From Burkholderiales bacterium 70-64 (GTDB lineage: Bacteria > Pseudomonadota > Gammaproteobacteria > Burkholderiales > Burkholderiaceae_E): DNA of 64,000 nucleotides. The position numbers were made by a program, and so were the translations under genes. The notes beneath the pieces were generated by a model. That model saw only the letters and a program-made list of their open reading frames with translations. It ran no database searches and had not been told where the DNA came from. The stretch spans positions 1 to 64,000 of the forward strand of contig MKUQ01000022.1 of the NCBI GenBank assembly GCA_001898645.1, given 5' to 3'. Shown here in pieces: positions 1 through 64,000 of this stretch; positions within the stretch are counted from its first letter, which is position 1; every line of letters begins with the position of its first letter.

Positions 1-75
1 CGACTCTCGCCGGTCGAGTTCGAACGGCGCCACACTAACCGGCTCGAATGTGTCTAGAGAAGCCGGGGCGATTCA
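1..75 (+). mobile_element. Right end of an IS3-family element, with the last codons of its transposase
   Basis: The window opens inside the end of an IS3-type orfB: bases 1-57 read RLSPVEFERRHTNRLECV and then TAG. The LSPVEFERR string is the usual carboxy end of IS3-group DDE transposases. The following bases to 75 look like the element's terminal repeat; read from the other strand the end starts TGAATCGCCCCGG, typical of this group. The end falls exactly where an istA reading frame is cut, so this copy appears to have inserted into an older IS21 element. The rest of the element lies outside the window. Confidence 0.7.
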
Positions 76-180
76 GTAGACGGTTCGCCGGCTGATGCCC
101 AGCCGCTTGGCTACCTCGGCTTTGCTAAGCCCTTGCTCCAGATAGTGACGCAACAACACTTGCTGCTCCCTCCCATACAT
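73..180 (-). pseudogene. istA: IstA (IS21-family transposase), N-terminal stub
   Basis: On the minus strand, starting at 180, 35 residues can be read: MYGREQQVLLRHYLEQ, then GLSKAEVAKRLGISRRTVY. This is the helix-turn-helix that opens IstA, the IS21-family transposase. The reading frame stops (TGA, 73-75) immediately after the TVY of the HTH, where family members continue with a tryptophan-rich stretch and the DDE domain. The stop belongs to the terminal repeat of the IS3 element occupying 1-75, so the gene was broken by insertion. No istB is visible. It cannot be active. Confidence 0.75.
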
Positions 181-273
181 GGGCGGCTCCACGATCGCTC
201 ATGAGGTGAGCAGCGTGGATGAGTGTGCAAATTACGCCCGCCAGATCTGTGCAAATTACGCCCGCCACCGACA
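76..273 (-). mobile_element. Left end of an IS21-family element with paired terminal repeats
   Basis: Upstream of the istA start lie two identical 20-base copies of TGTGCAAATTACGCCCGCCA (224-243 and 248-267), 24 bases apart in the same orientation. IS21-family ends carry such repeated transposase-binding sites. Read from the minus strand the outer end begins TGTCGGTGGCGGGCG at about 273. This is the promoter-side end of the element that owned the istA stub. Confidence 0.65.
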
Positions 274-518
274 CTCCTGGCGAGAGAAGGCTCTAGCAGC
301 TGCTCCAGGTGGTTGCGCGGCGTGCATTGGGGCTGCCTGCTCAGCAACTGCGAGAATGATCCGATGCCCCGCGTGCCGTCTTTCGAGAGCCCTGTTCTGG
401 TCACCGACGACGCTGCGCGTGCACAAGGTTAAGGAAGTGACGCACCTACGAATCGAAGCTCTGGATATTTGATATAAATCCTAGTATAATCTATTCACTT
501 AGACAAGGATATGTATCA
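274..518 (+). promoter_or_regulatory. Leader of the abiE operon; candidate promoter
   Basis: About 245 bases between the IS21 end and abiEi carry no gene I recognise. The last 60 bases are much more AT-rich than their surroundings. A perfect TATAAT lies at 485-490, 29 bases before the abiEi ATG; a weak -35 candidate (CTGGAT) sits 18 bases upstream of it. AbiEi proteins are known to repress their own operon by binding repeats near the start, but I see no convincing pair of inverted repeats here. Confidence 0.4.
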
Positions 519-1142
519 ATGGAGCGCAGCCGCTCAACGAGCCAACGCAATCTTGCCGTCGCGCATCTGCGCGCCGCCGGCATGGCCCGCCTGGGCGAGC
601 TGATGGCCCAGGGCATCACCGCGGCGACCGTCTCGCGGCTGGAGCGGGAAGGGGCCATCGTGCGTCTGACCCGCGGCCTGTACCAGCTCCCGGATGCGCC
701 TCTGGACGTCAACCATACGCTGGCCGAAGCCGCCAAGCTCGTCCCCAAGGGCGTCGTCTGCCTCACATCGGCGCTGGCCTTCCATGGCCTGACCGACCAG
801 ATCCCTCCGAAGATCTGGATGGCGATCGGCCTGAAGGATTGGCGCCCGAAGCTCGACTATCCGCCCATCCGGTTCGTCCGTTTCTCCGATGGCCGCCTCG
901 CAGAAGACGTGGAGCGGCATGCCATCGATGGCGTCTCGGTGCCGATATTCGGTGTTGCGCGAACCATTGCCGACCTGTTCCGCTACCGGCGGACGGTCGG
1001 GCTCAACGTCGCGCTGGAAGGGCTGCGCGAGAGCCTGAGGCAGAAGAGGGCGCGGCCCGCCGAGATTGCCAGGCAGGCCACCAAGGCGAAGGTCTGGAAG
1101 GTCATGGAGCCGTACGTCATCGCGTTGACCGCCGATGCCTGA
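519..1142 (+). CDS. abiEi: AbiEi-type antitoxin (type IV toxin-antitoxin, phage abortive infection)
   Basis: This 207-residue protein matches the AbiEi antitoxin/regulator family. Residues 30-60 form a winged helix (ITAATVSRLEREGAIVRLTRG), the DNA-binding part with which AbiEi represses its operon. The C-terminal half, with CLTSALAFHGL at 81-91, is the antitoxin domain. It overlaps the toxin gene by 8 bases, the usual tight coupling of abiE pairs. In characterised systems AbiEi does not bind the toxin directly but counteracts its activity (type IV). A degenerate copy of its last 125 bases lies at 12848-12971. The frame is intact, so the pair is probably functional. It sits between IS remnants, consistent with horizontal acquisition. 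Confidence 0.85.
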   Translation: MERSRSTSQRNLAVAHLRAAGMARLGELMAQGITAATVSRLEREGAIVRLTRGLYQLPDAPLDVNHTLAEAAKLVPKGVVCLTSALAFHGLTDQIPPKIWMAIGLKDWRPKLDYPPIRFVRFSDGRLAEDVERHAIDGVSVPIFGVARTIADLFRYRRTVGLNVALEGLRESLRQKRARPAEIARQATKAKVWKVMEPYVIALTADA

Positions 1143-2037
1143 ACCGAGGAAGCATCGCGACGTCGGCGCTTCGGTCCGGGCGCGCCTGCTCAATCTGGCG
1201 AAGCAGAAGGGCCAGCCCTTCGACCTGCTGTTGACGCGCTACGGCATCGAGCGGTTGCTGCATCGGCTGAGCATTTCGCCTCATCGCAACCACTTCGTGC
1301 TCAAGGGCGCGATGCTGATGACCACGTGGTTCGATGATCCGCACCGCCCCACCCGCGACGTGGATCTGCTGGGATATGGCGATCCGGCGCCCGAGTCCAT
1401 GGTGGCGACGTTCCGTGAGATCTGCGCGATAGGCTTCGATGACGGCATCACATTCGACGTCGACGGCTTGCGTGCAGAGCCGATCCGCGAGGAACTCGAC
1501 TATGGTGGACTGCGGCTTCGGACCACCGCCCAGCTCGCCGGCGCACGCATCACGATCGTGATCGACATCGGCTTCGGCGACGCGGTCGAGCCCGGTGTCG
1601 AAGAAGTGGAGCTGCCGGTCTTGCTCGACCTGCCGCAGCCGAAGCTACGTTCGTACGCCCGCGAGACGGTGATCGCCGAGAAGTTTCAGGCGATGGTCGC
1701 ACTGGGTCTGGCCAACAGCCGGATGAAGGACTTCTACGACATCTGGATATTGAGCCGGCACTACGACTTCGACGAGGACCGACTGGCGCGAGCGATCGCG
1801 GCGACCTTCGAACGTCGAGGCACAGCCATTCCGGCCAACGGAACCGAAGCACTGAGCCCGGCCTTCCCGAACGATGCGACGAAGCAGCGGCAATGGACGG
1901 CTTTCGTGCGCGATCTGGGCATCGAAGTTCCGCCGCTCGATGAAGTCGTCGCGGACCTTGCCGGGTTCCTGCTGCCCCATGCCTGCCGAGCGACGAACAC
2001 GGCGTTGCGCGAGCCTTCCGCGGGACGCCGGTCGTGA
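1135..2037 (+). CDS. abiEii: AbiEii-type nucleotidyltransferase toxin
   Basis: The 300-residue product is an AbiEii/AbiGii-family toxin (DUF1814), a DNA-polymerase-beta-like nucleotidyltransferase. FVLKGAMLM (54-62) followed by TRDVDLLG (73-80) forms the catalytic motif with paired aspartates; DIGFGD (144-149) may provide the third acidic residue; ETVIAEKFQAMVAL (177-190) and RMKDFYDIW (196-204) are the remaining family blocks. Members studied elsewhere transfer nucleotides to tRNA or otherwise use NTPs to halt growth on phage infection. The start ATG lies inside the end of abiEi, so translation is likely coupled. All motifs are present. Confidence 0.85.
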   Translation: MPEPRKHRDVGASVRARLLNLAKQKGQPFDLLLTRYGIERLLHRLSISPHRNHFVLKGAMLMTTWFDDPHRPTRDVDLLGYGDPAPESMVATFREICAIGFDDGITFDVDGLRAEPIREELDYGGLRLRTTAQLAGARITIVIDIGFGDAVEPGVEEVELPVLLDLPQPKLRSYARETVIAEKFQAMVALGLANSRMKDFYDIWILSRHYDFDEDRLARAIAATFERRGTAIPANGTEALSPAFPNDATKQRQWTAFVRDLGIEVPPLDEVVADLAGFLLPHACRATNTALREPSAGRRS

Positions 2038-2075
2038 TTGCGACGAGGCCGGGCGTTACGGGTGAGCTGCTCATT

Positions 2076-2091
2076 GAGTGGGAGTAGGGGG
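2076..2091 (+). other. guaA-3'-end-like attachment-site repeat (left copy)
   Basis: GAGTGGGAGTAGGGGG occurs here and again at 10075-10090. Read in frame with the bases before it, it spells IEWE and a stop, the almost invariant end of GMP synthetase (GuaA). The 3' end of guaA is an established integration site for genomic islands, and island junctions keep only this core. No other guaA sequence is present around either copy, so these look like att footprints rather than gene ends. Confidence 0.5.
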
Positions 2092-2500
2092 CTCTTCGCT
2101 GGCGATCGCGCGCAGCCTACGACGCGCGGCGGCGACGGGGAGGGTCAAGATGCCGCTCTGACGTCCATGCGGCCTACGCTCTTCGGAGGCTACCTGATGG
2201 CGGGCAGCCTCCTGGACGATGGCCCCCGTGCAGCACGAACGAACACGACAAGCTGCTGGCGTTCAGCTGCAAGCGCCGAGGCTGCTCTCCTCGCCAGGCA
2301 CGGTACTCCGCAAGGACCGCCGACGGGCCGGATCGGCGATACCAGGGTGCGCGGCGGCGCGTCGTTTTGATCGCGCCGACCTTGCACGGGTGTCGCATTG
2401 CCTCAAGCAAAGTGTTACTGCGCGGGGCTCGTTGCCTCACGTGAACTGCTACCCGTGGAGGCGGATGCCAGGATGATGCCTTCGCGTTCAGGGGGGCACC
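2092..2500. other. Gene-free stretch with a possible IS91-type transposase scrap
   Basis: No intact gene was found in these 409 bases. At 2238-2285 (+) one frame reads NEHDKLLAFSCKRRGC, which resembles the zinc-binding N-terminus of IS91/IS801-family transposases (FSCKRRGFCPSC). The match is lost after a frame change, so it is only a scrap. Bases 2353-2390 form one half of an inverted repeat described separately. Confidence 0.35.
2353..2390 (+). repeat. 38-bp inverted repeat, left copy (partner 8457-8494)
   Basis: Thirty-five of 38 bases, beginning GGCGGCGCGTCGTTT, recur on the opposite strand at 8494-8457, so both copies read inward over 6.1 kb. In one frame both encode RRFDRADLA, and two of the three differences are synonymous. 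The pair may therefore be scraps of one gene family rather than transposon ends. Confidence 0.5.
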
Positions 2501-4173
2501 ATGCACAAGAGAATGACATCAGCCGGGCGTGCAGAACTCGCCGATGCTGTCCGGCCTCGGTACTGCAGCTCCGCCCAGGGAGAAGCGCAGGATTCTGGAA
2601 GAGTTCGTCGCGGCGACGGGCTATCACGAGAAGTCTGCGATTCGCGTGCTGAACAGAGCTCCTGCCTCACGCAGCCGAACGCGTCAAAGGCCGCTGCTCT
2701 ATGATGAGGCCACTCGGGGTGCGCTGATCGTGTTGTGGGAGGCCTCCGATCGAGTGTGCGGCAAGCGCCTGAAGGCGCTGCTTCCCTTCCTGCTACCGGC
2801 GCTCGAGCGCAACGGGCATCTGAAGCTCGATGACCAGATACGCCCGAAGATCCTGTCGATGAGCGCGGCGACGATTGACCGACTGTTGCGAGCACCGCGA
2901 AACGCGGGGCAAGCGAAGAAGCCCAGACGGGCCGAACCGGAGCCACGCCGGCGCATCAGAATGCGCACCTTCGCCGACTGGGATGATCCGTCTCCAGGCA
3001 GCATGGAAATGGACTTGGTGGCGCACTGCGGAAACGTCAACCGAGGCAGCTACGTTCACAGCCTGGTCCTGACCGATATCGCCAGCGGCTGGACCGAGGC
3101 TGCCCCGAGCGTCGTTCGCGAGGGCGCTCTGGTGGTCGAGACCCTCGAGCGCATTCGATCCAGTCTGCCCTTCGCACTGCGAGCGCTGGATGTGGACAAC
3201 GGCAGCGCCGTCGTTCACGCTGGCTACCAAGCAGCGCGATGGCGCCAGGGTGACCAGGCGCTATCACCCACCGCAGACACCCTGTGAACGGCTCCTTCAG
3301 TCGGACTGCATTCCGATGACCGTCAAGAGCAAGCTGCGCGAGGTCTCGACGACCCTCGATCCCCTGAAGCTTCTGGAGGAGATGCGAGCGTTCCAGGCTT
3401 ACCTGGCAGCGTTGGCCGACGGTGAAGTGCCGCCACCGACGATCTGCGGGCCACCCGATCTCGCAGCGTTCGTGGCTAGCCTGTCGAGCGCCTAGCATAT
3501 GGGCGAGATCCGTCCGACGTTCTCCATCGACGCCAAGCCGCGGTATCTGCGGGGCCTGGAAAGGATTCCGGAACAGGCCCGGATCGTCATCCCCGCCACG
3601 GCATCCCCGCCGGCGGCACTGTCCACCGTTACCCCTGTTTCCACGTCATCGCAGGAGAAGCTGCAACCTGTCTACGCTGAACCTGGAACGGCTCATGTCC
3701 AGGCGCTTCGCATGGTATGGCCGATCGTTTGCCGGCGACTGGAAGGCTTCCCCAGCATCAACGCCAGGCAGTTGTTCGACGAGTTGTGTCTCCAGTTCCC
3801 CGGGCGATTTACCCGATGGCAGTACAAGACCCTCTTGCGGCGAGTCAACCTCTGGCGTCAGGACGCCCGCGCGCGCGGCGTCATCATCGGATCCCGAACG
3901 TATCGGCTCGGCACCAAACCGCGGGGACGTCGTCCTGACACCTTCAAAGACCACTGGGAAGAGATGACGGACTGTCTCGAGGACCGCCCCGATCAGACCG
4001 CCCTTGAATTGCTTGTCGAATTCCAGGCCCGTTACCCTGGCCAGTACAGCTTGCGCCAGCTCAGCACGCTGCAGAGGCGGGTCAGGGCGTGGCGACAACA
4101 GGCTGTCCAGCGCCTCCTCAACGAAGTGACGAGTAACATCCTTGGTGAGGCAGCTGGTAACAGAATTACGTGA
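2501..4173 (+). pseudogene. DDE (rve-type) integrase/transposase, broken by frameshift, deletion and stop
   Basis: Fragments in two frames make up one decayed transposase of the ISNCY-like type with an integrase core. It starts MHKRMTSAGRAELADAV at 2501. A frameshift near 2565 leads to REKRRILEEFVAATGYHEKSA, with SMEMDLVAHCGNV and LDVDNGS from the catalytic core. About 100 residues are then missing near 3200, and the frame changes to TKQRDGARVTRRYHPP. A TAG at 3493-3495 interrupts AAFVASLSSA before MGEIRPTFS in the same frame. The tail (3700-4130) holds two similar blocks ending YKTLLRRVNLWRQ and LSTLQRRVRAWRQ, probably duplicated DNA-binding domains. It is non-functional. Confidence 0.7.
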
Positions 4174-4183
4174 GGCAACACGA

Positions 4184-5146
4184 CAGAGGCCGAGAACGCC
4201 AAGCTCAAGCGCATGCTGGCCGAGCGCGAAATGCCATCGACACGCTGAAGGAGATCAACCGGCGAAAGTGGTGAGCTCGCAGATCCGGCGCGACCAGGTT
4301 GCCTTCGCCATCGAGGGAGGGCACCCGAAGCGCCGCGCTTGCGAGCTGATCGGTATCGCACGTTCGATATTGGGCTACGAGAGAAAGCTGCCGCTGCGCG
4401 ACGCGCCGGTGCTCTCGGCGATGCGCCGCCTGGCGCAGCAGTATCCGCGCTACGGCTATCGCCGCATCCGCATCTTCCTGAAGCGCGAGGGTCACGAGAT
4501 GAGCTGGAAGCGCGCACATCGGCTCTGGCAGGCCCGCCGCGTTGCAGCTGCCAAGACGCAGGCCCAGAAGGCGCGTGGCGGCCTCACGCCCACGCCCCTT
4601 GCTGCCGACCGGCCCCAACAGCGTCTGGGCCTACGACTTCGTCTACGACGCCTGCGCCAACGGCCAACAGATCAAATGCCTGACTGTGATCGATGAGTTC
4701 ACCCGTGAGTGCTTGAGTATCGACGTGGCCGGCAGCATCCGCTCGCAGCGCGTCGTCGATATCCTCACCCGTTTGATCAGCGAGCACGGTGCGCCGCGCA
4801 TCCTGCGCTCGGACAACGGCCCCGAGTTCGTCAGCAAGAAGATCCTCAACTGGATCGTCGAGTCCAGGATCGACATCGCCCATATCGATCCCGGCAAGCC
4901 TTGGCAGAACGGCACCGACGGGAGCTTCAACGGACGCCTGCGCGACGAGTGCCTGAGCCTGGAGTGGTTCCGCTCGCGGCTCGAGGCGCGCGTGATCATC
5001 GAGCAATGGCGACGCCACTACAATGAGGTGCGCCCCACTCGAGCCTGGATTACCGCACTCCCGTCGAATTCCGGCAACATCACCATTTTCTTCAACCCGG
5101 AGCCGCTTTCAAGTAATTCCGTGACCGAAGTTTCGGGGGCAAGTCA
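4184..5146 (+). pseudogene. IS3-family (IS407-like) transposase orfA/orfB remnant with right terminal repeat
   Basis: Bases 4184-4274 encode only the end of OrfA (ENAKLKRMLAERE, then INRRKW and stop, with a frame slip). OrfB starts about 4271 with SSQIRRDQVAFAIEGG and RYGYRRIRIFLKREG. A frameshift near 4540 moves to PTGPNSVWAYDFVYD and the DDE core: TVIDEFTREC, LRSDNGPEF and GSFNGRLRDECLS. Another slip after HYNEVRPTR leads to LDYRTPVEFRQHH and the stop at 5114-5116. The right inverted repeat ends near 5146 (GACCGAAGTTTCGGGGGCAAG then TCA). The left end was lost against the preceding pseudogene. The element is dead. Confidence 0.7.
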
Positions 5147-5406
5147 CCGGTTCGCTGTTCCATCGGTCGTCGAACAGCGCGTGAGCGCGCAGGCGGCTCG
5201 CCCGGGCAAGAAGGCTGTTGAAGCCGTCCGCGTCAAGCGGCGTCATCATCCGTCACCTCCCGGCACGATCGCAGGCGGCCGTGCCGCTCATCCGCTGACC
5301 GCCCTTTCCGCTTCGCAACCATTCTGATCGACGGGGCATCCCGCCCCGACCGGCGAGCCGCGCGCGATGCGCGGCGACGGTTCATTCTCGACCAAGGAGT
5401 CAGACG

Positions 5407-6099
5407 ATGAGCTCGATCAGTTCGATCGGCATGCGCGATCCGACTGCGATGCAGGCGATGCGCGCGCAGATGTTCAAGACCGCCGACCAGGACGGCAGCG
5501 GCGGCTTGAACGTCGATGAGTTCCAGGCGCTGGTTTCCAGCAGCCCGACCGGCGGCCTGCCGGGCGGCGCCTCGGCGACCGACAGTTTCCAGACCTTCGA
5601 CAGCGACGGCGACGGCAACCTGACGCAGACGGAGCTCGACTCGGGAATGAAGTCGCTGCTCGAGGCCGCCTTCCCCGACACGATGTCGTTCGTCCGGGGC
5701 AGCAATGCCGCGCGCCCCTCCGCCGACGAGCTGATGAGCTCGCTCGACACCGATGGCGACGGCGCCTTGTCCAAGGCGGAACTGGAGACCGCGCTGGCAT
5801 CGCTGGACGCCGAGGACAGCGGCACGCGCGCGATGGACGGGTTCCAAGGCATGGGCGGCATGCAGCGGATGCGCCGTCCGGATGGGCCGCCTCCCGGGCC
5901 GCCGCCCAGCGGCGGCCGGACCGGGGATGCGACCCGGCAGTCGGAGACGGACACCGACTCGCTGACCAGTGACGCATCGGCCACGACGAGCAGCGAATCG
6001 CTCGGTTCCCAGGGGCTCGTTGCGCTGCTGCAGGCATTCGCCGCGTATCGCGCGTCGGCTGCGTCGACTCAGTCGCTTCAGACGCTGCAGTCGGCATGA
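5407..6099 (+). CDS. EF-hand calcium-binding protein
   Basis: The 230-residue protein has three canonical EF-hand loops: DQDGSGGLNVDE (27-38), DSDGDGNLTQTE (65-76) and DTDGDGALSKAE (114-125). Positions 1, 3, 5 and 12 of each carry D, D, S or D, and E as needed to bind calcium, except that Gly or Asn takes position 7. Loops one and two are about 26 residues apart, and the third follows after another 37. The C-terminal part is rich in Pro, Gly, Ser and Thr. No clear signal peptide is seen. AAGGAG precedes the ATG by 9 bases. It converges on and overlaps the histidine kinase gene by 22 bases, which suggests the kinase pair and this protein work together, for example in calcium sensing. That link is inference; no function is proven for the family. 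Confidence 0.8.
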   Translation: MSSISSIGMRDPTAMQAMRAQMFKTADQDGSGGLNVDEFQALVSSSPTGGLPGGASATDSFQTFDSDGDGNLTQTELDSGMKSLLEAAFPDTMSFVRGSNAARPSADELMSSLDTDGDGALSKAELETALASLDAEDSGTRAMDGFQGMGGMQRMRRPDGPPPGPPPSGGRTGDATRQSETDTDSLTSDASATTSSESLGSQGLVALLQAFAAYRASAASTQSLQTLQSA

Positions 6100-7556
6100 G
6101 CCAGGGGTCCGGCAACGCCGCCGGAGCCGGACCCCGACGGCAGGCTGACGCCGATGCCGAAGCGCCCTCCCGATTCACGACGGGTGATCACGCGGCCGCC
6201 GTATCGCTCCGCGATCTGCGTCACGATCGCCAGGCCCAGGCCGGTATGGCCGAGCGCCGGCGAGCCCAATCTGACGAAGGGCCGCAAGGCGGTCTCGACG
6301 TCGGCTTCCGCGATCCCCTGGCCGCGGTCGTACACCAGAAGCTCCAGCCGATCGCCGCTGCAGCCCAGTTCGACTTCGACGGGCGCTTGCCCATGCCCCA
6401 GTGCGTTGTCGATCAGATTCGAGAGGATCCGGCGCAGTGCCAGTTCGGGAAACGCACGATCTTCCTGCGCCAGCATCGCCAGGGCCACCGGCTGACCGAC
6501 GAGCCGGTATTCATCGACCACCACGGAAACGGTCTCCCTCAGCGAATGTTCCGCGCCGTCGTCAGCCGCCTCGAGCTCGCCCTGCGTGAATGCGAGGAAC
6601 TGATCGATCATTCTCTCGAAGGCTTCGAAATCCGGAATGGCCCGTTCCAGCACCTCCTCGGAACATTCGAGCTCCACGCGCAGCCGCAGGCGCGCCAGCG
6701 GCGTCCTCAGGTCATGCGACAACCCGGCGAGCATGCCGCGCTGATTGACCTGCGCTGCCTGCAGCGCCCGCACCAGCTGGTTGAATGCGCGCACGACGTC
6801 GCGCACCTCGCTGCCCGCGTCCACCGGGTCGGCGATGGGCTCGAGCCGCTGCTGCCGCTCGAGCATCGCGGCCGACAGACGGGACAAAGGCCGGGCAATC
6901 GAGCGGACCCCGAGGACGATCGCCAGTGCCGCCGCCGCTGCCACGAAGCCGAAGGCCGCCACCAACGGCCAGGCCAGGTCTCGCTGTGGCGGCTCCGGCA
7001 GCTTCAGATCCGCTTGCCACCATTGGCCGCCGGCATCGATCGCGAAGCGCAAGGCGTGTCGAGGGCCGGGTCCGGCCCCCGGCGAGGGCTCCGGTCCGCC
7101 GCCGTCGGTACCGGCGGCACCGAGCGGGCGCACGCCGTCGCCGAGCAGTGCGGCCACGTCGGCGAGCATCGGATCGATCGGCGGCGGCCCCCCGCCGGGG
7201 CGCCGTAGTCCGAACAGCGACGGTGGGGTGGCGTGCCGAGGCGGCCGACCTTTGGTCGGGCCCGGTCCGGATCCCGGGGGTAGCGCGGCAGTAGCCGGCG
7301 CGTCAGCGAGCGGCGTGAGGCGCCAACCTCCGGCGGCCAGTATCGACGTCAGCGCCGGCTGGCCTTCCGGGGTCGCGCCGGCCAGCGCCTGACGCGCAAG
7401 TTCGAGCTCGAACGCGATCGAGCGCGCGAAGCGATTCTCCTTGGGCCGCATCGCAGTAGCGATCAGCATGCCGTGCAACAGCAGCGACAGCAGGCCGACT
7501 GCGAACACCAGCAGCGTGATACGGCCGACGATCGTATAGGACCGCCGCGGCTTCAC
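6078..7556 (-). CDS. Sensor histidine kinase, EnvZ-like
   Basis: A 492-residue membrane sensor. TM1 spans about 11-33 and TM2 about 194-217; they enclose a periplasmic region whose middle (about 90-165) is an unusual Pro/Gly-rich stretch. A HAMP domain follows, then the dimerisation helix with the phospho-acceptor His281 in LSHDLRTPLARL. The ATPase has an N box (RRILSNLIDNALGHG, 375-389), a G1 box (DRGQGIAEAD) and a G2 box (GHTGLGLAIV). The start overlaps the stop of the response regulator gene by 4 bases. The Pro/Gly-rich periplasmic insert echoes the composition of the neighbouring EF-hand protein. The ligand is unknown. Confidence 0.85.
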   Translation of the reverse strand: MKPRRSYTIVGRITLLVFAVGLLSLLLHGMLIATAMRPKENRFARSIAFELELARQALAGATPEGQPALTSILAAGGWRLTPLADAPATAALPPGSGPGPTKGRPPRHATPPSLFGLRRPGGGPPPIDPMLADVAALLGDGVRPLGAAGTDGGGPEPSPGAGPGPRHALRFAIDAGGQWWQADLKLPEPPQRDLAWPLVAAFGFVAAAAALAIVLGVRSIARPLSRLSAAMLERQQRLEPIADPVDAGSEVRDVVRAFNQLVRALQAAQVNQRGMLAGLSHDLRTPLARLRLRVELECSEEVLERAIPDFEAFERMIDQFLAFTQGELEAADDGAEHSLRETVSVVVDEYRLVGQPVALAMLAQEDRAFPELALRRILSNLIDNALGHGQAPVEVELGCSGDRLELLVYDRGQGIAEADVETALRPFVRLGSPALGHTGLGLAIVTQIAERYGGRVITRRESGGRFGIGVSLPSGSGSGGVAGPLAHADCSV

Positions 7557-8299
7557 GCGGCATCCCGCGAGTCGAACGGCACGAACACGTAGCCGTGCCC
7601 GCGTACGGTCTGGATGTAGCGCGGCTCCGCCGGGTCCGGCTCGATCACCTTGCGCAGCCGCATGATGGCGGCATCGATCGCGCGTAGCAGTACGGTGTCC
7701 TGGCGCTTGTGAGACGCAGCGAGCAGGCGTTCCCGCGAGATGGCTACGCCGGGACTGGCCGTCAGTTCTGCCAGCAGCGCATACTCGACCGTCCGAAGCA
7801 TGCGCACCTCATCGCCGCGACGCAGGCAGCGGGCCGCCGCGTCGAAGCGGTAGTCGCCGACCCGTACGCTTTCGGCGCGATCCTGCGGCGTTCCGGGCAC
7901 GAAGCTGGTCCGCCGCAGGACGGCGTTCACGCGCGCCAGCAGCTCGCGCGCCGAAAACGGTTTGCCCAGATAATCGTCCGCGCCCATCTCCAGCCCGAGC
8001 ACACGGTCGATCTCCTCGCTGCGCGCCGTCAGGAGGACGATCGGAATCCGGTCACCGTTCGCCCGCATCTTCTGGCAGGCCTGCAAGCCGTTGATGCCCG
8101 GCAGGCCTACGTCCAGGACGATCAGGTCGGGCCGCAGCCGATCGATCCGGTGCAGCATGTCCTCGGCGCTGCGCATCGCCGTCACCGCGAATCCGTGCTT
8201 CCTGAAATAACTGCTGAGCATGTCGCGCAGCGCGGGATCGTCCTCGACCACGTACAGGTGGTACCGAATGGGCTCGTTCATGGCTTCCGTTCTCGACAT
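7553..8299 (-). CDS. OmpR/PhoB-family response regulator
   Basis: Receiver domain with acidic pocket E19/D20/D21, phospho-acceptor D63 (LIVLDVGLPG), T91 and K113 (LGKPFSARELLARV), then a winged-helix output domain ending RYIQTVRGHGYVFVP, which defines the OmpR class. It is 248 residues long if started at 8299. A second ATG at 8281 (MNEPIRYHLY) is equally likely because the receiver fold begins just after it and a GGAAG lies upstream. It is cotranscribed with the kinase behind it. Target genes are not visible, though the convergent EF-hand gene is an obvious candidate partner. Confidence 0.85.
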   Translation of the reverse strand: MSRTEAMNEPIRYHLYVVEDDPALRDMLSSYFRKHGFAVTAMRSAEDMLHRIDRLRPDLIVLDVGLPGINGLQACQKMRANGDRIPIVLLTARSEEIDRVLGLEMGADDYLGKPFSARELLARVNAVLRRTSFVPGTPQDRAESVRVGDYRFDAAARCLRRGDEVRMLRTVEYALLAELTASPGVAISRERLLAASHKRQDTVLLRAIDAAIMRLRKVIEPDPAEPRYIQTVRGHGYVFVPFDSRDAA

Positions 8300-8456
8300 G
8301 ACACAATCATCCCTCGCGCTGCGTCCGAGGTCCGCGTCCGTCGATGAGCAGCCGCGCGCCGGGCGGGCGATACGTCACACAATGTCACACATGGTTGCCG
8401 ACCGGATCGGTGTCGTAGCCCGGCGCGCCGGGGCTCGATGCGCAGGCGCGGGCGCG

Positions 8457-8494
8457 CCCATGCGAGGTCGGCGCGATCGAAACGACGCGCCGCC
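8457..8494 (-). repeat. 38-bp inverted repeat, right copy (partner 2353-2390)
   Basis: On the minus strand this begins GGCGGCGCGTCGTTTC and matches 35 of 38 bases of 2353-2390. The edge at 8494 falls exactly where the folA homology stops, so it marks a junction. Confidence 0.5.
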
Positions 8495-8583
8495 GAGAAG
8501 TGCCTCAGGTCTTCGGGCAAGTGCCGCGGCAGGTCGTTGCCGGCGCCGATGACGCCGCCACGCGCCCGGGCGACGATAAATCG
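8495..8583 (-). pseudogene. folA: Dihydrofolate reductase, N-terminal fragment
   Basis: The minus strand reads RFIVARARGGVIGAGNDLP and then RHLPEDLRHFSA, the opening of DHFR (family pattern GxVIGxxNxLPWHLPEDLxHF). The usual Trp before HLPEDL is Arg here, no start codon remains, and homology ends abruptly at 8495. Only about 30 of 160 residues survive, so this is debris with no activity. It abuts, head to head, the truncated nirN-like gene. Confidence 0.6.
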
Positions 8584-8589
8584 TGACGC

Positions 8590-9962
8590 GCGGGCCCGCG
8601 ACTGCCGTCGGCTTCTCCGGCCTTCGACCTGGCCCGCGCGGAACGCCTGTTCGCACAACGCTGTGCAGTGTGCCACGGGGCCGACCGCGGTGGCTACATC
8701 GGCCCGGCGCTGAACCGCGACGAGACGAAGCTCGGCCCGGGGCAGGTGGCCGAGATCATCCTGAGCGGCAGGCCGCCCACGCTGATGCCGCAGCATCCGT
8801 CCTGGCGCGGCGTGCTGTCGGCGAAGGATCGCGACCTGCTGGCCGAACTCATCACGACGCAGCCGAAGACTACGCCGTCCTGGGGCATCGACGACGTGCA
8901 CAAGTCGCTCCAGGTGCTCGTCGCCGACGAATCCGCGCTGCCGCCGGCGCCGAAATACCGGATCGACCGGATCGACGACCTGATGGCGGTAATGTCGCGC
9001 GGACGCCAGGCGGCCGGAAGCGACGCGAAAGTGCTGTTTTTCGACGGCAGGACGCACCGCAAGGTCGGCGAAGTGCCCACAGGCTTCGCGCCGCACCTGA
9101 TGGACTTTCACCCGACCGACCCGCGCTGGGCATACGTGCGCGACGACGCCGGGTACGTCCACAAGGTCGACCTGTATTCGAGGTGGAGGCCGACGCGGGC
9201 ATGATCACCGCGACGCCCCTCGCGAACTGGTTCGTGGTGGCGCTCGAGCAGGCGGGCCAGGTGTGGATCGTCGATCTCGACCGGCGCGGGATGCCGATCA
9301 CCGGCGTGGGACGCCACCTGCACGACGCGTTCCTGTCGCCCGATGGCCGGCACCTGGTGGTCTCGTCATATGACGATCACCTGAACGCGGTCATCGATCT
9401 CGCCGAAGCACGCATCGTGCGCAAGATCCCGGCCGGCTGCAAACCGCACCTGGGCTCGGGCGCGGTGGTGAAGTCGAACGGCCGCCTGCTCGGGATCGGC
9501 ACCAACATCGGCGAGGCCGACTGCAAGTCGTTCGAAGTGCCCGTCTTCGACATGAACATCTTCGACGTGGTGAAGCGGATCCCGGTCATCGGCCCGACCG
9601 AATCGCCGGCGGCGCACCCCGATGCGCCCTATGTGATCGTCGACATCGTCGGCACCGGCCCGGATGCGAACAAGATCCAGTTCATCGACAAGAACACGCT
9701 CGAAGTGGTGCGCACGATCGAGGTGGCGGGCACGCTCGGCCACTCGCACTTCCCGGAGTACACCGCGCGCGGCGACTTCTTCTACGTGAGCGCCCGTTAC
9801 CGCGGCGACCGCAGCCTGGGCATCCCGGCGGGGCATCTCGCGATCTTCGACTCGCACACGCTGCGGCAGGTGAAGTCGATTCCGGTGGAGGTGCCGGCAG
9901 GCGTGTTCTCGTACGCGCGGGCGCGCACCGTCGTCGTGGGGCTGCAGCCGACGGCCCGGTAG
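8590..9962 (+). pseudogene. NirN/NirS-like cytochrome c-d1 protein, 5'-truncated and internally deleted
   Basis: The first part, with no start codon and a TGA at 8584 upstream, reads AFDLARAERLFAQRCAVCHG. CAVCH is a haem c site, and LSAKDRDLLAELI ends the cytochrome domain. GEVPTGFAPHLMDFHPTD starts a d1-haem propeller. At about 9180 the frame changes and a blade is lost between VDLYS and AGMITATPLANW. The second frame continues with HDAFLSPDGRHLVVSSYDD, HLGSGAVVKSNG, VIDKNTLEVVRTIE-like text and a stop at 9960-9962. Family members act in haem d1 or nitrite reduction during denitrification. The lesions make this copy inactive. Confidence 0.65.
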
Positions 9963-10245
9963 GATCCTCGCAGGACCTCCAGGGCGCCCGGAACGTCCCG
10001 CCCGGCCCGGGTTCGGGGCCGGGACGCCGGGTAGTGCCGGCCGATGTGCTTGCGCCAGATCTCTACTGATGATCGAGTGGGAGTAGGGGGGATCTTCATA
10101 TGGCATCGCAGGACACCATAGAATCGAAAATCAGGAGCTTTGACCTGTTGCCGGCCGATCTCTGGTGATCCGCTGATTACGACGTGGGTGTCCGCTGCGT
10201 CCCGACGGGAATGAAATCAAACCGTATCTCTCTGGAGATCATCTC
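9963..10245. other. Gene-free stretch containing the right att-like repeat
   Basis: No open frame of note. Contents: the att-like repeat at 10075-10090, followed by a stretch that reads as ordinary intergenic sequence up to the bioD ribosome site (TCTGGAGATC). No riboswitch or BirA-type palindrome was seen. Confidence 0.5.
10075..10090 (+). other. guaA-3'-end-like attachment-site repeat (right copy)
   Basis: Second copy of GAGTGGGAGTAGGGGG, again in the context IEWE-stop (ATCGAGTGGGAGTAG) and followed in both copies by an ATCTTC/CTCTTC. It lies between the nirN-like pseudogene and bioD. Together with 2076-2091 it could bound an 8-kb island remnant; no integrase gene remains. Confidence 0.5.
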
Positions 10246-10896
10246 ATGAGACAGGCGTATTTCCTGACAGGCACCGATCTGGAAGTCGGCAAGTCGCTGA
10301 TTGCGACCGGGCTGCTGTATACCGCCTCCCAGTCCTGGGATCTCAAGGTCCTCGGCTTGAAGCCTGTCGTCGTCGGCAGCGGCAATGACATGGAGGAGCT
10401 GATCGCGGCGAGCAACGTCGAAGCGCCGCGCAGATACCTCAATCCCTATCATTTCACGGAGCCGGTCGCGCCCAATATCGCTGCCAAGGGCGCCGGCCAG
10501 GTGATCGATCTCAACCACATCCAGTACTGCTTCGATGAAGTACGCACCCGGGCCGATCTGGTCATCGTCGAGGGAATCGGCGGATTCTGCGCGCCGCTCA
10601 ACGATACACAGACCGGAGCAGACCTCGCCGAGCTGTTGGGACTGCCGGTGATCGTGGTGGTCGGCCTGAGACAAGGCTGCCTCAGCCACACGCTGCTTAC
10701 GGTCGAGGCGATCGAGGCGCGCAACCTGCCGATCGCAGGCTGGGTCGCCAACGAAATGGAGCGCGACATGATGTGTGTTTCCGAAACCGTCGGCACACTC
10801 AAGGATTATCTGGATATTCCCCTGCTCGGTTTCATCCGTTACCAGGACCACCCGCACGGACAAGCCCTGGTCAAGCAGCTGGCAATGCCGGACTGA
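10246..10896 (+). CDS. bioD: Dethiobiotin synthetase
   Basis: BioD closes the ureido ring of dethiobiotin from 7,8-diaminononanoate, CO2 and ATP, the penultimate biotin step, in the cytosol. The 216-residue length is typical. The P-loop reads GTDLEVGKS (9-17) where most enzymes have GTDTxVGKT. GLKPVVVGS carries the substrate lysine, VEGIGGFCAPL is the second phosphate loop, and VGLRQGCLSHTLLTVEAI and GWVANEME complete the family pattern. GGAG lies 8 bases before the ATG. No other bio gene is in the window, so this is an orphan copy just outside the right att-like repeat. The altered P-loop Thr is worth noting. Confidence 0.85.
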   Translation: MRQAYFLTGTDLEVGKSLIATGLLYTASQSWDLKVLGLKPVVVGSGNDMEELIAASNVEAPRRYLNPYHFTEPVAPNIAAKGAGQVIDLNHIQYCFDEVRTRADLVIVEGIGGFCAPLNDTQTGADLAELLGLPVIVVVGLRQGCLSHTLLTVEAIEARNLPIAGWVANEMERDMMCVSETVGTLKDYLDIPLLGFIRYQDHPHGQALVKQLAMPD

Positions 10897-11020
10897 CAAG
10901 GCCCGGAACCGGGAACGTGTGAATCAATCGGGCGCGCTTTACCGGCAGGTGAATTGCGCGGCCAGGCCGGCTTCGACGGCGAAGCACTCGGATTGTTAAA
11001 GCTACATACGGAACAGAATA

Positions 11021-11235
11021 CTAGCGCAACAAGCCTGGTTCTCGTGCTTTGGCAACGGATTGCGTGCGCGTGCGGCAGTCCAGCTTCTGGTAGACGCGCC
11101 GAAGGTGGGTTTCCACTGTGTTGTCCGAGATGCCCAGGGTGCGGGCGATCTCCTTGTTGGCCTTGCCGTCGGCGACCAGCGCGAGGATCGTGGTCTCGCG
11201 CCGGGTCAGCAGGGTTTGGCGGTGGCGCCATCGCG
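11021..11235 (-). pseudogene. LuxR-type regulator, C-terminal HTH fragment
   Basis: The minus strand reads LLTRRETTILALVADGKANK, then EIARTLGISDNTVETHLRRV and YQKLDCRTRTQSVAKA, a complete GerE/LuxR helix-turn-helix, ending at TAG (11021-11023). No start codon or sensory or receiver domain precedes it; upstream of about 11235 the homology stops. It is the tail of a deleted NarL/LuxR-class regulator. Confidence 0.65.
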
Positions 11236-11357
11236 GAACTCTGCGACAGGTTCTTCCGCATCAACGCATCAACGGGCAGCCGCCTCGCCGCACCCAACTT
11301 CTCCGGAACTCACGACGGCTCCTGCGGCGAGGGCGGCTGTCCACCGGCGGCCAGCCC

Positions 11358-12041
11358 TCACAGCAGCGCCGCCACCTGCTCTGCCGTCGCCTTGGCCGAC
11401 ATGGGGTTCTGGCCGGTCACCAGCCGGCCGTCGACGACGACCTTCGACACGAACGGCAGCCATGCCTTCTCGTAGTGCGCGCCGCGCCGCTGCATCTCTG
11501 CTTCGGCGTTGTAGGGCATCTTCGCAGCCACGCCGGCCAGCACTTCCTCGCGCCACGAAAAGCCGGTGACGCGCCGCCCGGCCACCAGCAGCGTGCCGTC
11601 CGAGAGCCGGGTGTTCAGCAGCCCGCAATAGCCGTGGCAGACCGACGAGACGATGCCGCCGCGTTCATGGATGGCGCGCGTGATGCGCTGCAACCCCTCG
11701 CTGTCGGGGAAGTCCCACATGACGGCGTGCCCGCCGGTGAAATAGATGGCACCGAAGTTCGCCGGGTCGATGTCGCCCGGCCGCGCGGTGGACGACAGCA
11801 GCGCCATCCGCGATGCGTCGGCCAGCCAGTCCTTCACGGAGGCATCGGCCAGCGGCCACTTGAGCGAGCGGGGTTCCAGCGGCGAGACGCCGCCCCGGGG
11901 GCTGACGATGCGCTGCTCATATCCCTTGGCGGCGAAGACCTGCCACGCATGGGTCAGCTCCGACAGCCACAGGCCGGTCGGCTGCGTGGGGTCCTGGTAG
12001 TGGGCGACGTTGCTGACGACATGGAGGATGCGGGGGGTCAT
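11358..12041 (-). CDS. DJ-1/PfpI superfamily protein, Hsp31-like
   Basis: A 227-residue type 1 glutamine-amidotransferase-like protein of the Hsp31/DJ-1 group. The nucleophile elbow is VSSVCHGYCGLLN, with its first Cys as the probable catalytic residue. YFTGGHAVMWDFPDSEGL supplies the conserved GGHG-like turn, and GQNPMSAKATAEQVAALL is the usual C-terminus (TGQNPxS). Relatives act as glyoxalases, deglycases or chaperones, and are often beside oxidoreductase genes. Start at 12041 was chosen because MTPRILHVVSN begins the first beta strand. It is divergently oriented from the broken SDR gene at 12225. The exact reaction is not predictable. Confidence 0.8.
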   Translation of the reverse strand: MTPRILHVVSNVAHYQDPTQPTGLWLSELTHAWQVFAAKGYEQRIVSPRGGVSPLEPRSLKWPLADASVKDWLADASRMALLSSTARPGDIDPANFGAIYFTGGHAVMWDFPDSEGLQRITRAIHERGGIVSSVCHGYCGLLNTRLSDGTLLVAGRRVTGFSWREEVLAGVAAKMPYNAEAEMQRRGAHYEKAWLPFVSKVVVDGRLVTGQNPMSAKATAEQVAALL

Positions 12042-12224
12042 GCCTTGACCTGACGAGTTATCGGCCTTTCTGGCGCTGGTGATCGGCCTTCGTCGCCAAC
12101 GCCGGGATCGCCGCCGCCCCACCATCTGCCTGCGCCAGCTCAGCTTGAGCGCCCATACCGCATCGTTGGAGTAGCTTAACCTCCTTTTGCACACACGAGG
12201 CGCAACTTCGCAAAGGCGGATGGA

Positions 12225-12801
12225 ATGCAGACGGTATTGGGGGCGAATGGCCAGATCGCCACGGAACTGGCGCGGGAATTGCGGCGCAGCTGCACGAGCG
12301 ATGTACGGCTCGTGAGCCGCAATCCGCGCAAGGTCAACGAGACGGACAGCCTGGCGTCCGCCAACCTCCTCGATGCGAAGCAGACCCTTGATGCGGTCAA
12401 GGGGAGCAGCGTCGTCTACTTCACGGCCGGCCTGCCACCGGACACCGGGCTGTGGGAAAGGCAGTTTCCCGCGATGCTGAGGAACGCCCTGGACGCGTGC
12501 CGGGCGCAGGGTGCCCGCTTCGCCTATTTCGACAACACCTACATGTACCCGCAGGACGACCGGCTGCAGACGGAGGAAACGCCCTTCGCCCCGGTGGGGC
12601 GCAAGGGCAATCGGCAAGTGGACCCTGGCCATTGCCGGGCTTTTCTCGAAGCAGGTGAGCGAGATCAGGGAACTGCTGCCCCGCTACGAGCAGGACAACC
12701 TCTTCGATTCCACGAAGTTCAAGCGCCGGTTTCCCGAGTTCGAGGTGACCACTTATCGGGAGGGCCTGGAACTGATCCGGCGAGAGTGGGCGGGCAGATA
12801 G
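12225..12801 (+). pseudogene. NAD-dependent epimerase/dehydratase (SDR), internally deleted
   Basis: The N-terminal Rossmann part reads MQTVLGANGQIATELAREL, then SLASANLLDAKQTLDAVKGS and FAYFDNTYMYPQDDRL, an atypical-SDR pattern. Just after FAPVGRKG (about 12605) the frame changes, and only the carboxy end remains in frame two: WTLAIAGLFSKQVSEIRELL, DSTKFKRRFPEFEVTTYREG and a stop at 12801. Roughly 130 residues containing the catalytic Tyr-Lys are gone. The gene is not functional. Confidence 0.65.
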
Positions 12802-12847
12802 GTGCTCCAGCGTGGCACCCTTCATTCCCGAGGGCGATGCAAGGCCT

Positions 12848-12971
12848 GCTGGAAGGACTGCGCGAGAGCCTGAGGAAGAGGGGCGCAGCCCGCCGAGATC
12901 GCCAGGCAGGCTGCCAAGGCGAAGGTCTGGAAGGTCAGGGAGCCCTACGTCATCGCGTTGACCGCCGATGC
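12848..12971 (+). pseudogene. Second, degenerate copy of the 3' end of abiEi
   Basis: This stretch aligns with 1013-1140 inside abiEi at about 90% by eye, with one 2-base gap and scattered substitutions. It starts GCTGGAAGGACTGCGCGAG and ends TTGACCGCCGATGC. The stop codon is lost (GCGCG in place of GCCTGA) and the frame is shifted. No toxin gene follows. It directly abuts the end of arsC. Confidence 0.75.
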
Positions 12972-12977
12972 GCGATC

Positions 12978-13475
12978 TCACCGCCTGCCGAGGGCGCACA
13001 GCTCGTGCTGCAGCGACAAGGCATCGAGCCGCTGGAACGGCAGCGACAGGAACAGCTCGATGCGCCGGCGCAGCGTCAGCGCGGTGTCCATGAACGCTTT
13101 GCGCCGTTCTTCGTCGCTGCCCTCGATCGCTGCCGGATCGGGCACGCCCCAATGGGCCGAAACCGGCTTGCCCGGCCAGACGGGGCAAACCTCGCCGGCG
13201 GCGTTGTCGCAGACGGTGAAGATGAAATCGAACACCGGCGCGCCGGGCGTCACGAACTCGTCCCAGCTCTTGCTGCGGTAGCCGGTGCCGGGCAGCCCCA
13301 TGCGCTCCAGCGTAGCGAGCGCCAGGGGGTGGACTTCGCCCTTGGGGTGGCTGCCTGCCGAGCAGGCGCGAAACCGCCCCCGGCCCAGATCGTTGAGGAT
13401 GCCCTCGGCCAGAATGGAACGCGCTGAATTGCCCGTGCAGATGAACAGCGCGTTGTAGGCGGTTATCGTCGTCAT
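12978..13475 (-). CDS. arsC: Arsenate reductase, low-molecular-weight phosphatase type
   Basis: The 165-residue protein belongs to the thioredoxin/LMW-PTP class of arsenate reductases, which reduce As(V) to As(III) in the cytosol. The catalytic loop is CTGNSARS (13-20), and FTVCDNAAGEVCPVWPG carries the second and third redox cysteines. HWGVPDPAAIEG is the general-acid loop with its Asp-Pro. Its ATG overlaps the stop of the upstream arsR fragment by 4 bases, as in ars operons. The C-terminal 25 residues run past the usual family end towards the abiEi fragment, so the tail may be altered. No arsB/acr3 efflux gene is present, so As(III) export must come from elsewhere. Confidence 0.85.
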   Translation of the reverse strand: MTTITAYNALFICTGNSARSILAEGILNDLGRGRFRACSAGSHPKGEVHPLALATLERMGLPGTGYRSKSWDEFVTPGAPVFDFIFTVCDNAAGEVCPVWPGKPVSAHWGVPDPAAIEGSDEERRKAFMDTALTLRRRIELFLSLPFQRLDALSLQHELCALGRR

Positions 13476-13675
13476 GCCGTGCAGGCGCGGAAGGAGTCGT
13501 TGGCCTCGCACACGCCGCCTCGGCAGCAGTGCTCGGTCAGGTAGCCGAGCAGCCCGTTCATGTGGGCGAAGTCGGCGCGGTAGTTCAGGTTGCGGCCCTG
13601 CTGTTCGATCGTGACCAGGCCGGCATGGGCCAGCTCCTTCAGATGGAAGGCCAGCGCCGTGCCCGCCGGGAGCGG
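13472..13675 (-). pseudogene. arsR: ArsR-family repressor, C-terminal half
   Basis: The minus strand reads AFHLKELAHAGLVTIEQQGR, then NLNYRADFAHMNGLLGYLTE and HCCRGG, the wing, last helices and tail Cys pair of an ArsR repressor. The recognition-helix region and everything before it is missing: upstream the frame runs into unrelated, Arg/Pro-rich sequence near 13675-13740. It cannot bind DNA normally. It is still translationally coupled to arsC by an ATGA overlap. Confidence 0.65.
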
Positions 13676-13743
13676 CAGGCCGCTCCCGGCGCGGGTCGAG
13701 CAACCCGCGCAGGCACGAGGGCACGACGGGCGAAGCGCGATGC

Positions 13744-13983
13744 CTACTTCTTCATCTCGTCCTTCTTCATGCCATTGCCCTTGGACATGGCGTCCTTGCC
13801 CATCGCGTCTTTCGCCATCGAGTCCTTCTTCGTCGAGCTCTTGCCCATGACATCCTTCTTCATGCCGTCCTTGGCCATCGAATCCTTGGCCATTCCATCC
13901 TGCTTCATCTCGTCGGCCGCGAAAGCCGACACGGAGCCGACGGCCAGGCAGGCGGCGACGAGGGTTGCGCACAACTTGTTCAT
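13744..13983 (-). CDS. Pentapeptide MXKDX-repeat periplasmic protein, methionine-rich
   Basis: After a signal peptide (MNKLCATLVAACLAVGSVSAFA) the mature 57 residues are almost only Met, Lys, Asp, Gly and Ser, arranged as units such as MAKDS, MAKDG, MKKDV, MGKDA and MKKDE. This is the MXKDX-repeat family. Start at 13983 was preferred over an ATG 24 bases upstream because it places the Lys at the head of the signal peptide. The gene lies just before a molybdopterin oxidoreductase and a cytochrome b. Met-rich periplasmic peptides elsewhere (MrpX of Azospira) act as sacrificial oxidant scavengers repaired by a YedY-family methionine sulfoxide reductase. That role here is inference. Confidence 0.8.
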   Translation of the reverse strand: MNKLCATLVAACLAVGSVSAFAADEMKQDGMAKDSMAKDGMKKDVMGKSSTKKDSMAKDAMGKDAMSKGNGMKKDEMKK

Positions 13984-14069
13984 CTGGAAGTCCTTGTGAG
14001 TCGACATGAAAAGGCACGGTTCGCGAGGAACGCGGCCGCGTTTTCAGCTGCGTTGAGCCCTGTGGGTCC

Positions 14070-14861
14070 TCAACTGCCGCCGAACCAGTTGTAGCCCTGG
14101 TCTTCCCAGTAGCCGCCGGGATAGGTATTGGTGACGAAGATCGCCTCGATGTGTTTCGGGTTCTTGTAGCCGAGCTTGGTCGGCATGCGCAGCTTCATCG
14201 GGAAGCCATACTTCGGCGGCAGCGGCTGACCGTCGTACGTCAGGGCGAGCAGCGTCTGCGGATGCAGCGCGGTCGGCATGTCGATGCTGGTGTAGTAGTC
14301 GTCGGAGCACTTGAAGCCGACGTACTTCGCATCCGGATCGGCGCCCACGCGACGCAGGAAATCGGCGAAGCGCACACCGCCCCATTTCCCGATCGCGCTC
14401 CAGCCTTCCACGCAGATATGGCGCGTAATCTGGTCGTGCTGCTGCATGGCGCGCAGTTCAGGCAGCGTCCAGCTACGCTTGTCGGCCACCCTGCCGGTGA
14501 CTTCGAGCCTGTAGTCCGCCTCGTCCACTACGTGCACCTCGCTTTCGTCGTAGTAGGCGTTGAAGGGGAAAGGCCGCGTGATCATCGAATCGGGATAGGT
14601 CGGCGCGAGTTGCGCCGGATCGAAGATCCAGCCCTGCACACGGTCGTTGAAGCGCGAGATGGCCGCAAGCGCGGCTTCCACGCTTTCGTTGTCGCTGATG
14701 CCGCAGCCCGTGAGCAGCGACAGGCCGCCCATCGTCAGCGAATGCTGCAGGAAGGCACGGCGCGCCGGCTGTTCGATCTTGCGGCCGATCAGCTTGCGGG
14801 CCTCTTCGAGCACGGAGTCCGCATCGACGTCGGCGAGGGCGGGGCGTCGTGGGATCGTCAT
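14070..14861 (-). CDS. Tat-exported molybdopterin oxidoreductase (YedY/MsrP-sulfite oxidase family)
   Basis: A 263-residue oxidoreductase with a twin-arginine-like signal placed internally: ARRAFLQHSLTMGGLSLLTG (33-52) followed by Cys53. The molybdenum ligand is Cys150 in RHICVEGWSAIGKWGG. DDYYTSIDMPTAL and GFPMKLRMPTKLGYK are further family blocks. Enzymes of this fold reduce sulfoxides, including methionine sulfoxide (MsrP), or oxidise sulfite. The N-terminal 30 residues before the RR motif are longer than usual. The stop and start overlap with the upstream cytochrome b gene by 4 bases (ATGA), so the two form a unit. With the adjacent Met-rich protein, MsrP-like repair is plausible. Confidence 0.8.
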   Translation of the reverse strand: MTIPRRPALADVDADSVLEEARKLIGRKIEQPARRAFLQHSLTMGGLSLLTGCGISDNESVEAALAAISRFNDRVQGWIFDPAQLAPTYPDSMITRPFPFNAYYDESEVHVVDEADYRLEVTGRVADKRSWTLPELRAMQQHDQITRHICVEGWSAIGKWGGVRFADFLRRVGADPDAKYVGFKCSDDYYTSIDMPTALHPQTLLALTYDGQPLPPKYGFPMKLRMPTKLGYKNPKHIEAIFVTNTYPGGYWEDQGYNWFGGS

Positions 14862-15502
14862 GATTCGATTCCTGTGCGGCCGCTCAGCATGGCGGGCAGG
14901 GTGCGGGGCACCAGCGCCACCATCACCAGGTGCACCGCCACGAAGGCGACCAGCGCGGCCATGGTAAGGAAGTGGATGCGGCGCGCGAGCTCGTAGCCGC
15001 CGAGCAGGTCTCGCAACAGGCCGAACTGCACCGACTTCCAGAGCACGAGACCCGACAGCACCAGTAGCGTGATGTCGAGCATCACGAACAGGTAGGCAAG
15101 GCGCTGTACGCTGTTGTAGTGACGGGGGTCGGCGTGCGAGAGCTCGCCGCGCAGCGCAGCGAGCGCGTCACGCCGGATGCCGGCGGGCGAAAGCGGAAGG
15201 AACCTGGCGAAGAGCCGGCCGCTCGCGATGTTCAGCGTGAGGTAGATCAGCCCGTTGGCGGCCAGCAGCCACATCGCCGCGAAGTGCCACTGGAGCGCGC
15301 CGCCGAGCCAGCCGCCCAGGGTGATCGTGGCCGGGATCTCGAACGGAAGGAACGGCGCGGCGTCGTAGATGCGCCAACCGCTGGTTGCCAGCACCAGCAC
15401 GGCGATGGCGTTGAGCCAGTGCGTGACGCGCACCCATGGCGGATGGATCGGCCGGGTCGCGATGTCGCGAGGGGCGGTAGTGATCGGGGCGGCGCTATGC
15501 AT
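14858..15502 (-). CDS. Membrane cytochrome b (b561/thiosulfate-reductase-like) electron donor
   Basis: The 214-residue integral membrane protein has about five hydrophobic segments. The first carries VRVTHWLNAIAVLVLATSGW, with a haem-ligand His near residue 27; further histidines lie at ALQWHFAAMWLLAANG, in LAYLFVMLDITLLVLSG and in RRIHFLTMAALVAFVAVHLV. This is the dihaem cytochrome b fold that passes quinol electrons to periplasmic molybdoenzymes. It overlaps the molybdoenzyme start by 4 bases. It is divergent from the response regulator at 15601, so the 98-base gap holds both promoters and probably the regulator's site. Confidence 0.8.
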   Translation of the reverse strand: MHSAAPITTAPRDIATRPIHPPWVRVTHWLNAIAVLVLATSGWRIYDAAPFLPFEIPATITLGGWLGGALQWHFAAMWLLAANGLIYLTLNIASGRLFARFLPLSPAGIRRDALAALRGELSHADPRHYNSVQRLAYLFVMLDITLLVLSGLVLWKSVQFGLLRDLLGGYELARRIHFLTMAALVAFVAVHLVMVALVPRTLPAMLSGRTGIES

Positions 15503-15600
15503 GGCTCGGATTGTCGGGCGCGCCCGCTCGCGGATTCATCACCGAGAGTTCAATTAATCGTGACAACTCCGATCGGCGGAATGCGAGACAATCCGCTGTC

Positions 15601-16326
15601 ATGGAGCCCGTCAAACGCGTGCTGATCGTCGAGGACGATGCGCACATCGCCGATTTGCTTCGCATGCATCTGCACGATGAGGGCTATGCCGTGACGCACG
15701 CGGCCGACGGCAATGCGGGCGTGCGAGAGCTGGAACGCAGCAGCTGGGACGCGCTGATCCTCGACCTGATGCTGCCGGGCGTCGATGGCCTCGAAATCTG
15801 CCGCCGGGCACGGGCTGCGGCACGCTATATCCCGATCATCATCACCAGTGCCCGATCGAGTGAAATGCACCGCATCCTCGGGCTGGAACTGGGTGCCGAC
15901 GATTACCTGGCCAAGCCGTTCTCGGTGCTCGAGCTGGTGGCCCGCGTGCGCGCGCTGCTGCGCCGCAGCGAGGCGATGGCGCGCAACGCCCGCATGGAGT
16001 CGGGCCGGCTCGACCTGGGCGGCCTGGGCATCGACCCGCTGGCCCGCGAGGTGCGGGTCGACGGCAGGCAGATCGAGCTCACGCCGCGCGAGTTCGATCT
16101 GCTGTACTTCTTCGCGCGCCACCCCGGCCGCGTGTTTTCTCGTCTCGACCTGCTCAATCAGGTCTGGGGCTACCAGCACGACGGCTACGAGCACACGGTC
16201 AACACCCACATCAACCGGCTGCGCATGAAGATCGAGGCCGACCCGGCACAGCCGCGCCGCATCCTCACCGTATGGGGCCGCGGCTACAAGCTGGCCGGCA
16301 GCGGTGCCGACGAGGCCTCCGCATGA
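15601..16326 (+). CDS. OmpR/PhoB-family response regulator of the MXKDX/molybdoenzyme cluster
   Basis: A 241-residue regulator: acidic pair E11/D12/D13, phospho-acceptor D55 (LILDLMLPGVDG), T82 and K105 in LAKPFSVLELVARV, then a winged helix ending RRILTVWGRGYKLAG. The ATG at 15601 was chosen because MEPVKRVLIVEDD starts the first strand; a longer frame to 15511 has no domain support. It overlaps the histidine kinase gene by 4 bases. Its divergent position to the cytochrome b/molybdoenzyme genes suggests it controls them, like HprR (YedW) beside msrPQ in E. coli; this is inference. Confidence 0.85.
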   Translation: MEPVKRVLIVEDDAHIADLLRMHLHDEGYAVTHAADGNAGVRELERSSWDALILDLMLPGVDGLEICRRARAAARYIPIIITSARSSEMHRILGLELGADDYLAKPFSVLELVARVRALLRRSEAMARNARMESGRLDLGGLGIDPLAREVRVDGRQIELTPREFDLLYFFARHPGRVFSRLDLLNQVWGYQHDGYEHTVNTHINRLRMKIEADPAQPRRILTVWGRGYKLAGSGADEASA

Positions 16327-17798
16327 GGCCGCTCTCGCGCTGGAGCCTGTCCCACCGCCTGTCCGCGGTGTTCGCGTTGCTGTTGCTGGCCTGTTGCGGC
16401 GCGTCGGCCTGGTTGCAGATGGCGGCGAGCGGGCGATACGAGCAGGAGGTGACGCAGCGCCTTTCGGGCGGCCTGGCCGCGCACATCGCGGGCAGCGCGG
16501 AGCTGATGCGCAGCGACGGCCTGAACCAGGCCGCCGTCAAGGCCCTGTTCGACCAGTTGATGGCGGTGAACCCGAGCGTCGAGGTCTACCTGCTCGATCC
16601 GGAAGGCCGTATCGTGGCGCAGGCCGCGCCGCCCGGACATCTGAGGCGGGACCGCGTCGATCTGGAGCCGGTGCGACAACTGCTGGCCGGTGCGCCGCTG
16701 CCCGTGCTCGGCGACGATCCGCGCGGCGAGGTTGGCGAGCGCAAGATCTTCAGCGTGGCGCCGATGGAGGTGAACGAGCGCGATACCGGCTATGTCTACG
16801 TCGTGCTGTCGGGCGAGGAGCGCGAGGCGCTGGTCGCCAATGCCGCCGCGAGCAACGTGCTGCGCACCATGCTGTGGTCGATGGCGCTGGTCGCCTCGCT
16901 CGGCCTGCTGGCCGGGCTTGCTGCGTTCCGCCTCATCACGCGGCCGTTGCGCGAGTTGACTGGCGCTGTGCAGCAGGTCGACGCGGACGGTGTGGCGTCC
17001 TTGCAGCAGGCGGCCCCGGCGATCGACCGGCTCGCGAACGAGGGCGGCGGCGAGATCGCCACGCTCGGCCGGGCCTTCCGCCAGATGACGCAGCGTATCG
17101 CCGATCAATGGCGCGAGCTTGCCGCGCAAGACCAGCAGCGGCGCGAACTGTTCGCCAACATCTCGCACGACCTGCGCACGCCGCTCACCTCGCTGCATGG
17201 CTACCTCGAGACGCTGCTGATGAAGGCCGACATGCTGGAGCCTGCCGAGCGGCGCCGCTACCTCGAGATCGCGCTCGGTCAGAGCCGCAAGGTCGGTCGT
17301 CTCGCGCAGGAGCTGTTCGAGCTTGCGCGTCTGGAATATGGCGTGCTCAAGCCGGAGAAGGAGAGTTTCGCGTTGCCCGACCTGGTGCAGGATGTACTGC
17401 AGAAGTTCGAGCTTGCAGCCGAGGCTCGACGCCAGCGCCTGGTGGCCGAGATCGCCCCGGGTTTGCCGGCGGTCACGGCCGACCTGGGGATGATCGAACG
17501 TGTGCTGACCAATCTGCTCGACAATGCCATTCGTCACACGCCTGAAGGCGGAGAGATCGCCGTCTACCTGGCACGCGACGGCGCCGGCGTTCGTGTAGAG
17601 GTCAGCGACACGGGCCCGGGTATTCCGCAGGAACTGCGGCCGGTGATCTTCACGCGCCCGGCTTTCGCGTCGAGCGGCGATCGCGGCGGCGGACTGGGAT
17701 TGATGATCGTGCGGCGGATCCTGCAACTGCACGGCAGCGACATCCGCCTGGTTCCGCGTTCCGGGCGCGGAGCGGTCTTCTCCTTCGAGCTCGAGTAG
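16323..17798 (+). CDS. Sensor histidine kinase of the MXKDX/molybdoenzyme cluster
   Basis: A 491-residue kinase with TM1 at about 12-33, a periplasmic domain of about 150 residues (with PSVEVYLLDPEGRIVAQ, PAS/Cache-like), TM2 at about 180-204, HAMP, and the phospho-acceptor His282 in ISHDLRTPLTSLHGY. The ATP-binding part has RVLTNLLDNAIRHTPEGG, VSDTGPGIP and GGGLGLMIV. The phosphatase helix and G boxes are complete, so it should be active. The F box reads FTRPAFASSG. It presumably senses an envelope oxidant or redox signal given its neighbours, but no sensing residue is evident. Confidence 0.85.
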   Translation: MRPLSRWSLSHRLSAVFALLLLACCGASAWLQMAASGRYEQEVTQRLSGGLAAHIAGSAELMRSDGLNQAAVKALFDQLMAVNPSVEVYLLDPEGRIVAQAAPPGHLRRDRVDLEPVRQLLAGAPLPVLGDDPRGEVGERKIFSVAPMEVNERDTGYVYVVLSGEEREALVANAAASNVLRTMLWSMALVASLGLLAGLAAFRLITRPLRELTGAVQQVDADGVASLQQAAPAIDRLANEGGGEIATLGRAFRQMTQRIADQWRELAAQDQQRRELFANISHDLRTPLTSLHGYLETLLMKADMLEPAERRRYLEIALGQSRKVGRLAQELFELARLEYGVLKPEKESFALPDLVQDVLQKFELAAEARRQRLVAEIAPGLPAVTADLGMIERVLTNLLDNAIRHTPEGGEIAVYLARDGAGVRVEVSDTGPGIPQELRPVIFTRPAFASSGDRGGGLGLMIVRRILQLHGSDIRLVPRSGRGAVFSFELE

Positions 17799-17922
17799 TC
17801 GGAGGCCGCGAACGGGTTGACCTGAACCTCGACCGCCCGGGTCTCCCCTGCCGGAGCTTCCATCCCGGGAGTGACGCCTTGTCGAGCCACAGGCGATCAC
17901 CTTGGCCTGCGTGCAGGACGAT

Positions 17923-18225
17923 TCAGGCGGCCCGTCGACGATGGAGTGAGCCTTGCACTCGCACCAGGCCCGGCTCGCCGCCGGGAACGATGCGCCATGT
18001 CCGTGCTGCCACGGTTGTCCCGTGCCGGGTCCGATAGGTCGGAAGCTGCAAAACGGCCATGTTCGGCTGGACTTCCAGCAATTGCCCGCTGGCGAGTACG
18101 CTGTCGCTGAATTCCACCAGCAACTCATCGCCTGCCGACAGTCGTACCTCGTCGGGTGCATCGAGGCTGCGCAACAAGGCGCCCGGGTAGAGGTGGGTGT
18201 TGTTGGCGGAGAAGTGCCAGGGCAT
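17923..18225 (-). CDS. Hypothetical protein, 100 residues
   Basis: I do not recognise a family. The product begins MPWHFSANNTHLYPGALL and is rich in beta-forming stretches such as VRLSAGDELLVEFSDSVLAS and MAVLQLPTYRTRHGTTVAAR, suggesting a small all-beta cytosolic fold. It has no signal peptide or Cys. The start at 18225 is supported by GAGGAG 6 bases upstream; the longer frame to 18252 lacks such a site. It stands alone between the kinase gene and the LysR gene, both of which end facing it or near it. Codon use matches its surroundings. Confidence 0.55.
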   Translation of the reverse strand: MPWHFSANNTHLYPGALLRSLDAPDEVRLSAGDELLVEFSDSVLASGQLLEVQPNMAVLQLPTYRTRHGTTVAARTWRIVPGGEPGLVRVQGSLHRRRAA

Positions 18226-18280
18226 GGAAGCTCCTCGTCGTGCCGGGGACATCGTCCGCGCCAGGCGATGCGCCCGTCCT

Positions 18281-19234
18281 TCATGGCTTCCGGGATGGCG
18301 TTGCGCCCGGGCGGCTTCGGGAACGTCCGCCTGCCTTGATCGAGGCGCCGAGATTCGCCGACAGCCCGCGGATCATCTGGATCACCAGGTCGGCCGTAGG
18401 GGACAGTCGCCGGCCGGCCAGGGAAGTCATGACCAGATCGGCGGGAAAGCGGGTTGCGTTGCCTGCCATTCCGAGCTCGACGATCGCGCCCTGGCGGCAT
18501 TCCTGCATGACCATCGCATGGCTGGTCAGCCAGATGGCGTCCGTGCGCTGCACGACGACCTTGAGCGTCTGGAAATCGTCGCAGGTGAATCCGGCGTTCA
18601 GCAGATACGACGCCGGGCCGAGCAATCTCCTGGATTGCGGAACGCTTCCGGCCATGAACGGGTACGCCCGCAGGTCTTCCTCTTTCACTCTTCTCTTTCC
18701 TGCCAGCGGGTGGCCGGCGCGAACGAAGAGCGACAACTGCAGCTGGCCGATCCGCTCCGTGGCGATGCGCGGATCGGGCGCAATCTGGCGGCCGGTATGG
18801 ACGAAAAAATCGATCCGCTCGGCGAGCAGGGCATCCCGCAGCTGCTCGGCACCGTTCACCGAAGAACGCACTTCGATCCCCGGATAACGGTTGACCAGTC
18901 GGGTCAGGACGTCGGCCATGAAGATCGCTGCCGACAACGGACCCATGCCGAAGCGTACTTCGCCGAGCTCTCCCTTCTTCGATAGATCCATCTCGTGACG
19001 CAGGCCGTTGAGCGTCAGGCGAACCTGGTCCGCCCGCTCGACGAGCAGCTTTCCCTCTCTCGTCGGACGCGCCCCGTGGCGGCCGCGATCGAACAGCCTC
19101 GTGCCGAGCTCGTCTTCGAGCGATTGGATGCTTCGACTCAGCGTTGGCTGGGTGATATGCAGCCTCTCGGCTGCTTCCACGAAACTGCCTGTCTCGGCAA
19201 GCACGATCGCATGGCGCAGCTGTCTCAATTCCAT
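18281..19234 (-). CDS. LysR-family transcriptional regulator
   Basis: A 317-residue LysR-type regulator. Residues 1-60 form the winged HTH (ELRQLRHAIVLAETGSFVEA, LHITQPTLSRSIQSLE, GTRLFDRG), then a linker helix and an effector-binding domain. ATG at 19234 was chosen since MELRQLRHA is the standard opening; a start 27 bases upstream is possible. It diverges from the hydrolase/SDR pair at 19324, the usual LysR-target arrangement, so it probably activates those genes in response to a cyclic ketone or diketone. The 89-base gap between is AT-rich (TTGATCAATTATTCATTAG). Confidence 0.85.
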   Translation of the reverse strand: MELRQLRHAIVLAETGSFVEAAERLHITQPTLSRSIQSLEDELGTRLFDRGRHGARPTREGKLLVERADQVRLTLNGLRHEMDLSKKGELGEVRFGMGPLSAAIFMADVLTRLVNRYPGIEVRSSVNGAEQLRDALLAERIDFFVHTGRQIAPDPRIATERIGQLQLSLFVRAGHPLAGKRRVKEEDLRAYPFMAGSVPQSRRLLGPASYLLNAGFTCDDFQTLKVVVQRTDAIWLTSHAMVMQECRQGAIVELGMAGNATRFPADLVMTSLAGRRLSPTADLVIQMIRGLSANLGASIKAGGRSRSRPGATPSRKP

Positions 19235-19323
19235 AGATGTAATGTATGGAAAGTTGATCAATTATTCATTAGACAGAATACACCCCGAAGCAAACAATCT
19301 CGTCGTTCCGAGGAGGGCGGCAG

Positions 19324-20106
19324 GTGAAGAGACCGGTCTATTTCGACAAGTACCCGACGATCGCCTTCGAGCGCGACGAGCTCGGCATCCTGGTGATGCG
19401 GCTTCATTCCGAGGACGGACCGGTGGCCTACGCCCCGCAGCATCATGTCGACTGGACCAACGCTTTCTACGATGCGGGCTCCGATCCGGACAATGCGGTG
19501 GTCGTCATCACCGGAACCGGCGATTCCTTCATCGACCAGTTCCAGTGGTCGGCCTGGGCGACGAGGGAGAATTCCCGCCCCCTGGGGTTCGAGCTCATAC
19601 ACGCCGAGGGCAAGCGCTTGTTGCGCAACCTGCTGGACATCGAGTGCCCGGTGATCGGCGCCGTCAACGGTCCGGCCACCATCCATGCCGAGCTGGCCGT
19701 CCTTTCGGATATCACCCTCGCCTCGGAGAACGCCACGTTCGCGGACAAGGCCCACGTTCCCCTGGGGGTGGTTCCCGGCGACGGCGTGCACGTCGCGTGG
19801 CAGGAACTGGCGGGGCTCAACCGTGCCCGCTATTTCCTTCTCACGGGCCAGGTGCTGAGCGCCCGGCAAGCGCTGGAATGGGGGGTGGTCAACGAAGTCG
19901 TGCCGCGGGATCGGTTGATGCCCCGCGCCATGGAGCTGGCCAGGCAGATCGCGGCATTGCCGCCGCTCACGCGCCGCTACTCCAAAACCTGCCTCACCCA
20001 ACGCATGAAGCGGCTGATGGACGAGAGCCTGGGCTACGGCCTGGCCCTGGAAGGCCTCGCCTCCGTAGATGCGCAGATCATGCGCCAGCGAAATGCAGGC
20101 AAGTGA
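19324..20106 (+). CDS. 6-oxocamphor-hydrolase-like beta-diketone hydrolase (crotonase fold)
   Basis: The 260-residue crotonase-family protein resembles 6-oxocamphor hydrolase (CamK) throughout, e.g. NRARYFLLTGQVLSARQAL and VPLGVVPGDGVHVAW. The residues I recall as important in that enzyme (His45, His122, His145, Asp154, Glu244) have counterparts at H40 or H41, H121, H144, D153 and E243, three of them with a constant offset of one. The usual CoA-binding oxyanion context of enoyl-CoA hydratases is less clear. Such enzymes cleave C-C bonds of cyclic beta-diketones by a retro-Claisen reaction, without CoA. It is 8 bases from the SDR gene and divergent from LysR, so the pair likely oxidises an alicyclic alcohol and opens the ring. 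Confidence 0.75.
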   Translation: MKRPVYFDKYPTIAFERDELGILVMRLHSEDGPVAYAPQHHVDWTNAFYDAGSDPDNAVVVITGTGDSFIDQFQWSAWATRENSRPLGFELIHAEGKRLLRNLLDIECPVIGAVNGPATIHAELAVLSDITLASENATFADKAHVPLGVVPGDGVHVAWQELAGLNRARYFLLTGQVLSARQALEWGVVNEVVPRDRLMPRAMELARQIAALPPLTRRYSKTCLTQRMKRLMDESLGYGLALEGLASVDAQIMRQRNAGK

Positions 20107-20114
20107 GTTCGACG

Positions 20115-20903
20115 ATGAGCTTTTCGACGAATCAATTTCTTCTCGACGGCAAGGTCGCGGTCGTCACGGGAGCAGGCGGGCGGGGAAACAGCATCGGGCG
20201 GGCCTACGCCCTCGGTCTTGCGAATGCGGGCGCGGCGGTGGTCCTGGCGGATATCGACGCGGACGGGGCGGAAGCCGTGTCCGAAGAGATCGTTTCGGCG
20301 GGCGGGAAGGCGGTGGCGGCGGGCGTCGACATCACCCAGCCGGATTCGGTTTCGCAAATGGTCAGGGCGGCAACGGAGGCGTTCGGGGGAATCGACATCC
20401 TGGTCAATAACGCAGCCTTGATGGTCGAATTGACCCAGGGCGCCACGGCCGTCGACATCCCGATCGAGGAGTGGAACCGGATCATGAACGTGAACGTGAC
20501 CGGCGCGCTGAATTGCGTCCAGGCGGTCGTTCCCGTCATGCGGAAGCGAGGCGGCGGCAAGATCGTCAACCAGGTATCCGGCGGTGCCTTTCCTGCAATT
20601 TCCATCTACGGCATCAGCAAGCTGGCCCTGGTCGGGCTGACCACCACGCTCGCCCGCCAGCTCGGGCGCGAGAAGATCAACGTCAACGCGATTGCGCCGG
20701 GGAACGTGATGAGCGATGCCGGACGCCAGTTGACGCCCGATGGTTCGCCCTTCGTCAAGTTCCTGGAAGCGACCGTCGCCATGCGCGTGCGCGGTGCGCC
20801 CGGCGAACTGGTCGGCGCGCTGCTGCTGCTGTGCTCGCCCGCGGGTGAATGGATCACTGGCCAGGTGCTGCACGTGGATGGGGGCTGGGTCTTGCGTCCT
20901 TAG
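20115..20903 (+). CDS. Short-chain dehydrogenase/reductase
   Basis: Classical 262-residue SDR. The cofactor loop is VTGAGGRGNSIG (18-29), with D in VVLADIDADG favouring NAD(H). NNAALM marks the NNAG-type motif, the catalytic Ser lies in VNQVSGGAF and the active site is YGISK. The end reads WITGQVLHVDGGWVLRP, typical of the tetrameric FabG-like group. It follows the hydrolase gene by 8 bases, so it is the second gene of the same operon. A role in making the diketone substrate of that hydrolase from a hydroxyketone is reasonable but unproven. Confidence 0.85.
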   Translation: MSFSTNQFLLDGKVAVVTGAGGRGNSIGRAYALGLANAGAAVVLADIDADGAEAVSEEIVSAGGKAVAAGVDITQPDSVSQMVRAATEAFGGIDILVNNAALMVELTQGATAVDIPIEEWNRIMNVNVTGALNCVQAVVPVMRKRGGGKIVNQVSGGAFPAISIYGISKLALVGLTTTLARQLGREKINVNAIAPGNVMSDAGRQLTPDGSPFVKFLEATVAMRVRGAPGELVGALLLLCSPAGEWITGQVLHVDGGWVLRP

Positions 20904-21073
20904 GAGGCATCAGAACAGCCCGTGCAGCCGCCGCCGGCGATCGCCGCGCCGGCGCCGCCGCGGCGGGCATCGCGTGGGCAAAGCCGGGGGCGGTATATTG
21001 TCGGGTTAGGCGCTCCATGCGACAGGCGCGGGTATCGTCGCCGACGCCGGCTTTCAGCCTTGGGAGGGACAGG

Positions 21074-22753
21074 ATGCGGCTGTCGCGTATATCGGGCAGC
21101 AGTGCGGACGGCAGTGAATTCTTTCGCCCGTTTTTCTGGGTCGACGGCCATCTCCGGGTACTCGCCTGGCCGGAGGCGACAACCCGGGCCCTGCGCCGCC
21201 CGGCACGCACCGCGATAGGTCGGCATTGCTGGGAGGTTCTGAACGACGATGCGCGCACGCCCCCGCCTCACTGCCGGTATTGCCCGCTGTTTCCGGTCAC
21301 CGAGGCAGCAGCCCCCGGCGCCGCGTGTCCCGGCCCGGCCGCGCACACCGGCCCATGCGCCGTCCTGCCGCTCTGGGGCGCGGTTCGTGAAGCCATCGTG
21401 TGGCTGCCCTTCTCCCGCATCGTAGCGGGCCCGGCGACGAGTGCCCGGCTCGAAGGCCTGATGATTCGTGGCGCGCTTGCCGAACGGCTCGATTCGATCG
21501 CCGAGACGCTGGACGGCGTGCGTTGCGCCTGCGCCGCAGACGACTGCGAGCTCTTCCTGCTCGATCCGGCTCGCCGGGAAGTCGTCCTCGTCGATTGCAA
21601 GGGCGAGGATCGCGACGCGTTCCTCGAACGGACGCGCATGCCGCTCGGTGCGGGTTACCCCGGAAGCGTCACGCTGCACCAGCGGCCGCTGTTCACGAAC
21701 CGGTTCCAGAGCGAAGCGCTTTTCCTGCGCAGCGAGCCGAAGCGGCGTGGTCTGCGCTCGTTTCTCGGGGTTCCGCTGCAAGCCGGCGGGCATGCGCTCG
21801 GCTACCTCGGCCTGGGGTGGAGAGACGACGCGGTGCCGCCGCAGTGGGGAATCCCTGTCCTGGAGCAGATCAAACCGCTCGTGATCCGCGCGCTGCAAAG
21901 CGACCGGGCGACGATTCGATCCCTCGAACGCCTGCGCGAGCCGCGCCTTGTCGTTCGCTGCTTCGGTCCGCTGGAGATCGTCTGCGGCGGCCGCACGATT
22001 CTTCCCGAGGCGTTTCCGAGGCGCAAGGCCATCGCGCTGCTGCGTATCCTGCTGCTCGCCAAGGGCTCGCCGATACATCGCGACAGGCTCATCGAGCAGC
22101 TCTGGCCCGATGCGCCGCCGGGCCGGGGAGCGAATCGCCTGCATTCCACGCTCAACGCCCTGCGATCGACGCTCGAGGCCGGACGCCGCCAACGGGCATC
22201 CGACTACATCGTTTGCCGGAACAATCGCTATCATTTCAACACCGAAGCGCCGCACGCAGTCGATCTGTTCGATTTCCTCGATCGCCTCTCCGGCGCCCGC
22301 GCCGCGCAACGTGCCGGCGCCGAGGAGCGCGCCCTCGCCCTGTACCGCGAAGCGATGGCGCTCTACCGCGGCGACCTGTTCGCCGATGATGCCGAAGACT
22401 CCTCGATCGAGGCGCATCGCGTGAGCCTCAGACATTCGTGCGCCGAAGCGGCGCGCGAGCTGGCCGGCATCCTGACCCGACGCGGCGAGGCCGGCGAAGC
22501 GATCCGGCTGCTGCGCGCGATGCTGGACCTGGAGCCTGCCGCGTACGATCTGCACGAATCCCTGATCGTCGAGCTGGCGCGCGACGGCCAGATCGTCGAA
22601 GCGCGCCAGCAGTACGAATGCTGCCGCGCCGCGCTGCGTTGCCACCTCGACATGGAGCTGCCGGCGCGCGCGCGGGCGCTGGAGAAACTGCTCTCAAGCG
22701 CTTCCGTTCCGGCCTCGGGGAACGCCTCCCCGGACGCCGCCGAACACGCCTAG
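21074..22753 (+). CDS. GAF-domain/SARP-type transcriptional activator (BTAD)
   Basis: A 559-residue regulator with an unusual build. Residues up to about 110 carry clustered Cys/His (RHCWEVLND, PPHCRYCPLFP) that could bind metal. A GAF-like region follows (CELFLLDPARREVVLVDCKG; FLGVPLQAGGHALGYLGLGW). Then comes an OmpR-like winged helix (LRILLLAKGSPIHRDRLIEQ, LWPDAPPGRGANRLHSTLNA) and a bacterial transcriptional activator domain (LYRGDLFADD; LYREAMALY). This order is SARP/AfsR-like without ATPase. GGGAGGGACAGG precedes the chosen ATG. Its 3' end overlaps the sco gene by 60 bases on the opposite strand. With a GAF sensor beside an NO-reductase-like operon, NO or redox control is conceivable. 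Confidence 0.75.
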   Translation: MRLSRISGSSADGSEFFRPFFWVDGHLRVLAWPEATTRALRRPARTAIGRHCWEVLNDDARTPPPHCRYCPLFPVTEAAAPGAACPGPAAHTGPCAVLPLWGAVREAIVWLPFSRIVAGPATSARLEGLMIRGALAERLDSIAETLDGVRCACAADDCELFLLDPARREVVLVDCKGEDRDAFLERTRMPLGAGYPGSVTLHQRPLFTNRFQSEALFLRSEPKRRGLRSFLGVPLQAGGHALGYLGLGWRDDAVPPQWGIPVLEQIKPLVIRALQSDRATIRSLERLREPRLVVRCFGPLEIVCGGRTILPEAFPRRKAIALLRILLLAKGSPIHRDRLIEQLWPDAPPGRGANRLHSTLNALRSTLEAGRRQRASDYIVCRNNRYHFNTEAPHAVDLFDFLDRLSGARAAQRAGAEERALALYREAMALYRGDLFADDAEDSSIEAHRVSLRHSCAEAARELAGILTRRGEAGEAIRLLRAMLDLEPAAYDLHESLIVELARDGQIVEARQQYECCRAALRCHLDMELPARARALEKLLSSASVPASGNASPDAAEHA

Positions 22754-23476
22754 CGCGCAGGCGAGTGCGGCCGCCCCCGGTGCCGCGAGAAGCAGCATGC
22801 CCCAGTCGATCCGCATCGCGCCGGTCTTCGGATCGAACGCGAAGCAGGCGAGCGGCGCCTCGCCCTCGGCCCGGTACGACGGGATGAACCTGCCGCGCAG
22901 CGTCCACAGCAGCTCGCGCAGACGCCGCGCGCTGTCGGGCGTGCCGGTGATCGCACCGAGGACGCGCCCGTCATCCAGCGCGACGAGCAGCGCGCCGTGA
23001 TCGTACTGGCCACTCGCTGCATCGTAGCGGTACCAGAAATCGAGCGCACCGGTCACGCGGGCGAGGTCCTCGCGGCTCGTGGTCGCGAACTTCCAGTCCG
23101 GATCGGCGGCCATTCCCATCGCTTCGGCCTGGGCTCGCAGCTCCGCTGCCGTATCGGTCTGGTCGAAGCTCAACGCAAGCACGCGGTAGTCGCTGCCGAG
23201 GCCGCCGACCTCGCGCGCCGAGTCGCGCAGCCATTGCAGAAAGGGGGTGCAGATGCCGGTGCAGCGCCGATAGAAGAAGGCGACCAGCAGCGGCTTGCCG
23301 TTCGCGAGCGCCGACAGCCGCGCGCTGCTGCCGTCGGCAAGCCTCAAGGGGATGTCCGGTATGCTGCGCCCGACCAGCCGGCCTTCCTGGCGTTGCGCGC
23401 TGACGCCCGGGTCGGGCGTCGCGCAAGGCGCCGCGGTTGCCAGCAGCAGGAGCAGGATCGCGAAAGCGACGCGCAC
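22694..23476 (-). CDS. senC: Sco1/SenC-family copper chaperone
   Basis: The 260-residue product has a signal peptide or TM (VAFAILLLLLATAAP), a thioredoxin fold with copper ligands C72 and C76 in RRCTGICTP and H160 in YDHGALL, all three present. It therefore can deliver copper to the CuA site of subunit II. It has an extra C-terminal part, with a TM near 225-245 (WGMLLLAAPGAAALACALG), which shorter Sco proteins lack. GTG at 23476, 8 bases after the subunit I stop, was chosen; no in-frame ATG is nearby. The gene order subunit II, subunit I, SenC matches norSY-senC clusters of ammonia oxidisers. Confidence 0.8.
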   Translation of the reverse strand: MRVAFAILLLLLATAAPCATPDPGVSAQRQEGRLVGRSIPDIPLRLADGSSARLSALANGKPLLVAFFYRRCTGICTPFLQWLRDSAREVGGLGSDYRVLALSFDQTDTAAELRAQAEAMGMAADPDWKFATTSREDLARVTGALDFWYRYDAASGQYDHGALLVALDDGRVLGAITGTPDSARRLRELLWTLRGRFIPSYRAEGEAPLACFAFDPKTGAMRIDWGMLLLAAPGAAALACALGVFGGVRGGVPRGRNGSA

Positions 23477-23484
23477 GTCCAGGT

Positions 23485-24909
23485 TCAGGCGGCTTTGGCG
23501 AACGCGCCGAGCCAGCGCCTGCCCATCTCCCTCAGATAGGCGAGGAAGCCCACGAGGAACAGCGTCGCGAATCCCGCCGCCACCGCCGCGAATCCGGTAC
23601 CCAGACGCAGCTCGGAGGGATAGAGGGCATAGCGTCGCGGAACCGAATAGGCGCCGGAAAGGTAGAACATCAGAAGGAAGCCGTAGGCGCCGGCCAGCAT
23701 GGCCACCACCGCGAAGACCTGCAGGCCTGCGCGTTCGGGCAGCCCGACGGCCTGCTGGCAGCGATGGTAGAAGTAGCCGATGCACAGCAGCGCGAGGCCG
23801 CCGACCATGTAGGTGTGGAAGTGCGCCGGCACCCACAGCGTGTTGTGCAGGCGGACGTTGGCGCTGATCGTCGAGTCGATCACCGCGCCGATGCCGCCGA
23901 TCGCCCATCCCATGAGCCCGAGGATGAACAGCAGCGAAGCCAGGTTCCAGCGCATGCGCGCGCGGTACAGGAGCAGCAGCGCACCGAAGATCGTGACCAC
24001 CGAGGAGGGGATCGCGCTCGCGTACGAGGCGATCTGGCCGATGTACTGCACCGCCCCGGGCTGCACGAAGTCCATGTACAGGTGGTGGAAGTACGCGACC
24101 AGCACGATCAGCAGCACGGCGTTCCAGGCGATCGCGACGATGCGGTTGGTCTTCCACGGCCGGCCGGCGTAGTCCGGCAGCGCGTCGTAGACGAGCGCGA
24201 CGCCCAGGTACATCGCCAGGTTGACGATCGTGTGGCCGAAGAAGAAGGTCAGGTTCTTCATCAGCAGCGCGTCGTTGCTCACGCCGGCGAACAGCTCGGC
24301 GTAGAACAGCACCAGCACGATCACGCCCGAGAGCAGCCCCGCGACGCACGCGATCAGCGACACGGTGATGATCAGCACCGCGGGAGGCACCGCCGGCTCG
24401 CTGCGGCCGGCGAGGTAATGCCAGCCCAGCGCCTGCGCGAGCGAGTACTTCTTCGCGATCGCGCGCAGCAGATCGAGCGTCCAGACGAGCCAGGTCGCGC
24501 CGAGCACCGTGAGCGAGAGCAGGAACGTGATTGCCGACCACGCCGGCCACTCCCCTTTGAACGGCAGCGGATAGAGGAAGTACCAGCCGGCGGCGAAGCG
24601 GCCGGCGAACACGCAAACGAGCAGCAGCGCCACGCCGATCACCGTGCCGACGAGCGCGAACCGCCCGATCGCGGGCGAGGGGTCGCAATAGCGCCCGAGC
24701 GCGTCAGCGGCGCAGGCCATCGAGGCCACGTACCACACTCCGACCATGCCGACACCGTGCAGCGTCATCATCGGATAGAACCACGACTGCAGCGTGCCCA
24801 GGCCGCCGCCCTGCACGGTGCGCATGAAGATGCCCAGCAGGATGAGGACCGGAAACAGCACGAAGGTGATCGCCATCCAGTGAAGCATGTTCTTGTCGAC
24901 TGCGCGCAT
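23485..24909 (-). CDS. norY: Heme-copper enzyme subunit I, sNOR-like nitric oxide reductase
   Basis: A 474-residue multi-TM protein with the six haem-copper histidines: H51 (TLHGVGM, low-spin haem), H226 (CuB), H275/H276 (AYFHHLYMDF, CuB), H363 and H365 (VPAHFHTYMVG). In oxygen reductases the CuB His is followed four residues later by the cross-linked Tyr (HxxxY); here the string is FFGHTIVN, so N230 replaces it. That change is typical of NO reductases evolved from oxidases, among them the sNOR group found with SenC in ammonia oxidisers. It therefore probably reduces NO to N2O with electrons from cytochrome c. If it is instead an oxidase it would be a highly atypical one. It lies 20 bases after subunit II. 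Confidence 0.75.
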   Translation of the reverse strand: MRAVDKNMLHWMAITFVLFPVLILLGIFMRTVQGGGLGTLQSWFYPMMTLHGVGMVGVWYVASMACAADALGRYCDPSPAIGRFALVGTVIGVALLLVCVFAGRFAAGWYFLYPLPFKGEWPAWSAITFLLSLTVLGATWLVWTLDLLRAIAKKYSLAQALGWHYLAGRSEPAVPPAVLIITVSLIACVAGLLSGVIVLVLFYAELFAGVSNDALLMKNLTFFFGHTIVNLAMYLGVALVYDALPDYAGRPWKTNRIVAIAWNAVLLIVLVAYFHHLYMDFVQPGAVQYIGQIASYASAIPSSVVTIFGALLLLYRARMRWNLASLLFILGLMGWAIGGIGAVIDSTISANVRLHNTLWVPAHFHTYMVGGLALLCIGYFYHRCQQAVGLPERAGLQVFAVVAMLAGAYGFLLMFYLSGAYSVPRRYALYPSELRLGTGFAAVAAGFATLFLVGFLAYLREMGRRWLGAFAKAA

Positions 24910-24928
24910 CGGCTTGCTCCCTCGTTGC

Positions 24929-25894
24929 TTACTTGACGGTCAGGTTGGTTTGCATCAGGTGGTGGCCTGCCGCGCAGTATTCGAGGCAGAGCACCTTGTA
25001 AGAGCCAGCTTCGGGCAGCTGCACCAGCAGCCGGTTGAAGTAGCCGGGCATCGCCTGCGTCTGCGCGACCAGCTCGTGCCGCGGACCGTAGATGCCGAAG
25101 CCGTGGGTGACGTCGAGGCCGGTCACGCGGAATTCGACCAGCGTCCCGGCCGGGATGTCGAGCTCCCTGCGGGTGGCGACCCGGCCCAGGTCGGCAACGC
25201 TGGTGACCGGTTCGTCGGAGAACACGAATTCGAACTGGCGCGCCGCGACGTAGACGATGCGGTCGGCCTTGGCGCTCGCCGCGGCGTAGGGCGCGCCGGG
25301 CAGCGTCACCGCCAGGATCGCGACCACTACGACAGTCGCCGCGACGAACAGGCCGGTGCGCAACGAGTAGGCACGCTTGACGTCGACCTCGGCCGGGTTC
25401 CTCGTGCTCAGGCCGATCCACAGGAACACCACCGCGATGACCGCGCTGATGATCAGGAAGGCGGTCAGCATCTTCGACTGTGCGGCGCCGAGCGCCTCCG
25501 GCTGCAGCGGAGCGGCCGGTGCGGCCTTCGCCTGCGATGGCGCTGCCGCGCCGGCGCTGCGCAGGAACGCGAACAGCGCTTGCGCTTCGTCTTCCTTGAG
25601 GTCCAGGCTCGGCATCACGATGCGGTTGTATTTCTCGTACAGCCGGACCGCGACCTCGTCCTTCGCCTCGATCATCTTCTCGGGTGCGCTGACGAAGCGG
25701 ATGAACCATTCCTGCGACCTGCGCTCGGTGACGCCGGCGAGATCGGGGCCGACGCGATCGCCCGCGCCCACGCTGTGGCAGGCGGTGCACTTCTGCTCGA
25801 ACAGGGCTTTGCCCTCGGCCGCGGGATCGGCGACCGCGGATCTTCCGGCGGCGAACGCGGCTACGAGAATGAGCAGAACCAGGACGCGACGCAT
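24929..25894 (-). CDS. norS: Heme-copper enzyme subunit II: cytochrome c plus CuA cupredoxin
   Basis: The 321-residue subunit starts with a signal peptide (MRRVLVLLILVAAFAAG) and an N-terminal cytochrome c: haem site CTACH (36-40), axial Met94 in RIVMPSL. Two TMs follow (about 142-161 and 181-200), then a cupredoxin domain with CuA ligands H264 (DVTHGFGI), C303, E305, C307, H311 and M314 in LCLEYCAAGHHLM. The cytochrome c domain at the N-terminus with CuA at the C-terminus is a reversed layout to that of ordinary caa3 subunits. Start at 25894 fits the signal peptide; 34 extra upstream codons are unlikely. It is first in a three-gene operon. Confidence 0.8.
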   Translation of the reverse strand: MRRVLVLLILVAAFAAGRSAVADPAAEGKALFEQKCTACHSVGAGDRVGPDLAGVTERRSQEWFIRFVSAPEKMIEAKDEVAVRLYEKYNRIVMPSLDLKEDEAQALFAFLRSAGAAAPSQAKAAPAAPLQPEALGAAQSKMLTAFLIISAVIAVVFLWIGLSTRNPAEVDVKRAYSLRTGLFVAATVVVVAILAVTLPGAPYAAASAKADRIVYVAARQFEFVFSDEPVTSVADLGRVATRRELDIPAGTLVEFRVTGLDVTHGFGIYGPRHELVAQTQAMPGYFNRLLVQLPEAGSYKVLCLEYCAAGHHLMQTNLTVK

Positions 25895-26039
25895 CGAGTG
25901 GCCTCCCGAAGGCTTGGTGGTCGGCACATTGAACCGCATCGCTCTGACAAGTCTCTTACAGCCGCATTCACGCTCTCCCTGCGCCGGAGTTTGCAAGCGC
26001 GCCGGATCGAACCTTCATGCCCGCCTTCGCGTCGACGCC

Positions 26040-26178
26040 TCCGCCTCGTGCAGATACGTCGTGAAACCCTCGATCGAGGCGTTGACGCACAACGCGGTGC
26101 TGCACTATTCCAAGACGTTCTCGGACGAAGCGATGGAAGCGCTCATCGATGAGAGCGCGCGCCTCGTGACCGGATTTC
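26040..26178 (+). pseudogene. Possible TetR-family C-terminal scrap
   Basis: One frame on the plus strand reads VKPSIEALTHNAVLHYSKTF and then SDEAMEALIDESARLVTGFL, an amphipathic helical text resembling the ligand-domain end of a TetR-type regulator. There is no start codon and no HTH upstream, and the frame runs on without a stop into the 3' part of the MarR gene on the other strand. It is a suggestion only. Confidence 0.3.
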
Positions 26179-26697
26179 TGACGGGTTGGGGCCGAAGGGC
26201 GAGCCCAGGCCGAGCGCCTTTTGTGCCAGCGCGAGGAATTGCCCTCGCTCGACGGCGGACAGTGGCGCGAGGATCTTTGCCTGCAGCGCTTCCACCACGG
26301 GCCGGCTGGCCGCCAGCAGCCGTTCGCCTTTGGCCGTGAGGCGCAGCAGGCGCGCGCGGCGATCCCGCTCGCTGACGGATCGCAGCAGGAGGCCCTTGGC
26401 CTCCAGCCGGTCGATTACGCCGCCGATCGTCGCGCGGTCGAAGCCGATGGTCGCGGCCAGGCCGGCCTGGTCGATGCCGGGCTGCCGGGAGATGGCGTCG
26501 AGCGCGGCGAACTGCACCGAGGTCAGCTCCAGACCCGCAGCCTGGGTCTGTGCCTGGAACACCTGCGTCGATTGCTGGTGCAGGCGCCGGATCAGATGTC
26601 CGGCCATCTCGATCCTGTCCATCCGTGCCTCCGGCTGTTGCCCGCTCGCCGCAACGACGTCGCGAAGGCGCGCTTGATCTTTATCGTATGTATTCAT
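26143..26697 (-). CDS. mobR: MarR-family regulator, MobR-like
   Basis: A 184-residue MarR-type repressor. The winged HTH reads QPGIDQAGLAATIGFDRATI, then GGVIDRLEAKGLLLRS and the wing SERDRRARLLRLT with its DxRxR motif. It is divergent from a 3-hydroxybenzoate-hydroxylase-like gene, as mobR is to mobA in Comamonas, where 3-hydroxybenzoate releases the repressor. The candidate operator (26686-26714) overlaps its own start, suggesting autorepression. ATG at 26697 was preferred; a start at 26712 gives five more residues. Symbol assigned by similarity of context and family. Confidence 0.75.
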   Translation of the reverse strand: MNTYDKDQARLRDVVAASGQQPEARMDRIEMAGHLIRRLHQQSTQVFQAQTQAAGLELTSVQFAALDAISRQPGIDQAGLAATIGFDRATIGGVIDRLEAKGLLLRSVSERDRRARLLRLTAKGERLLAASRPVVEALQAKILAPLSAVERGQFLALAQKALGLGSPFGPNPSEIRSRGARSHR

Positions 26698-26714
26698 ATC
26701 ATATGCAATCATAC
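26686..26714. promoter_or_regulatory. 29-bp dyad, candidate MobR operator
   Basis: Between the MarR gene and the hydroxylase gene lies GTATG...CATAC flanking an exact 11-bp palindrome CATATCATATG (26695-26705). Over the 14-base arms, 11 of 14 positions are symmetric. MarR proteins bind such dyads, and it lies 40 bases before the mobA-like start. Confidence 0.6.
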
Positions 26715-26753
26715 CAATTGTGATCGACGAACGCCTCGCTCCCAGGAGACACC

Positions 26754-28661
26754 GTGCAATACCACGTCAACGGCTTCCAGCCCGGCGATCCCGATGTGCA
26801 TCCGGCGGCGCCGGGCCACCGTCGCGCGGGCGACCCGTTGCCGCAGACGGTGGACGTGCTGATTGCCGGTTCCGGACCCGCAGGCCTGTGCCTGGCCGCC
26901 CAGCTGGCCCGCGTGCCGCAGATTCGCACGATGCTGGTCGAGCCCAAGCTCGTGCCGATGGTGAAGGGCCAGGCCGACGGCATCAGCGTGCGGTCGATGG
27001 AGATGTTCCAGGCCTTCGGCTTCGGCGAGAAAGTGATGCGCGAGTCGGTCTGGATCAACGAGACGACCTTCTGGGCCCCCGGCGTGGACGCGCCGCTCGA
27101 CCGTGTCGCCCGCGTGCAGGACGTTCCCGACGGCATCTCCGAGATGCCGCACGTGCTCATCAACCAGGCGCGGGTGCATGACATGTTCCTGGACATCATG
27201 CGTCGCTCGCCGACCCGGCTCGAGCCCGACTACGGCCTGAAGGTGGCGGACCTCGCGATCGATCCCGCCGCCGCGCAGTATCCCGTCACCGTCACGCTGG
27301 AGCACACCGCTCCCGGCCGCGAAGGCCAGACCGCCCGGGTGCGCGCCAACTACGTGATCGGCTGCGACGGCGCGCGCTCCAGTGTGCGCAGCGCCATCGG
27401 CGGCAAGCTGCACGGCGATGCGGCGCACCAGGCCTGGGGCGTGATGGACATGCTGGCCGTCACCGACTTCCCCGACTGGCGCATGAAGTCCTTCGTGCGC
27501 TCGCAGGACGAGGGCATCCTGATGGTGCTGCCGCGCGAAGGCGGACACCTGGTGCGCCTTTACGTCGAGCTCGATCGCCTGGACGAGCATGAGCGTGTCG
27601 TCGATCGCGGCATGGGCGCCCAGGACATCATCGCCAAGGCCCAGCGCATCTTCCGGCCGTTCGAGCTCGACGTGAAGGAGGTGGTGTGGTGGTCGATCTA
27701 CGAGATCGGCCATCGCCTGACCGACAAGTTCGACGACGTGCCCGACAGCGAGGTGGCCATCCGCGCGCCGCGCGTGATGCTGGCCGGCGACGCGTGCCAC
27801 ACGCACAGCCCCAAAGCCGGGCAGGGCATGAACGTGTCGATGGGCGACACCTTCAACCTGGGCTGGAAGCTGATCTCGGTGCTCACCGGCCGCGCCGACG
27901 CATCGCTGCTGCACAGCTACTCCGGTGAGCGCCGCGCTGCCGCCAAAGGCCTGGTGGAGTTCGACCACAAGTGGGCGCGCGTGGTGGGCGCCCGCGCCGA
28001 GGACGATGCCACGGGCGGCCTGCCGCGCGTGGCGCGCGAGTTCGTCAATAACCTGCCTTTCACCTGCGGCCTGACCATCCAGTACGAGCGCAGTGCGCTG
28101 ACCGGCGCGGCCACGCACCAGGCGCTGGCCACGGGCTTCGACATCGGCAAGCGTTTCCATTCCGCGCCCGTCGTTCGCCTGGCCGACGCCAGGCCCACGC
28201 ACCTGGGCCACTGCATCGAGGCCGACGCGCGCTGGCGCCTGTTCCTCTTCGCCCCTGCCGACGACGCGGGCGGCCCCGGCGGCGCCGTCGCGACGCTATG
28301 CGACTGGCTCGAGCACGATCGGACCTCGCCGCTGCGCCGCCATGCCGCGCCGGGCGAAGACGTGGATGCCGTGATCGACACCCGCGCCGTGTTCCAGCAA
28401 GGTCTGCATGACCTCGACTACGCCGCCATGCCGACGCTGCTGCGCCCGCACGTGGGTCGCTACGGGCTGTGCGACTACGAGAAGGTTTTCTGCGTCGACT
28501 TCAAGCGCGGCGAGGACATCTTCGCGATGCGCGGCATCGACCGCGCCTCGGGCTGCATGGTCGTCGTGCGGCCGGACCAGTACGTGGGCCACATCCTCCC
28601 GCTGTCGGCGCGCGACGAACTGGCGGCGTACTTCGCGGGCGTGCTGCGCGTGCGCGACTGA
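26754..28661 (+). CDS. mobA: FAD-dependent 3-hydroxybenzoate 4-monooxygenase-like hydroxylase
   Basis: The 635-residue flavoprotein belongs to the phenol hydroxylase group. VLIAGSGPAGLCLAAQLA (36-53) is the FAD-binding GxGxxG; VIGCDGARSSVR is the DG motif (NADPH/FAD); MLAGDACHTHSPKAGQGMNV is the GD motif. The C-terminal thioredoxin-like dimer domain (about 455-635) is characteristic of phenol hydroxylase and MobA. 3-Hydroxybenzoate is hydroxylated to protocatechuate with NADPH and O2. A GTG start has CAGGAGACA upstream. Length (MobA about 639) and the divergent MarR gene support this substrate over phenol, but it could act on a related hydroxyaromatic. No protocatechuate ring-cleavage gene is in the window. 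Confidence 0.75.
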   Translation: MQYHVNGFQPGDPDVHPAAPGHRRAGDPLPQTVDVLIAGSGPAGLCLAAQLARVPQIRTMLVEPKLVPMVKGQADGISVRSMEMFQAFGFGEKVMRESVWINETTFWAPGVDAPLDRVARVQDVPDGISEMPHVLINQARVHDMFLDIMRRSPTRLEPDYGLKVADLAIDPAAAQYPVTVTLEHTAPGREGQTARVRANYVIGCDGARSSVRSAIGGKLHGDAAHQAWGVMDMLAVTDFPDWRMKSFVRSQDEGILMVLPREGGHLVRLYVELDRLDEHERVVDRGMGAQDIIAKAQRIFRPFELDVKEVVWWSIYEIGHRLTDKFDDVPDSEVAIRAPRVMLAGDACHTHSPKAGQGMNVSMGDTFNLGWKLISVLTGRADASLLHSYSGERRAAAKGLVEFDHKWARVVGARAEDDATGGLPRVAREFVNNLPFTCGLTIQYERSALTGAATHQALATGFDIGKRFHSAPVVRLADARPTHLGHCIEADARWRLFLFAPADDAGGPGGAVATLCDWLEHDRTSPLRRHAAPGEDVDAVIDTRAVFQQGLHDLDYAAMPTLLRPHVGRYGLCDYEKVFCVDFKRGEDIFAMRGIDRASGCMVVVRPDQYVGHILPLSARDELAAYFAGVLRVRD

Positions 28662-28675
28662 GTTACGCAAATCGC

Positions 28676-29242
28676 CTATGCCGCGGCACGATCCCTGGTG
28701 GCGGCGCCCTCGAGGAACGCGCGTTCCACCAGCGCCGGCAAGCCGGCCCGGGCGATCCGGCCGCGGCGTTCGGCTTCGACCAGCCCGAGCAGGATGGAGA
28801 CCCAGATCTCGGTCAGGGCGGGTGCAGGAACATCGATCCTGAACACGCCCTCCTGCTGCCCGCGCAGGAAGAACGCATCCAGCGCAGCCTCCCAGTCGAT
28901 ATGGGGACACGCTTCCAGGGCCGAGTCCGGTTTCCAGTAGTAGATCAGGAACGCGGTCAGTTCCCGGTGTTCCACGTTGTTGGCGGTCAGGCGCTTGAGC
29001 GCCTCCAGCGGTGGGCCGGCGTCCAGCCCTGCGGCCTGGATGGCTTCGCCGATGAGCCGGGTGGCATGTGCCACCAGACGTTCGACCAACTGCTCGCGGG
29101 TCCGGCAGAAACGGTAAAGGGTGGCCTTGCTGACCCCGACCGCCCGGGCCAGTTCCTGCAGGTTGGCCCGCGGCTGATCGACCAGTGCCAGCGCCAGGGA
29201 TGCCAGTAGTCGGTTGTCTTCTGTCTGGGCGGCAATGGCCAT
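28676..29242 (-). CDS. TetR-family repressor of the RND efflux operon
   Basis: A 188-residue TetR-type regulator. The HTH is NLQELARAVGVSKATLYRFC (27-46), followed by an all-helical ligand domain (VEHRELTAFLIYYWKPD). It is divergent from the three-gene efflux operon and the 293-base gap carries two similar dyads, so it most likely represses the pump and itself. Start at 29242 was chosen as MAIAAQ directly precedes the HTH. Its 3' end lies 14 bases from the hydroxylase stop, convergent. The inducer is unknown; a toxic aromatic is a guess. Confidence 0.8.
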   Translation of the reverse strand: MAIAAQTEDNRLLASLALALVDQPRANLQELARAVGVSKATLYRFCRTREQLVERLVAHATRLIGEAIQAAGLDAGPPLEALKRLTANNVEHRELTAFLIYYWKPDSALEACPHIDWEAALDAFFLRGQQEGVFRIDVPAPALTEIWVSILLGLVEAERRGRIARAGLPALVERAFLEGAATRDRAAA

Positions 29243-29275
29243 TGCTTTGGAATCCGGATGATCCTGGTAGCGTCA

Positions 29276-29299
29276 AATTGAATCATATTTGATTCAATT
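29276..29299. promoter_or_regulatory. TetR operator candidate 1
   Basis: Perfect inverted repeat: AATTGAATCA, four bases, TGATTCAATT, 34 bases before the tetR start. The site is in the middle of the divergent region, where it can block the repressor's own promoter. Confidence 0.65.
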
Positions 29300-29383
29300 C
29301 TGCACGCATCGCCGAAAGACCCCCGTGAACGAGGCGAATCGTCGAGCTGTCTCTCACCGAGAGTAGATCACTATGGATCTATG

Positions 29384-29401
29384 TGAATCTATATTGACTC
29401 A
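29384..29401. promoter_or_regulatory. TetR operator candidate 2
   Basis: TGAATCTATATTGACTCA repeats the inner 18 bases of operator 1 (TGAATCATATTTGATTCA) with 14 of 18 identical and one half-site mismatch. It lies on the pump-operon side and includes TTGACT, a possible -35 box. Confidence 0.5.
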
Positions 29402-29478
29402 TTAAGATCCATGGCGCATCATGCGTGCCTGCTCGAGCCGACCCTTGGCTCAGGAACCTCGAAACGAAGGAGAAGGCC

Positions 29479-29523
29479 ATGCTCATCGGCGTCACCGGCG
29501 CCACCGGACCATTGCGCGCCTGA
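29479..29523 (+). pseudogene. 14-codon Rossmann-type gene start, remnant or leader peptide
   Basis: After AAGGAGAAGG an ATG opens MLIGVTGATGPLRA and stops. The words GVTGATG are the first nucleotide-binding loop of NmrA/SDR proteins, and the peptide ends where such proteins begin their first helix. It is probably the stump of a deleted oxidoreductase, though it could serve as a leader peptide of the efflux operon. It lies 11 bases before the fusion-protein start. Confidence 0.4.
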
Positions 29524-29534
29524 GAGACAGGACC

Positions 29535-30701
29535 ATGAACGACCATCCGCGAAGCGCGTCGCAGGAAGCCCTCCCGCCGCCGAAGCCCTGGCGCGCGATC
29601 GCCCTTGCCGTCATCCTCCTGGCGGTCGTCGTCGCAGGCCTGTGGTTCTGGCGCGCCAGCCGCGGAGGCGGGCCCGGCTACACCCCGCCAGGGGCCATCG
29701 ATGTCGTGGCCGCCACCGTGAAGGCCGAGCCGGCGCCGGCCAGCGTCGAGGCGTTGGGCGAGTTGCGCGCGGTACGCCAGGTGACCCTGGCAAGCGAAGT
29801 CGCCGGCCGTATCACGGCGATCTCTTTCGAGCCCGGCCAGCGCGTGAAGACGGGAACGGTGCTGGTCCAGCTCGACGACTCGACGGAGCAGGCCGACCTG
29901 GCAGCCGCCCGGGCCGGTGCCGCCTTCGCGGAGCAGCAATGGAAGCGCGCCGGCGAGCTGGCGTCGACCGGCGCAACGTCCAGGGAAGTGCTGCAACAGC
30001 GTCAATCCGAGCGCGACCGGACGGCCGCGCAGGTCCGGCAACTGGAAGCGCGTCTGCGCAAGATGCGCGTGCGCGCGCCGTTCGCCGGGGAGCTCGGCCT
30101 GCGGCAGGTGGACCTGGGCCAGTACCTCAATCCCGGCGACAAGGCGGTCACGCTGACCGACCTCGATACGTTGCACGTGAATTTCGACGTGCCGCAGCAG
30201 GAGCTCGCGCGGCTTCGGGTCGGCCAGCGGGTCGAGGTCAGGAGCGACACGCCCGGCGCGGCGCCGCTGGAGGCGAAGGTCACCGCGATCGAGCCGCAGG
30301 TGGGCCGCGACACGCGCAACGCGACAGTCCAGGCGCTGCTGGCCAATCCGAAGCGGACGCTTCGCCCCGGCATGTACGTCACGGTCGCCGTGGCCCTGCC
30401 CGACGAGCCCGACGCGCTGCTGGTGCCGGCGACCGCGATCATCACCTCCGCCTCGGGCGATACCGCGGCCGTCGTGCGCGAGTTGTCCGCGCAGCAGGCG
30501 GGCAAGGCGGAGATCGTGCCGATCGTGGCCGGCCGGCGCATCGGCGACCGCGTGGTCGTCGCGCATGGCCTGAAGGCGGGCGACGTCGTCGTCACCGAAG
30601 GGCAGTTGCGCCTCCAGCCGGGCGCGGCCGTTCGCATCGTCGAGAAGCCCGCGCCGGGCTCGGCGCCGGCCGCCGACGCCGCATCGCCCGCCGGGAGGTG
30701 A
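29535..30701 (+). CDS. RND efflux membrane fusion (adaptor) protein, MexH-like
   Basis: Periplasmic adaptor of 388 residues that joins the inner-membrane pump to the outer-membrane channel. An N-terminal anchor spans about 20-40 (IALAVILLAVVVAGLWFW). The lipoyl half-motifs are VTLASEVAGRITAISFEPGQ and MRVRAPFAGELGLRQVDLGQ, separated by a short alpha-hairpin (EQADLAAARAGAAFAEQQWK). The beta-barrel and membrane-proximal domains follow to the Ala/Pro-rich tail. The start ATG has GAGAGACAGG upstream. First gene of a three-gene operon, 3 bases before the pump gene. Confidence 0.85.
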   Translation: MNDHPRSASQEALPPPKPWRAIALAVILLAVVVAGLWFWRASRGGGPGYTPPGAIDVVAATVKAEPAPASVEALGELRAVRQVTLASEVAGRITAISFEPGQRVKTGTVLVQLDDSTEQADLAAARAGAAFAEQQWKRAGELASTGATSREVLQQRQSERDRTAAQVRQLEARLRKMRVRAPFAGELGLRQVDLGQYLNPGDKAVTLTDLDTLHVNFDVPQQELARLRVGQRVEVRSDTPGAAPLEAKVTAIEPQVGRDTRNATVQALLANPKRTLRPGMYVTVAVALPDEPDALLVPATAIITSASGDTAAVVRELSAQQAGKAEIVPIVAGRRIGDRVVVAHGLKAGDVVVTEGQLRLQPGAAVRIVEKPAPGSAPAADAASPAGR

Positions 30702-30704
30702 GCC

Positions 30705-33700
30705 GTGAAGTTCACCGATCTGTTCATCGGGCGCCCGATCCTGTCGGTGACGCTGAGCCTGCTGATCCTGCTCACCGGCATCGCCTCGCTGTTCGCGCTG
30801 CCGACGCGCGAGTACCCGAAGATGGAGAGCGCGACCATCGTCGTGACGACCAGCTACCCCGGCGCGACGCAGGACGTGATGCAGGGCTTCGTGACCACGC
30901 CCATCGCGCAGGCCATCGCCGGCGCGAACGGCATCGAGTACATCGTGTCCACGTCCACGCTCGGCCGCAGCGAGATCAAGGCCAAGCTGGTGCTCAACGC
31001 CGATGCCGACCGCGCCATGACCGAGGTGCTGTCCAGGGTGCAGCAGGTGAAGTACCGCCTGCCGCAAGGAGCCGCCGACCCGGTGATCGACAAGATCACC
31101 GACGGCGTGTCGGCGGTGATGTACCTGGCCTTCGTCGGCGATCGGCAGAGCATTCCCGAGATCACCGACTTCATCACCCGCGTCGCGCAGCCGCTGATCA
31201 CCTCGGTGCCCGGCGTGGCCTCCACCGAGATCGGCGGCGGCCAGACCATCGCGATGCGGCTGTGGGTCGATCCGATCAAGCTCGCCGCGCGCGGCCTGAC
31301 CGCCGGCGACCTCGCCGACGCGCTGCGCGCCAACAACGTGCAGGCCGCGCCCGGCACGCTCAAGGGCAGCGACACGCTGGTGCCGATCACCGCGGCCACC
31401 GACCTGCGCAGCGTGCAGGCCTTCCGCGACATGGTGCTCAAGCGCGCCGACAACAGCGTCGTGCGCCTGGGCGACGTGGCGACGGTGGAACTGGGCGGGC
31501 AGAACTACGACAGCAGCTTCCTCAGCGACGGCGTGCGCGCCGTGTCGCTGGCGGTCTCGCCGACGCCGGACGGCAATCCGCTGACCATCGTCGCCGGGGT
31601 CGAGGCGCTGCTCCCGGACCTGCAGCGCGCCGCGCCGCCGGGCCTGAAGGTGACCAACAAGTTCGATACGGCGGGCTACGTGAACGCCTCGATCGAGGAA
31701 GTCCTGCGCACGCTGGCCGAAGCCGTCGTCATCGTGGTGCTGGTGATCTTCCTGTTCCTCGGCTCGCTGCGCGCGGTGGTGATCCCGATCGTCACCATTC
31801 CGCTGTCGCTGGTGGGCACGGCGGCGCTGATGCTCGCCTTCGGCTTCTCGCTGAACCTGCTCACGCTGCTGGCGATGGTGCTGGCGATCGGGCTGGTGGT
31901 GGACGATGCGATCGTGGTCGTCGAGAACATCCATCGCCACATCGAGGAAGGACTGTCGCCGCCGCGCGCCGCGCTGATGGGCGCACGCGAGATCGTCGGG
32001 CCGGTGATCGGCATGACGATCACCCTGGCGGCGGTCTATGCGCCCATCGGCCTGATGGGCGGCCTGACCGGCGCGCTGTTCAAGGAGTTCGCCTTCACGC
32101 TGGCCGGCTCGGTGATCGTCTCCGGCGTCATCGCGCTGACCCTGTCGCCGATGATGAGCAGCTTCCTGCTCAGCGATCGCCTGTCCGAGGGACGCCTGGC
32201 CCAGCGCATCGAGCACGCGATGGAGGCGCTGGCGGACCGCTACCGCCGGCTGCTGGGCCGCACCCTGCATGCCCGGGCAGCGGTGCTGCTGGTCTGCGCC
32301 ACGGTGCTGGCGGGCATCGTCGTGCTGTTCCTGGGCACCAAGCGCGAGCTCGCTCCCGGCGAGGACCAGGGCTACGTCTTCATCCAGACCAAGGGGCCTC
32401 AATACGCCAACCTCGGCTACACCGAGCGCTTCGCGCACGAGGTGGAAGGGTTCTTCCGCGCGCTGCCCGACTACGCAGGCAGCTTCATGGTGAACGGCGC
32501 CGGCAGCCAGAACAACGGCTTCGGCGGCGTGGTGCTCGAGCCATGGGCGCAGCGCCGGCAGAGCTCCAACCAGGTCGAGGCCACGCTCAACGGGCGCGCG
32601 GCGAACCTCACCGGCGTCTTTCTCACCGCGTTCCAGCCGGCGCCGCTGCCGGCCGGCAGCGGCGGCTTGCCGGTGCAGATGGTGCTGCGCGCGCCCAGCG
32701 ATTTTTCGAGCCTGTACCGGACCATGGAGGGCATCAAGGGTGCGGCCTGGGCCAGCGGCCTGTTCGCCTTCGTCGACAGCGACCTGGCCTTCGACAGCCC
32801 CCAGGCGCGGTTGACGGTCGATGCCGCGAAGGCCGGCGAGATGGGGGTCACGATGACCGCCGTGGCCGACACGCTGGCGACGCTGGTCGGCGAGAACTAC
32901 ATCAGCCGCTTCAACTGGTACGACCGCTCCTACGACGTGATCGCCCAGGTGCCGCAGGCCAATCGCCGCGCGCCAGGCGACTTGGCCGGCTACTACGTAC
33001 GCGCCCAGTCCGGCAAGCTGGTGCCCCTGGCCACCGTGGTCAAGGTCGACATGCGCCCCGAGGCCAACCGGCTGCCGCAGTTCAACCAGATGAACGCGGT
33101 CACGCTCTCGGGCGTGCTGCTGCCCGGCGTGACGATGGGGCAGGGGGTGGATTTCCTGCAAGGCCGGCCGCTGCCGGCCGGCGCGCAGATCGACTGGCTC
33201 TCCGACAGCCGCCAGTTCGTCAAGGAGGGCAACCGGTTGACCGTCTCCTTCGGCTTCGCGCTGGTCGTCATCTTCCTGGTGCTGGCGGCGCAGTTCGAGA
33301 GCCTGCGCGACCCGCTGGTGATCCTGGTGACGGTGCCGCTGGCGATCTGCGGGGCGCTGGTGCCGCTGTGGCTCGGCTACACGACGCTCAACATCTACAC
33401 CCAGATCGGGCTGGTGACGCTGATCGGGCTGATCTCCAAGCACGGCATCCTGATGGTCTCGTTCGCCAACGACATCCAGAAGCACGAGGGCGTGGGGCCG
33501 TTCGAGGCGATCCACCAGGCGGCGGTGGTGCGCATGCGGCCAGTGCTGATGACCACGGCCGCGATGGTGACGGGCCTCGTCCCGCTGCTGTTCGCCGGCG
33601 GCGCCGGCGCGGCCAGCCGCTTCGCCATCGGCATCGTCGTGGTCACCGGCATGCTGATCGGCACGCTGTTCACGCTATTCGTGCTGCCGACGATCTACAG

Positions 33701-33782
33701 CCTGCTCGCCCGCGACCACCGCGCGCATGCCGCGTCGGCGCGGACGCGGGAACTCGCCGGGGACGAGCTGCGCCATGCGTGA
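30705..33782 (+). CDS. RND multidrug efflux permease (HAE1, MexI-like)
   Basis: The 1025-residue inner-membrane proton antiporter has 12 TMs and two large periplasmic loops. The first half shows LALLVVDDAIVVVENIHRHI-like TM4, with the paired aspartates at VVDDAIVVVENI used for proton relay. PTREYPKMESATIVVTTSYP and SFGFALVVIFLVLAAQFESL are standard. A GTG start follows 3 bases after the adaptor stop. The proteins of this subtype (MexI, MdtBC-like) export dyes, antibiotics or aromatic acids; the substrate cannot be read from sequence. The end overlaps the outer-membrane gene by 8 bases. Confidence 0.9.
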   Translation: MKFTDLFIGRPILSVTLSLLILLTGIASLFALPTREYPKMESATIVVTTSYPGATQDVMQGFVTTPIAQAIAGANGIEYIVSTSTLGRSEIKAKLVLNADADRAMTEVLSRVQQVKYRLPQGAADPVIDKITDGVSAVMYLAFVGDRQSIPEITDFITRVAQPLITSVPGVASTEIGGGQTIAMRLWVDPIKLAARGLTAGDLADALRANNVQAAPGTLKGSDTLVPITAATDLRSVQAFRDMVLKRADNSVVRLGDVATVELGGQNYDSSFLSDGVRAVSLAVSPTPDGNPLTIVAGVEALLPDLQRAAPPGLKVTNKFDTAGYVNASIEEVLRTLAEAVVIVVLVIFLFLGSLRAVVIPIVTIPLSLVGTAALMLAFGFSLNLLTLLAMVLAIGLVVDDAIVVVENIHRHIEEGLSPPRAALMGAREIVGPVIGMTITLAAVYAPIGLMGGLTGALFKEFAFTLAGSVIVSGVIALTLSPMMSSFLLSDRLSEGRLAQRIEHAMEALADRYRRLLGRTLHARAAVLLVCATVLAGIVVLFLGTKRELAPGEDQGYVFIQTKGPQYANLGYTERFAHEVEGFFRALPDYAGSFMVNGAGSQNNGFGGVVLEPWAQRRQSSNQVEATLNGRAANLTGVFLTAFQPAPLPAGSGGLPVQMVLRAPSDFSSLYRTMEGIKGAAWASGLFAFVDSDLAFDSPQARLTVDAAKAGEMGVTMTAVADTLATLVGENYISRFNWYDRSYDVIAQVPQANRRAPGDLAGYYVRAQSGKLVPLATVVKVDMRPEANRLPQFNQMNAVTLSGVLLPGVTMGQGVDFLQGRPLPAGAQIDWLSDSRQFVKEGNRLTVSFGFALVVIFLVLAAQFESLRDPLVILVTVPLAICGALVPLWLGYTTLNIYTQIGLVTLIGLISKHGILMVSFANDIQKHEGVGPFEAIHQAAVVRMRPVLMTTAAMVTGLVPLLFAGGAGAASRFAIGIVVVTGMLIGTLFTLFVLPTIYSLLARDHRAHAASARTRELAGDELRHA

Positions 33783-35202
33783 TCGTCGCTTCCCGCCTTT
33801 GCCGGCCCTACTGCCGGCCCTGCTGCCTGCGCTGCTGCTGGGCGCCTGCGCCACCGGTCCCGACTACGTCGCTCCGCATCCTCCCGAACGGGCGGCCGCG
33901 CCGTTCACGAGCACCGGCACGGCCGCCAGCGACGCGCCGCTGCCCGACGACTGGTGGCGGCTGTACCGGGACCCGGTGCTGGATCGACTCGTGCAGCGCG
34001 CGTTCGCGGCCAATACCGATCTGCGCGTGGCGGCGGCCAACCTGGAGCGCGAGCGCGCCGTGCTGTCGGAGGCGGGCGTCGCGCGCTTTCCCTCGACGCA
34101 GGTATCGGCCGGCCGCACCTACGGGGACAGCACGTCCTCGTCCGGGCAAGGCGGCGCGCTGCCCGATCGGCAATGGACGACCACGGGCGGGCTCACTGTC
34201 TCTTGGGAGGTCGACCTGACCGGCCGCGTGCGGCGCACGGTCGAAGCCGCGCGCGCGGACGTCGAGGCGGTCGAGGCGGCCCGCGACGCCGTGCGCGTCA
34301 CGGTCGCCGCCGAAACCGCGCGCAACTACGTCGCGGCCTGCTCGCTGACCGAATCCGTGGCAGCCGCGCGCGAGTCCATCGCCATCGCGCGGGAAACCCT
34401 GGATCTGACCGGACAGCAGGAGCGCGTCGGCGCGGCATCGCGTTTCGACGTCGAACGCGCTGCCGTCACGCTGGCCGGCACCGAGGCCGCGCTGCCTTCG
34501 TTGCAGGCCCGCCGGCAGAACGCGCTGTTCGCACTGGCGGCGCTGCTGGGCGCCATGCCTGCGGACGTGCCCGCCGATGCCGCAGCCTGCGCGAAGGCGC
34601 CTGCGCTCGCGGCGGCCATCCCGGCGGGCGAGGGTGCCGAACTGCTGCGGCGGCGCCCGGACCTGCGCCAGGCCGAGCGCCGGCTCGCAGCCGACACGGC
34701 GCGCATCGGCGTGACGACCGCCGATCTGTATCCGCGCATCTCCCTGGGCGGATCGACCGACTACTTGCGCACCGGCGGCTCGGGCGGCGACTGGACCTTC
34801 GGCATCGGCCCCGTGCTGTCCTGGAGCTTCCCCAACGTCGGCGTGGCGCGCGCGAGGGTGAAGCAATCCGAAGCGCAGGTCCAGGCATCGCTGGCGAGCT
34901 TCGACGGCAGCATCCTGAACGCATTGCGCGAGGTCGAGCAGGCGTTGACGACGCTGAACGCAGAGCAGCGGCGCCGCGTCTCGCTCGAGCAGGCCGACCG
35001 GAGCGCGCGCATCGCCTACGACCTGGCCGATGCCCGCTATCGCGCCGGCAGCATTTCCCAGCTCGAACGGCTGGTAGCCAGCCAGGATCGCGTCGCCGCC
35101 CAATCGGCGCTGGCCGAGTCCGAAGTGTCGTTGAACGCGGCGCGCGTGGACGTGTTCAAGGCGCTGGGCGGCGGCTGGCAGGCGGGCGCACCCGATCGGT
35201 GA
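33775..35202 (+). CDS. NodT-family outer-membrane efflux lipoprotein
   Basis: A 475-residue channel protein. A lipoprotein signal ends in LLLGAC (lipobox), then a proline-rich linker starts TGPDYVAPHPPE. Two OEP repeats follow, with VLDRLVQRAFAANTDLRVAA in the first and YDLADARYRAGSISQLERLV in the second. It forms the trimeric TolC-like tunnel of the pump. The start at 33775 sits inside the end of the permease gene (8-base overlap). The adjacent helicase gene is on the other strand and ends 13 bases away. Confidence 0.9.
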   Translation: MRDRRFPPLPALLPALLPALLLGACATGPDYVAPHPPERAAAPFTSTGTAASDAPLPDDWWRLYRDPVLDRLVQRAFAANTDLRVAAANLERERAVLSEAGVARFPSTQVSAGRTYGDSTSSSGQGGALPDRQWTTTGGLTVSWEVDLTGRVRRTVEAARADVEAVEAARDAVRVTVAAETARNYVAACSLTESVAAARESIAIARETLDLTGQQERVGAASRFDVERAAVTLAGTEAALPSLQARRQNALFALAALLGAMPADVPADAAACAKAPALAAAIPAGEGAELLRRRPDLRQAERRLAADTARIGVTTADLYPRISLGGSTDYLRTGGSGGDWTFGIGPVLSWSFPNVGVARARVKQSEAQVQASLASFDGSILNALREVEQALTTLNAEQRRRVSLEQADRSARIAYDLADARYRAGSISQLERLVASQDRVAAQSALAESEVSLNAARVDVFKALGGGWQAGAPDR

Positions 35203-35215
35203 GCGGGGAGCGGTA

Positions 35216-38200
35216 TCAGAACAGCCGCTGCTGCCGCTTTTCCATGCGCTGCTCGCGGGCGGGCAGCGCCTGCTGCCGCAGCAGCCCGGGCGCGATGTCG
35301 CCGAGGAAAGGCGAGGGCGGCAGCCTCCGGCGCTCGCCGCGCCAGTGGCGCTCGGCGGCGCGGCTGAGGACGAGCCGGTCCTTGGCGCGCGTCATGGCGA
35401 CGTAGAGCAGGCGGCGCTCCTCCGGGTCGGGGCCGCTTTCGTCCGCGCCGCCCCACGAGAACGGCACGAGGCCGTCTTCGAGGCCGACCACGAAGACCAC
35501 CGCGAACTCCAGTCCCTTGGCGGCGTGCATGGTGAGCAGTGATACCCGGTCGGCGCGGGCGTCCCAGAAGTCCGCTTCGGTGGAAAGCGCGACCTGTTCG
35601 CGCAGCCGCTCCTCGTCTCCCGTCGCGGCGAGCGCGATGAGCCAGCGCCTGGCCTCGTCCAGCGCCGCCACGTCGGGTGCGTTCTCTTCCTGCCGCAACT
35701 GCCCGGCCGCCGCGACGATGCGCGCAGGCAGGTCGCGGTCGCGCAGGTCCGCACCCTGTTTCGCGAGGGCCGCCAGCAGTGCGCATACTGCGGCCTGGCC
35801 GGCGATGGGCGCGGGAGAGCTCTTCCCGAACGGAATGCCGGCCCGGTCGAGTGCTTCACGCAGCACGGCCGACTGCGCATCGGTGCGATAGAGCACCGCG
35901 AAATCGGCGAAGCCGAGCGGCCGATCGCCGCCTTCGGTGGGTTGCGCCTTGTTGGCCGCCAGGAGGTCGTGTCCGCCCAGCAGGCCCTCGATCGTGTCGG
36001 CGACGAATTCCGCCTCCGCCCATTCCGTCGATGCCGTGTGGAGGGTGATCGGGGCCTGCATCGGCCGCGTGATGTCATCGGGCGTTCCGCTGCCGATGAC
36101 CTGGGCAGCGGCGGTGACGATGGTGCCGGTGGAGCGGTAATTGCGCCCGAGCCGCACCGTGCGGGCCGAGGGGAAGTCGCGCCCGAAATGCGAGAAGCAT
36201 GCGGCATTCGCGCCGCGGAAGCCGTAGATCGCCTGGTTCGGATCGCCGATCACGCAGAGATTGCCGTCGGGCGCCACGAGCCATCGCAGCAGCCGGTACT
36301 GCTGGTTGTCCACGTCCTGGAATTCGTCCACGCAGACATGGCGGAAACGCCCGCGCCACCGCGCGGCGATTTCCTCGTTCGACTGCAGGATCTCGACCGG
36401 CAGGTAGACGAGATCATCGAAGTCGACCCAGTTGCGTTCCATCCCCAGCCGGCGGCAGGCGGCGAGGGCAGCGGCGGTTTCCTCGTCTTCGGGCTGTTCG
36501 CCCGTGCGCTTGAGCATCGAGAGGGTCTTCAGGAGCCGCGCGGCCTTGCTTTCGGTGAGGCCCTGGTCGACGGCGAGTGCGGCAGCGCGCTCGCGCTCGT
36601 CGGCGACGCGGAAGTCCGGCTTCAGGCCGATCGCCGCGCCGTCGGCGCGCAGGAGCGCCAGCCCCAGGGAATGGAAGGTGTGAACCGCGTAATCTTCGGC
36701 GCCGCTCGGGATGAGCGCGGACAGCCGTCCCCGCAATTCCTCTGCCGCGCGGCGCGTGAAGGTGATGGCGAGGCAGGAGGCCGCGGGCACGCCGCGCTCC
36801 AGCACCAGATGGGCGATGCGATGCGTGATCATGCGCGTCTTGCCGGAGCCGGGGCCGGCCACCACGACCAGCGGACCGTCCACCGCTTCCGCGGCGCTGG
36901 CCTGGTCCGCGTCGAGCGCGGCGAGGACGCCGCTGCGACCGGAGGAGATGCCGGCCACAGGCGGCAGAGCGGGCGGCTCCTGCGTTTCGGCTGCCGCCGG
37001 CGCAGATTTGACCTTGGTGCGAGTGCGCCGCCGTATGGGCGCGTCGAACAGCAGCCCGCCCCGGGCCATGCGATCGAGCTCGCCTTCCTCGAACAGGCGG
37101 ATCACACCGTACTGGCCGTCATAGCCCGCCTGCCGGATCACGGTGCCGGCGCGCAGGCGGTTCACCGCCTCGCCGAGCAAGGGGTCGACCCGCCGGATGT
37201 CCTCGACGGGCGCGTCTTCCAGCACGGTGAAATCCGAACCCAGCGCGGCGGTGGTGCGGTCATAGGCTCGCGCCACGCCCTGCGAGGCGACGCCGCCGCC
37301 GACGATCTCGGCCAGGATTTCGGGCAGCGGCACCAGGCTCGTCACCGCGCCGGCGGTCGGCGGCGGCACCAGGTCGGTCTCCTTGCGGTCGGCCAGCTTC
37401 TCCACGCGATGCGCGACGCCCACGGTGACGCGGTTGCCGCAGACCGGGCAGCGTCCGTCGCGGGCAATGGTCTCGGCCGGATCCAGGCACACGCCGCAGG
37501 CGCGGTGTCCGTCCAGGTGGTATTTCCCTTCCTCGGGAAAGAACTCCACCGTGCCCACGTAGCCCTCGCCGGTTTCCAGCGCGCGACGGATGGCGAAGAA
37601 ATCGGCTTCGCAGGAAAAGCGCGTCGCCTCCCGGCCGAGCTTGCCGGGCGAGTGCGCATCGGAATTGGAGACCAGGCGATAGCGATCGAGAGAGGAGATC
37701 CGCCAGTTCATCGCCGGATCGGAGGACAGGCCGGTCTCGACCGCGAAGACGTGGCTGCACAGGTCGCCGTAGCACTCGTGTATGGAATCGAAGCCGGACT
37801 GCGAGCCGAGCGCCGAGAACCACGGTGTCCAGATGTGCGCGGGAACGAGATAGGAATCCGGCCCGGACTGCAGGGCCACTTCCAGCAGATCGCGCGAGTC
37901 CAGGCCCAGGATGGGACGCCCGTCCGAGGCGATGTTGCCGATGCGGGCGAGGCTGGCTGCGAGCCGGTCGGCCGCGCCGAAATCGGGGACGTAGATCAGG
38001 TGATGGACCTTGCGGGTGCGCTCGCCCTTCTTGTAGATGGTCGAGATCTCCGTGGACAGCATGAAGCGCACCGGCGTGCGGCAGGCGGGCGGCAGGGTCT
38101 TCCAGACCTCGGCCTCGAGCTCGGGCCTCAAGGCGAACAGCCCGTTGCCCGCGGGCTGCAGCTTGTCCTTCATCTCGGCGAGCCAGGCCGGATGCACGCA

Positions 38201-38326
38201 GTCCCCGGTGCCGACCACCGCGATGCCCTTGCGCGCCGCCCACCAGGCGAGATGCTCGAGGTCGAGGTCGCGGCTGGTGGCCCGCGAGTATTTGGAGTGG
38301 ACGTGCAGATCGGCGTGGAATTCCAT
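35216..38326 (-). CDS. PHP domain / zinc ribbon / UvrD-Rep helicase fusion
   Basis: A 1036-residue fusion. Residues 1-270 are a PHP (polymerase and histidinol phosphatase) domain with FHADLHVHSKYS and SDAHSPGKLG, a predicted metal-dependent nuclease or phosphoesterase. A zinc ribbon follows (CGVC at 277-280, CPVC at 293-296). The superfamily-1 helicase spans about 470-1036: Walker A VAGPGSGKT (490-497), VDEFQDVD (Walker B), GDPNQAIYGFRG, LGRNYRST, LTMHAAKGLEF and LLYVAMTRAKD. The ATG at 38326 was chosen because the PHP fold begins there; a longer frame to 38407 is possible. The same architecture exists in other bacteria as a putative repair helicase. No partner gene is near. Confidence 0.8.
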   Translation of the reverse strand: MEFHADLHVHSKYSRATSRDLDLEHLAWWAARKGIAVVGTGDCVHPAWLAEMKDKLQPAGNGLFALRPELEAEVWKTLPPACRTPVRFMLSTEISTIYKKGERTRKVHHLIYVPDFGAADRLAASLARIGNIASDGRPILGLDSRDLLEVALQSGPDSYLVPAHIWTPWFSALGSQSGFDSIHECYGDLCSHVFAVETGLSSDPAMNWRISSLDRYRLVSNSDAHSPGKLGREATRFSCEADFFAIRRALETGEGYVGTVEFFPEEGKYHLDGHRACGVCLDPAETIARDGRCPVCGNRVTVGVAHRVEKLADRKETDLVPPPTAGAVTSLVPLPEILAEIVGGGVASQGVARAYDRTTAALGSDFTVLEDAPVEDIRRVDPLLGEAVNRLRAGTVIRQAGYDGQYGVIRLFEEGELDRMARGGLLFDAPIRRRTRTKVKSAPAAAETQEPPALPPVAGISSGRSGVLAALDADQASAAEAVDGPLVVVAGPGSGKTRMITHRIAHLVLERGVPAASCLAITFTRRAAEELRGRLSALIPSGAEDYAVHTFHSLGLALLRADGAAIGLKPDFRVADERERAAALAVDQGLTESKAARLLKTLSMLKRTGEQPEDEETAAALAACRRLGMERNWVDFDDLVYLPVEILQSNEEIAARWRGRFRHVCVDEFQDVDNQQYRLLRWLVAPDGNLCVIGDPNQAIYGFRGANAACFSHFGRDFPSARTVRLGRNYRSTGTIVTAAAQVIGSGTPDDITRPMQAPITLHTASTEWAEAEFVADTIEGLLGGHDLLAANKAQPTEGGDRPLGFADFAVLYRTDAQSAVLREALDRAGIPFGKSSPAPIAGQAAVCALLAALAKQGADLRDRDLPARIVAAAGQLRQEENAPDVAALDEARRWLIALAATGDEERLREQVALSTEADFWDARADRVSLLTMHAAKGLEFAVVFVVGLEDGLVPFSWGGADESGPDPEERRLLYVAMTRAKDRLVLSRAAERHWRGERRRLPPSPFLGDIAPGLLRQQALPAREQRMEKRQQRLF

Positions 38327-38407
38327 CTGGAGGAGTCGGCTCGATCGAGGGTTCTTCACCGGCGAAGCATCGCACAAGCCGGATGCGCCCTCAGCGTTCC
38401 TGCTCAT

Positions 38408-38584
38408 GACGCCGCACTGCTCGTGCCCTGCGTGCTCGAGCTGCCGGCCGGCCGCGTGTCGATGTTCACCACGCTGACCACCTTCGGAACGCCGCGCGAC
38501 ATCACGCTCGAGGAGCTGTGCGTGGAGCTCTTCTATCCCTCCGACGCCGGCAGCGCGGCGCTGCTGCGGGCAATGGGCGCCTGA
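38408..38584 (+). pseudogene. XRE/MmyB-type regulator, C-terminal fragment
   Basis: A frame ending at 38584 reads LVPCVLELPAGRVSMFTTLT, then TFGTPRDITLEELCVELFYP and SDAGSAALLRAMGA. The tract FFxTxxTFGTPxDVTLxELxIExFFP is the end of the MmyB-like ligand domain of large XRE regulators. There is no start codon or HTH; the missing part would be where the helicase gene starts. It is a deletion remnant. Confidence 0.5.
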
Positions 38585-38633
38585 TCACGCCGCTCACCGC
38601 CGCATGCACCTTGCACGACTGGTCTGGGTTCAA

Positions 38634-38652
38634 TAAAATGAGAATCATTCTT
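38634..38652 (+). promoter_or_regulatory. Fur box
   Basis: TAAAATGAGAATCATTCTT contains ATGAGAATCATT, which matches 11 of 12 positions of the core of the Fur consensus GATAATGATAATCATTATC. It lies about 100 bases before the DUF3325 gene, so the DUF3325/DUF3649/PepSY operon is probably repressed by Fur when iron is plentiful. Confidence 0.65.
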
Positions 38653-38752
38653 GTCTAACTCTCGAGCTCGCACCGCGCTCGACCATTGAAGGAGAGGGCG
38701 CCGTGCCGACCGCCGAGCTTGCGCTGCAACGGGAAGTCCGCGGCGCCGCAGC

Positions 38753-39043
38753 ATGAACGGGTCCGCCGTCGTCGTGGGCCTGGCCTGTGCGCTGGCGGGC
38801 TGCTCCTGCCTCTATCTCGCTTCGCCCCACCAGCTCTGGCGCGCCGTGCCCTGGCCGGCCCGGCCTGCGCGCGCGGCGGGCGCCCTGCTGCTGGCGGCGA
38901 GTCTGGCCGCCTTCCTGCAGGCGATGCAGGCGGCGCCCGCGGTATTCACCTTCGTCGCCTGCCTGATGCTGCTGCTCGTGGTGCTGCCCTACCTGGGGGC
39001 GCTGGTTTCCCTGCGGCGCGGTTCCGCGCGACGCGGCCACTGA
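38753..39043 (+). CDS. DUF3325-like small inner-membrane protein of an iron-uptake operon
   Basis: The 96-residue protein has three hydrophobic segments: VVVGLACALAGCSCLYLA, GALLLAASLAAFLQAM and FTFVACLMLLLVVLPYLG. Small DUF3325 proteins with this pattern lie beside DUF3649 and PepSY genes next to siderophore receptors in Betaproteobacteria and Pseudomonas. Their biochemical role is not known; a helper of siderophore-iron release at the inner membrane is a working idea. A Fur box lies upstream and the next gene begins 1 base after the stop. Confidence 0.65.
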   Translation: MNGSAVVVGLACALAGCSCLYLASPHQLWRAVPWPARPARAAGALLLAASLAAFLQAMQAAPAVFTFVACLMLLLVVLPYLGALVSLRRGSARRGH

Positions 39044-39044
39044 C

Positions 39045-39353
39045 ATGACGCGCGCCGGACCCATGACGAACGCCAGGCCTGCTCCCATCCGCCGCGACTG
39101 GCTCGCCAAGACGCTGGCCGGCACGCTGCTGGGCTTCACGCTCGCCCTGGGATGCAGCGGCCTGTTCGTGCTGCTCAATCCGGACATGGCCACGCCCGTC
39201 AAGGCACAGCTGGCCATGTGGATGGTCGCGCCGATCTGGCTGGGCACGCTCGGCGGCGTGTTCCTTTTCGGCAGCGGCCGGCGCGCATGGCTGTGGCTGG
39301 GCGGCGCCAACCTGCTGATCTTCGGCGTGCTGGCTGCGGCACGCATGCATTGA
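39045..39353 (+). CDS. DUF3649-like membrane protein
   Basis: A 102-residue product with three TMs and the family words RDWLAKTLAGTLLGFTLALG, MWMVAPIWLGTLGG and RAWLWLGGANLLIF. A start at 39063 (MTNARPAP) would drop six residues; both lack a strong ribosome site, so coupling to the upstream gene is likely. The function is unknown; the family is confined to iron-acquisition loci, which fits its place between DUF3325 and PepSY genes. Confidence 0.7.
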   Translation: MTRAGPMTNARPAPIRRDWLAKTLAGTLLGFTLALGCSGLFVLLNPDMATPVKAQLAMWMVAPIWLGTLGGVFLFGSGRRAWLWLGGANLLIFGVLAAARMH

Positions 39354-39370
39354 CCGCGGGCCGACGTCCC

Positions 39371-41080
39371 ATGCGAGCCGACATCGTTCGCGTCTACAAG
39401 TCGGTCCACACCTGGACCGGCATCCTGTGCGGCATGGCGCTGTTCATCGCCTTCTATGCCGGGGCCCTGAGCGTGTTCAAGGAGCCGCTGTCGCGCTGGG
39501 TCACGCCGCCCGCGGCGGAAGCGGGCGCGCCCCTGCCGGATGCCGCAAGGCTGATCTCCGGCGTGCTGCGCACGCATCCCGAGGCGGCCAGGGAATTCCG
39601 GCTCCACCTCGGGGAGGCCGGGCAGGTGCTCGCCCGCATGAGCTGGAAGGTACGGGAGGAGGGCGCCGACGACCACGACCAGCTGTCGGCGCGCCACTAC
39701 GTCGCCGCCCCGGATGCGGAGGGCAGGGTGCGCGTGGAGCAGGCGCGCCCGTCGCAGCTGGCGGAGTTCATCGACGTGCTGCACCGGGTCGTCGGGCTGC
39801 CGGTGGACAACGACCCCAGTCGCTGGTTCATGGGGCTCGTCGCCATCCTGTACACGGTCGCCCTGGTGTCGGGGGTGATCGTGCTGCTGCCCTCGCTGGT
39901 GAAGGACCTCTTCGCCCTGCGAACGGGAAGGAACCTCAAGCGCATGTGGCTGGACGCCCACAACGTGGTCGGCATCCTCAGCCTGCCGTTCCACCTGGTC
40001 ATGGCGCTGACGGCGGTGGTGTTCGCCTTTCACGACGGCATCTACTTCCTGCAGGACAGGATGATCCACGAGGGCCGGCTGGCCAGCACCTTCCAGGGAG
40101 GGCGGGGCGCGGCGGGGCCGGCCGCTTCCCGCGATCCGGAGGCGATGCTGCCGCCAGCCGAGCTGGTGGCCCGCGTGCGGGCACTCTCGTCCGGTTTCGA
40201 GCCGACCATGTTGCAGTACCTGCACGCCACGGGGCCGCGTGCCGTCGTGCGGGTGTGGGGCCGCGATCCGGCGGCACTGTCTCCCCGCGCCCTCGGTGGC
40301 TTCGCCGCGGTCGATCCCTACAGCGGCCGGGTGGTCGCCAGCGATTACCTGCCCGGACGCCAGGGCCTGCCGTACGCCACCGTCAGCAGCTTCTTCGCCC
40401 TGCACATGGCCAGCTACGGCGGCGCGCCGCTGCAATGGACCTATTTCCTGCTCGGCCTGGCGGGCGCCTGGCTGTTCTACGGCGGCAACCTGCTGTGGAT
40501 CGAGAGCCGCCGGCGCAGGGCCTCCCGCGACGGCGGCGCGCCCCCGGTCCAGAGCCTGGACACCCGCCTGATGGCGTCCGCCACCGTCGGCGTATGCCTG
40601 GGATGCATCTGCGGCATCTCGTTGACCATCGTGGCGGGCAAATGGCTGCATGGCCACGTGGACGACCTCAACGCCTGGCACCGCTACGTCTACTACGCCG
40701 CGCTCCTCTCCGGCGTCGCCTGGGCGTTCCTGCGCGGCGGCGCCCGGGCCGCGGTCCATCTACTCTGGCTGGCGACGGCGTTCACGCTCGCCATTCCGCT
40801 CACCAGCCTGCTGGCCTGGCTCGTCCCCTCGCTGGGCCTGTGGGCGCATGTGGACGCCGCGGCGCTGGGCGTGGACCTGACGGCCTTGGCCGGCGCGCTC
40901 TGCTTCGCCTGGCTGGCCCGGGCCACGTCGCGCCGCGTTGGGCTCGGCCCGTCGGACAGCGTGTGGTCGGCGCACCGGGAAGCCGTGAGCGGACGGCTCG
41001 GCGAGAGGCACGGCGCGCCGCCGCGCTATGCCGCCACCGACTCGGGCGACACTGCGGGCGCCGAGCTGCGGATCAGGTAG
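39371..41080 (+). CDS. PepSY-associated TM protein (ferric-siderophore reductase-like)
   Basis: The 569-residue membrane protein opens [20 protein letters not shown], the standard N-terminus of PepSY-TM proteins, with H in the first TM. A periplasmic PepSY region (about 30-130) follows, then [20 protein letters not shown] with paired histidines, a second periplasmic region, [20 protein letters not shown], and four more TMs (to about 545). Membrane histidines could bind haem, and relatives such as FoxB/FpvG reduce siderophore-bound iron in the periplasm. It ends the Fur-controlled operon. Its last 55 bases overlap the end of ahpF on the other strand. Confidence 0.8.
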
Positions 41081-42612
41081 TCGAAGGCCGAGAGGCTGGC
41101 CTTCGCGCCGTCGCCCATTGCGACGATGATCTGCTTGTACGGCGACGTGGTGGCGTCGCCCGCCGCGAAGATGCCGGGCAGCGAGGTCTGGCCGCGCGCG
41201 TCGACCTCGATCTCGCCGCGCGGCGACAGCGCGAGCGTGCCGGCGAGCCAGTCGGTGTTCGGCAGCAGGCCGATCTGCACGAACACGCCTTCCAGCTCGA
41301 TGCGCCCGGTCGCGCCGCTGTTGCGATCCTCGTAGACCAGGCCGTTCACCTTCTGGCCGTCGCCGATGACCTCGGTGGTCTTCGCGCTGGTGATCACCTC
41401 GACGTTGGGCAGGCTGCGCAGCTTGGCCTGCAGCACCGCGTCGGCGCGCAGCCGGGCGTCGAACTCGATCAACGTGACGTGCGCCACGATGCCGGCCAGG
41501 TCGATCGCCGCTTCCACGCCCGAGTTGCCGCCGCCGATCACCGCCACCCGCTTGCCCTTGAACAGCGGGCCGTCGCAGTGCGGGCAGTAGGCCACGCCGC
41601 GGCCGCGGTACTCGCGCTCGCCCGGCACGTTCATCTCGCGCCAGCGCGCGCCGGTGGCGAGCACCACCGAGCGGGCCTTCAGCGTCGCGCCGCTGGCCAG
41701 CCGCACGCGGGCGTAGCCCTCGGCGTCGGCGGGCTCGAGCGCCTCGGCGCGCTGCAGGTTGACGAGGTCGACCTCGTACTCCCTCACGTGCGCCTCGAGC
41801 GCGCGGGCGAGCTTGGGGCCCTCGGTGTGCGGCACCGAGATCAGGTTCTCGATGGCGAGCGTGTCCAGCACCTGGCCGCCGAAGCGTTCGGCGACGATGC
41901 CGGTGCGGATGCCCTTGCGGGCCGCGTAGACCGCCGCCGCCGCGCCGGCCGGGCCGCCGCCGACGATCAGCATGTCGTAGGGTTCGCGGGCCTCCAGCCT
42001 GTCCGCTTCGCGCGCGGCCGCGCCGGTGTCGACCTTGGCGAGGATCTCCTCGAGCGTCATGCGGCCCTGCCCGAGCGGCTCGCCGTTCAGGAAGATCGCC
42101 GGCACCGCCATGATCGAGCGCGCCTGGACCTCGTCCTGGAACAGTGCGCCGTCGATGGTCGTGCTGGTCACGCCGGGGTTGAGCGCCGCCATCAGGTTCA
42201 GTGCCTGCACGACGTCCGGGCAGTTGTGGCACGACAGCGACATGAAGGTCTCGAAGCGCAGGCCGCCCGGCAGCGCGCGCACCTGCTCGACGAGCGCCGC
42301 CTCGACCTTGGGCGGATAGCCGCCCACCTGCAGCAGCGCCAGCACCAGCGAAGTGAACTCGTGACCCATGGGCAGGCCGGCGAAGCGCACGCGTGCCGCC
42401 TCGCCCGGGCGTCCGATCGTGAACGAGGGACGCCGCTCGTCGCTGCCGTCGTCGCGCAGGCTCACCAGCGGCGAGCTCCCGACGATGTCGCGCAGCAGCG
42501 CGCGCATCTCCGCCGATTTCGGGCCGTCGTCGAGCGTGGCGACGAGTTCGATCGGCTGCTGGAGCTTCTCCAGGTAGCCCTTCAACTGGGCCTTGATGGC
42601 GGCCTCGAGCAT
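41026..42612 (-). CDS. ahpF: Alkyl hydroperoxide reductase subunit F
   Basis: A 528-residue flavoprotein disulfide reductase that uses NADH to recharge AhpC. The N-terminal thioredoxin-like domain has CHNCPDV (CxxC); the thioredoxin-reductase part has [17 protein letters not shown], the active dithiol in YCPHCDG and [30 protein letters not shown] is the final FAD motif. It sits 110 bases downstream of ahpC with hairpins between, so a single operon with adjusted levels is likely. Confidence 0.9.
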
Positions 42613-42657
42613 GGTTCGTTCTCCCTGTTGTGCGAGCGGATGTGGCGTGCGGGACCG

Positions 42658-42680
42658 CCCCGCGCCCCGAAGGGCGCGGG
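42658..42680 (-). terminator. Hairpin between ahpC and ahpF
   Basis: CCCGCGCCCC and GGGCGCGGG can pair with a short GAA loop, and a second, weaker hairpin (CCCGGTCCGG/GGCCGGG) follows towards ahpC at 42693-42712. There is no clear U run. It may lower ahpF relative to ahpC by attenuation or protect an mRNA end. Confidence 0.45.
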
Positions 42681-42721
42681 TGCGATCACCTTCCCGGTCC
42701 GGCCTGGGCCGGGACTGCGGC

Positions 42722-43285
42722 TCAGATCTTGCCGACCAGGTCGAGCGACGGGGCCAGCGTCTCGGCGCCCGGCGTCCACTTGGCGGGGCACACCTCGCCC
42801 GGATGCGCGGCCACGTATTGCGCGGCCTGCACCTTGCGCAGCAGCTCCTTGGCGTCGCGGCCGATGCCGTTGTCGTGGATCTCGCACAGCTTGATCACGC
42901 CTTCGGGGTTGACCAGGAAGGTGCCGCGCAGCGCCAGGCCTTCCTCTTCGATCATCACCTCGAAGTTGCGGGTGATCGCGCCGGTCGGGTCGCCGATCAT
43001 CGGATAGCGGATCGCCTTGATCGTGTCCGACGTGTCGTGCCAGGCCTTGTGGGTGAAGTGCGTGTCGGTCGAGACGCTGTAGATCTCCACGCCCAGCGAC
43101 TTGAAAGTGTCGTAGTTGTCGGCCAGGTCGCCCAGCTCGGTCGGGCAAACGAAGGTGAAGTCGGCCGGGTAGAAGAAGACCACCGACCACTTGCCTTTCA
43201 GCGTCTCGTCGGTGACTGGGACGAACTTGCCGTTGTGGTAGGCGGTTGCGCTGAACGGCTTGACCGGGGTATTGATCAGGGACAT
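42722..43285 (-). CDS. ahpC: Alkyl hydroperoxide reductase subunit C (2-Cys peroxiredoxin)
   Basis: The 187-residue typical 2-Cys peroxiredoxin reduces H2O2 and organic peroxides. The peroxidatic Cys is C47 in [11 protein letters not shown]; the resolving Cys is C166 in GEVCPAKW. The GGLG/YF-like C-terminal hyperoxidation-sensitive tail is absent, as in bacterial AhpC. ATG at 43285, [11 protein letters not shown], was chosen over an upstream in-frame ATG at 43330. An OxyR-like half-site pair lies about 100 bases upstream. It is placed within the iron locus; iron uptake and peroxide defence are often coregulated. Confidence 0.9.
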
Positions 43286-43381
43286 GCGTTTCTCCTTGCG
43301 TGTCGTGGGTTGGATTGATGCGATGCACAAAGATTAACGTTGGCGATCGCAGATGTACAGTCGATTGTTTTTATAAATAGA

Positions 43382-43396
43382 ATAGGAAGAGGCTAT
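43382..43396 (-). promoter_or_regulatory. OxyR-like half-site upstream of ahpC
   Basis: ATAG, seven bases, CTAT is one of the two dyads in the OxyR consensus. A second CTAT-like TTAT lies 7 bases to the left of the ATAG. It is 97 bases from the ahpC ATG, so peroxide control is plausible, but only one half-site pair is good. Confidence 0.4.
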
Positions 43397-43435
43397 CGGC
43401 GACAGGGAGGCTGTACGGATCATCCTGCATTCTAT

Positions 43436-43455
43436 AGAATGAGAATGGTTCGTAT
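43436..43455 (+). promoter_or_regulatory. Weak Fur box before fecI-like sigma gene
   Basis: AGAATGAGAATGGTTCGTAT includes ATGAGAATGGTT (9 of 12 core positions of the Fur consensus). It lies 45 bases before the sigma-factor ATG. Iron repression of the sigma/anti-sigma/receptor operon is the known pattern for FecI-like systems. Confidence 0.5.
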
Positions 43456-43499
43456 CTATAGAACGAGTGCTGCCCGGCCCCCGGGCGACCAGGGGTGCC

Positions 43500-44027
43500 A
43501 TGCCAGCCGCTCAGCTTGCGCTTCCACGAGATGCCTTGCGGCAGCAAGTGCAGCTGCTCTATCGCCACCATCACGGCTGGCTGCATGGCTGGCTGCGCAG
43601 GAAGCTGGGCTGTACGCAGAATGCGGCCGACCTGGCGCACGACACCTTCATGCGCCTGCTCGCCCGCGAAGAGCCGGTGGCGATCGAGGAACCGCGCGCC
43701 TTCCTCACCACCGTGGCGCAGCGCGTGCTGTCGAACCACCGGCGACGCGAGCGCATCGAGCGGGCCTACCTGGAGGTGCTGGCCCAGGTGCCGGAAGCGC
43801 TGGCCCCGTCGCTCGAGGAGCGCGCCATCCTGCTCGAGACGCTGGTCGAGATCGACCGGCTGCTGGGCGGGCTGCCGCCGCTGGTCAAGCGAGCCTTCCT
43901 GCATGCGCAGCTCGACGGCATGACCCATGCAGGGATCGCCGCCGAGCTCGGCATCTCCGTCACCACGGTCAAGCGCTACCTGGTGCGCGCGGGCACGCAG
44001 TGCTATTTCGCGCTGGCGGCCGACTGA
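43500..44027 (+). CDS. fecI: FecI-like ECF sigma factor
   Basis: The 175-residue sigma factor has region 2 (QNAADLAHDTFMRLLAREEP, FLTTVAQRVLSNHRRRERIE) and region 4 (LPPLVKRAFLHAQLDGMTHA, AELGISVTTVKRYLVRAG), the usual FecI layout. It directs RNA polymerase to a receptor gene when FecR signals ferric siderophore. Start at 43500 was chosen over 43467 because family members open shortly before LYRHHHGWLHGWLRRK. FecR and the TonB receptor follow, so this is a complete cell-surface-signalling set. Confidence 0.85.
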   Translation: MPAAQLALPRDALRQQVQLLYRHHHGWLHGWLRRKLGCTQNAADLAHDTFMRLLAREEPVAIEEPRAFLTTVAQRVLSNHRRRERIERAYLEVLAQVPEALAPSLEERAILLETLVEIDRLLGGLPPLVKRAFLHAQLDGMTHAGIAAELGISVTTVKRYLVRAGTQCYFALAAD

Positions 44028-44040
44028 GACGGCGGTCCGG

Positions 44041-45129
44041 ATGAACCTGGACGCGGGCCCCGGCACGGGCGGCGAGGCGCTCGACCCGTCCGCTCCCGTG
44101 CGCGGCCTCGGCCGCGAGGACGACGACATCGGCCGCCCGCCCGCCGTCTCGCCCCGGGTCGCCGGGCGGGCGGTGCAATGGCTGCTGCGGCTGCAGTCAG
44201 CAGCCCCCGGCGCGAGCGCCGAGGCCACCCGCCGCGCTCTCCAGGAATGGCGAGGCCGGCATCCCGATCACGAGCGCGCATGGCAGCGCATCGAGGCCGT
44301 CAACGGCCGGCTGCGCGGCATGGCCTCGCCGCTCGCCTCGGCCGTCGCGCACGCCGCCCTGGCGCCGCGGCGTTCGACGCGGCGCCGTGCCGCCCTCAAG
44401 ACCCTGGCCATCGCGCTGTTCGCCGGCGGTTCCGCCTGGGTGGCGCGGGAAGAAGCCCCCTGGCGCGAATGGCTGGCCGACGAGCGTACCGGGACGGGCG
44501 AGCGACGCACCGTGACGCTGCCCGACGGCACCACGGCGGCGCTGAACACCCGCAGCGCCATCGACGTGCGCTTCACGGCCTCCGAGCGGCGGGTGCGCCT
44601 GCTGGCCGGCGAGATCCTGGTCACGACGGGAAGAGACGAGGGTGCCGCCGCGCGCCCCTTCGTGCTCGAGACTGCCCAGGGCGAGCTGCGGCCCCTGGGC
44701 ACCCGCTTCGCCGTGCGCCAGTACGCCGATGCCTGCCGCGTGCAGGTGTACGAAGGCGCGGTCGCCGTCCGCCGGCGTGACGGGGCAGGACGGGAATACG
44801 TGCTGCGCGCGGGCGAGCAGCTGCGCTTCACCCGCGGCGCCGTCGGCGATGCCGCGCCCGCGGACGATGCCGACGCCGCCTGGGCGGACGACATGCTCGT
44901 CGCCGGCGGCATGCGGCTGGACGAGTTTCTCGCCGAGCTCGGCCGCCACCGTCCGGGCCGCGTGAGCTGCGACCCGGCGGTCGCCGACCTGCGCGTCTCC
45001 GGCACCTACCCGCTGGCCGACACCGACCGCATCCTCGCGGCGCTGCGCTCCACGCTGCCGGTGGAGATCCGCTTCCTCACCCGCTACTGGGTGACGGTCG
45101 GGCCGGCTTCGACTCCGACAGGCTCCTAG
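44041..45129 (+). CDS. fecR: FecR-like anti-sigma/sensor protein
   Basis: The 362-residue single-TM protein begins with an N-terminal cytoplasmic domain containing the WRGRHPDHERAWQRIEAVNG motif (sigma regulator), a TM near 118-134 (ALKTLAIALFAGGSAW) and the periplasmic FecR domain (VTLPDGTTAALNTRSAIDV; VQVYEGAVAVRR). The C-terminal part (FLAELGRHRPGRVSCDPAVA) is an STN-like domain that contacts the receptor. It is 14 bases after fecI. Confidence 0.85.
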   Translation: MNLDAGPGTGGEALDPSAPVRGLGREDDDIGRPPAVSPRVAGRAVQWLLRLQSAAPGASAEATRRALQEWRGRHPDHERAWQRIEAVNGRLRGMASPLASAVAHAALAPRRSTRRRAALKTLAIALFAGGSAWVAREEAPWREWLADERTGTGERRTVTLPDGTTAALNTRSAIDVRFTASERRVRLLAGEILVTTGRDEGAAARPFVLETAQGELRPLGTRFAVRQYADACRVQVYEGAVAVRRRDGAGREYVLRAGEQLRFTRGAVGDAAPADDADAAWADDMLVAGGMRLDEFLAELGRHRPGRVSCDPAVADLRVSGTYPLADTDRILAALRSTLPVEIRFLTRYWVTVGPASTPTGS

Positions 45130-45239
45130 CCGTTCGCATGCAGCCCCGCCGTTCGCCGGCAGGGTGGTCCGTTTTCGATTCTCGCGGGACAAGGGAGGTA
45201 GGCAGCACTCATCTCCAATCAGCCGGCGAGGAATCGAAC

Positions 45240-47804
45240 ATGGGGCAGGACGGCAGGATACGCATCGACACCGGAACGCCCGCGCGAGGCAGCGCGGGCG
45301 AGGGGCGCGGGAGGCCATCCCGCCGGAGCCTCTCCGACGGCACACGGGCGCGTGCCCTGGGACGTGCCTGCGCCGCATCGGCGCTGCTCGCAGCGGTCGC
45401 CGCGCCCGCCCTGGTGCCGGCTCCGGCCGTTGCTGCCGAAGCGGTCGCGCCGGCCCCGGCTGCCCGCAGGACCTACGACATCCCCGCCGGTCCGCTGGAA
45501 GCGACCCTCAACCGCTTCGGGCGCGAAGCGGGCATCCTGCTCTCCTTTCCCACCCGCATGGCCGCCGGCCTGCGCAGCCGCGGCCTGAGCGGCAGCTACG
45601 GCGTGCAGGAGGCCCTGTCCCGGCTGCTGGAGGGTACCGGCCTGGCCGCCGTGGCGCAGGCCGACGGCAGCTATACCCTGATCGAGCAGCCGCAGCCCGC
45701 GCCGGCCGCGAAGCCCGCCGCGGCGGAGAGGGAGACGACGCTGCCGCCGGTGCGGGCCACCGCCACGGTGCAGCGGGAGACCGCCACCGGGCACGTGAGC
45801 GGGTACGTCGCCAAGCGCAGCGCGACCGGCATCAAGACCGACACGCCGATCATCGAGATCCCGCAGTCGATCTCGGTCATCACCGCCGACGAGCTGGAGG
45901 CGCGCGCGGTCGGCAACGCAAAGGAAGCGGTGGGCTACACGGCGGGGGTCACGCCCTCGGCTTCCTTCGACCTGCGCGAGGACCTGATGACCTTCCGCGG
46001 CTTCCCGTTCGACTGGGCCTCGTTCTATCTCGACGGCCTGGCCATGCCCTCGACCACCTATGCCATCAGCACCGGCGAGCCCTACGGGATGGAGCGCATC
46101 GAGATCCTGCGCGGCCCCTCGTCGATGCTCTACGGCCAGAACTCGGCCGGCGGCATCCTCGACATGGTGAGCAAGCGGCCCCCGGACCTGCCGCTGCGCG
46201 AGCTGCAGGTGCAGCTCGGCTCGCATGGCCGGCGCCAGCTCGGCCTCGATGTCGGCGGCCCGCTGGGTGCCGGCGGCGAGTGGTCCTACCGCCTCACCGG
46301 CCTGGTGCGCAGGAGCGACACCGAGGTCGATTTCGTCGAGGACAACCGCATCTACCTCGCGCCGGCCCTGACCTGGAAGCCTTCCGCGGCGACCTCGCTG
46401 ACGCTGCTGGCCAACGCCATGGACGACGACCTCGGCCACAGCGGCGGCACGGCGGCCTTCCTGCCCGCCTCGGGCATCGCGCTGCCGAACCCGAACGGGC
46501 GGATCGCACGCAACACCTACGGCGGGGAGCCCGGCTTCGACTTCTACAAGAAGAAGCAGCGCTCGGTCGGCTACGAGTTCCAGCACCGCTTCGACGACAC
46601 CTGGCAGTTCACCCAGACGCTGCGCTGGCGCAAGGTGGAGGTGGATTACCAGACCGCCTACGGCCTGGGCCTGTCGCCCGCCGATCCCGCGCAGCGCACC
46701 CTCGATCGCGGCGCCTTCGGCTCGTTCGGCAGCACCGAGGCGCTGGCGCTCGACACGCGGCTGCAGGCCGCGTGGCGCGCCGGCGCAACCGAGCACACCA
46801 GCCTGCTCGGCGTGGACTACCGCCGCACGAAGCTGGACGAAGTGCGCTACTTCGACTTCAACGCGCCGGGCATCGACATCTTCGCTCCGGTGTACGGCGC
46901 GCCTTTCGCGCTGCCCGCCACGCCGGACACCGACCAGGCCATCGCGATGCGCCAGCTCGGCTTCTACGCCCAGGACCAGATGAAGTTCGCCGGGCGCTGG
47001 CTGCTGACACTGGGCACGCGCTGGGATACCGCCCGCCAGGAGACCGAGGACCGCCTCACGCCCGCCGTGGCCTCCCTGTCGGAGGACAAGCTGACCGGCC
47101 GCGTCGGCCTCACCTATTTGCTCGACAACGGCGCGGCGCCCTACGCGAGCATCGCCACGTCGTTCACGCCGACGCTGGACCCGAACTTCTATGGGTCTCC
47201 CTTCAAGGCGCGCACCGGCAGGCAGTACGAAGTCGGCGTGAAGTACCAGCCGCCGGGCAGCAACAGCCTGTACACCGCGGCGGTGTTCGACCTCACGCAG
47301 CGCAACGTGCTCACCGCCGATCCCGACCAGATCAACCACCCGTTCGGCCAGGTGCAGACGGGCGAGTACCGCTCGCGCGGGCTGGAGCTGGAGGCCCGCA
47401 CGCAGCTCACCCGGTCGCTCGGCATGATCGGGGCCTACACCTACCTCGATGCCGAGGTCACCAGGAGCAACGACGGCAACGTCGGCAACACGCCCAAGGG
47501 CATCCCGCGCCACACCGTCTCGCTGTGGCTGGAGTACCGGGCCCGCCAGGGCAGCCTGAGCGGCCTGGGCGCGGGGCTGGGAGTGCGCTACGTGGACGAA
47601 CGCCCGAGCGCCGATACTCCCGGCTTCTACATGCTGCCCGCGTTCGCGGTGCTGGATGCGGCGCTCAGCTACGATCTCGGTGCCTGGCGCTTCGCGCTCA
47701 ACGTCGCCAACCTGACCGACAAGGTCATCTACGACTGCTGGTACGAACGCTGCTGGTACGGCCCCGGACGCAGCGTGCGTGCAACCGCGACGATACGCTG
47801 GTAA
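45240..47804 (+). CDS. TonB-dependent siderophore receptor with STN signalling domain
   Basis: An 854-residue outer-membrane receptor. A long leader (signal peptide near 40-66) is followed by an STN domain (YDIPAGPLEATLNRFGREAG, ALSRLLEGTGL), the domain that signals to FecR. The TonB box and plug include IPQSISVITADELEARAVGN, LRGPSSMLYGQNSAGGILDM, and the 22-strand barrel ends with YGPGRSVRATATIRW. The pattern RGFPFDWASFYLDGLAMP belongs to ferrichrome/hydroxamate-type receptors, but the ligand cannot be named. The start is uncertain because the leader is longer than usual; 45240 has no strong ribosome site. Its operon mates FecI/FecR complete an inducible uptake system. Confidence 0.85.
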   Translation: MGQDGRIRIDTGTPARGSAGEGRGRPSRRSLSDGTRARALGRACAASALLAAVAAPALVPAPAVAAEAVAPAPAARRTYDIPAGPLEATLNRFGREAGILLSFPTRMAAGLRSRGLSGSYGVQEALSRLLEGTGLAAVAQADGSYTLIEQPQPAPAAKPAAAERETTLPPVRATATVQRETATGHVSGYVAKRSATGIKTDTPIIEIPQSISVITADELEARAVGNAKEAVGYTAGVTPSASFDLREDLMTFRGFPFDWASFYLDGLAMPSTTYAISTGEPYGMERIEILRGPSSMLYGQNSAGGILDMVSKRPPDLPLRELQVQLGSHGRRQLGLDVGGPLGAGGEWSYRLTGLVRRSDTEVDFVEDNRIYLAPALTWKPSAATSLTLLANAMDDDLGHSGGTAAFLPASGIALPNPNGRIARNTYGGEPGFDFYKKKQRSVGYEFQHRFDDTWQFTQTLRWRKVEVDYQTAYGLGLSPADPAQRTLDRGAFGSFGSTEALALDTRLQAAWRAGATEHTSLLGVDYRRTKLDEVRYFDFNAPGIDIFAPVYGAPFALPATPDTDQAIAMRQLGFYAQDQMKFAGRWLLTLGTRWDTARQETEDRLTPAVASLSEDKLTGRVGLTYLLDNGAAPYASIATSFTPTLDPNFYGSPFKARTGRQYEVGVKYQPPGSNSLYTAAVFDLTQRNVLTADPDQINHPFGQVQTGEYRSRGLELEARTQLTRSLGMIGAYTYLDAEVTRSNDGNVGNTPKGIPRHTVSLWLEYRARQGSLSGLGAGLGVRYVDERPSADTPGFYMLPAFAVLDAALSYDLGAWRFALNVANLTDKVIYDCWYERCWYGPGRSVRATATIRW

Positions 47805-47820
47805 TGAGAACTATTATCAT
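47802..47820 (+). promoter_or_regulatory. Fur box overlapping the receptor stop codon
   Basis: TAATGAGAACTATTATCAT matches 12 of 15 positions of ATGATAATCATTATC. It begins in the receptor stop codon and lies 48 bases upstream of the small gene at 47868, which is therefore predicted to be iron-repressed on its own. Confidence 0.65.
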
Positions 47821-47867
47821 CTATGATGGGGGTTGCACGACTCGAAACCGGCGTTGCCGTCCCGATC

Positions 47868-48221
47868 ATGAGCACCGTCCCCCAGGATTTCGAGAGTCTG
47901 GCGCACGAGCATCGCGCATTGCTGCGCCACTACGGCCAGGTCCAGACGCATTGCAGCCGGCTGGTGAGGGCGCAGGCCGCCGAGATCGAGGCCCTGCGGA
48001 TGCAGGTGATGCACCTGCGCGCAGCGGTGATCATGCGCGACACCCTGCTCGCCTGGGCCCGTGAGGACGCCGCCGCGCTGTGTGCCGGCGACCGCGCGCC
48101 ATCGCCGTCCAGGCAGGCCGCGCTGGTACGGCGCATCGGCATGCTGCGAATGCGCCTGCGCGGCCTGATGCACCGGCGAACGCATTGGCAGCGCCACCCG
48201 GTCTCGCGCACGAGCATCTGA
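47868..48221 (+). CDS. Small iron-regulated coiled-coil protein
   Basis: The 117-residue protein starts MSTVPQDFESLAHEHRALLR and is helical, with leucine/alanine heptads (ALLRHYGQVQTHCSRLVRAQ; AEIEALRMQVMHLRAAVIMR). LLAWAREDAAAL resembles the N-terminal part of DUF2325-containing proteins found in iron-stress regulons of Bordetella and relatives, but the C-terminal DUF2325 part is absent. Start at 47868 fits the helix start; an ATG at 47823 lies too close to the Fur box. It has a strong Fur box. No catalytic residue is recognisable. Confidence 0.55.
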   Translation: MSTVPQDFESLAHEHRALLRHYGQVQTHCSRLVRAQAAEIEALRMQVMHLRAAVIMRDTLLAWAREDAAALCAGDRAPSPSRQAALVRRIGMLRMRLRGLMHRRTHWQRHPVSRTSI

Positions 48222-48797
<576 letters not shown>

Positions 48798-48863
48798 CCC
48801 CAGCCCCCCAGCCTACGTACGACCCCCGGCCGGCGGATGCGCACGCCGGCCCGGCAAGGCATC

Positions 48864-48986
48864 AGAACGTGTGAAGGAATCGTAGCGAGCGGTTCGAGGT
48901 CGCGCCGAGAAGCGCAGCCGTACCAGGGTACGGCGAGCATCGCAGGCGCGAGATCGGACCGCGCAGTAGATTCCTGCGCACGTTCT
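48864..48986. repeat. 123-bp imperfect palindrome (REP-like element)
   Basis: The bases from AGAACGTGTGAAGGAAT to ATTCCTGCGCACGTTCT are one long dyad centred on CCGTACCAGGGTACGG (48918-48933). The arms pair at most positions over about 60 bases each. Its right edge overlaps the last codon of ppiC. Repeats of this form are dispersed in betaproteobacterial genomes; as a transcript it would make a stable hairpin between the convergent tadA and ppiC, and may end both. Confidence 0.65.
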
Positions 48987-49776
48987 ATTCGATCTTGGCC
49001 TTGGCGCGCAGGTCCTGCTGCAGCTGCTGCACGCGGCGGCGCTCCAGCTCCTGCTTGATCTGCGGGCGCACCTGCTCGAGCGGCGGAGGCGCGGCCTCGC
49101 GCACGTCGTCGAGCCGGATGACGTGGTAGCCGAACTGGGTCTTGACCGGGGTGTCGGTGACCTTGCCCTTGTCGAGCTTGACCAGCGCGTCGGAGAACTC
49201 CTTCACGAAGGTCTGCGGCGTGTTCCAGTCGAGGTCGCCGCCGGACTTGGCCGAGCCGGTGTCCTTGGATTTCTTGGCCAGCTCCTCGAACTTCGCGCCC
49301 TTCTTCAGCTGCTCGATGATCTGCTTGGCCTCGGCCTCGCTGTCGACCAGGATGTGGCGGGCGCGGTATTCCTTGTCGCCGACCTGCTTGCGCAGCTGGT
49401 CGTATTCGGCCTTGATCTCGTCGTCGGTGACCGGATGGGTCTTGAGGTAGTCGCGGATCAGCGCGCGGATCATGATCGTCTGGCGATCGTTCTCGAGCTC
49501 GCGCTGCACTTCGCTGTTGCGCGCCAGGCCCTTCTTCTCGGCTTCCTGGGAGAACAGCTCGCGCGCGATGAGCTCGTCGCGCACGGCGGCGCGCAGCTCC
49601 GGGGTGTCGGGCCGCCCCTGGGCGACCAGCGCCTGGACGAAGTCGTCGACCTTCTGCTTGGAGATCGGCTTGTTGTTGACGACCGCGGCGTTCTGCGCGA
49701 ATGCGAGCGCGGCCATCGGCAACAGGGCGACGGCCGCGAGCTTAGCCAGCCGCAGCGGCAGGGGGTGATGCAGCAT
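48985..49776 (-). CDS. Periplasmic parvulin-type peptidyl-prolyl isomerase
   Basis: A 263-residue foldase. A signal peptide (MLHHPLPLRLAKLAAVALLPMAALAFAQN) is followed by a SurA-N-like helical domain and a PpiC-type parvulin domain (EYRARHILVDSEAEAKQIIE, KFEELAKKSKDTGSAKSGGD, TQFGYHVIRLDDV), the signature of the fold. It isomerises Xaa-Pro bonds and assists outer-membrane protein folding. The ATG at 49776 is preceded by GAGGATC. Upstream genes are bolA and yciB on the same strand; the neighbourhood is the usual betaproteobacterial order. Confidence 0.85.
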   Translation of the reverse strand: MLHHPLPLRLAKLAAVALLPMAALAFAQNAAVVNNKPISKQKVDDFVQALVAQGRPDTPELRAAVRDELIARELFSQEAEKKGLARNSEVQRELENDRQTIMIRALIRDYLKTHPVTDDEIKAEYDQLRKQVGDKEYRARHILVDSEAEAKQIIEQLKKGAKFEELAKKSKDTGSAKSGGDLDWNTPQTFVKEFSDALVKLDKGKVTDTPVKTQFGYHVIRLDDVREAAPPPLEQVRPQIKQELERRRVQQLQQDLRAKAKIE

Positions 49777-49832
49777 GGTAGGAGATCCTCGTGACAAACG
49801 TGGGATGACCCTGCAAACGAACGCAAACCGCA

Positions 49833-50111
49833 TCAGGTGGAGACTTCGGCCGGCGTGCGGGCCTCGATCGCAAGCGCGTGGACGCGCTGGGGCATCCAGT
49901 CGAGCACGGCATCATACACGAGCCGGTGTCGGGCCAAGGTGCCGAGGCCGGCAAAGCGCTCGCTGACCAGCCTGACGCTGTAGTGGCCGGCGCCGCCGGC
50001 CGCGCCGGCGTGTCCGGCGTGGCGCGCGCTGTCGTCCTCGACCTCGATGCGGGCGCCGGGAAAATGCTCGGCCAGGCGCGCACGCAGCGTCTCGGCGTCC
50101 GGGCGCGTCAT
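49833..50111 (-). CDS. bolA: BolA-family protein
   Basis: The 92-residue product has the BolA KH-like fold: LRARLAEHFPGARIEVEDDS, HYSVRLVSERFAGLGTLARH, RLVYDAVLDWMPQRVHALAI. The region between includes a short Gly/Ala/His insert (HAGHAGAAGGAG) with possible metal ligands. BolA proteins bind monothiol glutaredoxins and influence cell shape under stress. Start codon ATG overlaps the yciB stop by 1 base, so the two are cotranslated. Confidence 0.85.
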   Translation of the reverse strand: MTRPDAETLRARLAEHFPGARIEVEDDSARHAGHAGAAGGAGHYSVRLVSERFAGLGTLARHRLVYDAVLDWMPQRVHALAIEARTPAEVST

Positions 50112-50644
50112 CAGTTGTCCTCCTGCACGTGGCGCCCGACGTAGAACGCCTGCGCGAACACGAACACGATGGTCAGGCCCATGGTCCCGAACAGCTTGAA
50201 GTTGACCCAGGTGTCGGTGGAGAAGCGATAGGCCACGAGCAGGTTCAGCGCCGCCATCGCCACGAAGAACAGCGCCCAGGCGACGTTCAGGCGCTGCCAC
50301 ACCGGCTCGGGCAGCGCGAGCTGCTTGCCCATCATGCTCTTGATGAGGTTGCGCCCGAACAGCGCGCGGCTGGCCGCCAGCACCGCCGCGAACAGCCCGT
50401 AGAGCACGGTCGGCTTCCACTTGATGAAGGTCTCGTCGTGAAAGAGCAGCGTCATGCCGCCGAACACGACGATGATGCCCAGGCTCGCCCACTGCATGCC
50501 CTCGATCGGCCGGCGCATCGCCTTCAGCCAGGCGATCTGCACCACGCTGGCGACGATCGCCACGCCGGTGGCGACGTAGATGTCGGCCAGCTTGAAGGCG
50601 ATGAAGAAGAGGATGATGGGGAAGAGATCGAAGAGCAGCTTCAT
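50111..50644 (-). CDS. yciB: Inner-membrane septation protein A family (YciB)
   Basis: The 177-residue integral membrane protein begins [20 protein letters not shown] and has five TMs with [20 protein letters not shown] and [20 protein letters not shown]. YciB proteins support envelope integrity and septation, and may affect lipid organisation; no enzyme activity is known. It is followed immediately by bolA in the same operon, a conserved pairing. Confidence 0.9.
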
Positions 50645-50694
50645 GCCGTCAGTATAAAATGGCAGGTTTGATTCTGCCGATCCAGGAGCTCCCG

Positions 50695-50823
50695 ATGGCC
50701 GACCGTACCCGCAACCGCCGCAACACCCTCGAGCGCCGCTGCCTGCCCAAGCTGCTCAAGCGGCTGTTCAACGGGGCGCCGCGCTCGGTGTTCCGGATGC
50801 TCGAGAAAGTCAAGAAGGCCTGA
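50695..50823 (+). CDS. Small basic protein, possible new gene (42 residues)
   Basis: In the gap between yciB and msrB, both on the other strand, the plus strand carries [20 protein letters not shown] and [22 protein letters not shown] with AGGAG 8 bases upstream of the ATG. TATAAAAT at 50653-50660 could be its -10 box. The peptide is strongly basic and helical. Homology is unknown to me and its codon use is GC-rich as expected for a gene. It may be real or may be chance in the 180-base gap. Confidence 0.4.
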
Positions 50824-50841
50824 TCCGCCGGCTGCCGCGGC

Positions 50842-51267
50842 TCAGGATGCCGGCTCCCCGGCCGGCGGCTGCGCTTCCGGCTCGAAGCGCAGCGAGGCGG
50901 AGTTGATGCAGTAGCGCAGCCCGGTGGGGGCCGGGCCGTCGTCGAAGACATGCCCGAGGTGGGCGTCGCAGGCCGCGCACACCGCCTCGATGCGCTCCAT
51001 GCCCAGGCTCGTGTCGTGGCGGCGCGCGATGCGCGCGTCGTCGATCGGCTGCCACCAGCTCGGCCAGCCGCTTCCCGAATCGTATTTCTCGCCCGAGGCG
51101 AACAGCGGCGTGCCGCAGCACACGCACAGGTAGCGCCCGCGTTCGTGGTGGTCCCAGTAGCGGCCGGTGAAGGCGCGCTCGGTGGCGCCCTGGCGGGCGA
51201 CGCGGTATTCCATGTCCGAGAGCTGTGCGCGCCACTCGGCGTCGGTCTTGCGCAGGGGGGAAGTCAT
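50842..51267 (-). CDS. msrB: Peptide methionine-(R)-S-oxide reductase
   Basis: A 141-residue MsrB that repairs Met-R-sulfoxide in proteins. Zinc is bound by CVCC (48-51, in [12 protein letters not shown]) and CAAC (in [12 protein letters not shown]). [10 protein letters not shown] is the substrate loop, and the catalytic Cys is in [11 protein letters not shown]. Start ATG overlaps the selO stop by 4 bases, so msrB is translated with selO. The pair of redox-repair genes is a frequent combination. No msrA is next to it. Confidence 0.9.
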
Positions 51268-52871
51268 GATGAGCAGCTCACTTGCAGGCCCGAGGCCCAG
51301 TCCGGCGGCAGCGCCGCATAGGCCTCGTGCCCGGGTTGTTCGTCGTAGGGACGTTGCAGAACCTTCAGCAGCCGCGCGACCTCGGAGTCGTCGCCTTCGC
51401 GCGCCCGGCGGATGGCGATCTCGGCGAGGTGGTTGCGCAGCACGTATTTGGGGTTGACGCGATCCATCGCGGCCGCCCGCTCGGCGTCGCCGCGAGCCTC
51501 GAGGGCCAGGCGGCGCCGGTAGCGCGCGAGCCAGGCGTCGAGCGCCGCGCGGTCGATGGCGAGGTCGCGGCACGGCCCGGCGCCGTCATCCGCGCCATCG
51601 ACAGCAGTGTTGCCTGCGGCGTCGTGCCCGGCATCGGCGGCGCCCGCGCGCACCCGCGAGAGCCGCCGGAAGAACAGCGTGAAGTCGATCCGGTCGGCCT
51701 GCAGCCGCTCGAACAGCGCCTCGATCAGGGCGTGGTCGTCGGGATGCGCCTGCGCCAGGCCGAGCTTGGCGCGCAGCGCCGCCCGGTGGGCGGCATCGAA
51801 CGCCGCGCCCCACCGGGTGAGCACGGCTTTCGCGTCGTCCGGGCCGTGGCCGCGGGCAGCCACCAGCGGCATCAGCGCCTGGGCCAGGCACCAGCAGTTC
51901 CACTCGGCGATGCGCGGCTGCATGGCGTAGCTGTAGCGGCCGCTGTCGTCGGAATGGTTGCAGACGTGGCCGGCATCGAACGCATCGAGGAAGCCGAACG
52001 GGCCGTAGTCGATGGTCAGCCCGAGGATCGACATGTTGTCGGTGTTCATCACCCCGTGACAGAAGCCGACCGCCTGCCAGCGGGCGACCAGGCTTGCCGT
52101 GCGCCGCAGCACCTCGCCGAGCAGGGCGAGATAGGGGTCGGCCTCGCGCGCCAGCTCGGGGTAGAACCTGGCGATCACGTAGTCGGCCAGCTGCTGCAGG
52201 TGCGCGGCGTCGCCTGCGGCATAGAAGTGCTCGAAGGAACCGAAGCGCACGAAGCTGGGCGACAGCCGGGTGACCACCGCGGCGCTCTCGACCGACTCGC
52301 GCACCACCGGCAGATCGGAGGCCACGATGGCCAGCGCGCGGGTGGTGGGGATGCCCAGCGCTGCCATCGCTTCGGAGCACAGGAACTCGCGAATCGACGA
52401 GCGCAGCACGGCACGGCCGTCGGCGCCGCGCGAATAGGGGGTGCGCCCGGAACCCTTGAGCTGGATCTCCCAGCTGCCCTCGGGCCCGGCCACCTCGCCC
52501 AGCAGCAGCGCCCGCCCGTCGCCCAGGCGGCCGGCCCATACGCCGAACTGGTGGCCGGCATAGACCGCCGCCAGCGGCTCGGCGCCCTCCGGCACGCGGT
52601 TGCCGGCGAACACCTCGGCGAACTCGGGCTCGGCGGCCCGCTGCGCGGCGAGCCCGAGCAGGCGTGCGGCATCGGCGGACACCGCGACGGTGCGCGGGCG
52701 GGGCAGGGGCGCGGCGGCCAGCCGCGTATGGAATGCCTCCGGCAGCCGCGCGTAGCTGTTGTCGAAGCGCAGCTCGGGCCAGCGCACCGGCCCGCCGGGC
52801 GGGGCGTCCTCCCCGGCGCGGGCGGGCGTGGCCGCCCGCGCGGTGGATGCGGGTCCGTCATCGTCGATCAT
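51264..52871 (-). CDS. selO: SelO family protein (YdiU; protein AMPylase)
   Basis: A 535-residue pseudokinase-fold AMP transferase that AMPylates proteins involved in redox homeostasis. [20 protein letters not shown] opens the family; [20 protein letters not shown] and [20 protein letters not shown] are conserved blocks. The metal/ATP site includes [19 protein letters not shown]. The C-terminus is VSCSS, whose Cys stands where the human protein has selenocysteine. Two ATGs are possible (52871 or 52880); 52871 has GGACGG just upstream. The stop overlaps msrB. Confidence 0.85.
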
Positions 52872-52987
52872 GCCGTCCATTCTATGGGTGCGCGGCGCGG
52901 CACCCGCCAACGGCCCCGGGAGCCTGTAGGACTCGATAGAATTCCCGCCATCGGGACACCAGTCACCGAACCACGAGGAGACGATCC

Positions 52988-54631
52988 ATGCAGGGACTGA
53001 TGATGGAGATGCCGCTGCTCGTATCGAGCCTGCTGCACCATGCCGCGCGCCACCACGGCGACACCGAGATCGTCTCGCGGCGCATCGAGGGCGATATCCA
53101 TCGCTACACCTACGCCGAGTGCGAGCGGCGCTCGCGCCGCCTGGCCGACGCCTTCACCCGCCAGGGCGTGGGCATCGGGGAGCGCATCGCCACGCTCGCC
53201 TGGAACGGCTACCGCCACATGGAGATGTACTACGCGGTGGGCGGCATGGGCGCGGTGATCCATACCATCAACCCGCGCCTGCACCCCGAGCAGATCGCCT
53301 GGATCGTCAACCACGCCGGCGACACGCACCTGGCCTTCGACCTCACCTTCCTGCCGATCATCGAGGCGATCGCCGAGCATTGCCCGAACGTCAGGAGCTG
53401 GATCGCGATGGTCGACGAGGACCGCCAGCCGGCCTCCGCCAAGCTGGCCAACCTGGTGAACTACGAGCGCCTGCTCGCCGGCGGCAGCGAGGCGTACCGC
53501 TGGCCGGAGCTCGACGAGCGCAGCGCGGTCGGCCTGTGCTACACCTCCGGCACCACCGGCAATCCCAAGGGTGCGATGTACACCCATCGCTCCACCGTGC
53601 TGCACGCCTATGGCGCGGCGCTGCCCGACGCCATGGGCGCCTCGGCGCGCGACTGCATCCTGCCGGTGGTGCCGATGTTCCACGTCAATGCCTGGGGCCT
53701 GCCGTACACCTGCCCCCTGGTCGGCGCCAAGATCGTGCTCCCGGGCGCGCAGCTCGACGGCAAGTCGCTCTACGAGCTGTTCGAGAGCGAAGGCGTGACC
53801 TACTCGGCCGGCGTGCCCACGGTGTGGCTCGGGCTGCTGCAGTACGTCAAGCAGGCCGGCGTGCGCTTCTCGACGTTCAAGCGCACCGTGATCGGCGGCT
53901 CGGCCTGCCCGCCGGCCATGATCCGCACCTTCGAGGACGACTACGGCGTCGACGTGATCCACGCCTGGGGCATGACCGAGATGTCGCCGCTGGGCACGCT
54001 GTGCAGGCTGCAGAACAAGCACCTCGCCCAGCCGCGGGAAGCCCGGCGCAAGCTGCTCGAGAAGCAGGGGCACGTGGTCTTCGGCGTCGACATGAAGATC
54101 GTCGACGACCAGGGCAGCGACCTGGCGTGGGACGGCAAGACCTTCGGCAACCTGCTGGTGCGCGGCCCCTGGGTGATGCGCGAGTATTTCCGCGGCGAGG
54201 GCGGCGACCCCCTGAAGTACGACGCCGACGGCCGCGGCTGGTTCCCCACCGGCGACGTCGCCACCATCGACGCCGACGGCTACATGCAGATCACCGACCG
54301 CAGCAAGGACGTGATCAAGTCGGGCGGCGAGTGGATCAGCTCCATCGACCTGGAGAACCTGGCGATGGCCCACCCGGCGGTGGCCAACGCCGCGGTGATC
54401 GGCGTGGCGCATCCCAAGTGGGACGAGCGGCCGCTGCTGGTGGTGGTGAAGAAGCCGGGCGCCGAGGTCACCCGGGAAGAGCTGCTCGCGTTCTACGAGG
54501 GCAAGATCGCCAAGTGGTGGATGCCCGATGACGTGCAGTTCGTCGATTCGCTCCCGGTGGGGGCCACCGGCAAGATCCTCAAGACCCGGCTGCGCGAGCA
54601 GTTCCACGACTACAGGCTCCCCGGCGTCTGA
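52988..54631 (+). CDS. Long/medium-chain fatty acid-CoA ligase (AMP-forming)
   Basis: The 547-residue ANL-family ligase activates a fatty acid with ATP and CoA. AMP-binding motif: [18 protein letters not shown] (about 181-198). [13 protein letters not shown] is the second motif, and [20 protein letters not shown] with [16 protein letters not shown] is the hinge and C-terminal core; GATGKILKT carries the catalytic Lys. Start 52988 has CGAGGAGACGA upstream. It is followed by a terminator, then the liv operon. Substrate length is not predictable, although such genes often feed the fadJ/thiolase pair like those downstream. Confidence 0.9.
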
Positions 54632-54641
54632 GCCTGCGCCC

Positions 54642-54665
54642 CCCCGGGCGACCGCCCGGGGTGTT
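54642..54665 (+). terminator. Rho-independent terminator after acyl-CoA ligase
   Basis: A perfect GC hairpin, CCCCGGGCG, two bases, CGCCCGGGG, is followed by TGTTT. It starts 11 bases after the ligase stop and separates it from the liv operon. Confidence 0.7.
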
Positions 54666-54763
54666 TCCCGATTGCGGCGGCCGACCGTTCGGTTATGATC
54701 CTCGGGCACCCGGCGCCCGAGCGGCACACGATCGGGGCGGCCGGCCACAACGAGGAGACATCC

Positions 54764-56014
54764 ATGACCGGATTCCGTTCCGCGGCGGCGGCGTTCGCCG
54801 TTGCCGTCGTCGTTGCGTCGCCTGCGGCCTACGCCCAGTCGGGCACCGTGAAGATCGCCTGGATCGACCCGCTGTCGGGAATGATGGCGCCGCTCGGCCA
54901 GAACATGGTGCGCAGCTGGCAGTACGCGGCCGACCTCGCCAACCAGCAGAAGTGGGCCGGCAACGTGAAGTTCGAGGTGGTGACCTTCGACAACAAGCTC
55001 AGCCCCCAGGAGAGCCTGACGGTGCTGAAGTCGATCGTCGACCAGGGGATCCGCTACATCGCGCAGGGCAACGGCTCGGGGGTGGCGATCGCGCTGGCCG
55101 ACGCGGTGGCCAAGCACAACGAGCGCAACCCGGGCAAGGAGATCGTCTACCTGAACTACGCGGCGATCGATCCCTCGCTCACCAACGAGCGCTGCAACTT
55201 CTGGCACTTCAGGCTCGACATCAACTCCGACATGAAGATGGAGGCGCTGACTTCCTACATGGCGAAGCGACCGGAGATCAAGAAGGTCTACCTGATCAAC
55301 CAGGACTACGCATTCGGGCACTCGGTCGAGAAGGCGGCCGAGGAATACCTGAAGCGCAAGCGCCCCGACATTCAGGTGGTCGGCAAGGATCGCCACCCGC
55401 TCGCACAGGTGCGCGACTTCGCGCCCTACATCGCCAAGATCAAGGCATCCGGCGCCGACACGATCATCACCGGCAACTGGGGAGCCGATCTCGCGCTGCT
55501 GGTCAAGGCCGCCAAGGATGCCGGGCTGAACGCGAACTTCTACACCTACTACGCGGGAACCACCGGCGTGCCCACCGCGATGGGCGCCGCCGGCGCCGAC
55601 CATGTCCGGCAGGTGAACTACTGGCAACCGAACGACTCGGTGGTCAATCCGCAGCCGATCGTCGAAGGCTTCAAGAAGAAATTCAACGACGACTACTACG
55701 TGATGGCCACCTACACCGCCTTCAAGTTCCTGTCGGAGGCGATGAAGAAGGCGAAATCGACCGAGCCGCTGAAGGTCGCCCTGGCGATGGAGGGCCTGAA
55801 GGTGCAGTCGCTCAACGGCGAGGTCGAGATGCGCGCTTCCGACCACCAGGCGCAGCAGGCGGTCTACATCTCGTCCTGGCAGAAGGTGGACGGCAAGACG
55901 GTCAAGTACGACCAGGAGAACACCGGCTACGGCTGGCGCACCGAGGCGAAGCTCGACAGCTACGTCGCGGCGCAGCCCACCTCGTGCCAGATGAAACGCC
56001 CGGCCGCGCAATAA
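54764..56014 (+). CDS. livK: Branched-chain amino acid ABC transporter, substrate-binding protein
   Basis: The 416-residue periplasmic binding protein has a signal peptide (MTGFRSAAAAFAVAVVVASP AAYA) and the type I two-lobe fold. Key text: VKIAWIDPLSGMMAPLGQNM, GVAIALADAVAKH, YLINQDYAFGHSVEKAAEEY and GADTIITGNWGADLALLVKA. Relatives bind Leu/Ile/Val or aromatic acids, which cannot be told apart here. CGAGGAGACA lies before the ATG. It heads a five-gene operon with permeases and ATPases. Confidence 0.85.
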   Translation: MTGFRSAAAAFAVAVVVASPAAYAQSGTVKIAWIDPLSGMMAPLGQNMVRSWQYAADLANQQKWAGNVKFEVVTFDNKLSPQESLTVLKSIVDQGIRYIAQGNGSGVAIALADAVAKHNERNPGKEIVYLNYAAIDPSLTNERCNFWHFRLDINSDMKMEALTSYMAKRPEIKKVYLINQDYAFGHSVEKAAEEYLKRKRPDIQVVGKDRHPLAQVRDFAPYIAKIKASGADTIITGNWGADLALLVKAAKDAGLNANFYTYYAGTTGVPTAMGAAGADHVRQVNYWQPNDSVVNPQPIVEGFKKKFNDDYYVMATYTAFKFLSEAMKKAKSTEPLKVALAMEGLKVQSLNGEVEMRASDHQAQQAVYISSWQKVDGKTVKYDQENTGYGWRTEAKLDSYVAAQPTSCQMKRPAAQ

Positions 56015-56073
56015 CCGGCTGATGCGCGGGCGCCCCCTTCGGGGCGGCGCCCGCGCGCATCGATTCTCGCCGC

Positions 56074-57042
56074 TTGGAATTCTTCGTCATCTCGCTGCTG
56101 AACGGCATCAGCTACGGGCTGCTGCTGTTCATGCTCGCCTCGGGTCTCACGCTGATCTTCAGCATGATGGGCGTGCTGAACTTCGCGCATGCGTCGTTCT
56201 ACATGATCGGCGCCTATGTCGCCTACCAGATCAGCACCTGGCTCGACGAGCTGCTGCCGGGCACCGGATACTGGATCGCATTGGTCGTCGCGCCGCTGGT
56301 GGTCGGCGTGCTCGGCGCCCTGGTCGAGCGCTACGGCCTGCGCCGCGTGCACAAGTGGGGGCACGTGCCCGAGCTGCTGTTCACCTTCGGGCTGTCCTAC
56401 ATCATCGTCGAGCTGGTCCAGATCATCTGGGGTCGCGCGGCGGTGCCGTACCGCGTTCCTCCCGAGCTCGACGGCTCGCTGTTCACCGTCTACGCGACGC
56501 ATTTCCCCGCCTACCGCGGCTTCATGATGCTGGTGGCGGCGCTGATGCTGCTCGCGATCTGGCTGATGTTCACGCGTACCCGCATCGGGCTGGTGATCCA
56601 GGCGGCGCTCGCCCACCCCGACACGGTCGAGGCGCTCGGCCACAACGTCCCGCGCGTGTTCATGCTCACCTTCGGCGGCGGGACTGCGTTGGCCGGCCTG
56701 GCCGGCGTCATCGGAGGCAATGCCTACGTCACCGAGCCCTCGATGGCGGCGCTGGTGGGATCGATCATCTTCGTGGTGGTGGTGGTCGGCGGCATGGGCT
56801 CGCTGGGCGGCGCATTCATCGCCTCGCTGCTGATCGGGCTGATGCAGACCTTCGCGATCGGCATCGACTGGGCGCCGATCGCACTGCTGCAGTCGCTGGG
56901 ATTCGAGATCGTCCCGGCCACGCCGCTCTACAGCCTGTGGTCGCTCAAGCTGTCGCAGGTCGCGCCGGTGCTGCCGTACCTGCTGCTGGTGCTGATCCTG
57001 GTCCTGAGGCCCAAGGGCCTGATGGGCACGCGCGAGGGCTGA
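56074..57042 (+). CDS. livH: Branched-chain amino acid ABC transporter permease LivH
   Basis: A 322-residue permease with eight TMs: FFVISLLNGISYGLLLFMLA, LTLIFSMMGVLNFAHASFYM, and GGGTALAGLAGVIGGNAYV, the EAA-like coupling region. The start is TTG at 56074, 60 bases after livK. It pairs with LivM, both sitting between the binding protein and the ATPases. The HAHxxxYMIGA motif of LivH (FAHASFYMIGAY) is present. Confidence 0.85.
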   Translation: MEFFVISLLNGISYGLLLFMLASGLTLIFSMMGVLNFAHASFYMIGAYVAYQISTWLDELLPGTGYWIALVVAPLVVGVLGALVERYGLRRVHKWGHVPELLFTFGLSYIIVELVQIIWGRAAVPYRVPPELDGSLFTVYATHFPAYRGFMMLVAALMLLAIWLMFTRTRIGLVIQAALAHPDTVEALGHNVPRVFMLTFGGGTALAGLAGVIGGNAYVTEPSMAALVGSIIFVVVVVGGMGSLGGAFIASLLIGLMQTFAIGIDWAPIALLQSLGFEIVPATPLYSLWSLKLSQVAPVLPYLLLVLILVLRPKGLMGTREG

Positions 57043-57043
57043 A

Positions 57044-58342
57044 GTGGAGACGACGATCCGCTTCGCGCCGATCGACGTCGGGCGCTGGTTCGTCTGGGGC
57101 GCGACGGCGCTGCTGTTCGCGGTGCTGCCGCTGGTGTTCTCGAGCGGCTTCGCGATCACGCTGCTGTCGCAGATGGGCATCATGGTCATCTTCGCCCTGT
57201 CGTACAACATGATCTTCGGGCAGGGCGGAATGCTCTCGTTCGGGCACGCGGTCTACTCGGGGCTCGGCGCGTTCTTCGCGATCCACGCGCTGAACTGGAT
57301 CGGCAGCGGGCAGCTGTGGCTGCCGGTCTCGCTGGTCCCGCTGGTCCCGCTGGTCGGCGGCGTGTTCGGCGCGGTCTTCGGCGTCGTGTTCGGCTACGTG
57401 ACGACGAAGAAGGCGGGCACTCCGTTCGCGATGATCACGCTGGGCATCGGCGAGATGGTCTTCTCCGCCTCGCTGATGTTTCCGGCGTTCTTCGGCGGCG
57501 AAGGCGGCATCTCGAGCAACCGGGTCGTCGGCGAGCCGTTCCTCGGCATCACCTTCGGCCCCGGCCTCCAGGTCTACTACCTGATCGCCGCCTGGTGCTT
57601 CGCCTGCATGGTGGCGATGTTCGCGTTCACGCACACGCCGCTCGGGCGCATCGCCAACGCGGTGCGCGACAACCCGGAGCGCGCCGAGTTCATCGGCTAC
57701 AACCCGCAGCGGGTGCGTTTCTTCGTGTTGGTCGTGTCGGCGTTCTTCGCCGGAATCGCAGGCGGCCTGTCGGCGATCAACTTCGAGATCGTCACCGCCG
57801 AGAACGTCTCGGCCATCCGCTCCGGCGGCGTGCTGCTCGCCACTTTCATCGGCGGCACGATGTTCTTCTTCGGGCCGATCCTGGGCGCCGTCGTCTTCGT
57901 GTTCTTCGCCGTGGCGTTGTCGGACTACACCAAGGCCTGGCAGTTCTACCTCGGCGTCTTCTTCGTCGCGATGGTGATGTTCGCGCCGGGCGGAGTGGCC
58001 TCGCTGATCCTGACGAACCTGCGCGTGATGAAGCACCGCCTGTTCGGGCGGCTGCGCGACCCGTACGCCGGGGTGCTGCTCTCCGGGCTGGTCCTGCTGG
58101 CCGGTGTCGTGATGGTGGTCGAGATGAGCTACCACCTGACCCTGAACTTCGCGGCCGGCTCGAGGATGCGTCTGTTCGGCTTCGAGGTCGACAGCGCGGC
58201 CCCGGGGATCTGGCTGCTCGCGCTCGGCGTGCTCGCGGCCGGGGCGCTCGGCTTCGAGGTGATGCGGCGCCGTTTCGCGCGCGAATGGGGAGCGGTGCAG
58301 GCCGAGATCGAGGAGCGCTCGCGGCGCGAGGCGGGGGTCTGA
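57044..58342 (+). CDS. livM: Branched-chain amino acid ABC transporter permease LivM
   Basis: The 432-residue protein is longer than usual for LivM. The core contains YNMIFGQGGMLSFGHAVYSG (the LivM motif) and AVRDNPERAEFIGYNPQRVR, the coupling loop. About 80 residues follow the core (after LILTNLRVMKHRLFG), with two additional TMs (GVLLSGLVLLAGVVMVVEMS, IWLLALGVLAAGALGFEV) and a charged tail. A GTG start lies 1 base after the livH stop. The C-terminal extension is known in some LivM proteins that pair with the Liv-type ATPases; its role is not established. Confidence 0.85.
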   Translation: METTIRFAPIDVGRWFVWGATALLFAVLPLVFSSGFAITLLSQMGIMVIFALSYNMIFGQGGMLSFGHAVYSGLGAFFAIHALNWIGSGQLWLPVSLVPLVPLVGGVFGAVFGVVFGYVTTKKAGTPFAMITLGIGEMVFSASLMFPAFFGGEGGISSNRVVGEPFLGITFGPGLQVYYLIAAWCFACMVAMFAFTHTPLGRIANAVRDNPERAEFIGYNPQRVRFFVLVVSAFFAGIAGGLSAINFEIVTAENVSAIRSGGVLLATFIGGTMFFFGPILGAVVFVFFAVALSDYTKAWQFYLGVFFVAMVMFAPGGVASLILTNLRVMKHRLFGRLRDPYAGVLLSGLVLLAGVVMVVEMSYHLTLNFAAGSRMRLFGFEVDSAAPGIWLLALGVLAAGALGFEVMRRRFAREWGAVQAEIEERSRREAGV

Positions 58343-58344
58343 CG

Positions 58345-59103
58345 GTGGCAGCGGCGGCCCTGAACCTCGTCGACCTGCGCAAGAGCTTCGGCAAGACCGA
58401 GATCATCCGCGGCGTGAGCCTGTCGGTCGCACGCGGCGAGCGCCACGCGATCATCGGGCCCAACGGCGCCGGCAAGTCGACGCTGTTCAACCTGATCTCG
58501 GGGCGCTTCGGGTCGACGAGCGGACGCATCGAGCTCAACGGCGAGGACATCACCGGGCGCCGCCCGTTCGAGATCAACCGCAAGGGCCTGTCGCGCAGCT
58601 TCCAGATCACCAACATCTTTCCCCGCATGTCGGTGTACGAGAACGTCCGCTGCGCGACGCTGTACGCGCTCGGCTACCGCTACTCGTGCTGGCACCGGCT
58701 CGCGAAGCTCGCCGATGCGGCCGGGCGCGCCGAGGACGTGCTGCACCGGATCGGGCTGCGCAGCCGGCGCGACACCCCCGCAGGCACGCTCACCTATGCC
58801 GAGCAGCGCGCCCTCGAGATCGGCATCACGATCGCAGGCGGCGCCGAGGTCATCCTCCTCGACGAGCCGACGGCGGGCATGAGCCGCTCGGAGAGCGACC
58901 GGGCGGTCGAGCTGATCCGCCGCGTCACCGAAGGCAGGACGCTGGTGATGGTCGAGCACGACATGAGCGTCGTATTCGGGCTCGCCGACCGGATCTCGGT
59001 GCTGGTGTACGGCGAGATCATCGCGACCGACACGCCCTCCGGCATCCGCGGCAACCGGGCCGTGCAGGAGGCCTACCTCGGCACGACGGCTGCCGAGCCC
59101 TGA
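58345..59103 (+). CDS. livG: Branched-chain amino acid ABC transporter ATPase LivG
   Basis: A 252-residue ATPase: Walker A GPNGAGKST, Q loop SFQITNIFPRMSVYEN, ABC signature LTYAEQRALEIG (variant of LSGGQ usual for LivG), Walker B VILLDEPTAGMS and switch His in VEHDMSVVFGLADR. GTG start is 2 bases after livM. It forms the heteromeric ATPase with LivF. The signature replaces the usual GQ with AEQ. Confidence 0.85.
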   Translation: MAAAALNLVDLRKSFGKTEIIRGVSLSVARGERHAIIGPNGAGKSTLFNLISGRFGSTSGRIELNGEDITGRRPFEINRKGLSRSFQITNIFPRMSVYENVRCATLYALGYRYSCWHRLAKLADAAGRAEDVLHRIGLRSRRDTPAGTLTYAEQRALEIGITIAGGAEVILLDEPTAGMSRSESDRAVELIRRVTEGRTLVMVEHDMSVVFGLADRISVLVYGEIIATDTPSGIRGNRAVQEAYLGTTAAEP

Positions 59104-59122
59104 GCGCGACGACGCAAGACGC

Positions 59123-59827
59123 ATGGCCGCCCCCATCCTCGAAGTCGAGAACCTGCACGCCTACTACGGCAAGAGCCACGTGCTGCACGGCGTCGACCTG
59201 GCGATCGGTGCCGGTGAGATCGTCAGCCTGCTCGGCCGCAACGGGGTCGGCCGCTCGACCACGGTCAAGGCGATCATGGGCCTGGTCGCGGCAACCGGGC
59301 GCGTCGAGTTCAAGGGCCGGACGATCCTCGGCCTCGAGGCCTACCGGATCGCGCATCGCGGCCTGGGCTACGTTCCCGAAAGCCGCGACATCTTCCCGAC
59401 GCTCACCGTCGAGCAGAACCTGCTCCTGGGGATGAAAGGCAAGCGCCCCGGACGCTGGACGTTCGAGGACATGTACCGCATGTTCCCGCGGCTGCGCGAG
59501 CGCCGGCACACCCAGGCCGGCGTGCTCTCGGGCGGCGAGCAGCAGATGCTGACGCTGTGCCGGACGCTGATGGGCGACCCGGAGCTGATCATGATCGACG
59601 AGCCCACCGAGGGGCTGGCGCCGAAGATCGTCGAGCTGGTCGCCGATTACCTGAGCGAGCTGAAGAACCGGGGCATCTCGGTGCTGCTGGTGGAGCAGAA
59701 GCTGGCGATCGCGATGCGGATCTCGCAGCGGGTGTACGTGATGGGGCACGGGCACATCGTCTTCGAGGGCACGCCGCAGCAGTTGCGCGCGAACGCGCAG
59801 GTCCGGCGCGAGTGGCTCGAGGTGTGA
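59123..59827 (+). CDS. livF: Branched-chain amino acid ABC transporter ATPase LivF, Walker A Lys replaced by Arg
   Basis: The 234-residue ATPase has LSGGEQQMLTLCRTLMG (signature), ELIMIDEPTEGLAPKIV (Walker B) and the H-loop region LLVEQKLAIAMRI. The Walker A motif reads GRNGVGRSTT (38-47), so the invariant lysine is Arg44. The codon CGC is clear in the sequence. Similar Arg variants are known to me from other betaproteobacterial LivF sequences, so it may be natural. The partner LivG keeps a full P loop, as in asymmetric ABC transporters with one degenerate ATP site. Confidence 0.85.
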   Translation: MAAPILEVENLHAYYGKSHVLHGVDLAIGAGEIVSLLGRNGVGRSTTVKAIMGLVAATGRVEFKGRTILGLEAYRIAHRGLGYVPESRDIFPTLTVEQNLLLGMKGKRPGRWTFEDMYRMFPRLRERRHTQAGVLSGGEQQMLTLCRTLMGDPELIMIDEPTEGLAPKIVELVADYLSELKNRGISVLLVEQKLAIAMRISQRVYVMGHGHIVFEGTPQQLRANAQVRREWLEV

Positions 59828-59945
59828 GGGTCGCATTCCTCCGAAAGCAGTGGCGAGGTTTCACCCCTGGAGCAGCAGAGTCTTGGCATAGCCCGGGTTC
59901 CGGGCGCGGACAATGATCACCCACAGGGCACGCGTCGGGGGATCC

Positions 59946-60512
59946 ATGACGGGCGTCATCGAAAGGCTGCTTGACGAGCACCGGAACCTCGATGGCCTGG
60001 TGCGCCTGCTGGATCGCCAGCCCTCGCTCATCGCCGACCCCGGAGCTGCCAACATCTCGTTGCTGGTCGACGCGATCTTTTACCTGACGCGGTTTCCAGA
60101 CGTTTCGCATCACGCCTTGGAGGACCGCATCGCCGAGCGCCTGCGGCTGATCGGGGCGCTCGGCGACGAATACGTCGACGAGATCGAGCTCCAGCACGCC
60201 AGGCTGGCACGCCAGGGCCACGACCTGCTGCGGGACCTCGAATCCGCTGCCCGCAACGAAACGATGCCGCGCGACGTGCTGGCTGCCAACGTGCGCCTGT
60301 ATGGCGAGCGGCTGCGTCACAACATGGCGGTCGAAGAGCTGACTTTGTTTCCGGCTGCGCTGCGCAGCCTGGACGCGACCGACTGGCAGGCGATCGGCCC
60401 GTTGCCCGGCAGCCCGGCGCAGGATCCGCTGTTCCAGATGCCGGTCGACGCGCGCTTCGAACAGCTGCAGCGCGAGATCGAGCGGGAAGCAGGCCGGGCC
60501 CGGGAACCCTGA
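59946..60512 (+). CDS. Hemerythrin-like (HHE domain) protein
   Basis: A 188-residue helical protein with HHE-type metal ligands: H17 in LLDEHRNL, HHALEDRI, ELQHARL and RHNMAVEELTLFPAA, the di-iron four-helix pattern. Relatives take part in oxygen, NO or iron handling. Start 59946 fits HHE proteins that open GVIERLLDEHRNL; an upstream ATG at 59913 is also in frame. It is not part of the liv operon and its role is unknown. Confidence 0.75.
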   Translation: MTGVIERLLDEHRNLDGLVRLLDRQPSLIADPGAANISLLVDAIFYLTRFPDVSHHALEDRIAERLRLIGALGDEYVDEIELQHARLARQGHDLLRDLESAARNETMPRDVLAANVRLYGERLRHNMAVEELTLFPAALRSLDATDWQAIGPLPGSPAQDPLFQMPVDARFEQLQREIEREAGRAREP

Positions 60513-60696
60513 AGCAAGGAGGCGGAGCGGCCATGCCGGCATGAAGCTGAGCCCGTCGCATGCCATCGAGCGGATCCGCCAGGAGATCGTGAAGGGCGGC
60601 TCGTAACCGTTCCGGACCCCTTGCCCGGCCGAGGCTGCGGAGCCGGTGCTCCGACGGGTTACACTTGCCCATCACCCGGGTGCGGAGCGACAGAGC

Positions 60697-62790
60697 ATGA
60701 ACCAGGCGCAATACGCCACGCAAGGCGACATCGCGGTCATCACCATGGACAACCCGCCGGTCAACGGCCTCGGCCATGCCCTGCGCACCGGCATCGTCGA
60801 GGGCGTGCGCCGCGCGCAATACGACCCGGCGATCAAGGCCATCGTGCTCACCGGCGCCGGCAAGGCGTTCTCCGGCGGCGCCGACATCCGCGAGTTCAAC
60901 ACGCCCAAGGCGCTGGCCGAGCCGAACCTGCTCACCGTGATCCGCACCCTCGAGCAGTGCGCCAAGCCGGTGGTGGCGGCGATCCACAGCGTGGCCATGG
61001 GCGGCGGGCTGGAGCTGGCGATGGGCTGTCACTTCCGGGTGGCTGCGCCCGGCGCGCAGATCGCGCTGCCCGAGGTCAAGCTGGGCATCATCCCGGGGGC
61101 CGGCGGCACGCAGCGGCTGCCCCGGCTGGTGCCGCTGGAGATGGCGGTCAACATGATCGTCTCGGGCAACCCGGTGAAGTCGGAGAAGTTCAAGGGCACC
61201 CGGCTGTTCGACGAGATCGTCGAGGGCGACCTGCTGGCGGGCGCGGTAGCCTTCGCGCGCAAGGTCGTCGCGGAGGGTCGTGGGCTGCCGAAGGTGCGCG
61301 ATCTGGCGATCGAGCACGACGACGCCGAGGCGTTCCTGCAGTTCGCGCGCAACACGGCCAAGACGGTGGCGAAGAACTTCCCCGCCCCGGCGCGCTGCAT
61401 CGATGCGATCGCCGCCGCGCTCGGGCCCTCGTTCGACGCGGGGCTGGCGCGCGAGCGCGCGATCTTCCTCGAGATGGTCCAGACCCCCGAGTCGCGGGCG
61501 CTGCGCCATGCCTTCTTCGGCGAGCGCGCCGCGAGCAAGATCCCCGACGTGCCCGAAGACACGCCCACGCGGCCGATCGCCTCGGCGGCGGTGGTCGGCG
61601 CGGGCACGATGGGCGGCGGCATCGCGATGAACTTCGCCAACGCCGGCATCCCCGTGAAGGTGCTCGAGGCCAAGCAGGAGGCGCTCGACAAGGGGCTGGC
61701 GACCATCCGCGCGAACTACGAGAGCACGGCGAAGAAAGGCCGCATGAGCGCCGAGGACGTCGAAAAGCGCATGGCGCTGATCACGCCGACGCTGCGCTAC
61801 GAGGACATCGCCCAGGCCGACATCGTGATCGAGGCGGTGTTCGAGGACATGGCGGTCAAGGAGAGCGTGTTCCGCAGGCTCGACCAGGTGATGAAGCCGG
61901 GCGCGATCCTCGCCACCAATACCTCGACGCTCGACGTGAACCGCATCGCGGCCTTCACCGGGCGGCCGCAGGACGTGATCGGCACCCACTTCTTCTCGCC
62001 CGCCAACGTGATGAAGCTGCTCGAGATCGTGCGCGGGGAGAAGACCGCGAAGGACGTGCTGGCCACGACCATGCAGCTCTCGAAGAAGCTGCGCAAGACC
62101 GGCGTGCTGTCGGGCGTGTGCGACGGCTTCATCGGCAACCGCATGATCGAGCAGTACCTGCGCCAGGCCCTGTACATGCTCGAGGAAGGCGCGACGCCGC
62201 AGCAGATCGACCGCGCCATCGAGAAGTTCGGCTTCGCCATGGGCCCGTTCCGGATGAGCGACCTGGCGGGCAACGACGTCGGCTGGTACATCCGCAAGCG
62301 GCGCTACGTCGAGCACCCCGATCTGAAGTACCCGCGCATCGCCGACCGGCTGTGCGAGCAGGGCCGCTTCGGTCAGAAGACGGGCGCCGGCTGGTACCGC
62401 TACCTTCCGGGCAAGCGCGAGGCGCTGCCCGACCCGGCGGTGGACGAGCTCATCGCCGCCTACCGCAAGGAGAGCGGCGTCGCGCCGCGCAAGCTCTCCG
62501 ACGACGAGATCGTGCACCGGCTGGTGTTCGCGCTGGTCAACGAGGGGGCCAGGATCCTCGAGGAGGGCATCGCGCTGCGCGCCTCCGACATCGACATGAT
62601 CTATCTCACCGGCTACGGCTTTCCGCCGTGGCGCGGCGGCCCGATGCTCTATGCCGACATGGTCGGGCTGTACAACGTGGTCAACCGGATGGCCGATTTC
62701 GCCGCCGGCTCGCACGGCGACGCCGCCTTCTGGCAGCCGGCGCCGCTGCTCGCCAAGCTGGCGGCCGAAGGCAAGGGCTTCAATGGTTGA
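60697..62790 (+). CDS. fadJ: Bifunctional enoyl-CoA hydratase / 3-hydroxyacyl-CoA dehydrogenase
   Basis: The 697-residue enzyme carries out the second and third steps of beta-oxidation. The crotonase half (about 1-190) has the CoA/oxyanion motifs SGGADIREF and [16 protein letters not shown], and catalytic Glu in [20 protein letters not shown]. The dehydrogenase half starts [12 protein letters not shown] (NAD site), [17 protein letters not shown] (with catalytic His) and DGFIGNRM. Length and order match FadJ/FadB-type proteins without the extra isomerase domain. A thiolase follows 20 bases later, completing the cycle. Confidence 0.9.
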
Positions 62791-62810
62791 CGCTCGAGAG
62801 GAACCGAATC

Positions 62811-63989
62811 ATGCGTGAAGCAGTCATCGTATCGACCGCGCGCACCGGCCTGGCCAAGTCCTGGCGGGGTGCGCTCAACATGACCCACGGCGCGAGGATG
62901 GGCGGACACGTCGTGCGCGCGGCGATCGAGCGCGCCGGCATCGAGGCGGAGGAGGTCGAGGACGTGCTGATGGGCTGCGCCACGCCCGAAGGGGCCACGG
63001 GCACCAACATCGCGCGCCAGATCGCGCTCGCCGCGGGCTGCCCGGTCACGGTGTCGGGGGTGACGATCAACCGCTTCTGCTCCTCGGGCCTGCAGACCAT
63101 CGCCATGGCCGCCCAGCGCATCATCGCCGGCGAGGGCGAGATCTACGTGGCCGGCGGCGTCGAGTCGATCTCCTGCGTGCAGAACGAGGCGAACACGCAC
63201 ATGCTGCGCGACGCGGGCCTCATGAAGACCAAGCCCGAGCTCTACTGGCCTATGCTGCAGACCGCCGAGATGGTGGCCAGGCGCTACGGCATCTCGCGCG
63301 AGCGTCAGGACGAATACGGCGTGCGCAGCCAGCAGCTCGCGTGCGCGGCGGCCGCCGCCGGCAGGTTCGCCGACGAGATGGTGCCGATCACCGTGCGCAT
63401 GGCGGTGGCCGACAAGGCCACGGGCCAGCTCGGCACCCGCGAGGTCACGCTCTCCGACGACGAGGGGCGGCGCCCCGACACCACGCTCGAGGGCGTCTCG
63501 CAGATCAAGCCCGCCATCCCCGGCGGCGTCATCACCGCGGGCAACGCCAGCCAGTACTCCGACGGCGCCGGTGCCTGCGTCGTGATGGAGGCGAAGCTGG
63601 CCGAAAAGCGCGGCCTGAAGCCCCTGGGCTGGTTCCGCGGCTTCGCCGTGGCCGGCTGCGAGCCCGACGAGATGGGCATCGGCCCGGTGTTCGCCGTGCC
63701 CAAGCTGCTCGCGCGTGCCGGCCTGAAGATCGAGGACATCGACCTGTGGGAGCTCAACGAGGCCTTCGCCGTGCAGGTGCTGTACTGCCGCGACCGCCTG
63801 GGCATTCCGGACGACCGGCTCAACGTGAACGGCGGTGCCATCGCGGTCGGCCATCCCTACGGCGTGAGCGGCCAGCGCCTCACCGGCCATGCGCTCATCG
63901 AGGGCCGGCGGCGCGGTGCGAAATGGGCGGTGGTCACGATGTGCATCGGCGGCGGCATGGGCGCAGCCGGGCTGTTCGAGGTCGCCTGA
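62811..63989 (+). CDS. fadA: Acetyl-CoA acyltransferase (thiolase)
   Basis: The 392-residue thiolase cleaves 3-ketoacyl-CoA. Nucleophile Cys90 is in [10 protein letters not shown]; the second cysteine is in [11 protein letters not shown], with His in [14 protein letters not shown] and the NEAFA motif ([10 protein letters not shown]). The acyl-binding loop and length fit the degradative (FadA/PaaJ) type. The ATG follows AGAGGAACC. It ends at the last stop of the window with the full C-terminus. Confidence 0.9.
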
Positions 63990-64000
63990 ACGGCGGGCCC

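What the first reader, a model, noticed from the sequence alone, without database searches (positions are those of the whole stretch)
13744..17798. Possible periplasmic oxidant-scavenging module: Met-rich MXKDX protein + Tat molybdoenzyme + cytochrome b + two-component system
Seen: a secreted protein built from MXKDX units (about one residue in five is Met) directly precedes a Tat-signal molybdopterin enzyme (Mo-ligand Cys150) and a membrane cytochrome b with overlapping genes, and a kinase/regulator pair is divergent. Known: MsrP/YedY repairs periplasmic Met-sulfoxide, Azospira MrpX is a sacrificial Met-rich peptide paired with YedY, and E. coli msrPQ sits with hprRS. Inference: here a two-component system, not a sigma factor, drives a scavenger-plus-repair circuit in which the MXKDX protein is the oxidisable sink. 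The molybdoenzyme is shorter than MsrP and the cytochrome b is not MsrQ, so this would be a variant.
Basis: partly seen in the sequence, partly recalled or inferred. Interest (0 to 1): 0.75.

Follow-up and report, generated by a model that had tools for sequence, protein, structure and literature searches.

The report
Two-component-controlled periplasmic methionine-repair operon
This stretch holds a five-gene defence system against oxidation of the cell envelope: a sensor-regulator pair that probably switches on a methionine-rich decoy protein together with a membrane-fed molybdenum enzyme that probably repairs oxidised methionine; the same kind of system is already known from E. coli, and its relatives in other bacteria point to methionine repair.

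Summary
In detail: cytochrome b, Tat-signal molybdoenzyme and MXKDX protein form one operon beside a divergent kinase/regulator pair. The module is conserved, and the enzyme groups with neither MsrP nor sulfite dehydrogenases. The TCS-driven form is already published: UPEC OrhK/OrhR-C3566-C3567-C3568 has the same five genes in the same layout (PMC8550376). ECF-sigma forms are known from Brucella (BcrXQP) and Azospira (MrpX).

New here: (1) the inverted repeat reported as the likely OrhR site (TCAC-N17-GTGA) lies within about 260 bases upstream of the operon in 23 of 26 TCS-linked loci and 0 of 31 sigma-linked loci, and once in the window's genome. (2) All 12 loci with the box but no TCS seen nearby have an OrhK ortholog elsewhere in the genome. 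(3) Of 11 unlinked TCS regions fetched, 10 lie beside MsrA/MsrB and 1 beside MsrP/MsrQ; kinases of 36-44% identity do so in 0 of 12. One sensor family thus appears to govern three unrelated MetO-repair machines, the best support I found for the MetO-reductase reading. No enzyme activity is shown for this family in what I read. Verdict: new member of a known kind, with a testable new generalisation.

The parts
13744..14007 (-). MXKDX Met-rich secreted protein (last gene of the operon; likely start 13983, signal peptide, 56-residue mature part)
   Evidence: TIGR02953 67.6 bits vs cut-off 41; 10 Met of 56; only match of this family in the genome
14070..14861 (-). SUOX-fold molybdoenzyme, Tat signal (RR34-35) with lipobox LTGC53, Mo-ligand Cys150 in a short CVEGWS loop
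   Evidence: PF00174; profile-profile match to MsrP; tree; lipobox in 116 of 117 loci
14858..15502 (-). Membrane cytochrome b (PF01292 Ni_hydr_CYTB), first gene, probable quinol-side electron donor of the molybdoenzyme
   Evidence: directly upstream of the molybdoenzyme in 116 of 117 loci
15539..15563 (-). OrhR-type box TCACGATTAATTGAACTCTCGGTGA (TCAC-N17-GTGA) between the divergent operons; only match in the genome with up to 2 mismatches to the 25-base pattern
   Evidence: spacing and half-sites of the inverted repeat reported at the OrhR target promoter
15601..16326 (+). OmpR/PhoB-family response regulator, OrhR ortholog
   Evidence: PF00072+PF00486; 59% and 66% identity to the two E. coli versions
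16323..17798 (+). Sensor histidine kinase, OrhK ortholog, with CysCys (24-25) in the first transmembrane segment
   Evidence: HAMP/HisKA/HATPase_c; 46-47% identity to the E. coli versions; Cys in TM1 region in 23 of 23 aligned

Best explanation
The locus is an OrhKR-type envelope-oxidation defence operon. Oxidant reaching the periplasm is sensed by the kinase (possibly through the Cys in its first transmembrane segment; inferred). The regulator binds the TCAC-N17-GTGA box between the divergent operons and switches on cytochrome b, molybdoenzyme and MXKDX protein. The exported MXKDX protein offers many Met residues that are oxidised in place of envelope proteins (inferred from MrpX). Electrons from the quinol pool pass through the cytochrome b to the lipid-anchored molybdoenzyme, which reduces Met sulfoxide on the MXKDX protein and other envelope proteins (inferred). 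Shown here: gene content, order, box, orthology, conservation, and the TCS family's association with other MetO reductases. Shown elsewhere for the UPEC ortholog: induction by H2O2, regulator binding to the promoter region, protection of the cell.
For: Same five genes in the same divergent order in Rahnella, an E. coli IncF plasmid and the E. coli chromosome. The chromosomal copy carries exactly the published TCACA-N15-TGTGA repeat, and two strains named in the paper (S65EC, 536) are among the hits. The UPEC paper (abstract, passages, sections 9, 10, 12 read) reports direct TCS activation, H2O2 response and peroxide resistance through C3566/C3567. Box within about 260 bases upstream in 23 of 26 TCS loci, 0 of 31 sigma loci, shuffles 0.056 of 26. 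Of 11 unlinked TCS regions fetched, 10 lie by MsrA/MsrB and 1 by MsrP/MsrQ; a twelfth (L244) has both MsrA/MsrB and the cassette beside the TCS. One set of MsrA, MsrB, MsrP and MsrQ proteins was checked and scores over NCBIfam cut-offs. In the order survey 8 of 10 OrhK orthologs lie by a MetO module (this cassette 4, MsrAB 4) against 0 of 12 kinases of 36-44% identity, p 1.4e-4; counting MsrAB alone, 4 of 10 against 0 of 12, p 0.029. The active-site loop is MsrP-like.
Confidence: 0.8

Rival explanations
1. The enzyme is a sulfite dehydrogenase (SorA/SorT/SoxC type) and the MXKDX protein is unrelated to its chemistry.
For: PF00174; structural Z to SorA equals that to YedY within error (17.6 vs 17.2).
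Against: Scores far under the sulfite-enzyme cut-offs (SorA 53.6 of 600, SoxC 38.5 of 420, SorT 15.2 of 570). It lacks the CxGN(S/R)R loop insertion after the Mo-Cys seen in the aligned SorA and plant sulfite oxidase and has the short CVExWS loop of YedY/MsrP instead. Its regulator family sits by MsrAB and MsrPQ elsewhere.
Confidence: 0.05
2. It is a reductase of small S-/N-oxides (free MetO, DMSO, biotin sulfoxide, chlorine or other oxyanions) rather than of protein MetO, with the MXKDX protein acting separately as a scavenger.
For: 25 of 117 loci lack an MXKDX hit and some MXKDX genes stand without an adjacent molybdoenzyme beside SigF/NrsF-like genes (L106, L109, L110, L112, L114), so the two can be uncoupled.
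Against: All 24 loci with the local TCS have MXKDX; the TCS family is otherwise tied to protein-MetO reductases.
Confidence: 0.12
3. It is a copper or heavy-metal module: the Met-rich protein binds Cu(I) and the TCS is a CopRS relative.
For: The kinase and regulator match the heavy-metal subfamily models, though below cut-off (158.8 of 292.6 and 174.1 of 279.2). Sigma-F of Caulobacter, which controls a YedY homologue, answers to chromium and cadmium (PMC3511200 passages).
Against: No metal transporter or oxidase in the module; the TCS relatives sit by MsrAB/MsrPQ; the UPEC ortholog answers to H2O2.
Confidence: 0.08

Closest known systems
OrhK/OrhR - C3566-C3567-C3568 of uropathogenic E. coli (PMC8550376)
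   Same: Same five genes and divergent order; same box spacing; kinase 46%, regulator 59%, molybdoenzyme 58%, MXKDX 39% over aligned residues to the E. coli chromosomal copy that I take to be this locus.
   Different: In the window no toxin operon follows; the cassette is followed by an ArsR remnant and a low-molecular-weight phosphatase/arsenate-reductase-like gene. The E. coli copy fetched has a cytochrome b flagged as frameshifted.
BcrXQP under the ECF pair BcrS/AbcS of Brucella (PMC8315932, passages)
   Same: MXKDX protein plus a putative MetO-reductase pair, HOCl-induced, protective against HOCl.
   Different: ECF sigma/anti-sigma instead of a TCS. I did not compare its sequences.
SigF/NrsF - YedYZ - MrpX of Azospira (Melnyk 2015, not held; via PMC4623255 and PMC5748585 passages)
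   Same: Met-rich peptide with a putative MetO reductase pair against hypochlorite.
   Different: Sigma-factor control. Sequences not retrieved, so orthology of its enzyme and cytochrome to these is untested.
MsrP/MsrQ with HprRS of E. coli K-12
   Same: SUOX-fold Tat enzyme with a membrane haem partner, its genes near those of a TCS; Mo-Cys and the Glu two residues on are aligned.
   Different: Enzyme outside the MsrP clade; cytochrome b PF01292, not MsrQ; lipoprotein signal; kinase 22-23% to HprS.
Secreted MsrA / Tat MsrB / CcdA-type thiol system
   Same: Its operon is divergent from an ortholog of this TCS, with the same box between them, in Pseudomonas and Burkholderiales genomes.
   Different: Thiol chemistry and unrelated proteins.

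Membership tests
OrhKR system (UPEC c3564-c3568) | TCS divergent to cytochrome b - molybdoenzyme - Met-rich peptide | tested here: met
OrhKR system (UPEC c3564-c3568) | Inverted repeat TCACA-N15-TGTGA (TCAC-N17-GTGA) upstream of the cytochrome gene | tested here: met
   TCAC-N17-GTGA at 15539-15563, only site in the genome; the inner A/T pair of the published repeat is not kept
OrhKR system (UPEC c3564-c3568) | Oxidant induction and protection | not testable with these tools
   published for UPEC only
MXKDX protein family TIGR02953 | Score over the curated cut-off | tested here: met
   67.6 of 41 bits
MsrP | Score over the curated cut-off NF003767 / place inside the MsrP clade | tested here: not met
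   77.5 of 207 bits; separate clades, 96/99 and 99/98
MsrP | Short Mo-Cys loop CVExWS, no sulfite-oxidase insertion | tested here: met
MsrP | Asn at mature position 45 near the cofactor (role recalled) | tested here: inconclusive
   aligns to Ala102 at the very edge of the profile alignment
MsrQ | MsrQ model over its cut-off | tested here: not met
   only PF01292/DUF4405 and hydrogenase-, formate-dehydrogenase- and thiosulfate-reductase-type cytochrome b models match
Sulfite dehydrogenases (SorA, SorT, SoxC) | Score over curated cut-offs and CxGN(S/R)R loop | tested here: not met
ECF SigF/NrsF-controlled MrpX systems | Linked sigma/DUF1109 genes and GTAAC...CGnA promoter | tested here: not met
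   no such gene near and no such promoter in any of 26 TCS loci, the window included; present in 17 of 31 sigma loci
HprRS | Orthology to HprS/HprR | tested here: not met
   22-23% and 37% identity

The most novel reading that the evidence does not exclude
OrhKR is a general two-component sensor of envelope methionine oxidation. Through one conserved box it drives whichever of three unrelated MetO-repair machines a genome owns: the lipid-anchored molybdoenzyme/cytochrome-b561-type pair with its MXKDX decoy, secreted MsrA/MsrB with a CcdA-type electron feeder, or MsrP/MsrQ. The molybdoenzyme pair here is thus a third, distinct lineage of periplasmic MetO reductase, not MsrPQ as the papers label it, and its control has been exchanged between this TCS and an ECF sigma factor.
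Probability: 0.7. Interest if true: 0.62.

Novelty: new member of a known kind. Interest (0 to 1): 0.45.

Why it matters
The substrate of the MXKDX-linked molybdoenzymes is unproven in the papers I read, which call them putative and equate them with MsrPQ. The regulon evidence (one TCS family, one box, three unrelated MetO reductases) gives an independent argument for MetO and a clean prediction: in Pseudomonas with the TCS in trans, the molybdoenzyme cassette and msrAB should be induced together by the same oxidant through the same kinase. It also shows that the cassette is widespread, is carried on E. coli plasmids as well as chromosomes, and can be wired to two unrelated signalling systems.

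Tried and rejected

Caveats on counts. L181 was put with the TCS loci by hand because its kinase fell just under my 50% threshold. The 57 'other' loci leave out those with too little upstream sequence (61 with a cytochrome b). The box count depends on reach: at 420 bases one sigma locus (L172) and L086 gain a spaced match. L126 has only 213 bases of contig upstream of the cytochrome b match, so a TCS next to it could not have been seen; its kinase lies on another contig. Of the 12 box-bearing genomes with the TCS in trans, 7 regions were fetched and 5 were not. Of 22 genomes whose best kinase was below 57% identity, 12 loci were fetched as controls and 10 were not; two of the 12 are short stretches (L295, L303). 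The looser box pattern was written from boxes already seen, some in the same genomes. In the tree only the E. coli and Citrobacter MsrP were named by a record or a family scan; the other 15 rows of that group were called MsrP by eye from their motifs. In one search L004 gave no match and was dropped; two rows were trimmed before the tree.
Full report
What is there. The minus strand carries cytochrome b (14858-15502), molybdoenzyme (14070-14861) and MXKDX protein (13744-14007) in that order of transcription; the plus strand carries a response regulator (15601-16326) and a histidine kinase (16323-17798). The molybdoenzyme has a twin-arginine signal that ends in a lipobox, LTGC53. Both motifs recur in 116 of 117 loci, so the enzyme is probably a Tat-exported lipoprotein, an inference from motif alone.

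It is conserved. In 300 genomes of the order, 31 have a molybdoenzyme hit at E <= 1e-100, and one more (G052) has a 68%-identical fragment; the next full-length group is at 37-45% identity. An MXKDX protein over the family cut-off occurs in 24 of 300; 22 of these 24 are among those 32 genomes, and 19 of the 22 have the two genes within 2.5 kb. The two same-genus genomes in the sample lack both the ortholog and MXKDX, so the cassette is patchy. In a survey of 117 loci from order genomes, plasmids and named genomes, the cytochrome b directly precedes the enzyme in 116 (L190 is cut by the contig end), and an MXKDX hit lies within 3 kb in 92.

What kind of enzyme. NCBIfam gives MsrP 77.5 bits (cut-off 207) and SorA 53.6 (cut-off 600). 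In a tree of 47 PF00174 proteins the family is its own clade (96/99), apart from a group of 17 MsrP-type proteins (99/98) (15 of the 17 I called MsrP by motif). One long row (L001, the outgroup) makes the deeper order unsure. The window's own genome also has a protein (L003) that falls in the MsrP group. Profile-profile alignment to MsrP covers 155 columns (probability 99.7%) and pairs Cys150 and Glu152 with the MsrP Mo-ligand Cys and the Glu two residues on. The post-Cys loop is the short CVEGWS form, without the insertion seen in the aligned SorA and plant sulfite oxidase. The predicted model (mean pLDDT 71.8; core blocks 111-240 mostly 80 or more) has the sulfite-oxidase fold, and SorA and YedY tie.

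It is the OrhKR system. The UPEC paper (PMC8550376; abstract, passages, sections 9, 10 and 12 read) describes a TCS, C3564/C3565 (OrhK/OrhR), that activates cytochrome B C3566, the MsrP-like C3567 and the Met-rich peptide C3568. It reports activation by H2O2, regulator binding to the promoter region, and protection against tert-butyl hydroperoxide through C3566/C3567. The five-gene block matches 351 of 5,426 E. coli genomes (at least 80% of the block in 344), at 292 chromosomal and 75 plasmid places. A chromosomal copy has exactly the published TCACA-N15-TGTGA repeat. The window's kinase, regulator and enzyme are 46%, 59% and 58% identical to it over aligned residues. That this chromosomal copy is c3564-c3568 rests on the repeat, the layout and the strain names, not on CFT073's own record.

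Two wirings of one cassette. Among the 117 loci, 24 have the orthologous TCS (23 by threshold, L181 by hand) and 31 have a SigF-like factor, 30 of them with a DUF1109-type partner; none has both nearby. The box TCAC-N17-GTGA lies within about 260 bases upstream of cytochrome b in 23 of 26 TCS loci (24 plus two from E. coli), 0 of 31 sigma loci and 12 of 57 others; mononucleotide shuffles give 0.056 of 26; other spacings from 8 to 26 give at most 1 per group. Reaching to 420 bases adds one sigma locus (L172) and one other (L086, whose site lacks the conserved core). The sigma-type GTAAC-N15-20-CGnA is in 17 of 31 sigma loci, 3 of 57 others and 0 of 26 TCS loci. In the window's 4.7-Mb genome the box, searched as a 25-base pattern with up to 2 mismatches, occurs only here.

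The TCS works in trans elsewhere, beside other MetO reductases. I gave 34 genomes. Twelve are box-bearing genomes without a TCS seen near the cassette; all 12 hold an OrhK ortholog (47-59%). Of 20 box-less genomes (19 distinct) 5 (4 distinct) do; the two others, L093 and L178, have the TCS nearby but no box. I fetched 12 regions around such kinases: 7 from box-bearing genomes, 4 from box-less ones, and L178's own region (L244). In 11 the regulator is divergent from a cluster with MsrA (11 of 11), MsrB (10 of 11; not picked up in L234) and a CcdA-type gene (8 of 11), and in 1 (Citrobacter sp. On2M) from MsrP/MsrQ; the box lies between them in 11 of 12, L244 being the exception. L244 also has the cassette on the other side of the TCS, so 11 regions are truly unlinked. 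In three of the four box-less genomes (those of L169, L174/L081 and L192) the cassette itself is sigma-linked while the TCS sits at MsrA/MsrB, so both wirings can coexist in one genome. The reference MsrA, MsrB, MsrP and MsrQ are over their curated cut-offs.

Order survey and control. In 300 genomes, 10 have a kinase of at least 57% identity. Four lie by the cassette (G000, G138, G237, and G058 at 4.7 kb), four by MsrA/MsrB (G133, G158, G207, G255), and two by neither. One of these two, G285, has the box before its distant MsrA-CcdA-MsrB operon (L288). Of 12 fetched loci of kinases with 36-44% identity, none lies by an Msr gene or the cassette: 8 of 10 against 0 of 12 gives Fisher p 1.4e-4. 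Since the cassette is the thing in question, the stricter count is MsrA/MsrB alone: 4 of 10 against 0 of 12, p 0.029. A looser box pattern, written from boxes already seen, gave 17 rows in 15 of 300 genomes; the reversed-pattern control gave 9 (my count). Eight of the 17 rows lie in kinase-bearing genomes, and all eight are at a cassette or MsrA/MsrB operon; the other nine look like chance, but I did not inspect them.

Sensor hint. All 23 kinases aligned have a Cys in the first transmembrane region; in L093, which lacks the box, it is near the start of the segment rather than in its middle. HprS has none there. That this Cys senses oxidant is only a guess.

Shown and inferred. Shown by sequence: anatomy, orthology, box, co-occurrence, association of the TCS family with three MetO-reductase types. 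Published for relatives: oxidant induction and protection. Inferred: substrate, electron route, decoy function, sensing chemistry. Related ECF systems control msr genes in Bradyrhizobium (PMC3420878 passages) and a YedY homologue in Caulobacter (PMC3511200 passages; there msrA homologues did not respond), which fits two signalling systems sharing one task.

Noticed in passing
window 13472-13743 (-): Directly downstream of MXKDX lies an ArsR-like fragment that matches only the C-terminal half of the metalloregulator model (positions 41-76 of 77); its N-terminal part is missing, which suggests an old insertion or recombination junction beside the cassette.
   Followed up: partly
window 11358-12053 (-): DJ-1/PfpI family gene about 2 kb beyond the cassette. 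In E. coli K-12, hchA (a deglycase, DJ-1-like as I recall) is next to hprSR-hiuH-msrPQ. May be coincidence.
   Followed up: no
window 8583-9962 (+) and 12225-13427 (+): A cytochrome d1-type propeller and an epimerase/NAD-binding gene each match only part of their model within the listed frame, suggesting frame breaks or sequence errors.
   Followed up: no
L199 (E. coli plasmid): The five-gene cassette also travels on E. coli plasmids: a close version of the three-gene operon is in 73 of 5,426 E. coli genomes, all on plasmids; the one fetched is typed IncF and conjugative.
   Followed up: partly
L098-L104: A sister group of 35-40% identity pairs the molybdoenzyme with a cytochrome b that is longer in the full-length rows read, and has no MXKDX hit; a lipobox is visible in the five rows that I could read, L098-L102.
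   Followed up: no
L106, L109, L110, L112, L114: MXKDX genes without an adjacent molybdoenzyme stand divergent to SigF/NrsF-like genes, so the Met-rich protein can be deployed apart from the enzyme.
   Followed up: no
L093/L291 (G058, same family as the window): OrhK-like kinase 4.7 kb upstream of the cassette on the same strand, no box and no Cys in the middle of the first transmembrane segment: an outlier that may be wired differently.
   Followed up: partly
L296, L299, L300: Kinases of 40-44% identity also have a TCAC-N17-GTGA site with a different core near their regulator gene, so the half-site spacing may be older than the MetO link.
   Followed up: no
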